A stretch of DNA of 56,731 nucleotides from Candidatus Omnitrophota bacterium. GTDB taxonomy: Bacteria; Omnitrophota; Gorgyraeia; Zapsychrales; Fredricksoniimonadaceae. How positions within the stretch are numbered: the stretch's first letter is position 1; every line of letters starts with the position of its first letter. Below the pieces are notes generated by a model that saw only the letters and a list, made by a program, of their open reading frames with translations, had not been told where the DNA came from and did not search any database. The position numbers were made by a program, and so were the translations under genes. Below, one piece after another: positions 1 through 56,731 of the stretch. Location of the stretch: assembly GCA_903836515.1 (NCBI GenBank), contig CAILQW010000041.1, forward strand, positions 1-56,731. The letters are read 5' to 3'.

Positions 1-170
1 GCGGGAAAGATGTCGTGCGAGATAAATGGCTAAGGTCACAAGGATTTAAAGTGCTGCGATTTTGGAATAATGAGGTGCTCAGCAATTTGGATGGTGTGTA
101 TCAAACTATTGAGGGCCATTTAAATCCCCCCTCCCCGTCCCCCCCCACAGAGGGGGAGGGCTTTAATTAA
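1..170 (+). CDS. C-terminal end of a DUF559-type (endonuclease-like) protein, truncated by the window edge
   Basis: Frame from nt 3 reads GKDVVRDKWLRSQGFKVLRFWNNEVLSNLDGVYQTIEGHLNPPSPSPPTEGEGFN*, which matches the DUF559 tail pattern. Confidence 0.6.
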   Translation, partial: GKDVVRDKWLRSQGFKVLRFWNNEVLSNLDGVYQTIEGHLNPPSPSPPTEGEGFN

Positions 171-272
171 CGCAATCCTCTCAGCTCGCTAAAGATTCAC
201 CATATATTTACCTTTGGGCAGGTTTGACAAGCGCACGAAGTCAGTGTACACTGTTTTCGTGGAGGAATTGGC

Positions 273-491
273 ATGTTAACCAACATCACATTCAGTGTCG
301 ATCCTGTTTTGCTCCGTCAGGCGCGTGACAAGGCTGCCCAGGAACGCAAGGTCCTCAATGTCCTTTTCCGTGAGTGGGTGAGCCAGTACCTGCGCCAGGG
401 GCGGGGCGGGAAATACCGGTCCATGATGAAGAAACTGGGGTATGCTTCTGCGGGAAGAAGATTCACGCGGGAGGAACTCAATGAGCGGTAG
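273..491 (+). CDS. VapB-like antitoxin
   Basis: Small basic ORF overlapping the downstream PIN-domain toxin; MLTNITFSVDPVLLRQARDKAAQERK. Confidence 0.6.
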   Translation: MLTNITFSVDPVLLRQARDKAAQERKVLNVLFREWVSQYLRQGRGGKYRSMMKKLGYASAGRRFTREELNER

Positions 492-903
492 GTATTTCCT
501 CGACACCAACATCCTTGTCTACAGTTTCGATCACTCCTGTCCTGAAAAACAAAAGAGGGCGGTTGGCCTCATTGACGCTGCCATCGAGGACGGCGCCGGG
601 GTGATCAGTTCCCAGGTCGTGCAGGAATTCCTGAATGTGGCCATGCGGAAATTCGCGGTCAAACTTACGCCCCGGGATCTGCGCATGTACCTTGAGGATG
701 TCCTTTTGCCCTTGTGCGCTGTTTATCCCGCCGCCAGGATCTATGCCCGTGCGCTCGATATCAGTGACGAGAGCGGGTATTCCTTTTATGACGCCATGAT
801 CCTGGCCGGGGCCAGGGAGGCCGGGTGCGGGGTGATCTATTCCGAAGACCTCCAGCACGGCCGTACCCTGGGCGGGGTAAAGATCGTTAATCCGTTCACT
901 TAA
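481..903 (+). CDS. VapC-like PIN-domain ribonuclease toxin
   Basis: MSGRYFLDTNILVYSFD...SSQVVQEF...YSFYDAMILAGAREAGCGVIYSEDLQHG; PIN acidic residues. Start moved from 442 to the ATG at 481. Confidence 0.85.
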   Translation: MSGRYFLDTNILVYSFDHSCPEKQKRAVGLIDAAIEDGAGVISSQVVQEFLNVAMRKFAVKLTPRDLRMYLEDVLLPLCAVYPAARIYARALDISDESGYSFYDAMILAGAREAGCGVIYSEDLQHGRTLGGVKIVNPFT

Positions 904-942
904 CGTGCACAGACCCGCGCTCTGAGCCGGTCCAGGAGGCCT

Positions 943-1386
943 ATGAAAGCTGTTATTCAGCGTGTCAAGGAAGCCAAAGTGGTGGTGCAGGGCGAGGTGG
1001 TGGGCGCCATCGGTAAGGGGGTACTCATTTTCCTGGGGGTGGAGAAAGACGACACCGAGGCTGATGCCGAGGCCCTGGCGAAGAAGATCAGCCTGTTGCG
1101 CCTGTTCCCGTCACCGCAAGGCGGCAAAATGGACCTGGCCGCGTTCGAGATCAACGGCGAATTTCTGGTCGTGTCGCAGTTCACCCTGGCCGCAGACCTG
1201 GGCAAGGGGAACAGGCCTTCTTTTGATAATGCCGCCCTGCCTGAAAACGCCGAAAAATTGTATGAATTCTTTATCGCGAAGCTTAAAGCCGTTGGCTCAT
1301 GCCGGGTCGCCACCGGCCGCTTCCGCGCCATGATGGACGTTGCCCTTGTCAATGACGGGCCAGTGACGTTCATCCTTGATCAATGA
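943..1386 (+). CDS. dtd: D-aminoacyl-tRNA deacylase
   Basis: [15 protein letters not shown]...[21 protein letters not shown]...[24 protein letters not shown]. Confidence 0.95.
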
Positions 1387-2231
1387 CCTGCGCAGAGCGC
1401 GGGGCTGTGCAGGTCATCGACACCCACGCGCATCTTTATGATGTTCCCGATGTAGCTGGCGCGCTGGAGCAGGCGGCAGAGGCCGGGGTGAGCGACATTA
1501 TCATGCCGGGGGTGGACCTGGCCTCGAACCGGCGGCATCATGAACTGCGTGCGGCGTTTGGCCGGCCGCGCCTGCATCTGGCCCTGGGCCTTCACCCGGG
1601 CAATATTTCCCCTGAAGAGATCGAGTATTGTTTTCCCTATATGCGGGCGCATATGTCCGGGGCTGTGGCAGTTGGCGAGACGGGGCTCGATTTTTCCTAC
1701 ACATCGGTTCGCGCGGATGCGGGAAAGAAGGATGAACAGCGTGCCGTTTTCCGCCGGCATCTTGACCTGGCGCTGGAGTTCAACCTGCCGGTCATTGTGC
1801 ACAGCCGCGGGGCATGGCAGGAGTGCCTGGACATGGTCAAAGCCGCCGGGGTTGTGCGCGCGGATTTTCACTGGTACAGCGGGCCGGAAGATGTGCTCAA
1901 GGGGATCCTTGATGCCGGGTTTGTGATCTCCTGTTCGCCCGCCATCGAGTACAGCGCCGAGGTCCGCCGGGCCGCGCTGTATGCGCCCCTCGAGAGGATC
2001 TTGCTCGAGACCGATACGCCCGTCAAGATCCCGGGTCCCTCCCGTGCGCGCGCACCTTCCACGCCCAAAGATGTCTGGCGCCCCCTGCGGGCTTTGGCCG
2101 CGCTTAAAGGCGTGGACGAATCCCGGGCCCTCACCGCCACCAGCACCCTGGCGCGTTCTTTTTTTGATCTTGACCGTAAATATCCTGGGCATCATGCGTC
2201 CGGTTGTATGGGCCCAGATGAACAAGGTTGA
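1383..2231 (+). CDS. TatD-family hydrolase
   Basis: [41 protein letters not shown] motifs. Confidence 0.9.
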
Positions 2232-2256
2232 GATAGCTATATTTTTGTGATATTAT
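2228..2256 (+). promoter_or_regulatory. Sigma70-like promoter (TTGAGA-17-TATTAT)
   Basis: -35 at 2228-2233, 17 nt spacer, -10 at 2251-2256; predicted +1 close to the ATG at 2264. Confidence 0.6.
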
Positions 2257-2263
2257 GCCAGCC

Positions 2264-3130
2264 ATGTACACCATTATCGGTAAACAGAATCTGACAGCGA
2301 CCATCCGGCGGCTTGACATCAAGGCCGAGGCGCTGGTGGCGCGGCTGAAGCCCGGCCATTTTGTGGCCATCATGCTGGATCCTGCGTCCCGGCCCATGCC
2401 TTACAATATTTTTGAGGTCGACTGGCGGCGCAAATGCCTGTCCATCATCTTTGAAGAGAACGACGCCCTGACCCGCCGCATGGCGGCCTTGCGGATCAAT
2501 GACACCATCCACCGTGTGGCGGGGCCTTACGGCATGCCGCTTGCCGTTGAAAAAAAGGGAACCATTGTCTGCGTGGGCGAGGGGATCGCGGTGGCGGCTC
2601 TTCTCATGCCGGCGCGCGCGCTCAAACAGGCGGGCAACAAGGTGATCGGTATCTCGGGCTTTGCCTCGCGCAAGACATCGCTTTTCGAAAGCCAGCTTCG
2701 GCTCAATTGCCATCAATTCCATGTGATGTACCAGGACGGGATGCACGACCGCAAAGGCGATGTCATGATCCCCTTTGGGAAAGTGATGGCCGCGGAGCAG
2801 GTGGCCTGCGTTTACGCGGATGTGGCGCCGGGCACCCTGGCCGCCGTGCGGGTCGCGGCTGCGGCCAAAGGCATTCCTGTGGTCGTCAATCTCATGGGGT
2901 TTCTGGATACGTACCAGGCGTTTTACCAGGATCATTCTTTTTTTATGGGCGGCCGCCGGTATTTCCCGGCCGTCGAGGGGATTTTCGTCGATGCCCAGGC
3001 GTTCGACATCAAGGAAGCGGTGCGTGTTGTTACCAGTACACGGGAGTATGTGGCATGCCGGAAGAAAGAACTCGCGTCCTCGCCCCGACAGGGCGTGTTC
3101 GCTCGTTTAAAGAAGTTGTTCTGGGCTTAA
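2264..3130 (+). CDS. PyrK/NfnA-like FAD/NAD-binding subunit lacking the [2Fe-2S] cysteines
   Basis: MYTIIGKQNLTATIRRLDIKAEAL...GHFVAIMLDP..., VCVGEGIAVAALLM Rossmann loop; the C-terminal cluster region has no Cys motif. Confidence 0.7.
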   Translation: MYTIIGKQNLTATIRRLDIKAEALVARLKPGHFVAIMLDPASRPMPYNIFEVDWRRKCLSIIFEENDALTRRMAALRINDTIHRVAGPYGMPLAVEKKGTIVCVGEGIAVAALLMPARALKQAGNKVIGISGFASRKTSLFESQLRLNCHQFHVMYQDGMHDRKGDVMIPFGKVMAAEQVACVYADVAPGTLAAVRVAAAAKGIPVVVNLMGFLDTYQAFYQDHSFFMGGRRYFPAVEGIFVDAQAFDIKEAVRVVTSTREYVACRKKELASSPRQGVFARLKKLFWA

Positions 3131-4389
3131 GCCGCGCGGAAGCGGCCGAGGGGGCGAAGATCTACCTCGAACGTGAACGCGCCCTCAAGGGACGCCCCTG
3201 CCCGCTGGGGACGGATCATCTGGCCGTGCTTCGCCTGGTGGTCAAAGGGGATATGCCCAGGGCTCTGGATCTTTTGTTGACGACCAACCCCATGCCTGAG
3301 GTTACGGGCCGCGTCTGCCCGGAGATTTTCGAGGAAACCCTGTGTCAGAATCGTCATGGTGCGCGGATCAGCCTGCGTGCCATCGAGCGTTTTCTGGGTG
3401 ACAATGTCCGGCCCAGGGATATCCCCGTGCCTTCATCGGGCAAGCCCAGGGCGGCGGTGATCGGTTCAGGCCCCACGGGCCTTTCCGCGGCATGGGCGCT
3501 GGCGCGCGCAGGGCATCGCGTGAGCGTGTTTGAATCCGCGCCTTTCCCGGGCGGGACGCTCTCCTATCGTTGCGGCCCGTTTCAGCTTCCCCCCAGGGCC
3601 CTGCATGGCATCCTGCGGCGTTATCAGGGCGCGGGGATCAGTTTCGTGACAGATTTTTTATTCGGCCGCATGGCGCTTCCCTCCGAATTGCTCGAGCAGG
3701 GTTTTGGTGCGGTGCTTGTCGCCACAGGCGTGAGTTCGGCACAGCCGCTGGACATTCCCGGTGAAGGGGTCGGCGGCGTGATCACGGCGGATGATTTCTT
3801 GAAGTCGGTCAACTGGAGGGGCGAAAATCCCGAGCTGTGGCTGGGGCGTAAGGTGCTGGTGGTGGGTGAGATCGGGCCGGCGTTTGCCGCGGCACGCACG
3901 GCTGTCCGCGCCGGGCGCCAGGTCACGGTCGTTATCCGCGGCACAGAAACCCATGTCCAGGCCAGCCCCATGTTCGTTCGTCACGCGGTTGAAGAAGGGG
4001 TTCAGTTGAAGGCGTTCACCAAACCTGTCCGGGTGCTGGCCGGGCCGGACGGCTGTGTCAACGGGCTGGTCTGCCGCTACCTGGATTACCGCATGGATAC
4101 CCAGGGCCGCATGGTCATGGTCGAAGACGAGGCCGGTGAGTTCACCCTCGAGGCGGATACCCTCATCACCGCCGGAGGCTGGGAGGCCGACACACTTTTT
4201 CTGCGCGATATTCCGGGCCTTGAGTTCAATCCTGACAAGAGCCTGCGCACCAAACCCGAGACCGCGGCCACAGCCATTCCCGGTGTTTTTGCGGCGGGCG
4301 GGGTGGTGGAGCCCGAAATGGCCATGACGGATGTGATTTTGGCCGGCGCGCGCGCCGCGCAGGAGATCGACAGGTACCTGAATGCTTGA
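3055..4389 (+). CDS. GltD/NfnB-like FAD-dependent oxidoreductase with an incomplete N-terminal Fe-S motif
   Basis: AAVIGSGPTGLSAAWALARAGHRVSVFE, PGGTLSYRCGPFQLP, second dinucleotide fold, AIPGVFAAGG; start moved to the ATG at 3055. Confidence 0.75.
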   Translation: MPEERTRVLAPTGRVRSFKEVVLGLSRAEAAEGAKIYLERERALKGRPCPLGTDHLAVLRLVVKGDMPRALDLLLTTNPMPEVTGRVCPEIFEETLCQNRHGARISLRAIERFLGDNVRPRDIPVPSSGKPRAAVIGSGPTGLSAAWALARAGHRVSVFESAPFPGGTLSYRCGPFQLPPRALHGILRRYQGAGISFVTDFLFGRMALPSELLEQGFGAVLVATGVSSAQPLDIPGEGVGGVITADDFLKSVNWRGENPELWLGRKVLVVGEIGPAFAAARTAVRAGRQVTVVIRGTETHVQASPMFVRHAVEEGVQLKAFTKPVRVLAGPDGCVNGLVCRYLDYRMDTQGRMVMVEDEAGEFTLEADTLITAGGWEADTLFLRDIPGLEFNPDKSLRTKPETAATAIPGVFAAGGVVEPEMAMTDVILAGARAAQEIDRYLNA

Positions 4390-4412
4390 ACTCAACGGAG
4401 TGAAGAAATAAT

Positions 4413-4441
4413 TTGTAAATACAACATACATGCTGTATTAT
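4413..4441 (+). promoter_or_regulatory. Promoter of TA module (TTGTAA-17-TATTAT)
   Basis: Consensus-like boxes upstream of 4461. Confidence 0.5.
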
Positions 4442-4460
4442 CTTGTTGGAAGAGTAGTGA

Positions 4461-4814
4461 ATGTTAAAACATATTTATTTCTTTATTGATAATCAAGGAC
4501 GCAGTCCTGTGGAGCAAGCGTTAAAAGAGCTTTCTCAAAAAGAAGACATGAAAGTCAGGGCGTATCTGAAAATCCTGAAGGAATGCGGGCATGCTCTTCA
4601 TCGGCCGATAGCTGATTATTTAGGAGACGGCATTTATGAATTACGACCGCAAAGTCATCGTGTTTTTTCTTTTTTCTTTTTTGGGGATTCGGCAATTCTA
4701 CTTCATGTAATCAGAAAGAAAACAGACAAGATCCCGGCCAATGACCTTCTGCTGTGCATTAAGCGAAAGAAAGAGGTCGAAGCATTAAAGAATATTAAAG
4801 AAATTGATGAATAA
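4461..4814 (+). CDS. HigB/RelE-superfamily (Gp49-like) toxin
   Basis: FFIDNQGRSPVEQALKELSQKED...LGDGIYELRPQSHRVFSFFFFGDSAILLHVIRKKTDKIP. Confidence 0.8.
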   Translation: MLKHIYFFIDNQGRSPVEQALKELSQKEDMKVRAYLKILKECGHALHRPIADYLGDGIYELRPQSHRVFSFFFFGDSAILLHVIRKKTDKIPANDLLLCIKRKKEVEALKNIKEIDE

Positions 4815-5154
4815 GAAGGAGCCTCTTATGGCAAATGTTTCTATAAGAAAAGCCGATCACTTGTTGAACGAACAAGCAATGCCCCCTGAGTTCCGCCGGG
4901 GCTTTCAGAGTGAATACGCTAAAGTCCTTTTAACACAAAAGATTGCTGAAATAAGAAAGAAAAGTCATATCAATCAAAAAACATTGGCACATCGTCTGGG
5001 AGTGTCCCAACAAGTTGTTTCCAGAATTGAAACAGGTGAAAATAATAATCTTACCATTGACACATTAGCGCAACTTGCGCGGGCATTAGGACATACAGTC
5101 AGAATTTCGTTTCATAAGGCTTCTGCGAAAGATGTCGCTCTTGAGGTTGCCTGA
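4804..5154 (+). CDS. XRE-family HTH antitoxin
   Basis: ISQ-type HTH: HINQKTLAHRLGVSQQVVSRIETGENNNLTIDTLAQLARALG; overlaps the toxin gene. Confidence 0.85.
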   Translation: MMNKKEPLMANVSIRKADHLLNEQAMPPEFRRGFQSEYAKVLLTQKIAEIRKKSHINQKTLAHRLGVSQQVVSRIETGENNNLTIDTLAQLARALGHTVRISFHKASAKDVALEVA

Positions 5155-5200
5155 CAGGATGCTGTTGGAAAGTTGCTTCAATTTCGGACGAGAACAAGGT

Positions 5201-5974
5201 ATGAATAAGGCAATATTTAATAAAGTCAATTTTCACAAGACCGTCATGCTCACCGCCTATGACTATCCCACGGCCGTACTCGTGGCGCGTGCGGGGGTGG
5301 ACATGATCCTGGTGGGAGATTCCCTGGCCAACGTTGTTTTGGGTCTTGATGCCACAACCCAGATCGGCATGGATGAAATGATGCATCACGCCAGGGCGGT
5401 CTGCCGCGGGGCGGGTCAGGTGCCGGTTGTGGCGGACATGCCGTTTGAGGCGTATCAGCCGGAAGGCGCGGACGCGGTGCGCCATGCCCGGCGTTTGATC
5501 GAGGCGGGCTGTGCCGCGGTCAAGGTCGAATGGTTTGCCGGGATTGAAGCGGTGATCCGGTTGTTGCGGGCTGACGGGATCGAGGTGATGGGGCATGCGG
5601 GGTTGACGCCGCAGACTGCGGTCGATTTCAAGGTCCAGGGCCGCGATGCGGCATCGGCGGCGGCTATCCTGGAGCAAGCCAGGGCGATGGCAGCGGCCGG
5701 ATGCTTTGCGGTCGTCCTGGAATGTGTGCCTGAAGGGCTCGCCCGGGAGATCACAGGCGCATTGAAAGTCCCGACCATCGGCATCGGCGCCGGCAAATTT
5801 TGCGACGGCCAGGTCCTGGTCCTGCATGACATGCTGGGCTTGAATGACCGCAAGGTCCCGCGGTTCGTGAAGAAATACGCGGATGCCTCCGGCCTGATCC
5901 TTAATGCCGTCCGCCAGTATAAGGAAGAAGTCATTTCAGGCAAGTTCCCCGCGCCAGAGCATACTTTTCATTAA
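5201..5974 (+). CDS. panB: 3-methyl-2-oxobutanoate hydroxymethyltransferase
   Basis: VMLTAYDYPTAVLVARAGVDMILVGDSLANVVLG, VVADMPFEAY, AVKVEW, GHAGLTPQ; start at the ATG at 5201. Confidence 0.95.
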   Translation: MNKAIFNKVNFHKTVMLTAYDYPTAVLVARAGVDMILVGDSLANVVLGLDATTQIGMDEMMHHARAVCRGAGQVPVVADMPFEAYQPEGADAVRHARRLIEAGCAAVKVEWFAGIEAVIRLLRADGIEVMGHAGLTPQTAVDFKVQGRDAASAAAILEQARAMAAAGCFAVVLECVPEGLAREITGALKVPTIGIGAGKFCDGQVLVLHDMLGLNDRKVPRFVKKYADASGLILNAVRQYKEEVISGKFPAPEHTFH

Positions 5975-6018
5975 GCAAGCACGTGTCATTTCGAGGAAAC
6001 GCATTTTTGATAACTCCC

Positions 6019-6046
6019 TTGCAATTTAAGACCTCTTTGTTACAAT
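6019..6046 (+). promoter_or_regulatory. Promoter of glyS (TTGCAA-16-TACAAT)
   Basis: Boxes 10 nt upstream of the start codon. Confidence 0.55.
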
Positions 6047-6056
6047 ACTCGGAATT

Positions 6057-7370
6057 ATGAACAAGCCTGAATTGATGGACAAGGTCGTTGCCCTCTGCAA
6101 ACGACGCGGTTTTATATTTCCCTCTTCCGAGATCTACGGCGGTTTGAACGGTGCCTGGGATTACGGCCCGATGGGCGCGGAGCTCAAGCGCAATGTCAAG
6201 AACGCCTGGTGGAAAGCCATGATCCAGGGGCGTGACGACATGGTCGGCCTCGACGCGGCCATCCTCATGCACCCCAAGACCTGGGAAGCCTCCGGCCATA
6301 CCGCGAATTTCGCGGACATGCTGGTTGATTGTAAAAATACCACCTGTGGCAAACGCCTGCGCGCCGATCATCTCAAGGAAGGCAAATGCCCGGATTGCGG
6401 CGGCACGTCCTTCACCGAAGCGCGCGCGTTTAACCTTATGCTGAGGACCGCCCTGGGCGCCATGGAAGATTCCAGTTCCGTGGTTTATATGCGCCCGGAA
6501 ACGGCACAGGGCATTTTCGTCAACTTCGCCAATGTCCTGGATGCGACCCACCGCAAGCTTCCTTTTGGCATCGGCCAGATCGGCAAATCTTTCCGTAACG
6601 AGATCACTCCCGGCAATTTCACCTTCCGCACCCGCGAGTTCGAGCAGATGGAGATCGAGTATTTCTGCCGTCCTGGGGAAGCGGAGGAACGCTACCGCCA
6701 CTGGATCGACACGCGCCTCCAGTGGTACCTCGATCTGGGCCTGACTAAAGCCAATCTGCGCCTGCGTGAACACGGCAAGGACGAGCTGGCGCATTACGCG
6801 GCCGGGTGCACGGATGTCGAGTATTTGTTTCCCTTTGGCTGGTCGGAACTTGAAGGGGTGGCCAACCGCACGGATTATGATTTGAAACAGCACGCGCAGT
6901 TTTCGGGCAAGAACCTCATGTACGATGACCCGGTGACGCATGAAAAGTTTTATCCTTACGTGATCGAACCGTCGGGCGGCTGTGACCGCGGCACGCTCGC
7001 CTTTTTGACCGATGCCTATCACGAGGAGCAGGTCAACGACGGCACGCGCGTGGTCATGAAGTTCCATCCGGCACTGGCACCTGTCAAGGTTGCGATTTTC
7101 CCGTTGCTCAAGAAGAATGCGGATCTTGTGACGCTGGCCAAGTCGATCAAGACCGATTTGAAGAAGGATTGGAATTGCGTGTACGATGACACCGGCGCGA
7201 TCGGCAAGCTTTACCGCCGTCAGGACGAGATCGGCACGCCCTTTTGCGTGACGGTCGACGTGCAGTCCCTGGAGGACCGGCAGGTGACCGTGCGTGAGCG
7301 CGACACCATGCAGCAGGCCCGCGTTCCTGTTGATAATCTAAAAAATTATTTGCGCGATCGTTTGGCGTGA
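6057..7370 (+). CDS. glyS: Glycyl-tRNA synthetase (class II dimeric type)
   Basis: GFIFPSSEIYGGLNGAWDYGPMGAELKRN..., RPETAQGIFVNF, GKSFRNEITPGNFTFRTREFEQMEIEYF, EPSGGCDRGTLAFL. Confidence 0.95.
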   Translation: MNKPELMDKVVALCKRRGFIFPSSEIYGGLNGAWDYGPMGAELKRNVKNAWWKAMIQGRDDMVGLDAAILMHPKTWEASGHTANFADMLVDCKNTTCGKRLRADHLKEGKCPDCGGTSFTEARAFNLMLRTALGAMEDSSSVVYMRPETAQGIFVNFANVLDATHRKLPFGIGQIGKSFRNEITPGNFTFRTREFEQMEIEYFCRPGEAEERYRHWIDTRLQWYLDLGLTKANLRLREHGKDELAHYAAGCTDVEYLFPFGWSELEGVANRTDYDLKQHAQFSGKNLMYDDPVTHEKFYPYVIEPSGGCDRGTLAFLTDAYHEEQVNDGTRVVMKFHPALAPVKVAIFPLLKKNADLVTLAKSIKTDLKKDWNCVYDDTGAIGKLYRRQDEIGTPFCVTVDVQSLEDRQVTVRERDTMQQARVPVDNLKNYLRDRLA

Positions 7371-7388
7371 TGATGGGGAATGTCATGA

Positions 7389-7456
7389 TGTGAAAAATCC
7401 CATGGTGTGAAAAATCCCATGGTGTGAAAAATCCCATGGTGTGAAAAATCCCATGG
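7389..7456. repeat. Tandem repeat, 4 x 17 bp (TGTGAAAAATCCCATGG)
   Basis: Four identical consecutive units counted in the sequence. Confidence 0.95.
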
Positions 7457-7463
7457 TGTGTAG

Positions 7464-7484
7464 GGGCGGGTCTTAGACCCGCCC
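7464..7484. repeat. Palindromic element family B (GGGCGGGTC-TTA-GACCCGCCC)
   Basis: Perfect 9-bp arms; same arms at 12149 and 13696. Confidence 0.9.
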
Positions 7485-7520
7485 GTACATGCGTTGGCCG
7501 TATATGCGTCGTTGGTGTAG

Positions 7521-7541
7521 GGGCGGCCCGGTGGGTCGCCC
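7521..7541. repeat. Related palindromic element (GGGCGGCCC-GGT-GGGTCGCCC)
   Basis: Inverted arms with one G-U-type mismatch; same TGTAG prefix as family B. Confidence 0.7.
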
Positions 7542-7570
7542 GATAAAATAAAAAAGAAGGAGCAGGACAG

Positions 7571-10369
7571 ATGGCAACAAAACATGTTTATTCCTACGGC
7601 GCCGGCAAGGCGGAAGCCAAGGGCGCTGAGCTGAGCAAGCAGGTGCTTGGCGGCAAGGGTATCGGGCTCATGGAGATGACTTCTATCGGCATACCGGTCC
7701 CGGCGGGTTTCACGATCACGATCCAGACCTGCGAAGAGTATTACAAGCTCGGGCGCAAGCTCCCCAAGACACTCGCGAGCGAAGTGCTCGACGCGGTCAA
7801 GAAGCTCGAGAAGAACACGGGCAAGAAACTGGGCGATTCCAGCGATCCGCTCCTGGTGTCGGTCCGTTCCGGCGCGGCGCGTTCCATGCCCGGCATGCTC
7901 GAGACCATTTTGAACCTGGGCCTGAACGACAAGAGCGTCGAGGGTTTGGCGCTTAAGACCGGCAATGCCCGTTTCGCCTACGATTCCTACCGCCGTTTCA
8001 TCCAGATGTTCTCCGCCACGGCCATGGGTTTGTCGAAACAGCCCATGGAAGACATGCTCCACAAGATGAAGCATGACCTGGGCATCAAGAACGACCCCGA
8101 GATCCCCGCCGAGAAGTTGAAGGAGCTTTGCGGTCAGTTCAAGGCGTTCTACAAGCAGAACAAGGGCGAAGATTTTCCGCAGGATCCCTATAAACAGCTC
8201 TGGGGCGCTGTCATGGCCGTCTTCAACAGCTGGGAAGCCGAGAAGGCCGTTACCTATCGCCGCGTCGAGAAGATCACGGATCTCAAGGGGACCGCGGTCA
8301 ATGTCGTGCAGATGGTGTTCGGCAACAAGGGCGACAATTCCGGCACGGGTGTGTGCTTCACGCGCGACCCGAATACCGGCGAAAACGTGTTCTACGGGGA
8401 TTACCTGATCAACGCGCAGGGCGAGGACGTTGTCGCGGGTATCCGCACGCCCCTCAAGCTCGAGACGCTCAAGGACCAGATGCCCAAGCCGTATGACCAG
8501 CTTCTGGCCGTGCGCGCGATCCTTGAAACGTATTATAAGGAAATGCAGGACCTCGAGTTCACCATCGAAGACGAGAAGCTTTACATGCTTCAGTGCCGCA
8601 CCGGCAAGCGTTCTCCGGCGGCCGCGTTCCAGATCGCGCTCGATCATGCGACCAAGCCTTTGCTTTCCAAGGCGCAGGCCAATGATCTCGTCAAGAAGGG
8701 CTATCTTCCCGGGAAGTGGGCCGAACTTGCGGTCAAGCCTGTGATCACCCGCGAGCAGGCGGTCTGCCGTCTGACTTCGGATGATATCGAGCGCTTGTTT
8801 TATCCGGTCATCGACGGCACCAAAGTCAGCGTCCAGGAGCTTAAGGCCCTGAAGATCGCCTCCGGCATCAACGCGGTTCCGGGTGCGGCGGCGGGCCAAG
8901 TGGTGTTCACGGCGGCCGAGGCTGAAGAGATGGCCAGGAATGGCGCCAAGGTCATTCTGGTCCGCAAGGAAACCTCTCCCGAAGATGTGGGCGGCATGCA
9001 CGCGGCCAAGGGTATTCTGACAGCTACCGGCGGCAAGACTTCTCACGCGGCGGTCGTCGCGCGCGGCTGGGGCAAGTGCTGTGTTGTGGGCTGCGAAGCG
9101 CTCAACATCAATTACGATGCCAAGGAAATGACCGTCGGCGGCAAGGTCATCAAGCAGGGCGACTTTCTTACCCTCGATGGATCCGCTGGTGAAGTGTACA
9201 CGGGCGACCTGGCCCTCAAGGACCCGGTCCTTCCGGAAGCTTATAACACGATCTTGAAGTGGGCGGATGCGATCCGTACCGTCAAGGTGCGCACCAACGC
9301 CGACACGCCGTATGATGCCAGGAAGGCCATCGAGATGGGCGCTGAAGGTATCGGCTTGTGCCGTACCGAGCACATGTTCTTCGACACCGAGGAAAGGCGC
9401 CTGGCCATCCAGGAGATGATCGTGGCTGATTCTCTTGAGGCCCGCAAGGCCGCGCTCGCGAAGCTCCTGCCGATCCAGCGCGAAGACTTCTATGGCATTT
9501 TCAAGGCCATGGACGGCTATCCGGTCACGATCCGTCTGATCGATCCGCCGCTCCACGAGTTCACGCCCAAGGATGACGCGGGTGTCGAGAAGCTCTCGAA
9601 GGTCACCGGCATCAGCCCGGAGAAGATCAAGCACCGCTGCGAACAGCTCCATGAGTCCAACCCGATGCTGGGGCATCGCGGCTGCCGCTTGTGCATCACG
9701 TATCCGGAGATCCTGGATATGCAGGTGCGCGCCATCATTGAAGCCGCGATCAAGGCGGGCAAGGAAGGCGTGAAGGTCCTGCCGGAGATCATGATCCCGC
9801 TGACCATCGACAAGAAAGAGCTGTCGATTTTAGTTGACCAGGCCCGCGGGGTAGCGGACAAACTGATCAAGGATGCGAAATCCAAAGTGAAATACATGGT
9901 CGGCACCATGATCGAGATCCCGCGCGCGGCGCTTTTGGCCAATGAGCTCGCCGAGGTTGCGGAGTTTTTCTCCTTCGGTACCAATGACCTGACCCAGATG
10001 ACCCTCGGCCTTTCGCGTGATGACGCCGGGCGTTTTCTCCCGGTTTATGTCGCGGCGGAAAAAGAGGGCGGCAAGGCGATCTTCAAGGATGATCCTTTCC
10101 AGAGCCTTGATCAGAGCGGCGTGGGCATGCTCGTCAAATACGGCATCGAGCGCGGCCGTTCCACCCGCAAGGATATCAAGATCGGTATCTGCGGCGAACA
10201 CGGCGGCGAAGCGCAGAGCGTCAAGTTCTGCGTTAGGGCGGGGATGAACTATGTTTCCTGCTCACCGTACCGCGTTCCGATCGCGCGTCTTGCAGCGGCC
10301 CAGGCCGCGGTGGAAGACAGGTCTTCCGGCAAGCCCGCAAAGAAAGTAACAAAAAAAGTTAAAAAGTAG
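7571..10369 (+). CDS. ppdK: Pyruvate, phosphate dikinase
   Basis: VYSYGAGKAEAKG...LGGKGIGLMEMTSIGIPVPAGFTI, GGKTSHAAVVARGWGKCCVVGC, EGIGLCRTEHMFF, FSFGTNDLTQMTLGLSRDDAG, GICGEHGGE. Confidence 0.97.
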   Translation: MATKHVYSYGAGKAEAKGAELSKQVLGGKGIGLMEMTSIGIPVPAGFTITIQTCEEYYKLGRKLPKTLASEVLDAVKKLEKNTGKKLGDSSDPLLVSVRSGAARSMPGMLETILNLGLNDKSVEGLALKTGNARFAYDSYRRFIQMFSATAMGLSKQPMEDMLHKMKHDLGIKNDPEIPAEKLKELCGQFKAFYKQNKGEDFPQDPYKQLWGAVMAVFNSWEAEKAVTYRRVEKITDLKGTAVNVVQMVFGNKGDNSGTGVCFTRDPNTGENVFYGDYLINAQGEDVVAGIRTPLKLETLKDQMPKPYDQLLAVRAILETYYKEMQDLEFTIEDEKLYMLQCRTGKRSPAAAFQIALDHATKPLLSKAQANDLVKKGYLPGKWAELAVKPVITREQAVCRLTSDDIERLFYPVIDGTKVSVQELKALKIASGINAVPGAAAGQVVFTAAEAEEMARNGAKVILVRKETSPEDVGGMHAAKGILTATGGKTSHAAVVARGWGKCCVVGCEALNINYDAKEMTVGGKVIKQGDFLTLDGSAGEVYTGDLALKDPVLPEAYNTILKWADAIRTVKVRTNADTPYDARKAIEMGAEGIGLCRTEHMFFDTEERRLAIQEMIVADSLEARKAALAKLLPIQREDFYGIFKAMDGYPVTIRLIDPPLHEFTPKDDAGVEKLSKVTGISPEKIKHRCEQLHESNPMLGHRGCRLCITYPEILDMQVRAIIEAAIKAGKEGVKVLPEIMIPLTIDKKELSILVDQARGVADKLIKDAKSKVKYMVGTMIEIPRAALLANELAEVAEFFSFGTNDLTQMTLGLSRDDAGRFLPVYVAAEKEGGKAIFKDDPFQSLDQSGVGMLVKYGIERGRSTRKDIKIGICGEHGGEAQSVKFCVRAGMNYVSCSPYRVPIARLAAAQAAVEDRSSGKPAKKVTKKVKK

Positions 10370-10382
10370 GAAATTGATGTAA

Positions 10383-10425
10383 AATACCGGGGTGCTTCGG
10401 CGCAGGGGCCGGAGCCCCCGGTATT
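10383..10425 (+). other. Strong intergenic hairpin upstream of the sigma factor gene
   Basis: AATACCGGGG-T-GCTTCGG-CGCAGGGG-CCGGAGC-CCCCGGTATT: 17 bp stem with one bulge, no poly-T. Confidence 0.8.
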
Positions 10426-10448
10426 CATCTGTAATATAGCAAGGAGAT

Positions 10449-11291
10449 ATGGACTCAATCCGCGCGTATCTCAAAGATGTCCGTCCGATCGCCCTCCTCA
10501 CGCCCGAGGAGGAAGTCACGCTTGCCCGCGCCGTCCAGAAGGGCGACAAGGAGGCGCGCGAGAAGATGATCTGCGCCAACCTCCGCCTGGTTATCAGCCT
10601 GGCCAAGCGTTACGTCAATCTCGGCATTCCTTTAAGCGATCTCATTGAAGAAGGCAATATCGGCCTGATGCGTTCCGTGGAGAAGTTCGATCCGGAAAAA
10701 GGCTACCGCTTTTCAACCTATGCGGCCTGGTGGATCAAGCAGGGGATCTCCCGTGCCATCATCGACCAGGGCAAGATGATCCGTGTTCCCGTTTACATGA
10801 ACGAGGAGATCGTCAGGCACCGCAAGGCCGTGGAAGCGCTCACCCACAAGCTTGGGCGCAAGCCGCAGACCGGCGAGGTGGCCAAGCGCATGCAGTTGTC
10901 CGTGGACAAGGTCAAGGAGCTTGAAGGCGCCGTGGCCCGCATGTTGAGCCTGGACGCGCCCATCGGCGAGGATGGCGACGGCCAGGTCAAGGACCTGATC
11001 GAGGATGAGACCCTTGCCGCGCCCGATGAGCAGATGGAAGTCTTCCTCAACAAGGAACGCGCCCGCGATATTTTAAAGGAGCTCCCCGAACGGGAGCGCC
11101 AGATCATCACCTTGCGTTTCGGCCTCGACGATGGAGAACCCAGGACCCTCGCGGAGATCGCGGACGTCATGGGTGTTTCCCGCGAGCGTGTCCGCCAGCT
11201 TGAGGGTGCCATCATCAAGCGCCTGCGCCAGATCGCGGACAACCAGGATTATTCCAAACGTGATGAAAACTCCGACAAGACCACCGCGTAA
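10449..11291 (+). CDS. Sigma-70 family RNA polymerase sigma factor (RpoD/RpoS-like, short N-terminus)
   Basis: [75 protein letters not shown]...[20 protein letters not shown]. Confidence 0.95.
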
Positions 11292-12141
11292 AGGCCGCAA
11301 ACCTCTTTTTGTCCTGATCATCCCGCGTTTCGGGGATATGGCCGGGGCTTTTTACGCCGGGGAAGTTCTTAAAGGGGCTTCTTTCGCCGCCAGCCGCCTG
11401 GACGCCGATATCCTTATCCATTTGACCGAGCGCGATGACCATGCCGCCTGGCTGTCGGGAGACCTGTTGAGCCCCGACGCGGTCGACGGGGTGCTTTTTG
11501 CGGACATTGACCGTGACTGGGCTGTGGTCCGGCGCGCGATCGGCGCGTGCCTGCCCGCGGTTGTTTTGAACAACCCCACGGACGAACCCTTTAACTGCAT
11601 TGCCATCAATAATCGCAAGGCAGCGTGCCAGGCCACCGGGCATCTCATCGCCCAGGGGCATCGCAGGATCGCGCATATCGCCGGCGACCTGGACACCCAG
11701 GCCGGGCAGGACCGTCTGGCCGGATATTACGATGCGCTTGAGGCCGCGGGTATCCCACGCGAAAAAAGATTGGTGAGGAAAGGGGGGTTTTTACGCACCC
11801 CTGCCCGCACAGCGGCTTTGGCTTTTCTTAAAGATATGGCCAAAAACGAGCGTCCGACCGCGCTTTTTGCGGCGAGCGATGTGATGGCCCTGGAAGTTTT
11901 GGATACAGCGCGCGCCCTGGGGATGGTGGTCCCGGAGGATCTTTCTGTCATTGGTTTTGACAATAATCTCCATGCGTGCGGGCGTACCAACCTGTGCACG
12001 TTTGAACAGCCCATCGTGGATATGGCGCGGCTGGGCGTTGAAAATCTTTACCAGATGACCCTTGGCCTGGCAAAACTCCCAGTTAAGGTTCTTTTGGAAG
12101 CCAAATACATTAAAGGTAAGACAACCACCACTATTCATTAG
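11263..12141 (+). CDS. LacI/periplasmic-binding-like sensor domain without a DNA-binding HTH
   Basis: [16 protein letters not shown]...[14 protein letters not shown]...[37 protein letters not shown]; start ATG 11263 overlaps the sigma gene by 29 nt. Confidence 0.8.
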
Positions 12142-12148
12142 TGTGTAG

Positions 12149-12169
12149 GGGCGGGTCCAAGACCCGCCC
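12149..12169. repeat. Palindromic element family B (GGGCGGGTC-CAA-GACCCGCCC)
   Basis: Perfect 9-bp arms. Confidence 0.9.
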
Positions 12170-12196
12170 GTGTTCCAGGTCGCCCGATATAAAAAT

Positions 12197-12718
12197 ATGA
12201 AAAAATTAAATTTAAAAGATTACATCCGCGACATTCCCGATTTTCCGAAAAAGGGCATCCTCTTCAAGGATATTACGACCCTCCTTAAGGATAAAGCCGC
12301 CCTTAAGGCCGCGGTCGACAGCCTGGCCAGGGCGTTCGCGAAAAAAGACATCAAATATGTGGTGGGCATTGAATCGCGCGGGTTTATTTTCGGCACCGCG
12401 CTGGCGTACAGGCTCGGCACGGGTTTTATACCGGTCCGCAAGAAAGGCAAGCTTCCGGCAAAGACACGCGCGGTCATGTATGCGCTGGAATACGGCACCG
12501 ATTCCCTTGAGATCCATGCGGACGCCCTTAAAAAAGGCGACAAGGTCGTTATTGTCGACGACCTTCTGGCCACCGGCGGCACGATCGCCGCGGCCATCAA
12601 GCTCGTGGCCGGTTCCGGGGCGAAGATCGAAGGCGTGGGTTTTGTCATTGAACTTTCCTTCCTGAACGGGCGCAAGAAACTCGGGGGCCTTCCGGTTTTT
12701 TCTGTCATGCAATATTGA
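12197..12718 (+). CDS. apt: Adenine phosphoribosyltransferase
   Basis: LKDYIRDIPDFPKKGILFKDITTLLKD...GIESRGFIFG...KGDKVVIVDDLLATGGT. Confidence 0.95.
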   Translation: MKKLNLKDYIRDIPDFPKKGILFKDITTLLKDKAALKAAVDSLARAFAKKDIKYVVGIESRGFIFGTALAYRLGTGFIPVRKKGKLPAKTRAVMYALEYGTDSLEIHADALKKGDKVVIVDDLLATGGTIAAAIKLVAGSGAKIEGVGFVIELSFLNGRKKLGGLPVFSVMQY

Positions 12719-12729
12719 TCCGGGTGGAT

Positions 12730-13440
12730 ATGTCCATGGACCAGATAAAAGAACATAGTTATATTGCCAACCTGTTTATGGTGGGGACGATTGTCTTTGC
12801 CCTGGGGGTTTTGACGGTCATTCTTTTCAAGCCTGAACTGCCGGGCGGAGTGTCTTCAGCCAGGCCGGGGGTTGCGGGGGTTAAAGATCTTTTGGCGGCC
12901 GCATCCGATGCGGAGCATAAGGGGCGTTTGCCTGAAGCGATCAGCGCCTATGAAAATATTCTCGTCAAGTTCCCGAATTTTTCGCCCGCGTATTTCAGGC
13001 TGGGGGCGATCTATTTTCATCTGGGGATGCCTTCCAAGGCCGAAGAACTTTATCTTAGCGCCATTGACAAGGGGTTGGCCGATCCTGATGTGTACCTTGA
13101 TCTGGGCTATATTAAGGAAAGCCAGGGAAGCCTGGACCAGGCGCTCGAGTATTATGCCAAGGGTGAGCTTACGGCATCCAAAAACCCTGTCCTGTATTTT
13201 AATATGGGGAATGTGCAGGCGCGCCTGGAGCATGCGGATAAGGCTGTTGAGGCGTTCAAACATGCCCTGACCCTGAATCCCGATTACAAGGATGCGTTGG
13301 TGAACCTGGCCATCATCCTGGCTAACACGGGTGAATATCGGGATGCGCAGTATTATCTTGAAAAAGCCGAAAAGCTCGGGTATGATGCGCCTCCGGAATT
13401 CAAGCAAGGCCTCGCCGCCAAGGTGGCGGGGGGGAAATAA
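12730..13440 (+). CDS. Membrane-anchored TPR protein
   Basis: N-terminal TM segment, then several TPR units (AYFRLGAIYFHLGMPSKAEELYLSAI...; VLYFNMGNVQARLEHADKAVEAFKHALTLNP). Confidence 0.8.
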   Translation: MSMDQIKEHSYIANLFMVGTIVFALGVLTVILFKPELPGGVSSARPGVAGVKDLLAAASDAEHKGRLPEAISAYENILVKFPNFSPAYFRLGAIYFHLGMPSKAEELYLSAIDKGLADPDVYLDLGYIKESQGSLDQALEYYAKGELTASKNPVLYFNMGNVQARLEHADKAVEAFKHALTLNPDYKDALVNLAIILANTGEYRDAQYYLEKAEKLGYDAPPEFKQGLAAKVAGGK

Positions 13441-13603
13441 TGCGCCGTATGTTGTCCCTGATCGTTATTCTTTGATAATTGTGTTAAATGTTATGTTGTT
13501 GCAGCGTAAATAAATAATTTCAATTTTTTGATAGGTAGCCCCTTTTCGTATTAAAACCCTCCCCCTTGTGGGGAGGGCATGGGAGGGGGGTATAAGGTAT
13601 TTT

Positions 13604-13679
13604 GCCCCTGTAGCTCAAATGGATAGAGCACGGCTCTCCTAAGGCTGTGGCGGCCGTTCGAGTCGGCCCAGGGGCACCA
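13604..13679 (+). tRNA. tRNA-Arg (anticodon CCT)
   Basis: Acceptor GCCCCTG/CAGGGGC, anticodon loop CTCCTAA, T arm GGCCGTTCGAGTCGGCC, encoded CCA. Confidence 0.93.
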
Positions 13680-13695
13680 TTTATTTATCATGTAA

Positions 13696-13716
13696 GGGCG
13701 GGTCTGTGACCCGCCC
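13696..13716. repeat. Palindromic element family B (GGGCGGGTC-TGT-GACCCGCCC)
   Basis: Perfect 9-bp arms, immediately downstream of the tRNA. Confidence 0.9.
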
Positions 13717-13940
13717 AAATTCAAATTCCTCTAAATTTTATTGACACTACAGCGCCTGTATGGCAGAATATCCGCATCTTAAACCCTAAGATGTTCCTAG
13801 TCCGACCAAGAAAGGGGGTGGAGGTTTTAAGGCTTTTTAACGGATCTGGGTCAGGGGGCATCGCTTATAGGGATCAATCGTACATAATCTAGTCATATAT
13901 AACTAGTTGTCTTTTTTATAATAATCTTAAGGAGAAACAC

Positions 13941-15311
13941 ATGATTAAGAAAATCACCATGATGCTCGCGCTCGTCGCCCTGATGGCGGCTCCGGCGTTC
14001 GCATCTGTGCAGAACGTGAAGGTCAGCGGTTCCTTGGCCACCACGTCTGTGATCCGCAAGGGGTTCGATCTTGGCGCCGGCGCTGGGGCCTTGACCGCGC
14101 AGAACATCGTTGCGACAACCACAAGCCTCGGCGTTGCGGCTGACCTGACGGACAATGTGTCCACCAATGTCAAGCTCACCAACGAAGGGGCCTGGGGTTT
14201 GCAGGGCGCTGCCGTTGATTCTAACGCAGCCAGTGCCAACAACACGTTGTATGTTGATGCCGCGTATGTGACCATGAAGGAGCTGCTCTATTCTCCTCTC
14301 ACGGTGACGATCGGGCGTCAGACACTCGCGTATGGCAACCAGTTCCTGGTCGGGTATAACTCCGCGAACAAGAATTATTGGGGCGGGGTGGCGACGGATC
14401 TTGCTGGCAACGGCAACTTCGACGCGATCAAGGCCGTGTTGTCCTATGACCCGTTGACCATTGATTTGTTTGCGTCACAGATCAAGGATAACGGAAATCT
14501 TCAACCTAACGACAACGCGGATACCGATCTCTTCGGTATCAACGCGAGCTACAAGCTGGGCGACAAGATGAGCACGGTCATCGAGGCCTACACGTTCGCG
14601 AAGAACGACAAGGGCAATATCCAGAATGTGGCTTCGGGTGGTTTTGAAACCAAGACCCGCGATCTGTTTGTTCCTGGCTTGCGCGTGAGCACCAATCCCA
14701 TCGAGGGCTTGAATGTCCAGCTGGAAGGTGCGTATGAGTTCGGCGATGCCGGGTTGACGCTTGATCGGGTCGAAAAGCCTGGTGAAGTTAAGGTCAGCGC
14801 GTATGGTGCCCAGGGTAAGGTGAACTATGCCCTTCCTGTGCTGAAGGATCTGAAGCCGGTCCTGTCTGCTGGTTATACGTATCTTTCCGGCGACAAGAAC
14901 GGTGCGGATAACAAGGGTAAGGCCTTCAATCCGCTGTATGAGAACCAGAACACGGGCCGCATCTATGACAGCCTGTTTTCCGCGACCAACCAGAGCCTGA
15001 TCGAAGCCGCGTTTGAATTGGCCCCGATCCAGGACCTGACAGCGAAGTTGAGCTGGTATAATGTGAGCAAGGCCCAGAAGGCCTCCAGTGTTTCTCCGAT
15101 CAACCAGCCGAATGCTGCTGCTGGGCAGGCTGTGGTTGAAAATGGCAAGAAGGACCTGGGCAATGAACTTGACCTGGACCTGACCTATGCTTATACCGAG
15201 GATGTGAAGTTCGGCGTGAGCGCCGGTTATTTCGCTCCTGGCAAAGCGTTCGATGCCGTGAACAAGGATTCGGCGACTCAGCTCCTCTCGAGCGTCAGCG
15301 TCGCGTTCTAA
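13941..15311 (+). CDS. Outer-membrane beta-barrel / porin-like protein
   Basis: Signal peptide MIKKITMMLALVALMAAPAFA; alternating strands; IGRQTLAYGNQFLVGY; C-terminal phenylalanine (SVSVAF). Confidence 0.8.
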   Translation: MIKKITMMLALVALMAAPAFASVQNVKVSGSLATTSVIRKGFDLGAGAGALTAQNIVATTTSLGVAADLTDNVSTNVKLTNEGAWGLQGAAVDSNAASANNTLYVDAAYVTMKELLYSPLTVTIGRQTLAYGNQFLVGYNSANKNYWGGVATDLAGNGNFDAIKAVLSYDPLTIDLFASQIKDNGNLQPNDNADTDLFGINASYKLGDKMSTVIEAYTFAKNDKGNIQNVASGGFETKTRDLFVPGLRVSTNPIEGLNVQLEGAYEFGDAGLTLDRVEKPGEVKVSAYGAQGKVNYALPVLKDLKPVLSAGYTYLSGDKNGADNKGKAFNPLYENQNTGRIYDSLFSATNQSLIEAAFELAPIQDLTAKLSWYNVSKAQKASSVSPINQPNAAAGQAVVENGKKDLGNELDLDLTYAYTEDVKFGVSAGYFAPGKAFDAVNKDSATQLLSSVSVAF

Positions 15312-15331
15312 TCGAACACGTCTTAACGTAC

Positions 15332-15368
15332 AAAAAAGAGCCCCGGATCTCCGGGGCTCTTTTTTTTG
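15332..15368 (+). terminator. Rho-independent terminator after the porin gene
   Basis: AAAAAAGAGCCCCGGATCTCCGGGGCTCTTTTTTTT. Confidence 0.95.
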
Positions 15369-15482
15369 TTGTTAAAAAAAATTCAGATATTATTTTGAAT
15401 TTGATTTTTATTTGATATCATTGAAATGTAATCATTTATATTTCCATAAAAAATATTTTCTCCGTCGGAAGTTGTTGGCAGT

Positions 15483-16055
15483 ATGAACCGTGACGAGATC
15501 TACGACCATTTGGCCAAGGTTTACCTGGGCAAACGGGAAGTGGTTGAACCAAAAAAACCTGAAGTTCGTCCCAACGCCTGGCGGGTGATCAACCTCGTCA
15601 TCACGGCGTTCATTTTGACGAGCGTGGTTTACGGGCTCACCGCCTTCCTCACCCAGCGCCGGGACGCGCTCAAGAGCCGTGTCATTTACGCGCTCAACAA
15701 TTCGCCCATCCGCCTGACGTATTCCGTCGGGGGGAAATATCCTCAGGTGCAGAACCTGACGATCGCGGTGCCGGATATGGACGTGGCGAAGTACAGCCGC
15801 CTGAACCTGTCCTTGCGAAGTCTCGCCGGGAATCCCGGGATGCTCAAGGTCGTTGTCAGGAATGCCCGGGAAGAAGAGGCCTCGTATTATCTCGAAGGCA
15901 TCGGCGGGCGGTGGCAGGATTATTCGATCTCTTTCGAACGGATGAACCTGACGGACTGGAAGTCCATCAAGGATATTGCGTTCGTGGTAGAGGCGTGGAA
16001 CGCGAAAGACCCGGCGGGGACGGTTCTTGTCGACAATATCACTTTTTCCAACTAG
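15483..16055 (+). CDS. Single-pass membrane protein with a carbohydrate-binding-module-like beta-sandwich
   Basis: TM near residue 35-55; C-terminal ...YYLEGIGGRWQDYSISFERMNLTDWKSIKDIAFVVEAWNAKDPAGTVLVDNITF resembles CBM/CIA30-type domains. Confidence 0.55.
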   Translation: MNRDEIYDHLAKVYLGKREVVEPKKPEVRPNAWRVINLVITAFILTSVVYGLTAFLTQRRDALKSRVIYALNNSPIRLTYSVGGKYPQVQNLTIAVPDMDVAKYSRLNLSLRSLAGNPGMLKVVVRNAREEEASYYLEGIGGRWQDYSISFERMNLTDWKSIKDIAFVVEAWNAKDPAGTVLVDNITFSN

Positions 16056-16074
16056 GACAGGCGGAGGGGCCAAC

Positions 16075-17202
16075 ATGAAGATCATATCGATCGCGAACCA
16101 GAAGGGCGGCTGCGGCAAGACCACGACATCCATCAATTTGGTGTCGACGCTGGCCTTAAACGGCAAAAAGACGCTCCTGATCGACCTCGACCCGCAGGCC
16201 CACGCCACCCTCGGCCTTAACCGCGATGATAAAAACAGCATCTACAATGTCATCTCGCGCATCACCCCGCGCAAGCTTTCCCTGCGCGATATTGTCCAGC
16301 GCGTGGACAAGAATTTCGATATTGTCCCCTCCAACGTGCTCGTCGGGACCCTCGAGCAGGAACTTGCCGACGAGATCGGCCGCGAGATGAAGCTTTCCGA
16401 GTGCATTGCCACCGTCAAGGATGCCTACGACTATATCATCATCGATTGCCCGCCGAGCCTGGGGTTTCTGACGGTCAATTCCATCCGCGCCAGCCACGAG
16501 ATCATCATCCCCGTGGAAATGAGCCGTTTCTCCGTGCAGGGTGTGGAGCATCTGATCGATATCATCAACCTCATCCGTGACAGGCTGAACCACCCCGTGA
16601 CCCCGCGCGTCTTGATCACCATGTTCGATTCGCGCCTGCGCCATTCCTTTTCCATGCTCGACAAGATCAAGCGCCAGTTCGGCGATATGCTTTTTGCCAC
16701 GATCGTGCACACCAATGTCAAGCTCAAGGAATCGGCGGTCGAAGGGAAGCCGGTCATGGCCTACGACAAATATTGCCGCGGGGCCAAGGATTATTACACG
16801 CTCGCCAAGGAGCTGATCGCCCTGGAAGACGGTGTGCGTCTGCCTGCCGCCGCGGCGGTGGTCGAAGCGCCTGCGGCGACCGTGGCGTTTTCCGGCCGCA
16901 TGCAGGAGACCGTCACACGCGAGATGGAGTCCATGCTCACGACCTTCAGCATCCTGGCGCCCGAGGCGCAGTCGGTGTACGTTTCAGGCAGTTTCAACGA
17001 ATGGGCCATTGACGAGTCCTGCCGCCTCACGCGCCGCGGGGATGTCTGGTCCACACGCCTGGCGCTGCCTTCCGGGCTGTACCGTTACCAGTTTGTAGTA
17101 GACGGGCGCTGGCAGCCTGACCCGGCCCATGAACGCCGCGAATCCAACGGGTTCGGCGATATGAACTCGATCCTCGAGGTGGAGGCGGCGGCGCATGCCT
17201 GA
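16075..17202 (+). CDS. ParA-type ATPase fused to a C-terminal CBM48/AMPK-type glycogen-binding-like domain
   Basis: IANQKGGCGKTTTSINL, IDLDPQAHATLGL, IIDCPPSLGFLT; C-term SVYVSGSFNEWAIDESCRLTRRGDVWSTRLALPSGLYRYQFVVDGRWQPDPAHERRESNGFGDMNSILEV. Confidence 0.88.
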   Translation: MKIISIANQKGGCGKTTTSINLVSTLALNGKKTLLIDLDPQAHATLGLNRDDKNSIYNVISRITPRKLSLRDIVQRVDKNFDIVPSNVLVGTLEQELADEIGREMKLSECIATVKDAYDYIIIDCPPSLGFLTVNSIRASHEIIIPVEMSRFSVQGVEHLIDIINLIRDRLNHPVTPRVLITMFDSRLRHSFSMLDKIKRQFGDMLFATIVHTNVKLKESAVEGKPVMAYDKYCRGAKDYYTLAKELIALEDGVRLPAAAAVVEAPAATVAFSGRMQETVTREMESMLTTFSILAPEAQSVYVSGSFNEWAIDESCRLTRRGDVWSTRLALPSGLYRYQFVVDGRWQPDPAHERRESNGFGDMNSILEVEAAAHA

Positions 17203-17545
17203 CCCCGGGCCTTCCGGCTTGTCTGACGACAGGCTTGCGCCCAGGCCGCCCCAGATCGATGACGACAGGCTGTATGCCCTTGTGGCCTACTGTTTTATCC
17301 TGTGCATCGTCCCGCTTGTCCGTAAAAGAGAGAGCCCGTTTGTCCGTTTTCACGGCAGGCAGGGCCTGGCGCTTTTTTTGTGCGAGATGGCGGTGTTCAT
17401 CCTCAGCATTGTGTTCCCGTTCCTCATGAAGCCGGCGCTTTTCCTTTTTGCGGTGTTGTCTTTCTGGGGGATGATGCAGGCTTTGCGCGGGGAACTTTTC
17501 CCTCTTCCTTTGATCCACAGCATCGCCCGCCGCCTGGATATTTGA
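17195..17545 (+). CDS. Small membrane protein (DUF4870-like)
   Basis: LVAYCFILCIVPLVRKRESPFVRFHGRQGLALFLCEM with TM helices. Confidence 0.55.
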   Translation: MPDPGPSGLSDDRLAPRPPQIDDDRLYALVAYCFILCIVPLVRKRESPFVRFHGRQGLALFLCEMAVFILSIVFPFLMKPALFLFAVLSFWGMMQALRGELFPLPLIHSIARRLDI

Positions 17546-17569
17546 GCCCGTCATTCAAAAGGGATGCAC

Positions 17570-17699
17570 GTTTAGCGCATCCGATTTTTCGCCTGCCTTA
17601 TCGCGCCACCCTTCCGGCTTCTCTCGGGGCTTGTGCGCCCCTCGTTCCAGGCGGAAAGGCACCCGGCGCTTGGCGCGGCGAAAACACAGGGCGCTAAAC
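17570..17699. repeat. 130-bp dispersed repeat, copy 1 (9-bp TIRs GTTTAGCGC/GCGCTAAAC)
   Basis: Near-identical copies at 30576 and 37828. Confidence 0.95.
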
Positions 17700-17754
17700 A
17701 TGAACCGACAGGGTAGCTCTTGTGGTATATTTAAACTGCAATCAGGAGGCCGTT

Positions 17755-17989
17755 GATGGGCATGTATTTTTCCAGGCGCGGACAAAATATCATTGAATAT
17801 ATCCTGCTTAGCACCGCCGTCGTGGTTGTGCTGGTTACGGGTGTTCTGGTGAAGAACGGCGCCTTTGTATCATCCACCACAAAAGCCATGGAGTCGCCCG
17901 GCCGGCAAATCGGTGCCTTCAGTGCCAGCATGAATTTTGTCGACGGGGACGAGGTGGCGATCAGCCGCGACAAGGCTGTCCAGCCGTAA
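17755..17989 (+). CDS. Small Flp/class III pilin-like protein
   Basis: FSRRG|QNIIEYILLSTAVVVVLVTGVLV: prepilin-type G/Q site with Glu at +5. Confidence 0.55.
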
Positions 17990-17997
17990 GCGGGGTG

Positions 17998-18228
17998 TCA
18001 GCGTTTGACCTTGTCCATCTGTGAGCGGAGATTGTCCATCATCCGTTCGTTCTTTTCCTGGATCGAGAGCGTTTTTTCAGACTGTTTTTCAATGACGCCC
18101 TGGCTGTGGTAGGTTTCTTCGGCGGGATCTTCCTCAAAACTTTTTTTGACACCCTTGGTCATGCCGTTAAATACGGTTAGTCCGCACAGCACGCACAAGA
18201 CCAGGATGAAGAGGGTTTGATAGGTCAT
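17998..18228 (-). CDS. Small membrane protein with charged tail
   Basis: MTYQTLFILVLCVLCGLTVFNGMTKGVKKSFEEDP...; opposite strand between + strand genes. Confidence 0.4.
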   Translation of the reverse strand: MTYQTLFILVLCVLCGLTVFNGMTKGVKKSFEEDPAEETYHSQGVIEKQSEKTLSIQEKNERMMDNLRSQMDKVKR

Positions 18229-18257
18229 GAAAATAATTATAGTGGAAGCCTGAACAA

Positions 18258-18587
18258 ATGACAATTCCTGTTTCATTAAAAACCCTCTGCATCTTCGCCG
18301 TCGCGATGTCGGGCGGGTGTGCCGTCACGTGGGCTTCGGGCGGGGAAGTGGCGCTGGCCGTGTCCGATCTGCCGGTGGCGGTCCGTGTGGCAGGGGTCAG
18401 TCCGTCCATGGCCGAGGTGGTGGATGATGTGAGGCGTTCGCCCGCCTCCGGCCGTCTGGTGTTGTCTTCCCGGACCGAACTGGCCGCGGCCCTGGAAAAA
18501 GCCGTAGCGGGCCGGACAAGGCCGCTTTTGGTGGTGGCGGACGCGGGTAAAATCAGGGTTATGGAGCTGCGGCAGACAGAAAAGTGA
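18258..18587 (+). CDS. Small exported hypothetical protein
   Basis: MTIPVSLKTLCIFAVAMSGGCAVTWASGG signal-like start. Confidence 0.4.
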   Translation: MTIPVSLKTLCIFAVAMSGGCAVTWASGGEVALAVSDLPVAVRVAGVSPSMAEVVDDVRRSPASGRLVLSSRTELAAALEKAVAGRTRPLLVVADAGKIRVMELRQTEK

Positions 18588-18603
18588 GGGCTGGAACAAA
18601 GCC

Positions 18604-18632
18604 TTGACTTCATTATGGCCCGATAGTATAAT
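18604..18632 (+). promoter_or_regulatory. Promoter of rpsO (TTGACT-17-TATAAT)
   Basis: Near-consensus boxes, ~64 nt upstream of the start. Confidence 0.8.
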
Positions 18633-18695
18633 GTCGCTCAATATTCAGCCCCAGGAGCGGGGCGTCGAGATCAATCGTTACCAGGAGGCGGTTCG

Positions 18696-18965
18696 TTGGA
18701 ATTAGCGGTAGATAAAAAAACAGAGATCGTGCGTACATTCAAGGTCCATGCGAAGGATACAGGTTCTCCGGCGGTGCAGGTCGCCCTTTTGACCGAGAGG
18801 ATCAATCACCTTAACGAGCACTTCAAGAGCCACAAGAAAGACCACCATTCCCGCCGTGGGCTTTTATTGATGATCGGCAAGCGCCGCCGTCTTTTGAGTT
18901 ACCTGAAGAAGACGGACCATCCCAGGTACGAAGAGACCATCACCAAATTGGGCTTGCGCAAGTAA
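18696..18965 (+). CDS. rpsO: 30S ribosomal protein S15
   Basis: [55 protein letters not shown] start. Confidence 0.97.
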
Positions 18966-19077
18966 CGCGCTGCAACGATGTTGTGGAACGCCTGCGCGAT
19001 CTGCCCTGAGGGCAGGCGGCCGGTAGAAATCCCCGCGTCAACATAAACAACGCGGGATAACAGCAAGGAAAATATCA

Positions 19078-21186
19078 ATGAATTATCCCCGCGTGGAAGT
19101 TGACTACGGAACGAACCGTCTGGTCATTGAAACTGGCAAACTGGCAAAACAGGCTTCCGGATCCGCTTTGGTGAGCTGCGGCGGCACCGCGGTCCTGGTG
19201 ACGGTGTGTATTGCCGGAAAACCGAGGGAAGGCATCGATTTCTTCCCGCTGACCGTTGAATATCAGGAGAAGACCTATGCCGCAGGCAAGATCCCCGGCG
19301 GTTTCTTCAAGCGTGAAGGCCGTCAGACCGAGAAAGAGATCCTCACCTCGCGTTTGATCGACCGTCCGATCCGTCCGCTTTTCCCCGAAGGACTTTTTAA
19401 CGAGGTTCAGGTCATCGCGACGGTTCTCAGCGCCGATAACGAAAACGATCCGGATGTCCTGGCGATCAACGGCGCTTCAGCGGCCCTGATGCTTTCCGAT
19501 ATTCCTTTTGATGGTCCTATCAGCGCGGTGCGCGTGGGGCTCGTCGAAGGCCAGTTCGTCATCAACCCGACGTATGAACAGCGTGCCGTGAGCACGCTTG
19601 ATTTTGTTGTGGCTGGCGATGCGCAGGGCATTGTCATGATCGAAGGCGACAGCAAGGAAGTTCCCGAAGCCAAGATCAAGGAAATGCTCGCTTTCGCGCA
19701 TAAGGCGCTTCAGCCGGTGCGTGTGATCCAGTCCGAGCTTCAGAAAACGGCCGGCAAGGCCAAGACCCAGGTGGAGACCAAGCTTGTCCCGCCTGCGTTT
19801 GTCGCCAAGGTCAGGGGCATGGGCATGGCGCGTTTGTCGGAGATCTTGAGCGGCACCGTCGACAAGAAGACCCGTGAAAAGGCGCTCAACGATCTTTTCG
19901 CCACGCTGGTCGCGGATATGGCTGTTTATGCAGAGTTCAAGAAGGGCAAGGCGGATATTTCCGAGAATGACGTCAAGGCTGTTTTCGAGATCATGCAGTA
20001 TGACGTGATGCGCCAGAATGTGTTCGAACGCCAGTTGCGCGCCGATGGCCGCGGCCTCAATGAGATCCGTGCCTTGTCCGCCGAAACCGGCATCCTGGCA
20101 CGTACCCACGGGTCAGGTCTTTTCACCCGCGGGCAGACGCAGAGCCTGGCCACGGTGACGCTTGGCACCAAGATCGACGAACAGTTGATCGAGGCGCTTG
20201 ATGGCGTCACGTACCGCCGTTTCATGCTCCATTACAATTTTCCTCCGTTTAGCGTCGGGGAAACAAAGCCCGTGCGCGGCCCCGGCCGTCGCGAGATCGG
20301 CCATGGCGCGCTGGCGCACCGCTCGCTTGAAGCCGTGATCCCTTCACCGGAAGATTTTCCCTATACCATCCGTATCGTGTCCGAGATCCTGGAATCGAAC
20401 GGTTCTTCGAGCATGGCAACTGTCTGCGCGAGCACGCTGGCGCTCATGGACGCGGGTGTGCCGCTCAAGGCGCCTGTGGCGGGCATTTCCGTCGGCCTTA
20501 TTTCCGACGAAAAGCGCGCGGTCCTTATCACGGACATCCAGGGCATGGAAGACCATTTCGGCGACATGGATTTCAAGGTGTCCGGCACGAAGGAAGGCAT
20601 CACGGGGGTGCAGCTTGACCTGAAGATACGCCATATCTCCGTCGAGCTCCTTGGCCAGGCCATTGACCAGGCCCGTGAAGCCCGCCTGAAGATCCTGGAT
20701 ACCATGACCGCTGCGATCCCCGAGCCCAGAAAGACGCTTTCCGAGTTCGCGCCCCGCATCGAACTTCTGCAGATCCCGCAGGACAAGATCGGCGAGGTCA
20801 TCGGACCCGGCGGCAAGACCATTCGCAAGATCATCGAGAGCACCGGCGCCACGTCGATCGATATCGATGACGAAGGCAAGGCGTTCATTTCCGCGCCCAA
20901 CCAGGCGGCACTCGATTGTGTCATGAATTATTTGAAGTCCATGCTTGAAATGCCCGAGGTCGGCAAGATCTATGAGGCTACGGTCGTCAAGATCATGAAT
21001 TTCGGCGCGTTCTGCGAGTTCATGCCCGGCCGCGACGGCCTGGTGCATGTTTCCGAACTTTCCGACAAGTTCGTGAAAGATCCCAACGAGCTGGTGAAGA
21101 TGGGGGACACGTTCCCCGTCCTGCTCGTGGAGATCGACAAGATGGGCCGTTATAATCTCAGCCGCAAGAAGGCCGAGAAGAAATAA
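19078..21186 (+). CDS. pnp: Polyribonucleotide nucleotidyltransferase
   Basis: FFPLTVEYQEKTYAAGKIPGGFFKREGR; KIGEVIGPGGKTIRKIIESTGA (KH); S1 domain GRDGLVHVSEL. Confidence 0.97.
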   Translation: MNYPRVEVDYGTNRLVIETGKLAKQASGSALVSCGGTAVLVTVCIAGKPREGIDFFPLTVEYQEKTYAAGKIPGGFFKREGRQTEKEILTSRLIDRPIRPLFPEGLFNEVQVIATVLSADNENDPDVLAINGASAALMLSDIPFDGPISAVRVGLVEGQFVINPTYEQRAVSTLDFVVAGDAQGIVMIEGDSKEVPEAKIKEMLAFAHKALQPVRVIQSELQKTAGKAKTQVETKLVPPAFVAKVRGMGMARLSEILSGTVDKKTREKALNDLFATLVADMAVYAEFKKGKADISENDVKAVFEIMQYDVMRQNVFERQLRADGRGLNEIRALSAETGILARTHGSGLFTRGQTQSLATVTLGTKIDEQLIEALDGVTYRRFMLHYNFPPFSVGETKPVRGPGRREIGHGALAHRSLEAVIPSPEDFPYTIRIVSEILESNGSSSMATVCASTLALMDAGVPLKAPVAGISVGLISDEKRAVLITDIQGMEDHFGDMDFKVSGTKEGITGVQLDLKIRHISVELLGQAIDQAREARLKILDTMTAAIPEPRKTLSEFAPRIELLQIPQDKIGEVIGPGGKTIRKIIESTGATSIDIDDEGKAFISAPNQAALDCVMNYLKSMLEMPEVGKIYEATVVKIMNFGAFCEFMPGRDGLVHVSELSDKFVKDPNELVKMGDTFPVLLVEIDKMGRYNLSRKKAEKK

Positions 21187-21273
21187 GTTCCGGGGCCCCG
21201 CTTCCGGTATATGCCGGGAGCGGGTCTTTTCAAGCTCCACGTGGTGGAGTCTTTCAATCTCATACCCAGGCCC

Positions 21274-23544
21274 ATGCGAACGGAACACCTTAACGAGATC
21301 AAGGGCATCATCATCCTTGCGCTGGCGGTTATCCTTCTGGCCAGCCTGGTGTCCTACGTTCCCGAAGACCTCATCTGGTTCACGGCGCATCCCAACGAGC
21401 CCGCCCATAACCTGATCCGTATCACCGGCGCCTATATGGCGGGAGGCTTTTTTTTCCTGGCCGGTTACAGCGCCTATCTTTTTGTCCTTTTCCTTTTTTT
21501 CTGGAGCTGGAATATTTTTACCTCGCGCGAAACGCCCCTCACCCTGGCGCGCGGGGTGAGCCTTGTCATCCTGGTGTCGGTCATGAGCGGCCTTTTCAGC
21601 CTGACCGGTTCGCCCCTGGCGGCGCACCGTTTCGAGCGCGGGGGATTGACCGGCATGGTCTTTGCGGATTTCCTGTCCAGAAACCTGGGTGGTATCGGCG
21701 CGTATGTGGTGTTATTGGCGTTGGCGTGCCTGTGCCTGGTCATTACCGCGGACTTTCTTGTGTCGCCGCTCATTGTCAGGATCACGCGTACCCTTATCGG
21801 GATGTGGGAAAATTTCCGCCACGGAGCGCCGCTGTGGGCCTGGCCTTCCTTGCCGCTGCGCCGTTCCGAGGCCGAAGCAAAGCCGCCCCGCAAGGACGAT
21901 AAAGCTGTCCCGGAGGCCGCGCCGCCGCCGGAAAAGAATCCGCCCAAGGGCCGGAAAGCCAGGCCGGAACCCGAGGCTGCCGAGGCGCCTCCCGAAAAGG
22001 CTGCGGTACCGCCGCCCAAACCCCAGCCGCCCAATATCAGGATCGTGCCCACGAAGACCGAGGGGCCTTCCCCGGAGCGTGCGGACAAGCCGCTGGTGAT
22101 CGGCAATTACCAGCTGCCGCCCTTTGACCTTTTGAATGATCCGCCGCAGGTTTCCGAATCGAATGTCCAGGAAACGCTCGTTAACGGCGCCAAGACCCTC
22201 GAGCAGGCACTGGCAAGTTTTGGCGTGATGGCGCGTGTGGCCGACATCGAACGCGGCCCGGTTATCACCCGTTACGAACTGGAGCCTGCGCCGGGGGTAC
22301 GTGTCCAGAGCATCAATTCCCTTGCGGATGATATTGCCCTGGCCATGCAGGCTTCGTCGGTACGCATCCAGGCGCCCATTCCGGGCAAGAACCGCGTGGG
22401 CATCGAGGTGCCCAATGGCGCTTCCGCGGCGGTGGTGTTGAAGGATGTGCTTATCCAGGGCGATATCCGCAATGCCCGCTCGAAGATCACCCTTGCGCTG
22501 GGCAAAGACACCGCGGGTAAACCCATCATCGCGGACCTGGCGGATATGCCGCATCTTCTGGTGGCAGGGGCCACGGGGGCGGGGAAGTCCGTCTGCCTGA
22601 ATGTCATCATCATGTCCATTGTTTATAACGCTTCGCCGCACGAGGTGAAGTTCATCATGATCGATCCCAAGATGGTGGAGCTCAACCAGTATAACGACAT
22701 CCCTCATATGCTCTGCCCGGCGATCACCGACCACAAGAAAGTGGCCGCAGCGCTGGGATGGGTGATCGGGGAGATGGAGACGCGGTACAAGACCCTCCAG
22801 AAGCATCAGGTCAAGAATATCAAGGCGTATCATGCCAAGGGTTTCGAGATGCCTTACATCGTGGTGGTCGTCGACGAGTTCGCGGACCTCATGCAGACAT
22901 CCGGCAAGGTGATCGAGGGCGCGATCACGCGCCTCGCCCAGCTGGCGCGTGCGGTCGGCATCCACCTCATCCTCGCCACCCAGCGCCCTTCGGTCAACGT
23001 CATCACCGGGACCATCAAGGCCAATTTGCCGGCGCGCATTGCCTTCAAGGTGGCTTCCCAGATCGATTCGCGCACGATTCTCGACGAGAAAGGTGCCGAA
23101 GATCTGTTGGGCAAGGGGGACATGCTTTTTATTCGTCCGGGCGATCCCAAGCCTTTGCGCGGGCAGTGCAGTTATCTTTCCGACGAGGAGATCCACAAGG
23201 TCATGGATTTTATCCGCGGGCAGGAAAAACCCCAGTATGACGCGTCGGTTACCGCGCGCCCGGCAGCCGCGGCCGGAGGTTCCGAGGAAAAGGACGAGAT
23301 CTTCGACGAGGCGGTGCGCGTGGTAATGGAAACGGGGCAGGCCTCGGCATCCATGCTCCAGCGCCGGCTGAGCCTCGGCTTTTCGCGCGCAGGCCGCATT
23401 GTCGACCAGATGGAGCGCTCCGGGATTGTCGGCCCTAACGTGGGCAGCAAACCGCGGGAGATCCTCATTGACCGCGAGAAATGGCTCGAGGACCACAGGA
23501 ATTCAACGGACGGTGCCGTGCCACCGGAGGAAGGAACCGCATGA
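21274..23544 (+). CDS. ftsK: DNA translocase FtsK/SpoIIIE
   Basis: N-terminal TM helices, linker, LLVAGATGAGKSVCLNVIIMSIVY, IVVVVDEFADLM, C-terminal gamma domain. Confidence 0.95.
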   Translation: MRTEHLNEIKGIIILALAVILLASLVSYVPEDLIWFTAHPNEPAHNLIRITGAYMAGGFFFLAGYSAYLFVLFLFFWSWNIFTSRETPLTLARGVSLVILVSVMSGLFSLTGSPLAAHRFERGGLTGMVFADFLSRNLGGIGAYVVLLALACLCLVITADFLVSPLIVRITRTLIGMWENFRHGAPLWAWPSLPLRRSEAEAKPPRKDDKAVPEAAPPPEKNPPKGRKARPEPEAAEAPPEKAAVPPPKPQPPNIRIVPTKTEGPSPERADKPLVIGNYQLPPFDLLNDPPQVSESNVQETLVNGAKTLEQALASFGVMARVADIERGPVITRYELEPAPGVRVQSINSLADDIALAMQASSVRIQAPIPGKNRVGIEVPNGASAAVVLKDVLIQGDIRNARSKITLALGKDTAGKPIIADLADMPHLLVAGATGAGKSVCLNVIIMSIVYNASPHEVKFIMIDPKMVELNQYNDIPHMLCPAITDHKKVAAALGWVIGEMETRYKTLQKHQVKNIKAYHAKGFEMPYIVVVVDEFADLMQTSGKVIEGAITRLAQLARAVGIHLILATQRPSVNVITGTIKANLPARIAFKVASQIDSRTILDEKGAEDLLGKGDMLFIRPGDPKPLRGQCSYLSDEEIHKVMDFIRGQEKPQYDASVTARPAAAAGGSEEKDEIFDEAVRVVMETGQASASMLQRRLSLGFSRAGRIVDQMERSGIVGPNVGSKPREILIDREKWLEDHRNSTDGAVPPEEGTA

Positions 23545-24422
23545 AGGATACACCCCGTGATGCCGGTGCCCTGTTAAAACAGGAACGCGAGAGCCGGGGC
23601 ATGGCCCTGGATGTGGTCCATGAGGCCACGAAGATCCCCCTCGATGCGCTTAAGGCCATTGAAGAGGGCTACAAGGTGCGCTCCCTGACAGGGTTTTATT
23701 ACAAGAGTTTCGTCAAGATCTATGCCAAATACCTTGGTCTGGATGTGGCGGCTGTGATGGCGCTTGTGCCCGTGCATCATCCCCAGGCTGTGGCCGAGGT
23801 CTCTGTGCTGAGAAAACCGCGGGTGTCTGCGGCGGGTCCCTACCGCGTCGATGGGGTTCGTCTGCACCGTGCGGTGCTCCATGCCCCGGAGATCTTCAGG
23901 AAGAAAAAGAAGTTTTTTGTCGGCTTGTTCGTTGTGGTGTTGGCTGCCGGCGGCCTTTTTTTGGCGGGTTTGCTGATCCGCAAGATCGTTACGGCTGTGG
24001 CCGTTCAGCACGCCTTGAATGCCGCATCCAGGCCGAAAGCACAGCCTAAAAAGACGCCGATGGCGTCCAGGCCCTCAGTGCCGCAAGCCAGGCCTGTTGA
24101 GGCCAAAGCTGCTGTGCCGGCGGAGGGGGATCAACCCCAGGAAAAGCCGGTTCCGCCGGTGAGCCGCGCGGCGGTCACGGTCCGTGCCCAGACAACCACA
24201 TGGGTCACGGTCAAGGCTGACAATGACACTGTTTTCCAGGGCCGCATCAAGAAAGGCACGACGGAGAGCTGGTCAGCGGCGAAAAAGATCGAGATTTCCG
24301 CCAAAGACCTCGGAGCCCTCGAGTTTGAGGTCAATGGACGCAACATCGGGAAAATTGCCAGGCGCGACCTCAAGGCCAAGAAGGTTATCGTGACCCCCGA
24401 AGGCCTCTCGGTCGAAAAATAA
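23541..24422 (+). CDS. RodZ-like HTH/TM/DUF4115 protein
   Basis: LKQERESRGMALDVVHEATKIPLDALKAIEEG; TM; C-terminal DUF4115-like beta domain. Confidence 0.8.
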   Translation: MKDTPRDAGALLKQERESRGMALDVVHEATKIPLDALKAIEEGYKVRSLTGFYYKSFVKIYAKYLGLDVAAVMALVPVHHPQAVAEVSVLRKPRVSAAGPYRVDGVRLHRAVLHAPEIFRKKKKFFVGLFVVVLAAGGLFLAGLLIRKIVTAVAVQHALNAASRPKAQPKKTPMASRPSVPQARPVEAKAAVPAEGDQPQEKPVPPVSRAAVTVRAQTTTWVTVKADNDTVFQGRIKKGTTESWSAAKKIEISAKDLGALEFEVNGRNIGKIARRDLKAKKVIVTPEGLSVEK

Positions 24423-25747
24423 TGGCTCTTGCTGCCGTTGGACTTCATGCGTTCCATACCCGGCGCCTGCGCGAAGGCGTTGTTAAGCCCCGTGCGTCGT
24501 CATTTGCCGTCGTCAGCCTTGGCTGCGCGCGCAATACCGTCGATTCCCAGAACATCATTGCCGGTCTTCAACGCAAGGGCGGTGTGCGCACAACCATTGC
24601 CAAGGCGGATACCGTTGTTGTCAATACCTGCGCTTTCATTGAGGCGGCCAAGAAGGAATCCATTGATACCATCCTTGAGCTGACCGACCTCAAGGCCAAA
24701 GGGAAGATCAAAAAGATCATTGTGGCCGGGTGCCTCGCCCAGCGTTACGGGGCCGAGCTCGCCCCTGCGTTGAAGGGGGTGGACGTGTTCACGGGGGTTC
24801 AGGCCTTGTCTACCTCCGCATCGCCGGCATCGGCGTCGCTCACGCCTGCCCATTACGCGTATGTGAAAATATGCGAGAGCTGTTATAATGCCTGCAGTTT
24901 TTGCGTGATCCCGCGCATCAAGGGGAAGTTTGTCTCGCGCAGGATGGACGCGGTGCTGGAAGATATTGCGTGCCTTCAGGCGCGCGGGGTCCGGGAGATC
25001 AATATCATCGGGCAGGATGTGACGGCCTACGGCCTCGATATTTACCGCCGCAGGGCGCTGGCGGAACTGCTCGGGAAAGCCGCGCGGGCGGCAGAGGATG
25101 GCTGGATCAGGCTTCTGTATGCCCATCCTGCGCATATCACCGATGAATTGCTCGAGGTGATGGCCGCCCACCCGGGCATTTGCCGCTACCTCGATATGCC
25201 GCTGCAGCATGTGAGCGCCCGGGTCCTGGCACGGATGAACCGTCCGATGACGCGTGCGGCGATCGCGGAGCTGGTCGCCAGGATACGCCGTGCCGTGCCC
25301 GGCATTTCCCTGCGGACCACCTTTATCGCGGGGTTCCCGGGAGAGACGCGCAAGGATTTTGAGGAGCTGTTGTCCTTTCTTAAGGATAACCCCTTTGAAC
25401 GCGTGGGGGTTTTTACATATTCGCGCGAGGAAGGGACGCCGGCCTATGATTTTCCGGGAAGGGTTCCCCCCGCAGAAGCCCGCCGGCGCCATGATGCGCT
25501 CATGCAAGCCCAGCAGGGGCTCGCCGCACGGCTGAACGCCCGCCTCATCGGGCAAACGCTCAAGGTGATCGTCGAGGAGCGTGTGGAGGGCGGGAAGGGC
25601 GGTTATATCGGGCGGAGCGAGTTCGATGCGCCCGAGGTCGACGGGGTGGTGTATATCCGCGCGAAGAAGCCTTTGCGCGTGGGAGAATTTACCATGGTCC
25701 GGGTGTCCGGCGCCATGGATTATGACCTGCAAGGAGACGCTGTATGA
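24422..25747 (+). CDS. rimO: Ribosomal protein S12 methylthiotransferase
   Basis: VSLGCARNTVDSQ; CESCYNACSFCVIPRIKGKFVSR; C-terminal TRAM-like domain. Confidence 0.93.
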   Translation: MALAAVGLHAFHTRRLREGVVKPRASSFAVVSLGCARNTVDSQNIIAGLQRKGGVRTTIAKADTVVVNTCAFIEAAKKESIDTILELTDLKAKGKIKKIIVAGCLAQRYGAELAPALKGVDVFTGVQALSTSASPASASLTPAHYAYVKICESCYNACSFCVIPRIKGKFVSRRMDAVLEDIACLQARGVREINIIGQDVTAYGLDIYRRRALAELLGKAARAAEDGWIRLLYAHPAHITDELLEVMAAHPGICRYLDMPLQHVSARVLARMNRPMTRAAIAELVARIRRAVPGISLRTTFIAGFPGETRKDFEELLSFLKDNPFERVGVFTYSREEGTPAYDFPGRVPPAEARRRHDALMQAQQGLAARLNARLIGQTLKVIVEERVEGGKGGYIGRSEFDAPEVDGVVYIRAKKPLRVGEFTMVRVSGAMDYDLQGDAV

Positions 25748-26313
25748 ACCTCCCGAACATGCTGACCATGTCCCGTTTCGTGATGACATGTGTGTTTATT
25801 ATTTTCATGCAGCAGGGTGCGTCCGGCGCATTTTTGGCCCTGGTGTTTTTTATCGGCGCGGCTGTGACCGACATGCTCGACGGTCATGTCGCCCGGAAAT
25901 ACGGGCTGGTCACGACCTTCGGCAAGCTGATGGACCCGGTGGCGGACAAGTTCCTGACCCTTTCTGCATTCTTTATCCTCGCTTTCGAAGGCCTGGCGCC
26001 CTTGTGGATGGTCATTGTGATCGCCTTGCGCGAGATCCTGGTCACGGCGTCGCGCCTGCATGGCATGACCAAAGGGCAGGTGATCCCGGCCGAGCAGACA
26101 GGAAAGGTCAAGACCATTGTCCAGATCGCCACGATCCTTGTGGCGCTTGTTTACCGTACGCTCTGGTCTGTGCCCGTCGCTTCAACGGGGGCCAGCCTGA
26201 TGTCGTACCAGTGGAAGGGCCTCATCATCCTGTTTGTTATTTTCTCGCTTGTCCTTAGCCTGTGGTCGGGGAGCGAATATTTTCGCAACCTTCCCAAGGA
26301 AGGTGCCGCATGA
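25744..26313 (+). CDS. pgsA: CDP-diacylglycerol-glycerol-3-phosphate 3-phosphatidyltransferase
   Basis: AAVTDMLDGHVARKYGLVTTFGKLMDPVADKFL. Confidence 0.95.
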   Translation: MNLPNMLTMSRFVMTCVFIIFMQQGASGAFLALVFFIGAAVTDMLDGHVARKYGLVTTFGKLMDPVADKFLTLSAFFILAFEGLAPLWMVIVIALREILVTASRLHGMTKGQVIPAEQTGKVKTIVQIATILVALVYRTLWSVPVASTGASLMSYQWKGLIILFVIFSLVLSLWSGSEYFRNLPKEGAA

Positions 26314-26765
26314 ACGATCGGCTGGCACGTTTCTGCGCGACATTTTTCCATATCGGCGATTGCCCGGTGGCACCCGGCAGTCTGGCCAGTGCCGCGGCGT
26401 TGGTTGTGGCGTTCCTGGTTCACCGCTGGCTGCCGCTTTATTGCGCGGTGGGGGTCCTGTTCACGGTTGTGGGTTTTATGACCGCCGGACGGGTGGAGGC
26501 CCTGTCGGGCAAGAAAGATCCAGGGTGTATTGTCATTGACGAAGCCGCGGGTATTATGATATCTTTTTTATTCCTGCCGATGACCTGGCCTGTGATGGTG
26601 ACAGGGTTTTTCCTGTTCCGGGCCTTTGACATGTTCAAGACGTTTCCCGCGGATAAATTTGAGGCCATGGGCGGGGCCAAAGGCATCATGCTGGATGATA
26701 TCATGGCTGGGATTTATACGAATATCGTTTTGCAAATTGCCGTTAAGATCATCGGGATCGCATAA
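26310..26765 (+). CDS. pgpA: Phosphatidylglycerophosphatase A
   Basis: GDCPVAPGSLASAAAL, IDEAAGIMISFLFLP, FRAFDMFKTFPADKFE. Confidence 0.92.
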   Translation: MNDRLARFCATFFHIGDCPVAPGSLASAAALVVAFLVHRWLPLYCAVGVLFTVVGFMTAGRVEALSGKKDPGCIVIDEAAGIMISFLFLPMTWPVMVTGFFLFRAFDMFKTFPADKFEAMGGAKGIMLDDIMAGIYTNIVLQIAVKIIGIA

Positions 26766-26803
26766 GCCCGGATAAATTATAACAACGTTCAGGAGGTAAT
26801 AGC

Positions 26804-27592
26804 ATGAGGACATCCAATCCGGTATTGAAAGATGATGTATTCGCGTCGGCGGCAAGTTTCGCGCCGGGGCAGGTCATGACGGTTCAGGGCGTGGTCAATA
26901 AATCCCTGATCCTGCTGGCGTTGTTGACAGGCGCTGCCGTATGGCTCTGGAGCACGTCGATGCCCCAGATCCTTCCGGGCATGGGCATGGACGCGGTGGC
27001 GGCACAGGTATCCGGGAGCATGGCGCGGATTATGCCCTTCATGATGGTCGGCGGCATTCTCGGGCTTGTTCTGGCGCTTGTCACGATTTTCAAGAAGGAG
27101 TGGGCGGGGTTCACCACACCGGCCTATGCCGTGTGTGAGGGGCTTGTTCTGGGCGGCCTTTCCGCGATCTTTGAACTGAAATTCCCCGGCATTGTGATGC
27201 AGGCCGTGGCGCTGACCTTCGGGACGCTGTTTTGCCTCCTGATGGCCTATAAGACCGGGATCATCCGCGTGACCGAGAAATTCCGCCTGGGTGTTTTTGT
27301 TGCGACCGCGGCCATCGGGCTTGTGTATCTGGTCTCTTTTGTGCTGGGATTTTTTCATATTGCGGTCCCGTTCATGGTGGGGTCAAGTCTGGTGAGCATC
27401 GGGTTTAGCCTGTTCGTGGTGGGCATCGCGGCGCTTAACCTTGTACTGGATTTCGATTTCATCGAACAGGGGGCCCAATCGGGTGCGCCGAAGTATATGG
27501 AATGGTTTGGCGCGTTCGGGCTCATGGTGACCTTGGTATGGCTTTATATGGAGATCCTTCAGCTGTTGGCAAAATTGCGCGGCAGAGACTGA
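26804..27592 (+). CDS. Bax inhibitor-1/YccA family membrane protein
   Basis: Multi-TM; MRTSNPVLKDDVF...FIEQGAQSGAPKYMEWFGAFGLMVTLVWLYMEILQLLAKL. Confidence 0.88.
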   Translation: MRTSNPVLKDDVFASAASFAPGQVMTVQGVVNKSLILLALLTGAAVWLWSTSMPQILPGMGMDAVAAQVSGSMARIMPFMMVGGILGLVLALVTIFKKEWAGFTTPAYAVCEGLVLGGLSAIFELKFPGIVMQAVALTFGTLFCLLMAYKTGIIRVTEKFRLGVFVATAAIGLVYLVSFVLGFFHIAVPFMVGSSLVSIGFSLFVVGIAALNLVLDFDFIEQGAQSGAPKYMEWFGAFGLMVTLVWLYMEILQLLAKLRGRD

Positions 27593-27619
27593 TATAGAAC
27601 GATCATGGGGTGTTGATTC

Positions 27620-27658
27620 AATCCGTCTTTCCCCCTACCCGAGGGGGAAAGACGGATT
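27620..27658 (+). terminator. Long intergenic inverted repeat, probable terminator
   Basis: AATCCGTCTTTCCCCC-TACCCGA-GGGGGAAAGACGGATT, perfect 16-bp arms. Confidence 0.7.
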
Positions 27659-27735
27659 TCTTTGCTGATCAGGGTTATAAATGGCATACTTAAGGCTTCT
27701 TTCATGCCTGTTGTTCATATTCTGGAGATTTCAAG

Positions 27736-29973
27736 ATGCGCCGGGTCATGGCATTATTTATCCTTCTGACGTTTATGACGCAGTGTTTGCTGCCGTCGGG
27801 CTATGCCCAGGAGCTGATGCCTGAGCCCGGGAAGATGGCCGCACTCAGCCCTGCCTTTCATCCGCCTGTCCTTACGGGTCTCAAGGTGGACATTAAAGAT
27901 CCGTTCCGGTTTGATTTTATTCTGGATCCAGGGAATGCCGGTCATGGTGTAGAGACGCAAAATCTTGCGTCTCTACGAAAAGATTCGGTTCACCTGATCA
28001 AATATTTCCTCGCCGCGCTTACCGTTCCCGAAAAAGACCTGTGGGTTAACTTGTCCCCGTATGAAAAAGACCGCATTGTGCCGGAAGCCTTCGGACAGAC
28101 GGAAATGGGGCGGGACCTTGTGGCGGAAGATTATCTCTTAAAGCAGATCACCTCAACCCTGATGTATCCCGAGGGGGAAACGGGGAAGCTGTTCTGGCAG
28201 AAGATCTACGCCCTTGCGGCGGAGAAATTCGGCAGCATTGATATCCCGGTGGATACGTTCAACAAGGTATGGATCGTGCCGGCCCAGGCTGTTGTTTATG
28301 AAAACGCGTCCACGCATAGCGCGTATGTGGTGAAGTCGACCCTGAAGGTCATGCTGGATTCAGATTATGTTGCGCAAAACGCCGCTGTAGAGACGCAAAA
28401 TCTTGCGTCTCTACATCACGATGCGACAGCCCGACAGGAACTCGCCAAACAAGTCATCCGCGACGTCATCATCCCCGTCCTTGAAAAAGAAGTGAACGAA
28501 GGCAGGAATTTCGCCCCCTTGCGTCAGGTTTACAATGCGCTGATCCTGGCCACGTGGTACAAGAAGAAGGTCAAAGACAGCCTGTTGTCCCGGGTGTATG
28601 TTGACCGCAAAAAGATAGCGGGTGTCAATATCGACGATCCGCAGGAAGCGGAGAAGATCTGGGGCCGGTATGTGGCGGCCTTCAAGAAAGGCGCCTATAA
28701 CTATATCCGGGAGGAGTACGATCCCCTCACACGGGAGACGATCCCGCGGAAGTATTTCGCGGGCGGGTTCGGGTTTAAGGATATGGGAAAGCAGCTTGAT
28801 ACAGTCCATAAGCTTGATGCGGCGGAGCTTTCCGGCAGGCAGCAGAAAGTCAGTGTGCAGATTGCGCCAACAGTCGAGAACCCCGCGTTGAATGATCCGC
28901 AGACAGCCCTGCGCCAGATCGGAGCACGTGCGGCGGATACGTGGCGTATTTTTCAACATGAATCCGGCCCTTTGATGAATAATGTACTCCTCCAAAGCTT
29001 AGACGTGGAAGAATCGCTTGGTGCGACAACAATAGATGGCTTTGCTCAAGATTGGGATAGCCTATGGTGGACTGCATTAGTCAATGGGTTGATTAAGCCT
29101 TTGGGTGACCAGCTGACCGGCGAATCTGATTATGTGCAGAAAGGTCAGATTTTCCTGGCATTTCAGAAAGATTGTTTACTGAACATTGATAAGCTTGTGT
29201 GTTTATTAGATCAAGACAAGCAACGTTTTTTAACGGTTGTAAAAGCGTTACAGGTGTTAAGGACCTATTTTGATCGTTTGTTCGATGATAATCTGAAACT
29301 GGAGCGGATGAATATAGTAACGCTGTTAGCTGAAGTGCCCCGTAGTTTTGAACCGTCTTTTGTAGACGGGATAGGGATTTATTCGCCGTCGGGATCCGAG
29401 GAGATATGGATCGTCGCAGATCCATTACGATTACGGGAAGTTTTTCTTAATTTGTTTAAAAACGCTGTGGAGGCGCTGGAGCCAAGGGCCCGGGAAGAAA
29501 AAATAACGATCGATGCCCGTTTATCTCCGGATGCTAAAGCTGTTGTTGTGTGCATCTCTGATACAGGTAAAGGCATGTCGTTGAAGCAGTTGCAATTTAT
29601 TTGGGCGGAGGGGTATACGTCGGGCAAGAAAAATGGCCACGGCATTGGGACGTATGTTGCCAAGAAATTGGTCGAGGCGCACGGCGGTACGATCGCGGTT
29701 GAAAGCAAGCCGGACCAGGGGACCATGTTCACCGTGACCCTGCCGGTATCAGGCCCTGCCACAGGCGATTCCCAGGACCCCGGGACCGGCGGTATTGACC
29801 TGACATCCGCGCCGGGGAACCTTGAGGCACAGGGTGATGGGGCCGGGGTTGCCTTTAACTTTGACCCGGCCCAGGTCGCACGGTTTGAATCAGCGTCCGG
29901 GTTTGTGCCGGTCATCATGGCTGTTGAGCCCGACGTGAACCTGGCGGCCTTCCTTGGGCTTCCGGGATCTTAA
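27736..29973 (+). CDS. Modular family member 1: shared N-terminal domain + histidine-kinase-like HATPase + shared C-terminal GGID module
   Basis: Signal-like N-terminus; TVPEKDLWVNLSPYEKDRI...FNKVWIVPAQAVVYE...LKVMLDSDYV; FLNLFKNAVEAL, VVVCISDTGKGMS, GHGIGTYVAKKLVEAHGGTI; GGIDLTSAPG...FNFDPAQVARFESASGFVPVI. Confidence 0.85.
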   Translation: MRRVMALFILLTFMTQCLLPSGYAQELMPEPGKMAALSPAFHPPVLTGLKVDIKDPFRFDFILDPGNAGHGVETQNLASLRKDSVHLIKYFLAALTVPEKDLWVNLSPYEKDRIVPEAFGQTEMGRDLVAEDYLLKQITSTLMYPEGETGKLFWQKIYALAAEKFGSIDIPVDTFNKVWIVPAQAVVYENASTHSAYVVKSTLKVMLDSDYVAQNAAVETQNLASLHHDATARQELAKQVIRDVIIPVLEKEVNEGRNFAPLRQVYNALILATWYKKKVKDSLLSRVYVDRKKIAGVNIDDPQEAEKIWGRYVAAFKKGAYNYIREEYDPLTRETIPRKYFAGGFGFKDMGKQLDTVHKLDAAELSGRQQKVSVQIAPTVENPALNDPQTALRQIGARAADTWRIFQHESGPLMNNVLLQSLDVEESLGATTIDGFAQDWDSLWWTALVNGLIKPLGDQLTGESDYVQKGQIFLAFQKDCLLNIDKLVCLLDQDKQRFLTVVKALQVLRTYFDRLFDDNLKLERMNIVTLLAEVPRSFEPSFVDGIGIYSPSGSEEIWIVADPLRLREVFLNLFKNAVEALEPRAREEKITIDARLSPDAKAVVVCISDTGKGMSLKQLQFIWAEGYTSGKKNGHGIGTYVAKKLVEAHGGTIAVESKPDQGTMFTVTLPVSGPATGDSQDPGTGGIDLTSAPGNLEAQGDGAGVAFNFDPAQVARFESASGFVPVIMAVEPDVNLAAFLGLPGS
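27949..27976. repeat. Palindromic element family A inside a CDS (GTAGAGACGCAA-AATC-TTGCGTCTCTAC)
   Basis: Perfect 12-bp arms; identical to 28387-28414; translated VETQNLASL. Confidence 0.97.
28387..28414. repeat. Palindromic element family A, second copy in the same CDS
   Basis: Identical 28 bp, same reading frame (VETQNLASL). Confidence 0.97.
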
Positions 29974-30483
29974 TGAACACTGGTTGGTATCCGTATCCCG
30001 ATGCATTTTCTTCCCGTTGACGCATGCGTCCTTCAGCAGGGCCATGGCCATGGCCAGGGTCTGGCGTTTGATCTGGGAGCGCGTGCCCTTGAAGAGAAAT
30101 TTTCTGACAATGGTACGACGGGGTGAAGCGGCCGCGATGAAGACAAGCCCCACAGGTTTTTCAGGTGTCCCGCCGGAAGGGCCGGCAATGCCGGTCGTGG
30201 CCACCGCGAAGGTGGCATCCAGGCTGCGGCGTATGCCCTGCGCCATGGCTTTGGCCACGGGGGCGCTGACAGCACCGTGGCGGCGGATCAGGGCAGGGGC
30301 CACTTTCAGGAGCGCAGATTTTGCGGTGTCCGCGTAGGCCACAACACCGCCCTTGAACCATACGGATGCACCGGGGATGTTGGTCAGGGTATGGGCGATC
30401 AGCCCGCCGGTACAGGATTCGGCGGTGGCAAGCGTTTGACGGGCGGCGATCAGCCGCCGGATAAAGTGTGATGCAGGGCGCAT
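29890..30483 (-). CDS. CinA C-terminal (PncC-type nicotinamide-nucleotide amidohydrolase) domain protein
   Basis: RRLIAARQTLATAESCTGGLIAHTLTNIPGASVWFKGGVVAYADTAKSALL...ATTGIAGPSGGTPEKPVGLVFIA; C-terminal extension overlaps the upstream gene antisense. Confidence 0.9.
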   Translation of the reverse strand: MRPASHFIRRLIAARQTLATAESCTGGLIAHTLTNIPGASVWFKGGVVAYADTAKSALLKVAPALIRRHGAVSAPVAKAMAQGIRRSLDATFAVATTGIAGPSGGTPEKPVGLVFIAAASPRRTIVRKFLFKGTRSQIKRQTLAMAMALLKDACVNGKKMHRDTDTNQCSLRSRKPKEGRQVHVGLNSHDDRHKPGR

Positions 30484-30575
30484 GGGGGTATTTTAAGGGG
30501 CGAAAATCGGAATTACAAGTCCGGCAGAAAAAAAGTTCCCTGGTGCGGTTAAAACTGTTACTTTGTAATATACAA

Positions 30576-30703
30576 GTTTAGCGCATCCGATTTTTCGCCT
30601 GCCTTATCGCGCCACCCTTCCGGCTTCTCTCGGGGGTAAACCCCCTCGTTCCAGGCGGAAAGGCACCCGGCACTTGGCGCGGCGAAAACACAGGGCGCTA
30701 AAC
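30576..30703. repeat. Dispersed repeat, copy 2 (128 bp)
   Basis: Near identical to 17570-17699 except the apical loop. Confidence 0.95.
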
Positions 30704-30752
30704 AAATACTGACAAGTATGTCAAAATCGTTCGATCATGGAGTTTTCCCGCA

Positions 30753-31802
30753 GTGAAAATATTTCTCACCAGCAAGGAAGGTTTCGAAAAAGTACTGGCC
30801 CGCGAGATCGCCGGTTGCGGCCTTAAGTCAGAGGGGCATGGCACAGGGTGGGTTATGGCCGACGGTGATCCGGCGTTCCTTACCCAGCAGGCGGGCGGCC
30901 TTTGTTTTGCTTGCGACATTCTTCAGAACCCTCAGGATATTCATGCTGAGTCCGTGAATGGTTTTGTGCGGGCGCTGGTCGATCTTTTTACAGCGCATCT
31001 GGGCACGGGGAGGATCGACGGGTCGTGGCCGTATGCGTTTTTATCCTTTGGTGATGAAAAACTGGGCCGTTATACCCAGTCGCTCAAGGAACGCTGGCTT
31101 GAGGCCTTGCGCAAGAAAATGTCCCGCATGGCCCGGTCGGCGCAGGAAGGGATCCCGCAGGGACCTGCGTTCGCCGGAGGTTTTTTTGTTGTTGTCACGG
31201 ATTTCAATAAAGCCCGGGTTTCTTTTAAGGCCATGTCCCAGGGGCAGCAACGCATGAAGATGGACCCCCAGTCTCCGTCGCGTTCGTATCTCAAGCTGGA
31301 AGAGGCTTTTCATATTTTTGAGTGTACGCCTAAGGAAGGGGATCGTGTCATTGACCTGGGGGCGGCCCCCGGAGGCTGGAGCCTGAGCGCGCTTAAACGC
31401 GGGGCTTCGGTCATTGCCATTGATAACGGCCCTTTGCGCGAGCCGGTGAAATCGCATCCTAAAATGGTGCACCTTAAGGCTGACGCCTTGAAGTACCGGC
31501 CTGAGGCGCTTGATCCGGTGGATTGGCTTTTATGCGATGTCCTTGAGGCGCCGGAAATTATCCTTGGACTTTTACGCCAATGGCTGGAGAACAAATGGTG
31601 CCGTCATTTTATCGTGAACCTCAAGCTTGGCCGGAGAGATCCGGTTGCTTTGCTGGCAGAGATCCGCGATGGGACCAAAGGGCTTTGGCCGTATTGCCAG
31701 GCGTTATCCTTGAGGCAGTTGTACCATGATCGGGAAGAGATCACCTTGATGGGGACGGTGAGGATGTCCGGTAAAGATCAAGCCGGGCAGGGCAGGCCAT
31801 GA
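30753..31802 (+). CDS. FtsJ/RlmM-like rRNA methyltransferase
   Basis: FKAMSQGQQRMKMDPQSPSRSYLKLEEAFHIF...GDRVIDLGAAPGGWSLSALKRGASVIAIDNG. Confidence 0.85.
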   Translation: MKIFLTSKEGFEKVLAREIAGCGLKSEGHGTGWVMADGDPAFLTQQAGGLCFACDILQNPQDIHAESVNGFVRALVDLFTAHLGTGRIDGSWPYAFLSFGDEKLGRYTQSLKERWLEALRKKMSRMARSAQEGIPQGPAFAGGFFVVVTDFNKARVSFKAMSQGQQRMKMDPQSPSRSYLKLEEAFHIFECTPKEGDRVIDLGAAPGGWSLSALKRGASVIAIDNGPLREPVKSHPKMVHLKADALKYRPEALDPVDWLLCDVLEAPEIILGLLRQWLENKWCRHFIVNLKLGRRDPVALLAEIRDGTKGLWPYCQALSLRQLYHDREEITLMGTVRMSGKDQAGQGRP

Positions 31803-33088
31803 ACCGGCCTTATAGGGAACCAACCCTTCTTGTCGCCGACAAGGCTCAAAAGATCTACGATCTGCCGGGTTATGCCGTGTGCGGCCAGGCGGACCGATGG
31901 ATTGCGGCCTTGAGCCTGGATGAGATGATCCCCCTTCCCAAGGGAAGCCGCCTTTTCTTTTTGCCTGACCGTCATCCGGTTGCCTTTAACACCAGCACCC
32001 GGGATTATGAGACGCTTGACGATTTCTTTGCTGTGGCGGCGTTTATTCCTCCGGGTTATACGCAGGCATGGACCGCGGCGTATGTCGAGGCGCCAGGGGC
32101 CGGATTGCTGCCATTATATTCTTATGCCCCGGTCGCTTGCCATCGCGGTATTTATTATGTGCCAGCGGTGCGGGTGGATCGGCGCCAGGTGCATGATCTT
32201 TCCTGCCTCGATCATGCCGCACTCGACCGCGGCATGGCGCCGTTCAAGCACACGGCCAATCGTCTGATCCGGCATCTGGCACATTGCGCACAAACCAATT
32301 ACTGCCCTAACGCGATCAACTTTTTCCTGGGGCGGCATGAATGCCCGCTGCCCACCTCACCCCGTTGCAATGCCCGCTGTCTGGGCTGTATCTCATTCCA
32401 GCCTAAAGGTTCCTGTCCTTCCACACAACAGCGCCTGACATTCGCCCCGACGGCCGAGGAAGTGGCTGAGGTGGCGTTGACCCATATTAAGGCGGCGCGG
32501 CGGCCGATCGTCAGTTTTGGCCAGGGCTGTGAGGGGGAGCCGCTCCTGGCGGCGCCTGTTATCCGTCAAGCCATCGGGATCATCCGCCGCAGGACAGCAC
32601 GGGGCATTATTCACATGAACACCAATGCCAGCCTGAGTGCCGCGATGGAGGCGTTGTGCGTCGCGGGGTTGGACAGCATTCGTGTCAGCTTGAACAGCGC
32701 TCAGGAGGCGTTTTACGAGCGTTATTACGCGCCCCGGGGGTATGCTTTCGCGGATGTGTGCCGCTCGATCGCCATGGCCAAGCGCCACAAGAAATTCGTA
32801 TCTCTTAATTATCTGGTCATGCCGGGCTTTACCGACAGGGCCGGGGAGTTCAAGGCTCTGGTCGATCTGGTGCGTACCTGTAAGGTTGACATGATCCAGT
32901 GGCGGAACCTGAATTATGATCCCCGCCATTATTTCCGGTGCATGCAGGTTGATCCGCAGGAAAAGCTGCTGGGGATAGCGGCCGTCATCCAGCGCCTTAA
33001 GGCCAGGTTCCCCCGGCTGCGTCATGGTTATTTCAATGTGAGCGATATCCCCCACACGTCAGGTGCCCGCGTTAAAGGGGCACCATGA
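31799..33088 (+). CDS. Radical SAM protein of unknown substrate with a long N-terminal extension
   Basis: CNARCLGCISFQ (CxxxCxxC), FGQGCEGEPLL, IHMNTNASLS. Confidence 0.8.
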   Translation: MNRPYREPTLLVADKAQKIYDLPGYAVCGQADRWIAALSLDEMIPLPKGSRLFFLPDRHPVAFNTSTRDYETLDDFFAVAAFIPPGYTQAWTAAYVEAPGAGLLPLYSYAPVACHRGIYYVPAVRVDRRQVHDLSCLDHAALDRGMAPFKHTANRLIRHLAHCAQTNYCPNAINFFLGRHECPLPTSPRCNARCLGCISFQPKGSCPSTQQRLTFAPTAEEVAEVALTHIKAARRPIVSFGQGCEGEPLLAAPVIRQAIGIIRRRTARGIIHMNTNASLSAAMEALCVAGLDSIRVSLNSAQEAFYERYYAPRGYAFADVCRSIAMAKRHKKFVSLNYLVMPGFTDRAGEFKALVDLVRTCKVDMIQWRNLNYDPRHYFRCMQVDPQEKLLGIAAVIQRLKARFPRLRHGYFNVSDIPHTSGARVKGAP

Positions 33089-33121
33089 GCTGCCCGGGGT
33101 TTTAAAGGCCGGATAAACGGC

Positions 33122-33150
33122 TTGACAGGGTTTTATAATTAGAATAATAT
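33122..33150 (+). promoter_or_regulatory. Promoter upstream of ribBA (TTGACA-17-TAATAT)
   Basis: Consensus -35, 17 nt spacer. Confidence 0.65.
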
Positions 33151-33161
33151 GACACACTAAC

Positions 33162-33183
33162 ACCGCCGGGTAGGCGGTTTTTT
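33162..33183 (+). terminator. Rho-independent terminator-like hairpin between promoter and ribBA
   Basis: ACCGCC-GGGTA-GGCGGT followed by TTTTT. Confidence 0.75.
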
Positions 33184-33209
33184 GGTCATTTGACAAAGGA
33201 CAATTCTTT

Positions 33210-34409
33210 ATGTTCCATCCTATCCCCGAGATCCTCGAAGAACTTCGTCAGGGCCGCATGGTCATCGTCATGGACGACGAAGGCCGCGAAAACGAAGGCG
33301 ATGTTCTGGTGGCCGCAGAATTCGTCACGCCCGAGATCATCAATTTCATGGCCAGGCATGCGCGCGGGCTTATTTGCGTGCCCATGATGCCTGAACGGCT
33401 GGATGCCCTGGGCCTTTACCCGATGAAGGACGCCACGAGCGATCTTCATCAGCCCTGCAACACCGGCTGGGCGATCTCCGTTGACGCGGCGCACGGCGTC
33501 ACGACCGGGATCTCCACCGCAGACCGTGCCTTTACGGTAAAGCTTCTCATCGATCCCAATTCTTCGCCCAAAGACCTGATCACGCCGGGACATCTTTTTC
33601 CTCTGCGTGCCAAAAAGGGCGGGGTGCTGGTCCGCGCCGGGCATACCGAGGCCTCGGTTGATCTCACACGCATGGCCGGCCTTTATCCGGCGGGTGTCAT
33701 TTGCGAGATCATGAATGACGACGGCACCATGGCCCGCACCAACGACCTCATTGAATTTTCCAAAAAACATAACCTGAAGATCTGCACGATCGACAGCCTG
33801 ATCGAATACCGCCGCAAGAACGAAAAGTTCATTGCGCGCGAGGCCGAGGGAGATCTTCCTACGACGTTCGGCAATTTTAGGATGATCGTTTATTCCTCGA
33901 CGATCGACAATTTTCAGCATGTGGCCCTGGTGATGGGGAAGGTCGATGATACGACCCCGGTTCTGGTGCGGGTGCAGTCCGAATGCCTGACAGGGGATGT
34001 GTTCGGGTCCCTGCGCTGCGATTGCAACGGCCAGCTGGAAGAGTCCATGAAGCGTATCGCCAACGAGGGGGCCGGCGTTCTGCTTTATATGCGCCAGGAA
34101 GGCCGCGGCATCGGGCTTGTCAACAAGCTCAAGGCCTACAGCCTTCAGGATAGCGGCATGGATACCGTCGAGGCTAACGAGGCGCTGGGTTTTGCGGCCG
34201 ATTTGCGCGATTACGGCATCGGGGCGCAGATCATGGTCGATCTTGGCTTGAAGCAGATCCGCTTGTTGACCAACAACCCGCGCAAGATCGTCGGGCTGGA
34301 AGGGTACGGGCTGGGTGTGGTCGAGCGTGTGCCGTTAAAGATCCCTCACAACGAGAAGAATAAGAAGTATCTGGAAGCTAAAAAGCAGAAACTGGGGCAC
34401 TGGCTGTAA
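33210..34409 (+). CDS. ribBA: Bifunctional 3,4-dihydroxy-2-butanone-4-phosphate synthase / GTP cyclohydrolase II
   Basis: [81 protein letters not shown]. Confidence 0.97.
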
Positions 34410-34410
34410 T

Positions 34411-34878
34411 ATGAAGGGCAAAGTTGTTCACACATCGTGTGCAGGAAAGCCCAGGTTTGCGGTGGTGGCCGGTGAATTCCACGCGTCCATCACCGAAAGC
34501 CTTCTCAAGGCGTGTGTCGACGAGTTTTCGCGCCACGGGGTGTGTGAATGCGAGATCCAGGTTGTCCGGGTACCCGGCGCTTTCGAGGCGCCGCTTACGG
34601 CCCTGAAGCTCGCCCGCCGCAAGAATATCCAGGCCGTGATCTGCCTGGGCGCGGTGGTCCGGGGAGAAACATTTCATTATGAACTGGTGGCTCAGGCGGC
34701 GGCGCGCGGCATCATGGAGGTGGCGCTGTCCACCGGCAAGCCTGTTATTTTCGAGATCCTCGCGGCCGATACCCTCAAGCACTGCCAGGAACGCGCCAGG
34801 GAAGGCGACCGTGACAACAAGGGGGCTGCGGCCGCCCGGGCCGCGCTGGACATGGTCCGGACGCTCAAGACTATTTGA
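34411..34878 (+). CDS. ribH: 6,7-dimethyl-8-ribityllumazine synthase
   Basis: [37 protein letters not shown]. Confidence 0.95.
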
Positions 34879-34888
34879 GAGGGTGCTG

Positions 34889-35317
34889 ATGCGTAAACGA
34901 AGTGTAGCCAGGGAATCCGCCCTCAAGATCCTTTACCAGATGGAAATGACAGGCCGTGAGCCTTCCGAAGCGCTGCCCGCGTTCTGGCAGCAGGAGCCGG
35001 ATCATCCCCAGGATGTGCGTGATTTCGCCGCCAGGCTTGTGGAAGGCATCCATGCACATATGCCCGAGATCGACGGGAAGCTGGGCGAGTACGCTGCCAA
35101 CTGGCAGCTCAGCCGCATGGCTGTCATTGACCGCAATGTCCTGCGCATCGGTCTTTATGAATTGAAGTTCGCCGCGGATATCCCTCCCAAGGTTGCCATC
35201 AACGAGGCGGTTGACCTTGCCAAGAAGTATGGAGACCACGATTCCGGCAAGTTTGTCAACGGCATCCTCGACAAGGTCCACAAGAGAGAGATCGCGCCCC
35301 CCGGGCCTGCGTCATGA
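34889..35317 (+). CDS. nusB: Transcription antitermination protein NusB
   Basis: [21 protein letters not shown]...[54 protein letters not shown]. Confidence 0.95.
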
Positions 35318-36147
35318 GCGACCGTTTCGCCGACCTGCATATCCATACGTTTTATTCCGACAGTACCGCGTCGCCGGCCGAAGTGGTCGATGAAGCGATG
35401 CGCGCCGGTTTGGCCTGCATTGCCATCGCGGACCACGATACCGTTGCCGCTCTTCCGGACACCCGTACCGCGGCTGCGCCGCACGGGCTGGAGGTGATCG
35501 CCGGCGTTGAATTGTCATCGGATTTCAACGGGAAGGATATCCATATTCTGGGTTATTGTTTTGACAACGCTTCCGGGCCGCTGGCACTGCGTCTGAAAGA
35601 GATGCAGGAAGGGCGTATGGCACGGATGAGGAAAATGATCGCCCGCCTCGGAGAGCTGGGCATCACGGATATCAGCCAGGAAGATGTGGCGGGGTTGACG
35701 CATTCCGATTCTGTCGGGCGCCTGCATCTGGCCAAACTTTTGCTGGAACGCGGCCATGTCCGGTCGCTCGAGCAGGCCTTTACGCGTTATCTGGCCGAAG
35801 GGGCGTGCGCGTATTTTCCGAAACTCAGGCAAACGCCCTTTGAGGCCGTGAAACTTATCCGTGATTCCGGCGGGGTGGCCGTCATGGCGCATCCGGTCCT
35901 GACGCAGCGGGATGACCTGATCCCGGCGCTGGTCAAAGCCGGGTTGGGCGGGCTTGAAGCGTATTATCCCAACTGCCTGATGGAAACCGTGAACCGTTAT
36001 CTGGCCATGGCCGCGGCGCATGACCTTGTGGTGACAGGCGGATCTGATGCGCACGGCGCGTCCAAAACAAACACGTTCATCGGGAAAGCTTATGTCCCGT
36101 ATCACTGGGTTGAGGCCTTGAAGCGGCGCGCCGGGAGGCAGCCGTGA
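35314..36147 (+). CDS. PHP-domain phosphoesterase
   Basis: [56 protein letters not shown]. Confidence 0.92.
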
Positions 36148-37235
36148 CAGCCGACGAGAGGTTCATGCACCGGGCGCTTGCCCTGGCCAGGCGGGCAGAG
36201 GGCCGCACATCGCCTAATCCCATGGTCGGTTGTGTGATCGTCAAGAAGGGCCGTGTGGTGGCCGAGGGCTGGCACAAGCATTGCGGCGGGGACCATGCCG
36301 AGGTGGATGCCCTGAAGCAGGCGGGCGATAAGGCCAGGGGGGCGGTGATGTACGTCACCCTTGAGCCGTGTGCACATTGGGGCCGGACACCGCCCTGTGT
36401 GGATGCGGTGCTCAAGGCGGGTATCGGCAAAGTTGTTGTGGCCATGCAGGACCCTGACCCGCGGACCAATGGCGTATCCCTTAAAAAATTACGGAAGAAC
36501 GGGGTTCTTGTGGTCACAGGTGTTTGCGCGCCGGAAGCCGGCCGCATGAACGCCGCGTTCATCAAATATGTCACGGCGAAGATGCCCCATGTGACCGCCA
36601 AGATCGCCCAGACCATCGACGGCAAGGCGGGGACGCGTTCGGGCAGGGTCAAATGGATCACAGCGGGCGCCACACGCTTGAGGGCCCGGCTCCGCCGAAA
36701 TGATTTCGACGCCATTGTGGTCGGGGTTGATACGGTCCTTGCTGATGATCCCCGGCTCGATGCGCCGGGTAAATCCCTGGTGAAGGTCATTGTGGATTCG
36801 ACGTTGAGGACGCCGCCCGGGGCCAGGCTCCTCAAGGGCACCCGGCCGGGGCAGGTTATTGCGGCTGTAACCCGGCGTGCGCCGGATGTGCGGGTGTCGG
36901 CTTTCCGCGCGCGGGGCGCTTGTGTCATGGTCTGCGGGGCCAGGGCCGGGAAGGTGGATCTCAAGGCTCTTTTTAAAGCGCTTGCAAAAAATGGACTTAT
37001 CCGTATCTTAATAGAAGGTGGTCCGACGCTGGTGAACGCGGCCCTCAAGGAGGGGCTGGTGGACCGGATCCACGCCTACATCGCGCCGCGGCTTATGCGC
37101 GCGGCCCCTGCGGATGCCGTGGCCGGGGTCGATCTGGGGATATGGCTGGGCCGGCGCGGTTTTGAGATCCATGAGGTGACGCGTATCGGGCAGGACATTT
37201 TTATTGAGGCAGATCATGTTCACAGGCATCATTGA
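36144..37235 (+). CDS. ribD: Riboflavin biosynthesis deaminase/reductase
   Basis: RTSPNPMVGCVIVKKGRVVAEGWHKHCGGDHAEVDAL, LEPCAHWGRTPPC, LIEGGPTLVNAALKEGLVD. Confidence 0.95.
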   Translation: MTADERFMHRALALARRAEGRTSPNPMVGCVIVKKGRVVAEGWHKHCGGDHAEVDALKQAGDKARGAVMYVTLEPCAHWGRTPPCVDAVLKAGIGKVVVAMQDPDPRTNGVSLKKLRKNGVLVVTGVCAPEAGRMNAAFIKYVTAKMPHVTAKIAQTIDGKAGTRSGRVKWITAGATRLRARLRRNDFDAIVVGVDTVLADDPRLDAPGKSLVKVIVDSTLRTPPGARLLKGTRPGQVIAAVTRRAPDVRVSAFRARGACVMVCGARAGKVDLKALFKALAKNGLIRILIEGGPTLVNAALKEGLVDRIHAYIAPRLMRAAPADAVAGVDLGIWLGRRGFEIHEVTRIGQDIFIEADHVHRHH

Positions 37236-37803
37236 AGCGCTCGGGACCGTCAGGTCCCTCCAGAAAACCGAGAATTTGTTGACGCTTGCCGTGAAGCGTC
37301 CCGGGGCGTTTGACGATCTCAGGGTGGGTGACAGCATTGCCAACGACGGCGTCTGCCTGACGGTGACGGCGCTTAAGGGTGGCTGTTGTTATTTTGACCT
37401 CATGAAAGAGACGCTTGAGGCGACGACCTTGCGGCATGTTGTGCCGGGGACGAAGCTTAACCTGGAGCGCGCGATGAAAGCCGATGCGCGTCTGGGCGGA
37501 CATTTTGTGACAGGGCATGTGGATGGTGTGGGCTGTATCCGTGCTGTCCGGACCCTGCCCAATTATGTCGAGTACCGTATTGCTGCCGGGCGGGATCTGA
37601 TGCGTTATATCGTGCCCAAGGGGTCTGTGGCGCTTGACGGCATCAGCCTCACGGTGGGGGAGGTTCGCAGGGACTGGTTTGCGGTGTATTTTATCCCGCA
37701 TACGCTCAAGGTCACGGCTATCGGTGCCAAGAAAGCCGGCGACGAGGTCAACATCGAGACGGATCTGCTCGCGAAATATATCTTGAAAGCAGTGGCGTCC
37801 TAA
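37216..37803 (+). CDS. ribE: Riboflavin synthase alpha chain
   Basis: MFTGIIEALGTV..., GDSIANDGVCLTVTAL, GGHFVTGHVDGVG, LDGISLTV. Confidence 0.95.
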   Translation: MFTGIIEALGTVRSLQKTENLLTLAVKRPGAFDDLRVGDSIANDGVCLTVTALKGGCCYFDLMKETLEATTLRHVVPGTKLNLERAMKADARLGGHFVTGHVDGVGCIRAVRTLPNYVEYRIAAGRDLMRYIVPKGSVALDGISLTVGEVRRDWFAVYFIPHTLKVTAIGAKKAGDEVNIETDLLAKYILKAVAS

Positions 37804-37827
37804 GGCCTGCAACAATCAAGATTACAC

Positions 37828-37957
37828 GTTTAGCGCATCCGATTGTTCGCCTGCCTTATCGCGCCACCCTTCCGGCTTCTCTCGGGGCTTGTGAGCCCCT
37901 CGTTCCAGGCGGAAAGGCACCCGGCGCTTGGCGCGGCGAAAACACAGGGCGCTAAAC
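37828..37957. repeat. 130-bp dispersed repeat, copy 3
   Basis: Near identical to copy 1, same TIRs. Confidence 0.95.
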
Positions 37958-37980
37958 ATGAACTAATCAAGAGGGGTCAT

Positions 37981-38415
37981 ATGGAATTGGACATCCAGGA
38001 AATTCAGAAAGTCATCCCGCATCGTTTTCCGTTCTTGATGATCGACCGGGTCATTGAGCTGATCCCTAACGAAAAGCTTGTGGCGATCAAGAATGTGTCG
38101 GTCAACGAGGCTCATTTCCAGGGGCATTTCCCGGCGGAGAAAGTGATGCCCGGGGTACTCATGGTCGAGGCCATGGCCCAGGCCGGGTGTATTTATTTCT
38201 ATTATTCCAAGGGGATGCAGGGCAAGAACCTGATCTATTATCTGGCCAAGACGACCGCGAAGTTCCACAAGGTCGTGGTGCCGGGGGATCAGCTCCGCAT
38301 TGAAGTGAAGACCATGAAACTTCTGGCCAAAGCCGGTTTTCTGGACTGCAAATGCTTTGTAGGGGACGACCTTGTAGTCGAGGCCGAGATCGGCTTCGGG
38401 ATCAAGGAAGTTTAA
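37981..38415 (+). CDS. fabZ: 3-hydroxyacyl-[ACP] dehydratase
   Basis: IQKVIPHRFPFLMIDRVIEL...NEAHFQGHFPAEKVMPGVLMVEAMAQ; start moved out of the repeat to the ATG at 37981. Confidence 0.95.
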   Translation: MELDIQEIQKVIPHRFPFLMIDRVIELIPNEKLVAIKNVSVNEAHFQGHFPAEKVMPGVLMVEAMAQAGCIYFYYSKGMQGKNLIYYLAKTTAKFHKVVVPGDQLRIEVKTMKLLAKAGFLDCKCFVGDDLVVEAEIGFGIKEV

Positions 38416-38501
38416 GGCCGGACTTTCCGGCGGACAAAGATATAATTGACGAAGTCATGGGGCGATGTTAGAATTACGCCTTCTTTAGTCTTGAGATATA
38501 T

Positions 38502-38578
38502 CGGGGGGTAGCGCAGCTGGCTAGCGCGCAACGTTCGGGACGTTGAGGTCGGGGGTTCAACCCCCCCCCTCCCGACCA
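38502..38578 (+). tRNA. tRNA-Pro (anticodon CGG)
   Basis: Acceptor CGGGGGG/CCTCCCG, anticodon stem-loop CAACG-TTCGGGA-CGTTG, encoded CCA. Confidence 0.93.
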
Positions 38579-38640
38579 TTTTTAGTCTTCTTTTTCGACC
38601 CGGGCAGGTCACCCGGCTTCATCTGCGCCTGCGTCCATGA

Positions 38641-41236
<2,596 letters not shown>

Positions 41237-41240
<4 letters not shown>

Positions 41241-42127
41241 AAGAGTTGGTCCCGGAATTTCTCAATTATATTTCCGTTGAACGCGGCCTGGCCAAGAACA
41301 CCCTGATGGCCTACGGCAGGGACCTCAGTGCTTATTGCGCGTACCTCAAGGAGACGGCGGGCATCACCTCGCCCGATGCGCTCAAGCATCAGCATATTTC
41401 AGATTACATGATGGCCCAGAAAAAGAAGAAGTTGGCGGTGACGTCCATCTGCCGGAGCCTGGCCGCGGTGCGTATGTTCCACCGTTTTCTGGTGCGCGAG
41501 TCTTTCGCCAGGGAAGATCCCACAGGGCTTGTGGACACCCCGCGCCAGTGGAAGCGTATCCCGGATGTCCTGACGCAGCCGGAGGTCATGGCCATGATCA
41601 ATGCCGCCTCGGGCCGTGACGCCCAGAGCGTGCGCGACCGTGCGATGCTGGAGCTTTTTTATGCCTCGGGTCTGCGCGTCTCGGAACTGGTGTCTCTTAA
41701 GTTGGAGAGCGTGAATATCGAGACCGGCCTGGTGCGCTGTATCGGCAAAGGGAGCAAGGAACGCCTGATCCCTGTCGGGGGCAAGGCCTGTGAAGCCCTT
41801 GCCAAATACGCGGCGAAGGCCCGGCTCAAGCTTCAGAAAGGCCGGGCGGGGGATGCTCTTTTCCTTAGCCGCCTGGGCAAGCCGATGTCGCGCCAGAGCG
41901 CGTGGAAGATCATCAAAGCCTATGCCCGCCGCACCGGCATCAAAAAAAATATCAAGCCGCATACCCTGCGGCATACCTTTGCCACGCACCTGCTGGAGCA
42001 TGGCGCGGATCTAAGGAGCGTCCAGGAAATGCTCGGGCATGCGGATATAGCCACCACACAAATTTACACGCATGTGGACCGGGAACGCCTGCGCGCTGTC
42101 CATCAACAATTTCATCCGAGAGGGTAG
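41237..42127 (+). CDS. Tyrosine recombinase XerC/XerD
   Basis: LFYASGLRVSELVSLKLESVN, HTLRHTFATHLLEHGADLRSVQEMLGHADIATTQIYTHV. Confidence 0.95.
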
Positions 42128-42133
42128 GTCTTC

Positions 42134-43030
42134 TTGAAACGACTTGATTTTTTATTACTATCACCCGGGATCCAGGAGATCCTGCATCGTACCGGCACCG
42201 AGGCAGATGCGGCGGGTGTGCGTGCCTTTATCGTGGGCGGTGTCGTCCGCGACCTTTTGCTGAAGGCGGCGGTTACTGATGTCGATATTGTTATCGAGGG
42301 GGATGCCCCGGTGTTTGCCAGGCGCCTGGCCAAGAAGCTGGGGGCCTCGTTGCGCGTGCATGAGAAGTTCAGGACCGCATCCTTGCTTTTCAAAGACGGG
42401 ATGTCGCTTGATATCGCTTCCGCGCGCCGTGAATCGTATGCGCGGCCGGGGGCTTTGCCCGATGTGGTGCCGGGATCCATCGCGGATGACCTGCTGCGCC
42501 GTGATTTTACGATCAATGCCCTGGCGGCCGGGCTTAACGCGGATGACCGGGGTGTTGTGCGGGATGACCTGGAAGGTCTGGGCGACCTTGAGGCCAGGCT
42601 GGTCCGTGTCATGCACATGGAAAGTTTCAGGGATGACCCCACCCGTATCCTGCGCGCGGCGCGGTATGCGGCACGGTTTGGTTTTCAACTCGATGCGCTG
42701 ACCGAACAGGCCCTGAATGATGCCGTAGCCGCAGGGGCTTTAACGACAATCACGCCTGTCCGCTACTTCCTGGAGCTTGGCCGTATCCTGGATGCCCAGG
42801 ATCCTGCACCGGCGCTTGACCTTTTGGTCTTGTGGGATGCCGTGCGGTATGTCCCTTATGCCGCCACTGACCGCCAGCGCCTGATTCAATGCCGCGGCGG
42901 CCGCGACGAACGCCTGGCCGCGCTCCTGCAGGAGCTTCCCCGGGCAAAGACTGAAGAAGTGCTGGTGGCATTCAATATATCACGCACCCAGCGGCAGGCG
43001 GTGATGCACAAGATCACAGCCGCACCATAA
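42134..43030 (+). CDS. CCA-adding enzyme / poly(A) polymerase head-domain protein
   Basis: AFIVGGVVRDLLLKAAVTDVDIVIEGDA...SIADDLLRRDFTINALA...DDPTRILRAARYAARFGF. Confidence 0.88.
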   Translation: MKRLDFLLLSPGIQEILHRTGTEADAAGVRAFIVGGVVRDLLLKAAVTDVDIVIEGDAPVFARRLAKKLGASLRVHEKFRTASLLFKDGMSLDIASARRESYARPGALPDVVPGSIADDLLRRDFTINALAAGLNADDRGVVRDDLEGLGDLEARLVRVMHMESFRDDPTRILRAARYAARFGFQLDALTEQALNDAVAAGALTTITPVRYFLELGRILDAQDPAPALDLLVLWDAVRYVPYAATDRQRLIQCRGGRDERLAALLQELPRAKTEEVLVAFNISRTQRQAVMHKITAAP

Positions 43031-43167
43031 CGGATCCGCTCCCGCACTCTGTCCGCAGCCCTGCCCCCAGCTCGCTTTGTTCCTGACCAATTATATATGG
43101 TTATCTTTAAGAACATATTTCGGAGGTAGAAAGAGCTGATCTGAACACCCTGCAAGCTTCAAGTGAT

Positions 43168-43371
43168 TTGGTTAGTAAGTCTCAGAAGGGGGGAATTGAT
43201 CTCAATACTTCAGGAATTGGCATTGCAGTAAAGAACGGTGATGAGAAAGTTAAGTTTCTTTGTGATCCTGGGATGCTTCAGCAATTGCAAAACGCTTCCG
43301 GCGTCACCCCGGTCATTGTTGGCATTCAATCCCTCGATAGCCTTCAGCAGTTTATGGGTGTTTCCAAATAG
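43168..43371 (+). pseudogene. Orphan C-terminal GGID module of the modular family
   Basis: GGIDLNTSGIGIAVKNGDEKVKFLCDPGMLQQLQNASGVTPVIVGIQSLDSLQQFMGVSK; frame open upstream to ~43130. Confidence 0.75.
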
Positions 43372-43404
43372 TGGGGATCAATTCTTTTTTGTTAAAAGCC
43401 TTTC

Positions 43405-43487
43405 ATGGCTGACTTAATGACATAATTTGCGTGTTATATGGCTGACTTTGTGCTATTATCGTATTCAGTCATGGCTTACTCTATGAC
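43405..43487 (+). repeat. Three direct repeats at 33-bp spacing upstream of the ATPase gene
   Basis: ATGGCTGACTTAATGAC (43405), ATGGCTGACTTTGTGC (43438), ATGGCTTACTCTATGAC (43471). Confidence 0.85.
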
Positions 43488-43504
43488 GGTATCAGGGGAA
43501 AGAT

Positions 43505-44839
43505 ATGTTTAAAAGAAATATAGAAATCCTTTTAAAGCAGTGGTCACAGCGCAAGGATCGCAAGGCGCTTGTATTGCGCGGGGCACGTCAGGTGGGAAAG
43601 ACCACGGCAGTACGGCATTTCGCGAAGAATTTTGATGTGTTTCTTTATTTCAATCTTGAGCTACCCGAGGAACGGGCTCTTTTTGATGGTGCGCAAAGTT
43701 TTGAGGATCTTGCGGGGGGTATGTTTTTGTTCAAGAATGTCGCGCGTTCCCAGGCATCTGTATTGATCTTTATTGATGAAATACAGTGTTCGCCCAAAGC
43801 TGTGGGGTGGATGCGCTATTTTCATGAATGTGCACCGCAGTGGCATGTGGTTGCCGCGGGGTCTTTGCTTGAGTCAGCCATGGATGTTGACCTGCATTTT
43901 CCAGTTGGCCGTGTGGAGTATCTTTTTTTGAAACCAGCGACGTTCAAGGAATTCCTGGGGGCTTGTCGGGAGGATCAATTGCTGGGGGTGTTGCAGGATA
44001 AAGGTATTCCTGATTATGCGCATGAGCGCCTGATGAAGCTGTTTATGCAATATACGCTGGTGGGCGGTATGCCTGAAGCGGTCAGTCAATATGCTCTGAC
44101 AAGGGATATTGTCCGTGTTAATGGTGTGTATGAGCGTCTCTTGCGGGCCTACATCGATGATGCCGCCAAATATGCTTCCAGGAAATCGCTGGTGATCCCG
44201 ATGCAGACGGCCATCGAAAATGCTTTCTTGCATGCCGGGCAACGTATTGTTTTCTCAAAGTTTGGAGATACACATTACGGTTCCCGTGAAATGGGAGAGG
44301 CTCTGCGCATGATCGAAAAAGCCATGCTGGCGACATTGATGTATCCGACCACAGCGGTAGGCCTGCCGATGGTTATTGACAGGAAAAAGTCTCCGCGCTT
44401 GCATGTGCTCGACACAGGTATGTTGAATTTCTTTGCCGGTGTCCAGAAAGAATTTATTCATGCGCATGATCTCAATGCCCTTTATCGCGGCGTTGTGGCC
44501 GAACATGTGGTGGGGCAGGAATTGGCCGCTATCCATACAGGGATTGCTGACAGGACAGCTTTTTGGGTGCGGGAGAAGAAACAGTCCAATGCCCAGGTTG
44601 ATTATGTGATCCAGCATGCGGGCAGGATCATTCCGATCGAGGTAAAATCCGGCGAATCCGGGCGATTGCGGTCACTGCATGCATTTATGGATGCCTGTTC
44701 TCATGACATGGCTGTGCGGATTTCCGGTGCGCCCTGGCGTGTTGATCAGGTAAAAACGATCGCCGGGAAGATGTACACATTAATGAATGTTCCTTTTTAT
44801 GCTGTGGCGGACATACACGCTTGTTTGGATCGCAGATAG
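43505..44839 (+). CDS. AAA ATPase with DUF4143-type C-terminus
   Basis: ALVLRGARQVGKTTAVRHFAKNFD, FIDEIQCSPKAVGWMRYFHE, AAGSLLE, C-terminal nuclease-like VDYVIQHAGRIIPIEVKSGESG. Confidence 0.9.
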   Translation: MFKRNIEILLKQWSQRKDRKALVLRGARQVGKTTAVRHFAKNFDVFLYFNLELPEERALFDGAQSFEDLAGGMFLFKNVARSQASVLIFIDEIQCSPKAVGWMRYFHECAPQWHVVAAGSLLESAMDVDLHFPVGRVEYLFLKPATFKEFLGACREDQLLGVLQDKGIPDYAHERLMKLFMQYTLVGGMPEAVSQYALTRDIVRVNGVYERLLRAYIDDAAKYASRKSLVIPMQTAIENAFLHAGQRIVFSKFGDTHYGSREMGEALRMIEKAMLATLMYPTTAVGLPMVIDRKKSPRLHVLDTGMLNFFAGVQKEFIHAHDLNALYRGVVAEHVVGQELAAIHTGIADRTAFWVREKKQSNAQVDYVIQHAGRIIPIEVKSGESGRLRSLHAFMDACSHDMAVRISGAPWRVDQVKTIAGKMYTLMNVPFYAVADIHACLDRR

Positions 44840-44890
44840 GGGATAAGAATGTGTACGGCTTGGGCCTGTGAATCTGGTCAGGGACCGCCT

Positions 44891-44929
44891 CAACCCCGGA
44901 GGTTGACAGCCGGTCAACCTCCGGGGTTG
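44891..44929. repeat. Perfect 17-bp inverted repeat
   Basis: CAACCCCGGAGGTTGAC-AGCCG-GTCAACCTCCGGGGTTG. Confidence 0.95.
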
Positions 44930-44943
44930 CTTCACGGTTAATT

Positions 44944-45393
44944 AATCCCCGAAAAAGCCACGGTTTACGAGCACCAGGACGCCGCCTTTGTGACCGAGGG
45001 CAAATTAAAGGTCATGCTGGAGAGTGATTATGTAGCCATGTCCCATCAGAAGGACATGGCGGAATCCTCGGCTCCTGCCGGGGACGTAGCCATGTCCCAT
45101 CAGAAGGACATGGCGGAATCCTCGGCTCCTGCCGGGGACGTAGCCATGTCCCATCTGGAAAATCGAATTCAGATCGATCTGAAACGGTAAAGGCGACCGG
45201 TGGTATCGATCTTAATCCATCCAAAATCGACATGGTTACAACAAACAGCGGCGAGGGAATCAAATTCAACATGGACCCCGCCACGCTGGCGCGCTTGCAA
45301 AACGCTTCCGGCGTCACGCCCGTCATTATCGGCATTCATTCATTGGATAGCCTGGCATCATTTATGGGTGTTCAGGCGTCTGGCGTGAAGTAG
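44944..45393 (+). pseudogene. Internally deleted, frameshifted modular family member (N-domain fragment joined to C-terminal module)
   Basis: IPEKATVYEHQDAAFVTEGKLKVMLESDYV..., then after a frame change TGGIDLNPSKIDMVTTNSGEGIKFNMDPATLARLQNASGVTPVIIGIHSLDSLASFMGVQASGVK*. Confidence 0.85.
45032..45156. repeat. 54-bp tandem repeat (2.3 units), each unit containing palindrome GCCATGTCC-N8-GGACATGGC
   Basis: Units 45032-45085 and 45086-45139 are identical; in frame VAMSHQKDMAESSAPAGD. Confidence 0.95.
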
Positions 45394-45459
45394 GGGGTTG
45401 CCGATTGCTGCATAGGCATAACGTTTGACATTATTAACGCCACATGTTATGGTTTGGGC

Positions 45460-45741
45460 ATGATTCATTCATTTGACTGTGAAGACACTGAACAGCTTTT
45501 CCTGCGTGAATGCTCGCGCAGGATCCCATTTGATGTTCAGCGGACGGCATTGCGAAAACTTTGGATGCTTGATGCTGTCGTTGCATTGAATGCCCTGCGT
45601 ATACCGCCGGGTAACAGGCTTGAGGCTTTGTCCGGGAAGCGTGCCGGGCAATACAGCATACGGATCAATGATCAGTGGCGAATATGTTTTGTTTGGCGTG
45701 ATGGGCATGCGCATCATGTTGAGATTGTCGATTACCATTAA
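45460..45741 (+). CDS. HigB-type toxin
   Basis: LWMLDAVVALNALRIPPGNRLEALSGKRAGQYSIRINDQWRICFVWRDGHAHHVEIVDYH. Confidence 0.92.
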   Translation: MIHSFDCEDTEQLFLRECSRRIPFDVQRTALRKLWMLDAVVALNALRIPPGNRLEALSGKRAGQYSIRINDQWRICFVWRDGHAHHVEIVDYH

Positions 45742-45758
45742 AGAATAGGAGCAAGTTC

Positions 45759-46061
45759 ATGAAAAACAAGAAATTACAACCCATACACCCCGGTGAAGTC
45801 CTGATGGAAGATTTTCTGAAGCCCATGGGCATAAGTCAGTACCGTTTGGCGCAGGATATTCATGTTCCGCCCCGGCGTATTAATGAGATCGTTCATTGTG
45901 TCCGTGCGGTAACGGCCGATACGGCCTTACGCCTGGGGAAGTATTTTGGCATATCCGCACAGTTCTGGGTCAATCTTCAGTCGCATTATGATTTGGCTGT
46001 CCAGGAAGACTTGCTGGGCAAGCGGCTGGAGACAGAGGTTCATGTGTTCGCCGGTGCTTGA
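45759..46061 (+). CDS. HigA-type HTH antitoxin
   Basis: IHPGEVLMEDFLKPMGISQYRLAQDIHVPPRRINEIV...GISAQFWVNLQSHYDL. Confidence 0.95.
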   Translation: MKNKKLQPIHPGEVLMEDFLKPMGISQYRLAQDIHVPPRRINEIVHCVRAVTADTALRLGKYFGISAQFWVNLQSHYDLAVQEDLLGKRLETEVHVFAGA

Positions 46062-46126
46062 GAGAAAGCCAGTTTGACAATTAACCCACCTCCGTCATCA
46101 CCAATACATCCCTATGATTCTGTTTC

Positions 46127-46154
46127 TTGATATTTTGTAACAATATGTTATATT
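46127..46154 (+). promoter_or_regulatory. Promoter-like (TTGATA-16-TATATT) upstream of 46206
   Basis: -35 at 46127-46132, -10 at 46149-46154. Confidence 0.5.
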
Positions 46155-46205
46155 TACTGCCATTCAGATCAAATTGATGATTATGCTAATTTCACAGGAA
46201 AATAT

Positions 46206-49200
46206 ATGACAGGTGTTCTTTATTGTCTTGGCTGGAAGTTTTTTCCTCGCGTTATCAGCACGATTATCCTGATCTTTTTTACCCTTAATACAGCTTTGCC
46301 TGTGGGATTAGCGCGGGCTAACGGCCTGGCGGCCTTGAATTTGCCGACGCCTGGCACGATGGTTCATCCTACCCCGGCATATTTGCCTCCTCTGGCTATC
46401 GGCATGGAGGTCCATCCTGACAATCCTTTTCAGTTCAGTTTTATCATCGATAAGGGCGATTCCGGCCTTGCATTTGACAGTGATGCGTTTCGTCAGGAAT
46501 CCGAGAAATTAGTCAAATATTTCATGGCGTCCCTGACTGTTCCTGAAAAAGAGCAGTGGGTGAACCTGTCGCCGTATGAAAAAAACCGCATCACCGGCGA
46601 AGGCCTTGGCCAGACGGACATGGGCCGCGATATGCTGGCGCAGGACTATATCCTCAAGCAGTTGTCGGCATCATTATTCTATCCGGAAGATGACCTGGGC
46701 CAGGCGTTCTGGCAGAGGGTTTACAGTCAGGCGAACGAACAGTTCGGGGTGACCGACCTGCCGCTGGATACCTTCAACAAGGTCTGGATCATGCCCGACA
46801 AGGCGGTTGTCTACGAGAAGGGCAACAGGGTCTTTGTGGTCGAACAGCACCTGAAAGTCATGCTCGAATCAGATTATAAATCGGCGCAGGTTGCCGGCGT
46901 GGGTAGGGACGGGTCTGTGACCCGTCCGGAAGATGAGCTCGCCAAGCAGGTCATGCGCGAAATCCTGATCCCCGCGATCGAAAAGGAAGTCAATGCCGGC
47001 AAAAATTTTGCCACTCTGCGCCAGATCTACAATTCCATGATCCTGGCTGTATGGTACAAGAAAACCCTGCGCGACAGCGTGCTCGGCAAGATCTATGTCG
47101 ATCGTAACAAGGCCGCAGGGATACAGGTCGATGATCCCGGCATCCGGCAGAAATTGTATGACCAGTATCTGGCTGCCTTCAGGGCCGGGGTTTATAACTA
47201 CATCAAAGATGAGGTTGATCCGCAGAGCCGCGCGTCGGTGCCCCGGAAATACGTGTCGGGCGGGGCCAAGGGATTGTCTGAAAAGAATTTGAGACAGGCA
47301 ACAACGGACGAAAAAAAGGATTGGGCGGGGCGTGTTGCGCAACGGTCTGATGCGAGCGCATCGGTGGCGGTGGATTTTGCGGAGGCGCCGAAGACGGATA
47401 ACTCCGAAAAAAGAAAATCTTCGGCGTCGGTGGCGAGGATGATGCCGGGGGCGAAGGCGATGACGAACGAGGCGACGGCGGCGGCCGTTGAGGCGCAGGC
47501 GCCTGGGACTGTGCTTTTTGTTCCGGTTGCGTCATTGCCCTCAGTAGCATTGACGGGTCAGCGGGATTACGGGGTTGGCGATCTTGGGCCGGAGGCGCGG
47601 GAACTCATCGAGTCGTTGGAAAGAGCAGGTGCCGGCTGGTTGCGCGAACCGTTGCTGGGGACGAATAATAACGGCGATCCTTATTATGGTGATGGGCTCT
47701 TTGGGCTCAACGGAAACTTACTTAGCCCGCAAGACATGGTCGCGCAAGGGTTTATAACCCAGGAACAACACGATACCATTGTTCCTAACGATATTCATTC
47801 TTTGCGGATTGCCTTTGATCGGCTGGGATACAAGGAACAACTGGCCCGTCAGGCGTATGCAAATTTTCTGAAGGCGCAAGAGACCGGGGTATGGCCGACG
47901 AACGGTCAGCCGGTGGCGCCTTTTCAGCAGGCGTTTGACACATTCGTCAAAGACAATACCGACGGCATTATCACGGTTGACGGCGTGGACATGCGTATGG
48001 ACTGGTTGCGATCGTATTCTTTGTTTCAGGTATTGAGCCGGAAGTATAGCCAATACGGCTGGCTGGGGCTCGTTGACCAGTATTCGGTTGAGCATGCGGG
48101 ACTGGAGGTTGAGGGTGTTACTGATATCTGGAAATATATTTCAGAAAAACTGATCTATCTGGATATGGCTGATTCCCTCAAGTTGAATGAAGTTCAGCTG
48201 AAAGTATCTTTGGATAAGTTGGGTGATTTGCAGTCCATCCTGGGAGATGAAAATTGGCAAAAGATCAGACCTGTATTTGAGCAGGCCTTGACGCGCTGGC
48301 CGGATGAACTGGCCAATATTAATGCCTCTGGTGTGAAAGCGTTTGAAGCGGAGAACCGTCAGGAGATCGGGTTCTTCCATTTCTTTCAGTTCCTTGTACG
48401 TCAGCAGGTGGAGGCCCTGAATACTTTTGCGCAAGAACATCATGTCCCGATTATCGAAGATTTGAATATATATCCGCGGTTTAACAGCGCGGATTGCTGG
48501 GGGAATCCGGATGTTTTCATTTATGATAAAGAAAAAAGGACGTTTTCGCTGCGTACCGGCGTACGCAATGACATCTTTGGGCATGTGCCGCCGGATTTGA
48601 GCAAGGCAGAAGGGATCAACTTTTATGTTAAACGATTCGTTTACGCCCTTCGTTTGGCGCCCGGGGCGCGGTTTCGGCTGGACTATGTCTTTGGGTATGC
48701 GGATCCTTTTGTTATCCCCAGGGACAAGCCGTCCCATGAGGGATATTTTTTAAGAGATGTTCACGATGGCCTGGATCCGTATCTTATCTTTGAAAGATTG
48801 GCGAAGATTTTCCCCGAGGTCGATCTGACGGATGTGTTTATAGCCGAGAATCTCGGCGAAGGCACACCCCGGACGGATGCGTTCTTCCGCAAGTTGCCTT
48901 TGCCAGGCATGAGTGTATTGCAGTACATGTCGCTGGAGCCTTCCTGGAGAAACCGGTTCAACGGTGATCCGTACCATCCGGCTAATTTGTTGCCCAGCCA
49001 AATGGCTTTTCTTGCCTCCCACGACAATCCGTCGACAAGGCTTTGGGACAGCAACCTTTCGACTAACAGTAAAAAGGTGCTGGCTCAGATTTTACGCGAG
49101 CTGGGGGTTACGGAGGAGTTGACAGAGGACAATATCGCGGAGATCATGAACAAGGTCTTGATGAACACCATGGCCAATACCACGGTGGTTAACTATGCGG

Positions 49201-50309
49201 ATGTCGTTGACGGTGAATCCGGGGCTGTGGGCATCAAAAGTCAGCATAATGTGCCGGGCACTTCGTTGAGCACGAATTGGTCTTACCGGCAGACAAGGGA
49301 TTATCTTACGGGTGTTGTGCCGCGTCTGAAGCAATGGATCAAGGATTCCCATCGTGCTCCGGACAACTGGATGGCGCGGCGTGAGCCGGTACGCAGGGCG
49401 TCGCCGGCCGCACAATTGGCGCTGGCTGTTTTGGCCCAGGGCAGTCCCCAGGAACAGCAAATGGCCCGTCTGCTGACGACCATGGTTGGTGAAGGCCGGG
49501 TGCGCAAGGCTGACCTGCGCCAGGGGATGTTGTCGGTGCTTTACCGACACAGCGACGGCGAGGATTATATCTTTCTATCGAGGAGTGATGCGGCACGTGA
49601 CGGAGGCTATCTTGCCGTCCCTCAGCAGGCACAAAGCCTGATCGCTGCCGTTGGGCAATTGATACCGGAAGAATCGGCTGCGGCGCCTGTAACACAGGAT
49701 ACTCTTGCCAGCCGTTTGGATAAGATTTTTTACGCTACGCATATCGATTACACGCGGGTTGTTCTTGATGAAGACATGAGAGAAAAGAAGATCATGCCTT
49801 TTCTCGGCGCGTTGGTTAATTTTAATTTATTGGAAAGTGAGCTGGATGCGGATACCGTGTCAAGGCTGAAGAAGGCCGGGTTGTGGGATTTCCGGGTTTA
49901 TTATACAGAGAAATACCGGCCCCTGTGGGATAGGCTTTTTGCTGAGAATCAAAGCCGTATGTCCCGTCCTGATCTTGTAGCGGGATTATTGAACGGCACG
50001 TTACCGCTGATCAACAAGGGCCAGCTGGCGGATCTGGTGGCGGCCATCAGTGAGGCGTTTGGTGACGAGATCGCCCCAAAGACTGGAAAGTCTGCTGGCG
50101 ATGCGTTGGCGGGCACGTCGGCCGACGCCGCGGCATCGCCCGGTGGTGTCACCCTTGATACAGCGACCATGGATTTCAGGATCTGCCGTGATAGCCACGG
50201 TGTGCCGTTACCGGTATCGGCCCAGCCTTGGGCGCAGTTGGACGTGAGCGGTTTTGAGCCGCGCATCGGGAAGATCGTGCCGGTGTCCGTGGCGGCGCTG
50301 GTGCGATAA
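46206..50309 (+). CDS. Modular family member 2: shared N-terminal domain + GH77 4-alpha-glucanotransferase + C-terminal module
   Basis: LPTPGTMVHPTPAYLPPLAIGMEVHPDNPFQFSF; SPYEKNRITGEGLGQTDMGRDMLAQDYILKQ; GVGDLGPEARELI; RFRLDYVFG, IAENLGEGTP, ASHDNPSTRLW; C-term GGVTLDTATMDF. Confidence 0.9.
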   Translation: MTGVLYCLGWKFFPRVISTIILIFFTLNTALPVGLARANGLAALNLPTPGTMVHPTPAYLPPLAIGMEVHPDNPFQFSFIIDKGDSGLAFDSDAFRQESEKLVKYFMASLTVPEKEQWVNLSPYEKNRITGEGLGQTDMGRDMLAQDYILKQLSASLFYPEDDLGQAFWQRVYSQANEQFGVTDLPLDTFNKVWIMPDKAVVYEKGNRVFVVEQHLKVMLESDYKSAQVAGVGRDGSVTRPEDELAKQVMREILIPAIEKEVNAGKNFATLRQIYNSMILAVWYKKTLRDSVLGKIYVDRNKAAGIQVDDPGIRQKLYDQYLAAFRAGVYNYIKDEVDPQSRASVPRKYVSGGAKGLSEKNLRQATTDEKKDWAGRVAQRSDASASVAVDFAEAPKTDNSEKRKSSASVARMMPGAKAMTNEATAAAVEAQAPGTVLFVPVASLPSVALTGQRDYGVGDLGPEARELIESLERAGAGWLREPLLGTNNNGDPYYGDGLFGLNGNLLSPQDMVAQGFITQEQHDTIVPNDIHSLRIAFDRLGYKEQLARQAYANFLKAQETGVWPTNGQPVAPFQQAFDTFVKDNTDGIITVDGVDMRMDWLRSYSLFQVLSRKYSQYGWLGLVDQYSVEHAGLEVEGVTDIWKYISEKLIYLDMADSLKLNEVQLKVSLDKLGDLQSILGDENWQKIRPVFEQALTRWPDELANINASGVKAFEAENRQEIGFFHFFQFLVRQQVEALNTFAQEHHVPIIEDLNIYPRFNSADCWGNPDVFIYDKEKRTFSLRTGVRNDIFGHVPPDLSKAEGINFYVKRFVYALRLAPGARFRLDYVFGYADPFVIPRDKPSHEGYFLRDVHDGLDPYLIFERLAKIFPEVDLTDVFIAENLGEGTPRTDAFFRKLPLPGMSVLQYMSLEPSWRNRFNGDPYHPANLLPSQMAFLASHDNPSTRLWDSNLSTNSKKVLAQILRELGVTEELTEDNIAEIMNKVLMNTMANTTVVNYADVVDGESGAVGIKSQHNVPGTSLSTNWSYRQTRDYLTGVVPRLKQWIKDSHRAPDNWMARREPVRRASPAAQLALAVLAQGSPQEQQMARLLTTMVGEGRVRKADLRQGMLSVLYRHSDGEDYIFLSRSDAARDGGYLAVPQQAQSLIAAVGQLIPEESAAAPVTQDTLASRLDKIFYATHIDYTRVVLDEDMREKKIMPFLGALVNFNLLESELDADTVSRLKKAGLWDFRVYYTEKYRPLWDRLFAENQSRMSRPDLVAGLLNGTLPLINKGQLADLVAAISEAFGDEIAPKTGKSAGDALAGTSADAAASPGGVTLDTATMDFRICRDSHGVPLPVSAQPWAQLDVSGFEPRIGKIVPVSVAALVR
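46907..46927. repeat. Family-B-like palindrome inside a CDS (GGACGGGTC-TGT-GACCCGTCC)
   Basis: Perfect 9-bp arms; same TGT loop as 13696; translated within GVGRDGSVTRPE. Confidence 0.9.
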
Positions 50310-50348
50310 TCGACGGGGATGGATATTTCTACGATGTAAACGGAGCGC

Positions 50349-53300
50349 GTGATGGTGCCTTTATTTCATCATAAATTTCCTTTCAAGGCCGTTTGTTCTT
50401 TACTGACGGCGGTCGTGTTTTTACTGACACCGATCTTGGCTGAGGCGCAGGCGTTGAGAGATCTTCCGTCGCCGGGCACCCTGGTTGTGACGGGTGGTGT
50501 CTATACGCCGGCGCTGGTCAAGGGACTGCGGATCGACCCGCAACAGCCGCGCAAGCTTTTGTTCATGCTCGACAAGGGGCAAACGCCGGAGGTTGACCTG
50601 CGGGAAAATGTCGAGCGGCAGGCGCGGTATTTCCTGACAGGCTTGACTGTTCCTGAAAAAGAATTCTGGGTTAATCTCTCTCCGTATGAATCCGACCGCA
50701 TTGTCACAAAAACCCTGGGGATGACCGAGCTGGGGCGCGATCTTTTGGCCCAGGATTATATCCTTAAACAGTTCACGGCATCGTTATTGCATCCTGACAG
50801 CGCCAGTGGCCGTGTGTTTTGGGCGCGGTTGCGCGCTCTTGCGGGCCCTGATGTGAATGCGGAGAAGTTGGCAAATGATTTTCACAAGGTGTGGATCGTT
50901 CCGGCGCGGGCGCGGGTTGTTGAGAAGGGCTTGAGCGGGGTGGTTGTTGAGGCGCGCCTCAAGGTCATGCTTGAACAGGATTATCTGGCGCGCGCGCAGG
51001 CAGAGGGAAGTCATGCCCTGAATGCGGGGCAGGAGGCTGTTGTTCAGGTGATGCGCGAGGTCATTGTGCCCGTGATCGAGCGGGAGGTTAATGAAGGCGC
51101 CCGCTTTGCCCGGTTACGGCAGATATTCCAGGCCCTGATCCTGGCCAAATGGTACCGTCAGAAAAAAGGGGCCGCGCCCTGGCGCCGGTCTTATCTGGAC
51201 AAGGCAAGGCTCGCGGGCGTTGCTATCGCCGACAAGGCGGAACCGCGCAAGATTTATGATACGTATGTGGACGCGTATAAGAAAGGTGCTGTCAATCTCA
51301 TCCGCGAAGAGAAGGATGCCGTGTCCGGCGAACTTTTGCCGCGCAAGTATTTTTCCGGCGGGGTAAATGATTTTGGCATGTTAACACCGGGTGTTTTTTC
51401 GGTGGTGTCAGGTCCATTGCCGGCAGTTCCCGACGTGGCTGTTGTTGATCTGGCGGCGGAAGTGGCGCCGGTCAAGCTTACGCACGCCCCCGTTATATAT
51501 TTGTGGCATGCCGGGCCTACGAAGTGTTTTGACAAAATCACGGAGGAATACCTTCAAGGGTTGGCAGACAAGGGGATCAATGAGTTGTGGACCATGGGCA
51601 TATGGGAGCGATCCAAGTTTAGCCGATATTATCAGGGATGGGCCGCTAAGATCTTTGGGCAAAAGCAGCGCCTGGCCTCCGCGTATAGCCTCGATGATTA
51701 TACGGTGGCGGCAAGCCTGGGTGGCGAGGCGGCTTTTGAAGGGCTTGTCAAACGTGCGGCCAAGTATGGGATAAAAGTGTGTGTTGATCTTGTGACCAAT
51801 CATGCCGGCGTCATGGGCAAATTGATGAAGGAACATCCGGAGCGGTTCATACGGGTTGAAGAAGGCAGAATACCAGAAGCGGAGATCGCCAATTTGAGCA
51901 GTTATTTCAGGGGGATCCGGAAGAATCTTCAGGAGAGTGAATTTGTCAGGTTTTTCTTTCGGCATAAAGATAAAAAGGGAAAATCCTGGATTTATGCGCA
52001 TCAAAAGGATCCTTATTATGCGGCATGGCTGGACACGGTGGCTTTTGACTTTTCCAAGCCGGAAACTCAGGCATATATTAAGGCGTTAATTGATCGTATT
52101 ATGCAGTTGACGAACGGTGGAGGTATTCGTTTTGACATGTTCCATCTGGCTTTGGCAGGCCGATTCAATAATAGTTGGGGGGAATTAAAGCATGGCGAAA
52201 TGCATGATGATTTTTGGAGGGATCTTTTTGGAGAAATGAAAAAAAAGTATCCGGATTCTGTTTTTATTGCAGAAATGTATGAGAATGAAGAATATGCTTT
52301 GAAGCTGGGGATTGATTTTGTTTATGCCAAACATCTTTCTTTGGAGCATTTTGTATCTTTGCGTCGTAGTTCCGGAATGTTTGGTTCGTTGTTGTCTGAG
52401 GGGGCTGATTTTTACATGCAGGGTATTATAAAGTTTCTCGAAAATCATGATGATATTCGTGGGAAAAGGACCATTGATGAGATACGTGAAACAACGGCTT
52501 TCAGCTGGCTGGCTGTTACGGAGGCTGCGCCATTGAGGGGAGGTAGTATTGTGAGGTCTTTGATCGAGAAAGGATATGTAAGAGAAAACGATCAAGATCT
52601 TTATCTTAATGCTGACATCCCTGAGATTGAGGATTTTTTGAAGGAGCATTTTAATGATTATCCAGATGATATTAAGGCATTGCTGAGTGAGCGCGTATTA
52701 AAAAGTTTTATAGCACGTACCAAGGCCGCCAATGCGGCGCTGATGGCCTATTTCTCCGGGGGCACGCTGATCAATGAGGGGTTTGAAACGGGGCGTCATG
52801 CCGAGACCAACGGTAAGCCCGATGCACTGAATCAACCCGATGCAGAAGATACGTGGCGGGAATACCCTGAACTCACATCATTTTATAAGAATTTATTTTC
52901 TTTGATGGCAGATAAATTATGGTGTAACGGAACAATGCGGCCGGCTTTGGTTGGTGATCAGCGTGATCTTCCCGAAGGGGTTTTGGTTGATCAGCGCCGC
53001 ATTCAGAATGAGGACGGTTCTTATGAGGTTGGCCTTGTTGTCGTGAATCACAGCGGTACGGAAAAGACGCTTCCCTGGATCAATCAGCATTATCAGTGGG
53101 ATTATCTTACCGAGGACGACAAGGATAATATGGAATTTGTCGATATTCTTGATCCGCAGGCGGCTCCTGCCGCTTTCAGGGACATGGTTGGCAGGGGGAC
53201 ATGGGTGCTCCAGCCGTGGGAAAGGCATGTGTACAGGCTTCGCAGGAAAGGAACGACGGATCAGGCAAGCCTTGTCGACAAGAACTATGGCGGTATTGAT

Positions 53301-53447
53301 GCCAGCGGTATGGACGTGGCCGTTGACCGGAGCCCGGCGGCATCCGCAGAGGAAGTTGTCGGCAATGAAGATCTCCTTTTGCCTTCGTTTGCCGGTTTCA
53401 AGCCAGTCCTCTTGACGATCACACCTGCGTCATCGGATCCGCGATGA
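50349..53447 (+). CDS. Modular family member 3: shared N-terminal domain + GH13 alpha-amylase-family domain + C-terminal module
   Basis: LPSPGTLVVTGGVYTPALVKGLRIDPQQP; SPYESDRIVTKTLGMTELGRDLLAQDYILKQ; GH13 regions DLVTNHAG, GIRFDMFH, FIAEMYE, FLENHDD; C-term GGIDASGMDV. Confidence 0.9.
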   Translation: MMVPLFHHKFPFKAVCSLLTAVVFLLTPILAEAQALRDLPSPGTLVVTGGVYTPALVKGLRIDPQQPRKLLFMLDKGQTPEVDLRENVERQARYFLTGLTVPEKEFWVNLSPYESDRIVTKTLGMTELGRDLLAQDYILKQFTASLLHPDSASGRVFWARLRALAGPDVNAEKLANDFHKVWIVPARARVVEKGLSGVVVEARLKVMLEQDYLARAQAEGSHALNAGQEAVVQVMREVIVPVIEREVNEGARFARLRQIFQALILAKWYRQKKGAAPWRRSYLDKARLAGVAIADKAEPRKIYDTYVDAYKKGAVNLIREEKDAVSGELLPRKYFSGGVNDFGMLTPGVFSVVSGPLPAVPDVAVVDLAAEVAPVKLTHAPVIYLWHAGPTKCFDKITEEYLQGLADKGINELWTMGIWERSKFSRYYQGWAAKIFGQKQRLASAYSLDDYTVAASLGGEAAFEGLVKRAAKYGIKVCVDLVTNHAGVMGKLMKEHPERFIRVEEGRIPEAEIANLSSYFRGIRKNLQESEFVRFFFRHKDKKGKSWIYAHQKDPYYAAWLDTVAFDFSKPETQAYIKALIDRIMQLTNGGGIRFDMFHLALAGRFNNSWGELKHGEMHDDFWRDLFGEMKKKYPDSVFIAEMYENEEYALKLGIDFVYAKHLSLEHFVSLRRSSGMFGSLLSEGADFYMQGIIKFLENHDDIRGKRTIDEIRETTAFSWLAVTEAAPLRGGSIVRSLIEKGYVRENDQDLYLNADIPEIEDFLKEHFNDYPDDIKALLSERVLKSFIARTKAANAALMAYFSGGTLINEGFETGRHAETNGKPDALNQPDAEDTWREYPELTSFYKNLFSLMADKLWCNGTMRPALVGDQRDLPEGVLVDQRRIQNEDGSYEVGLVVVNHSGTEKTLPWINQHYQWDYLTEDDKDNMEFVDILDPQAAPAAFRDMVGRGTWVLQPWERHVYRLRRKGTTDQASLVDKNYGGIDASGMDVAVDRSPAASAEEVVGNEDLLLPSFAGFKPVLLTITPASSDPR

Positions 53448-53553
53448 TCATTTCCTCATGCCCGTGATTTGACGCTTCCCAAGGTGTATGACTTCTGGTA
53501 TGCTTGTGGACATTCTAGCGGATAGCCCGTCAGATACGGGAGAGGAGACTTTT

Positions 53554-53970
53554 ATGGAACGCATGGACAGGATCAATCAGTTTATCAAGCGTGAGATCAG
53601 CCAGATGATGTTGCTCGGCGAGATCCGCGACCCGCGTGTGACCGGGGTGACCATCACCTATGTTGATGTCAGCAAGGACTTGAGCTGGGCGCATGTGGGC
53701 TTCAGTGTCTTGTCCGACGATCCGGATGCCATACGCCGGGTGCAGGGCGGGCTTGATTCAGCCCGGGGCATGGTGCGGCGTTTGCTCGGACAGCGGATCA
53801 CCTTGAGGCATGTGCCTGAAGTGAAATTTGTTTATGATAATACCATCGCGCAAGGTGTCCACATGACCCAGTTGTTCAACGAGCTCGAAGCTGGTCGCGC
53901 GCGTCAGGCAACACCTTCGGGCGAAGAAGCAACGGCCGAAGGACAGCCAACCGCAGCCGGGGACGCTTAA
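53554..53970 (+). CDS. rbfA: Ribosome-binding factor A
   Basis: MERMDRINQFIKREISQMMLLGEIRDPRVTGVTITYVDVSKDLSWAHVGFSV; start moved to the ATG at 53554. Confidence 0.92.
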   Translation: MERMDRINQFIKREISQMMLLGEIRDPRVTGVTITYVDVSKDLSWAHVGFSVLSDDPDAIRRVQGGLDSARGMVRRLLGQRITLRHVPEVKFVYDNTIAQGVHMTQLFNELEAGRARQATPSGEEATAEGQPTAAGDA

Positions 53971-53973
53971 CCC

Positions 53974-54930
53974 ATGCCCCGCGCCATTCTCCACACGATC
54001 AAGGCTCACCGCACGTTCCTGGTGACCATGCATGTCAACCCTGACCCTGATGCTCTCGGGTCGGCTCTGGCTGTGACGCTTTTTTTACGCGCGCTTGGCA
54101 AGAAAGTCCGCCTTATTAACGACGGGCCATGCCCCGCGTGGCTGAAATTTGTGCCGCAGGTGCGTTATTATGAAACTTATGATGACAAGATAAAATTCGT
54201 GCCCGACGTAGCCATTGTGCTTGATTGCGGCGATAAGGAACGTACCGGCAAGCCGGCGCGCCTCATGGGGCCGGGTGTCAAGGTGATCAACATTGACCAT
54301 CATGTGACCAACACCGCTTTTGGCGATCAGAACCTGGTCAAGCTGGACAGTTCTTCGACGTCGGAGATCGTTTATGGCCTCCTGAAGGCTTCCGGCCAGC
54401 CATTGACGCGCGACATGGCCGAGCTTCTTTATCTGGGCATTTTAACCGACACGGGCTCTTTTGGTTTTGACTGCACCAGCGCGCAAACGCACACGGTGAT
54501 CGCCGAACTGATGAAATTCGACCTTTCGGTGAGCGGGCTGTACCGTCAGGTCTACGAGACCATGCCGGAGAAAGACCTCAAGGCCTTCCTGCGCCTGATG
54601 AATACGCTAACGTTGCATCTGGATAACCGGGTGGCCTGCCTGCGCATTTCCCTTCGACAGGCGGCGGTATTCTCCGATGGCCTGGATGTGAAGGATAAGG
54701 TCTTCGGGTTCTTGCGCGCGGTCAAGGGGCTGGACGTGGTCATGATCATCACCGAGCAGGAAAAAAGAAAGACACGCCTGAATTTCCGCAGTCGCGGCAC
54801 CGTGGATGTGGCGCAGCTGGCTTCGGGGTTTAACGGCGGCGGGCACAAGAATGCGAGCGGCGGTTTTCTGGATAAACCTTTGGCGCAGGCAAAGACGCAG
54901 GTCCTTGCCGCGATCGCCAGGATCATATAA
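53974..54930 (+). CDS. nrnA: DHH/DHHA1 bifunctional oligoribonuclease/PAP phosphatase
   Basis: VTMHVNPDPDALGSALAV, VLDCGDKERTG, INIDHHVTNTAFGDQN, FRSRGTVDVAQLASGFNGGGHKNASGG. Confidence 0.92.
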   Translation: MPRAILHTIKAHRTFLVTMHVNPDPDALGSALAVTLFLRALGKKVRLINDGPCPAWLKFVPQVRYYETYDDKIKFVPDVAIVLDCGDKERTGKPARLMGPGVKVINIDHHVTNTAFGDQNLVKLDSSSTSEIVYGLLKASGQPLTRDMAELLYLGILTDTGSFGFDCTSAQTHTVIAELMKFDLSVSGLYRQVYETMPEKDLKAFLRLMNTLTLHLDNRVACLRISLRQAAVFSDGLDVKDKVFGFLRAVKGLDVVMIITEQEKRKTRLNFRSRGTVDVAQLASGFNGGGHKNASGGFLDKPLAQAKTQVLAAIARII

Positions 54931-54955
54931 ATCTGCATTTGAGGTTGATATTGCT

Positions 54956-55624
54956 ATGGACGGGATCATTGTGGTAGATAAGCCTTCGGGCATGACGTCG
55001 CACGATGTGGTGGCGATCATCCGCCGGAAAATCAGGAACAAACGCGTGGGGCATGCCGGGACGCTCGATCCCCTGGCAACGGGTGTGCTCGTTATTCTCG
55101 TCGGGCCGTCAACACGGTTGTTCGACAAATTCGTTGGGTTTGATAAAGGCTATGGCGCAACCCTCAAGCTGGGCGTCAAGACGCGCAGTGCGGATATCCA
55201 GGGAGAAGTCTTGCTCGAGCGTCCTTTCGAAGCGGTGACCCAGCCGATGGTCGAGGCATCGTTTAAAAAATTCACGGGCCTGATCGGCCAGATCCCGCCC
55301 ATGGTCTCGGCGGTAAAACACGAGGGGCAACGCCTGTATAAACTTGCCCGCAAGGGGATCGAGGTCAAGCGCGAACCGCGCCAGATCCGGGTGGATACCT
55401 TGGACCTGATCGAATTCGCGCCGCCTTTCGTCCGTTTCCATCTGGATTGCTCCAAGGGGACCTATGTCCGTCAGATCGCCGAGGATGTTGGCGAGGATCT
55501 GGGGTGCGGAGCCTGTATCACCGATATCCGCCGTACCAGGGTCGGCCCATTCACCATCAATGACGCGGTAAAACTCGACGATGTCAATGCGACGCATATT
55601 CATCCATGGCACCCTTCCGCCTGA
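54956..55624 (+). CDS. truB: tRNA pseudouridine(55) synthase
   Basis: MDGIIVVDKPSGMTSHDVVAIIRRKIRNKRVGHAGTLDPLATGVLVILVG. Confidence 0.96.
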   Translation: MDGIIVVDKPSGMTSHDVVAIIRRKIRNKRVGHAGTLDPLATGVLVILVGPSTRLFDKFVGFDKGYGATLKLGVKTRSADIQGEVLLERPFEAVTQPMVEASFKKFTGLIGQIPPMVSAVKHEGQRLYKLARKGIEVKREPRQIRVDTLDLIEFAPPFVRFHLDCSKGTYVRQIAEDVGEDLGCGACITDIRRTRVGPFTINDAVKLDDVNATHIHPWHPSA

Positions 55625-56525
55625 ACTGAAAGCCTCGGTGGCCGCCATCGGCGTGTTCGACGGTGTTCACCGCGGGCATCAGCGGGTCATTGCCCGGGCG
55701 GTGGCCGGGGCTCGCCGGATGGGGGTGTTGTCGGCGGTGGTGACGTTCCATCCGCATCCTTGCGCCATCCTGCATGCCTGCCAGGCCTCGCCCTGCATCA
55801 TGACCCTGGAACACCGCCTGCAAACCATGGCCGCCCTGGGGGTGGATGTTGCCGTGGTCATTGGCTTCAACCGTCGTTTTTCCTCCCAGCTTCCCGAAAC
55901 ATTTGTTACGAGATTTCTGGTTGGCCGGATGGGGGTGAAGAAGATCATTATCGGTCGCGATTTTCATTTCGGCCGCGGCCGCAAGGGGTCTGTGGCGCTC
56001 TTGCGTTCCATGGGGGAGTCTCTGGGGTTTGATGTCGAGCAGATCGATATCATAAAGGATACCGGCAAGGACATCAAGTCCACTGCCATCAGGGCCCTCA
56101 TAGCCGCCGGAAACCTCGCTGGTGTGAAACGTTTCCTGGGGCGGCCGTATGCTTTTCTCGGCAAAGTTGAGACCGGCGATGCGCGCGGACGCACCCTTGG
56201 TTATCCGACGGCCAACTTCAGGGAAGAGCCTGTGGTCAGCCTGCCGGACGGCATTTATCTTGTGCGGGCCTCCTGGGACGGGAGAACGTTGAACGGCCTC
56301 TGTTATATCGGTCGCAGACCCACGTTTAAGGGTAAGGATGCGCCGGTGGTCCGAGAACTTTACCTGCTCGATTACCGCGGCAACATCTATGGCCGTGAAG
56401 TCCTGGTGGAATTCCTCAAAAAACTCCGCGACGACAAGGTCTTTGCGGACAAAGAAACCCTCATCGCCCAGATCGCCCGCGACGTCGCCCAGGCCCGCCA
56501 CTTCTTCGCCCGTTCGGTACATTAG
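55581..56525 (+). CDS. ribF: Bifunctional riboflavin kinase / FAD synthetase
   Basis: AAIGVFDGVHRGHQRVIARAV, GRDFHFGRGRKGSVALL, VETGDARGRTLGYPTANF. Confidence 0.94.
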   Translation: MSMRRIFIHGTLPPELKASVAAIGVFDGVHRGHQRVIARAVAGARRMGVLSAVVTFHPHPCAILHACQASPCIMTLEHRLQTMAALGVDVAVVIGFNRRFSSQLPETFVTRFLVGRMGVKKIIIGRDFHFGRGRKGSVALLRSMGESLGFDVEQIDIIKDTGKDIKSTAIRALIAAGNLAGVKRFLGRPYAFLGKVETGDARGRTLGYPTANFREEPVVSLPDGIYLVRASWDGRTLNGLCYIGRRPTFKGKDAPVVRELYLLDYRGNIYGREVLVEFLKKLRDDKVFADKETLIAQIARDVAQARHFFARSVH

Positions 56526-56731
56526 GGTTTTATCATGGGTTGAGCATGCAGCATAACAATGGTATCTTCAATGAGTTGTCGCTTGGCCCATTGTTTTTGA
56601 TCTTCGTCCAAAGGTAAAGATTCGGTAAAGACGTCCGTCACACGACAGAGCAAAGGACGTTCCGGAAGGATTTGGTGAGCGGATAAACGAATACATCTTT
56701 GACGGGAAGCGAGCTTTCATGTTGCCGATCA

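Follow-up and report, generated by a model that had tools for sequence, protein, structure and literature searches.

Probable pseudogene remnants of two modular-family genes in a cca–rbfA island of an Omnitrophota genome, and GTAG-tagged palindromes at the family's N-domain hinge

This study focused on two short stretches of coding DNA, remnants A and B, on either side of a DUF4143 ATPase gene in a 56,731-nt stretch of an Omnitrophota genome (contig CAILQW010000041.1, positions 1 to 56,731, hereafter the window). Both are very probably pseudogenes, left over from adjacent genes of a large modular protein family that decayed within an island between cca and rbfA that is found only in the source lineage. 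Members of the family consist of a signal peptide, an N-domain of about 320 aa, a variable cargo and a C-module of about 60 aa, and are probably exported, as suggested by the hydrophobic N-termini visible in their sequences. The sequence-only reading had already proposed two decayed copies flanking the ATPase gene, and this is borne out by their truncation, frame disruption and homology to intact paralogues; it had also counted at least five copies of the family within about 26 kb, and five do lie within 25.7 kb (27736–53447). The features of the locus, by position in the window, are as follows.

27736–29973, + strand: intact family member outside the island, with a histidine-kinase ATPase cargo; in-frame element B at 27954–27971 and 28392–28409
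43031–53487, no strand assigned: lineage-specific island between cca and rbfA (boundaries approximate), delimited by cca–rbfA adjacency in relatives
43111–43371, + strand: remnant A, a lone C-module (43186–43368) with about 25 linker codons upstream (HMM E 2.4e-22)
43405–43492, + strand: three direct repeats of about 22 nt (ATGGCTGACTT-type) at 33-nt spacing, just upstream of the ATPase gene
43505–44839, + strand: AAA_14/DUF4143 ATPase (Pfam), PADLOC candidate PDC-S01 (E 7.3e-164)
44878–44945, + strand: remnant B piece 1, N-domain coding DNA (SGTASTPEVDSRSTSGVASRLI) with a palindrome, element E, at 44891–44929; 100% identical to L102:1352-1285
44946–45034, + strand: remnant B piece 2, N-domain (IPEKATVYE...LKVMLESDYV), in a different frame from piece 1 (HMM E 6.4e-13)
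45032–45155, + strand: element A of remnant B, a 54-nt GTAG double hairpin in two full copies and a shortened third (fold z -5.8)
45156–45393, + strand: remnant B piece 3, linker followed by an intact C-module (45199–45381), in a frame unlike that of piece 2 (HMM E 4.8e-24)
45454–45741, + strand: HigB-like toxin gene (Pfam PF05015, E 1.1e-17)
45759–46061, + strand: HTH antitoxin-like gene in the HigA position (Pfam HTH_3, E 1.3e-5)
46206–50309, + strand: intact family member with GH77 cargo; hinge GTAG palindrome (element D) at 46908–46926
50349–53447, + strand: family member with GH13 cargo, in which an N-domain but no C-module was detected

Both remnants were delineated with iterated HMMs of the N-domain and C-module built from the source genome. 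Remnant A is open from 43111 to 43368 and ends in a stop codon at 43369–43371. The isolated C-module previously read at 43168–43371 is present; upstream of the remnant no N-domain or enzyme sequence was visible in any frame, and no repeat lies within it. Remnant B, extending from about 44878 to 45393, comprises three family pieces in two frames, divided by two deletions and two frame changes. An N-domain fragment had been read from 44944 and is real, as is its change of frame relative to the C-module, but the remnant starts earlier and its first piece had been missed. That piece matches 68 nt of a paralogue on contig C19 (L102). The second, read in a frame that spans 44942–45187, is likewise related to this paralogue (87% identity between 44945–45036 and L102:1010-919), and between the two pieces about 275 nt that are present in the C19 paralogue, a length that is not a multiple of three, are missing from remnant B. 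The third returns to the frame of the first, within an open frame of 45028–45390, and the N-fragment and C-module are out of frame with each other. Nor are they joined directly, as had been supposed: 2.3 perfect copies of element A, each unit beginning with GTAG, and a linker of about 14 codons intervene. The third copy ends after GTAGCCATGTCCCATC, inside the loop of its first hairpin; from the following base onward a different sequence runs into the C-linker. The central enzyme is absent from both remnants, as previously noted, and since nothing of either enzyme remains they cannot be identified. A search of 42900–46300 gave no Rfam matches.

The C-modules of A and B are each other's best match within the source genome, which agrees with their earlier description as close to each other, but their identity is only 64% at the protein level and 66% at the DNA level (over 174 nt, with one identical tract of 23 nt that may reflect gene conversion or constraint). 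By the Nei–Gojobori method, dN is 0.28 and dS 1.7, the 5' half being saturated and the 3' half giving 0.64. Given these distances and identities, the two C-modules are old paralogues that diverged under constraint and decayed later. A recent duplication, which had been thought likely together with deletion, is not supported, synonymous sites in the 5' half being saturated; the deletion part of that proposal holds for remnant B. The C-module of a genus-mate gene (L163, 837 aa) is similar to those of both A and B, and therefore intact relatives of this type exist.

In all 29 relatives for which the locus was retrieved, cca is followed directly by rbfA, the aligned ends being separated by no more than about 700 nt, and so the block at 43031–53487 is particular to the source lineage among the genomes examined. 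Five relatives were inspected closely and show cca followed by a homologue of the gene at 53488 (named rbfA by NCBIfam), a DHH phosphoesterase gene, truB and ribF. The island measures 10.4 kb and holds both remnants, the PDC-S01 ATPase gene, the HigBA-like pair and the family members with GH77 and GH13 cargoes. The ATPase matches the PADLOC model over its full length (residues 1–442 of 444), making it a candidate phage-defence gene, and the repeats just upstream of it are a possible operator. Its best genus-mate homologue reaches only 5e-31, which fits a separate acquisition; no direct repeats that could represent target-site duplications were found flanking the ATPase unit.

The empty site also bears on whether the short ORFs of A and B are real small genes, encoding stand-alone C-module proteins that perhaps serve as adaptors or decoys. 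Both C-modules are open and well conserved, and 5 of the 33 C-modules in the source genome lie in frames of less than 150 aa, as do some in relatives. However, none of the 29 relatives has conserved short intact genes at this locus, remnant B retains broken pieces of the N-domain, and one short C-module frame of a relative (L276) is the 3' half of a gene interrupted by a nonsense codon; such a function is improbable. It is slightly less probable still that the assembler, misled by repeats common to several paralogues, fused pieces from separate genes. The assembly is a draft of 67 contigs, in which short repeats can cause misjoins, and remnant B holds both a 54-nt repeat that recurs at several loci and 68 nt that match contig C19 without a mismatch. 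A repeat-driven misjoin would nevertheless retain a whole repeat unit, whereas the third copy is truncated within the unit; moreover, piece 2, at 87% identity, copies no locus examined, and remnant A is free of repeats. That remnant B is a working gene, in which programmed frameshifting at the strong hairpins near the frame change (-17.6 kcal/mol, z -5.8) yields an N–C fusion without enzyme, can be largely dismissed, as B has neither a signal peptide nor the enzyme and has lost most of the N-domain, piece 1 is itself set off by an earlier frame change, and most paralogues with element A are a single open frame through it.

Decay of two neighbouring genes is thus the preferred reading, and we infer the following order of events. 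A tandem run of A, B and the GH77 and GH13 genes would have arisen at, or arrived at, the cca/rbfA junction. Gene A would then have been trimmed to its C-module, and the PDC-S01 ATPase unit would have settled between A's stop codon and B's 5' part, which is without a start. This unit may itself have removed the N-terminus of B, since it is next to the ATPase unit that the N-terminus is missing. B would subsequently have lost about 275 nt within the N-domain, as well as the whole stretch between a hinge hairpin and the C-linker, so that its frame changes twice. The final element of the scheme is the hinge itself, which would take up GTAG-tagged, REP-type palindromes in frame, moved by a RAYT transposase. 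At the hinge of B, breakage or slippage provoked by the hairpins is the likely mechanism of deletion, because element A stands there in tandem copies and the endpoint of the second deletion lies within the third hairpin's loop; that one breakpoint falls in a hairpin loop could be chance. The case suggests that hairpins in coding DNA may seed deletions.

Decay of family members is not rare. In a genus-mate (contig C49, L276:1-1683), a family gene with a kinase-like cargo is split by a single in-frame nonsense codon before the C-module. On contig C19 (L102:1511-3749), IstA- and IstB-like ORFs, assigned to the IS21 type by reading, lie directly upstream of an N-domain gene without a 5' end. Finally, an N-domain gene on contig C50 (L117:7822-10024) is divided into two overlapping ORFs by a change of frame, reflecting either decay or an assembly error.

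Nearly all named matches to the N-domain search were Omnitrophota MAGs. Of 285 genomes from the phylum, 89 have the N-domain, among them almost every genome of the same order, and in genus-mates its copy number rises to 29–60. Counts across the source genome come from searches and from retrieved stretches of its draft assembly. At loci from other Omnitrophota, the C-module ends no more than 21 residues before the C-terminus, with one exception. The cargoes that Pfam supports include the histidine-kinase ATPase, GH77, GH13, guanylate kinase and a PLP enzyme, and most cargoes are without such support; one family protein (contig C53, L120:6052-9240) has a cargo whose match to Pfam AvrB_AvrC is weak (7.8e-7) yet clears the cut-off. 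The C-module does not always accompany the N-domain, since it also ends a J-domain-like ORF (HPD motif by eye) that has no N-domain (contig C32, L105:5247-6392). The N-domain gave no convincing Pfam match and none that was significant among PDB sequences, and a search with its structure model (pLDDT 75.7, pTM 0.70) against the PDB and a viral library returned no fold with E < 0.001; the model of the C-module is not confident (pTM 0.27). Together the two represent an unannotated domain pair carried by tens of Omnitrophota proteins per genome.

Taken alone, the remnants are a case of ordinary gene decay, and their wider value lies in the hinge of the N-domain with its several in-frame GTAG palindromes. 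This hinge directly follows LKVMLESDY, and at least four kinds of palindrome recur there in frame across the genus. The 54-nt unit of element A forms two hairpins, and its core has eight exact copies in the genome, every one at an N-domain hinge or in remnant B. In different paralogues the hinge peptide is AMSHQKDMAESSAPAGD (element A), VETQNFASL (B), RADTRSAPT (C) or RGGSVTRP (D), each encoded by a DNA palindrome; within the window, the kinase gene carries element B at the hinge and the GH77 gene element D. Palindromes with a stem of at least 8 bp were found at 11 of 27 hinges in the source genome, 14 of 28 in genus-mates and 5 of 34 in others, against shuffle expectations of 0.2, 0.6 and 0.37, respectively; because paralogues are not independent, probabilities derived from these counts, and from those for individual elements, are overstated. 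The region after LKVMLESDYVA is predicted to be a poorly structured loop, and the low-confidence loop at residues 191–200 of the N-domain model is the site of the element B insertion.

Elements A, B, C and D all have GTAG at one end, and the hinge palindromes are probably REP-type elements mobilised by a RAYT. Element B has 23 copies in the source genome and none in four genus-mates. Ten of the copies are in N-domain coding DNA (at two sites), one is just upstream of an N-domain gene, one is elsewhere on contig C7, and the other 11 are clustered on contig C51. Amid this cluster lies a RAYT-like ORF (L145:10628-11227; C51:18627-19226), which matches NCBIfam NF047646 (REP-associated tyrosine transposase) with E 2e-13 and 50.4 bits, below the cut-off of 80, and which is flanked by element B palindromes and is itself interrupted by one, in frame. 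Across five genomes, 55 copies of element C were counted: 16 lie in N-domains, where 1.06 would be expected, and 39 outside the listed N-domains. Element D palindromes also occur outside the family, at 7464–7482, 12149–12167 and 13696–13714 of the window, two of them with the GTAG tag. The mobility of element A is unproven, since an exact search of the genome did not find it outside the family, and it may have spread by duplication or conversion. Element E, with only two copies, is unsupported as a mobile repeat, and shared descent with the C19 paralogue is more likely. A dispersed repeat of about 95 nt has three copies in the window (17604, 30610 and 37862); one is fused to the apparent 5' end of fabZ, and so the start of that gene is probably over-called.

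Palindromes of several kinds are present in one loop of a family with tens of copies per genome without breaking the protein. They provide a natural series of in-frame insertions with which to ask whether REP elements are parasites that the host tolerates or instead supply protein variation. It could be speculated, tentatively and against our own expectation, that several REP families dock preferentially at the hinge, that the variable peptides are kept in frame as diversifiers of exported proteins, and that decay like that of remnant B is the price of the hairpins.

Several known systems invite comparison. The Omnitrophota giant ORFs (Seymour et al. 2023, PMC10066038) come from the same phylum and likewise specify large, poorly annotated and probably extracellular proteins; a text search of that paper gave no mention of signal peptides or repeats, and the N-domain described here differs in being without a convincing Pfam or fold match. 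PARCEL repeats (PMC2996958) are, like the hinge elements, palindromic coding repeats, and diversify surface proteins, but they are amphipathic-repeat tracts under one HMM, whereas here single or few unrelated palindromes occupy one hinge; the two are set apart by description. Rickettsia palindromic elements are also in-frame palindromic insertions in unstructured protein parts, but those of R. conorii carry a CGTC tag (PMC3733652), and the tag found here is GTAG. The closest likeness is to REPtrons, which combine a RAYT with REPs, as here there are dispersed, GTAG-ended palindromes, some inside ORFs, tandem or grouped, and a RAYT-like gene flanked by one kind. GTAG marks REP elements, whose movement is attributed to RAYT transposases, and intragenic GTAG REPs are already known, with hits in unrelated, often repair, genes and with different REPs at about the same recB site in two Xanthomonas species (PMC3733652). 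Unlike dispersed REPs, element A was found only inside the family, and unlike the REPs of that study, at least four kinds occur at one hinge of one multi-copy family across a genus. As intragenic GTAG REPs were known before, the hinge insertions extend an established phenomenon rather than represent a new kind.

Follow-up and report, generated by a model that had tools for sequence, protein, structure and literature searches.

A loop of a secreted protein domain with tens of paralogous copies per genome in Omnitrophota, a little-known bacterial phylum, holds short palindromic repeats of several sequence families, read in frame. One way to understand this, favored here at a probability of about 70%, is that the loop is permissive: it is fed by REP-type and other dispersed repeats, and the inserts spread among paralogs by duplication and recombination. 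The window, meaning the whole stretch of DNA analyzed (56,731 nucleotides), is contig C41 of a 67-contig, 2.02-Mb MAG (G000, the ‘own’ genome below), in which several palindrome carriers lie close to contig ends; the comparison genomes are Omnitrophota MAGs. A first-pass annotation of the window had recorded three palindromes in the linker after the motif LKVMLxSDY (site 2), in a kinase gene, a GH77 gene and a pseudogene; their positions (Table 1) agree with it. That annotation took them for independent insertions of unrelated palindromes at one codon position, at a permissive and possibly targeted site; ‘permissive’ is the word that the present reading keeps.

Table 1. Features of the window, with the RAYT-type gene of another contig of the same genome (last line).
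Feature	Position	Strand	Basis or remark
Family b palindrome, intergenic	7464..7484		
Family b palindrome, gene 5′ edge	12149..12169		
Family b palindrome, intergenic	13696..13716		
Paralog: secreted domain + C-terminal HATPase_c (histidine-kinase-like)	27736..29973	+	ORF, translation, PF02518 E 1.7e-22
Family a palindrome GTAGAGACGCAAAATCTTGCGTCTCTAC, site 1 of kinase gene, peptide VETQNLASL	27949..27976	+	pattern search
Family a palindrome, site 2 of kinase gene, peptide VETQNLASL	28387..28414	+	pattern search
Family f palindrome, 39 bp, CAACCCCGGAGGTTGAC-N5-GTCAACCTCCGGGGTTG, adjoining pseudogene	44891..44929	+	
Decayed paralog: N-domain fragment (LIPEKATVYEHQDAAFVTEGKLKVMLESDY + site-2 repeats), stop after	44942..45190	+	domain profile E 8.9e-8
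Family c 54-bp unit, copy 1 (palindrome 45035-45060), peptide VAMSHQKDMAESSAPAGD	45032..45085	+	
Family c 54-bp unit, copy 2 (palindrome 45089-45114)	45086..45139	+	then 15-nt third partial copy
Probable remnant of the C-terminal tail conserved in the paralog family (GGIDLNPSK...FNMDPATLARLQNASGVTPVII)	45195..45393	+	read by eye against P0001 tail
Paralog: secreted domain + GH77 (4-alpha-glucanotransferase)	46206..50309	+	ORF, PF02446 E 9.3e-49
Family b element GTAG + GGACGGGTC-TGT-GACCCGTCC, site 2 of GH77 gene, peptide RDGSVTRP	46903..46927 (palindrome 46907-46927)	+	
Paralog: secreted domain + alpha-amylase (GH13); palindrome-free site-2 linker	50349..53447	+	ORF, domain search
RAYT-type transposase gene	L084:6640-7230 (C51:18639-19229)		NF047646 E 2e-13

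The N-terminal domain (LTVPEKDLWVNLSPYEKDRI...) is secreted and uncharacterized, and is joined to kinase-type ATPase, GH77 and GH13 domains. A profile built from the window's three domains detects about 35 paralogs in the own genome; its match to the kinase paralog, at E 9.7e-194, is to a sequence of its own training set. The genus has 30-58 copies per genome, 58 being the maximum among relatives. No Pfam family matched the domain, and a PDB fold search gave no match below E 0.2. The AlphaFold2 model of the domain from the GH77 paralog has a confident fold (pLDDT 79.5, pTM 0.80); in this model site 2 falls between two helices at pLDDT < 50, and is predicted to be a disordered loop. Sites 1 and 3, two further loops that accept inserts, likewise lie between secondary-structure elements in the model. 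Open frames of hundreds of residues run on through the inserts, all of which keep the reading frame, as had been noticed at first pass along with the lack of a palindrome in the GH13 linker.

The decayed paralog and the tail remnant behind it are in different frames. Between this pseudogene and the GH77 gene there is a HigB-like toxin/HTH antitoxin pair (45460-45741 and 45759-46061), with an AAA_14-DUF4143 ATPase gene (43505-44839) upstream of the pair.

Each palindrome belongs to a multi-copy repeat family, which rules out a set of unrelated one-offs. The families do differ in sequence, as the first-pass annotation held, but three of them (a, b and d) share one layout: a hairpin some 20-40 bp long that carries GTAG at one end (a, GTAGAGACGC...GCGTCTCTAC; b, GTAGGGGCGGGTC-N3-GACCCGCCC; d, GTAGGGGCGGACCTTGTGTCCGCCC). 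By sequence these three look like GTAG-type REP elements, and all have copies outside genes, in both orientations. Family b occupies 19 places in the genome, 16 of them intergenic or at ORF edges and three in site-2 linkers; three site-2 linkers hold family d as inverted pairs, and seven of the 12 family d copies are outside, at an ORF start or where no coding signal surrounds them. Family a, allowing up to three mismatches, is found at 23 places: 11 lie within loops of the paralogs, one immediately 5′ of a paralog, and 11 in a single 4-kb stretch of contig C51. The kinase gene bears two of these, identical 28-mers in sites 1 and 2; the site-1 copy was missed at first pass, as was the family f palindrome beside the pseudogene, which recurs just once in the genome, within site 1 of paralog C19. 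Family e lacks an exact inverted repeat; with one mismatch it forms the hairpin GGGGACATGTTG-N10-CAACGTGTCCCC. Folding of single-stranded DNA into hairpins gives z values of -7.0 for a, -3.8 for b, -5.1 for c and -8.9 for f. Site 2 of one locus in a relative (L272, G005:C31:96427-97521) has an apparent nested insertion, RRGG/VPAYRQAG/VTLP, in which another repeat sits within a family-b palindrome.

Family c is a different case. All nine of its own-genome copies are in site 2, as it is in sister species wherever the context was read; lacking dispersed copies outside the gene family, it is not classed as a REP. It begins with GTAG, letters that may be native codons. Its arms covary across species (GCCATGTCC/GGACATGGC and GCCCTGTCC/GGACAGGGC): in an ATG/CAT pair, A-T becomes C-G, and the change is non-synonymous on both sides. 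Complementary changes in both arms (GCCCTGTCC/GGACAGGGC) are seen in L141 and G005:C19:29067. Covariation that alters the amino acid on each side suggests that the hairpin itself is maintained or regenerated; family c would thus be a palindromic element, one whose mobility its copies, seen only in these loops, do not attest.

A candidate mover for family a came from reading the cluster on C51. Amid the palindromes of the 4-kb stretch is a RAYT-like gene with a family-a copy in frame inside it. The match to NF047646 reaches 50.4 bits, below the curated cut-off of 80, and falls into two stretches parted by the inserted palindrome; the shortfall is put down to this splitting of the ORF. HxH (PNHVHGI) and the tyrosine of a C-terminal YIEDNP are visible in the translation. 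A Pfam search of the gene gave no match; a search with PF01797 (Y1_Tnp) left it undetected and returned two partial matches, both at contig ends. The gene holds its own REP in the RDAKFCVST frame, and its neighbors are two FGE-sulfatase-like paralogs and ten more family-a palindromes. An association with a RAYT gene is thus indicated for family a only; none was found for families b or d. As the sole RAYT gene found is interrupted, its present-day activity is doubtful. A search of five same-genus genomes did not detect family a, which therefore looks recent in the own genome.

The concentration of palindromes in these loops can be counted. Inverted repeats were required to be perfect, with an arm of at least 9 and a loop of at most 12; the final counts cover 33 own paralogs and 130 non-duplicate domains from other Omnitrophota, ten duplicate same-genus loci having been taken out. 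Site 2 of the own paralogs holds 15 inverted repeats in 2.9 kb, as against two in 24.6 kb of core and a codon-shuffled expectation of 0.1; expressed per kilobase, the values are 5.09 for site 2, 3.15 for site 1 and 0.08 for core. Site 2 of the foreign domains holds 13 in 11.9 kb, and their core five in 101 kb (per kilobase: site 2, 1.09; site 3, 0.25; core, 0.05). Core values equal the codon-shuffled ones. Fisher tests against core, in which related genes count as separate, give p values of 3e-13 (own site 2), 3e-6 (own site 1) and 1e-9 (foreign site 2). At least one inverted repeat is held by 11 of 33 own site-2 loops and by 10 of 130 others.

Families a-d were picked for their presence in the linker; the gene-wide, masked-DNA, hydrophilic-window and final inverted-repeat tests were designed to remove that bias. 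A 457-kb sample of the own genome, with gene calls from a simple model of our own, has 26 inverted repeats within genes, compared with 24.7 after codon shuffling, and five of the 26 are in the domain family; 429 other genes show no excess. Of the hydrophilic windows of other genes, 1-2% contain an inverted repeat; among equally hydrophilic 34-aa windows the figure is 5 of 506 (1.0%). The proposal that any hydrophilic linker would do is thus unsupported in the own genome. When 113 domains were matched against 0.9 Mb of domain-masked DNA, the fraction of bases covered was 9.9% at site 2, 5.0% at site 1, 2.6% at site 3 and 0.25% in the core. The comparison that the first-pass annotation had proposed, of this linker with shuffled controls and other linkers, accordingly excludes chance, and its hotspot is borne out for the domain family: it recurs in other genomes, is lacking in the other genes of the own genome, and takes in several palindromic repeat families.

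Loops of the relatives also contain peptides that look like translated copies of further dispersed repeats (VIPAKAGIQ, SVIASAAKQSF, VILSEAKNL, SPLWGGNGRG, GADLVSAR, RGGSVTRP and VGADLVSAHERADTSSAPT); matching to masked DNA confirms several as non-domain repeats. Such repeats are widespread elsewhere. In L150, L166, L171 and L182 the same repeat peptide occurs in two or three loops of one protein, VIASAAKQSF being found in sites 1, 2 and 3 of L150.

In the permissive-loop reading, site 2 would be a disordered surface loop of an Omnitrophota-specific secreted domain with tens of paralogs, into which short hairpin repeats land; inserts would be retained because in-frame, stop-free additions there cause little harm. 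The sources would be GTAG-type REPs (a, b and d), with RAYT-type single-strand transposases as their probable movers, together with other dispersed repeats. The loop stretch bearing an element would then reach other paralogs through gene duplication and recombination over short tracts, possibly with tandem duplication; the outcome would be sister genes with different palindromes at the same loop. We infer both the role of RAYT as mover and tolerance, not targeting, as the ground for the loop preference.

Since at least four distinct families are found in the loop, several entries into it are indicated, with later spread through duplication and recombination. In a tree of 32 own paralogs built from the core only, the minimum number of changes relative to the number of site-2 carriers is 4/5 for family a, 3/3 for b, 5/5 for c and 3/3 for d; deep branches are weak, so that old insertions followed by losses may account for some ‘lateral’ patterns. 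Paralog C53_8341 places in the C40/C39_13429/C53_581 clade, yet its c+a loop matches that of C13, at 92% DNA identity with flanking segments at 47-82%. The spread of each family over the paralogs is due, at least in part, to whole loop cassettes moving laterally. ‘Independent insertion’ thus stands for the entry of at least four families, but not for every filled loop: beside cassette transfer, five genes share the flanks (VAQNAG...LHHDATAQQELAKQ) of their site-2 family a copy, family b starts exactly 25 nt past GATTAT in all three of its site-2 genes, and the orthologous GH77 linker of sister genome G003 (L315; RDGSVPRP) has the family b element with one arm mutated, so that this insertion predates the species split. 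A scheme with a single entry of each family, into an ancestral paralog, and only duplication and loss afterwards, a matter of copying without any hotspot, would draw on these conserved a flanks, on the shared GH77 element, and on the family d pair common to many G004/G005 paralogs. It is highly improbable: at least four to six sequence-unrelated families entered the same loop in the genus, with more in other genera; the tree asks for three to five changes per family; and family a went undetected in the five congeners searched. Another scheme has the transposase drawn by a sequence motif, or by the structure of the DNA, where the loop is encoded. One loop does concentrate the inserts, and the constant 25 nt of family b might be read as a target, but shared ancestry or conversion explains that position equally well, and the families begin at different offsets past the DY codons (c at about 0, d about 13, a about 18, b about 25 nt). 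Sites 1 and 3 are entered by site-2 families too, and the only trait they share with it is that of being loops; copies outside the domain family are in intergenic DNA. With different kinds of element at different nucleotides, and entry into other loops as well, a DNA target site is improbable; neither ‘same codon position’ as a target nor ‘targeted’ is supported. Inspection of the site-2 alignments by eye gave no convincing target-site duplication, and the native linkers are too divergent to define a clean empty site.

That the hairpins are native to the linker, chance or RNA-structure features of its codons and not inserted DNA, is barely credible. The notion is most plausible for family c, restricted to these loops and reduced in paralog C11 to its first 15 nt (GTAGCCATGTCCCAA), with the rest missing; against it, the arms of c covary between species, which is not expected by chance, and families a, b and d also lie outside genes in either orientation. 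As to the permissive-loop reading, tolerance alone leaves unexplained why comparable hydrophilic linkers in the own genome are spared. Our guess is that the many loop-exchanging paralogs make the difference; the main rival is selection for loop diversity. Selection would then favor varying loops, for surface recognition or contact with phage or host, with palindromes as favored raw material and paralog recombination to shuffle them. Such adaptive diversification, though unlikely on balance, fits the sparing of other hydrophilic windows, the 30-58 paralogs per genome, the several repeat types within one genome with nested or tandem repeats, and the extreme divergence of loop 2 between the otherwise near-identical C39_38722 and C3_36259 (51% identity, in flanks mostly at 87-98%). 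Repeat-free loops vary as well, however, and decayed repeats suggest drift.

These inserts are a new form of a phenomenon with known relatives, intragenic REPs and Rickettsia palindromic elements (RPEs): here the same loops of one expanded family are filled, in many genomes of a phylum. Intragenic GTAG/CGTC REPs are GTAG-tagged hairpins of 20-40 bp, single or in dimers, some in frame in genes, for which flexible linkers or loops have already been proposed as neutral places (Di Nocera et al. 2013, PMC3733652). The GTAG hairpin layout and the in-frame intragenic copies are common to families a, b and d; the earlier REPs are strewn over unrelated genes, many of them for replication or repair, whereas ours recur in the same loops of a single family of paralogs, across species and repeat families. 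RPEs (Ogata 2000, 2002), as summarized in PMC3733652 and PMC10969869, comprise several palindromic families, in frame and presumably translated. The likeness is one of mode only (in frame, several families), and the present inserts are not classed as RPEs, which in those summaries reach about 150 bp and occupy many unrelated genes; ours are mostly 25-60 bp, in one domain family. TnpA-REP requires GTAG, and group-3 REPtrons have clustered REPs (PMC8266576). The C51 locus resembles such REPtrons in having a RAYT-family gene flanked by perfect GTAG palindromes; it differs in that the RAYT ORF is interrupted by an in-frame REP, and that REPs beyond the locus are confined to one gene family.

Earlier reports of in-frame palindromic repeats in bacterial genes, RPEs and intragenic REPs alike, were of scattered oddities. 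Here a genome offers tens of paralogs, loops with and without inserts stand next to each other, and closely related species allow dating. The contribution of selfish repeats to protein sequence, and the places where they are tolerated, thereby become countable; the case also points to paralog recombination as the route by which inserts spread. It is conceivable, though quite unlikely, that the loops are an evolved receptacle, in which REP-type palindromes and recombination among tens of paralogs would form a diversity-generating system for surface loops; if so, mobile repeats would be a regular supplier of new protein sequence. The Omnitrophota case suggests how selfish repeats can turn into protein sequence.
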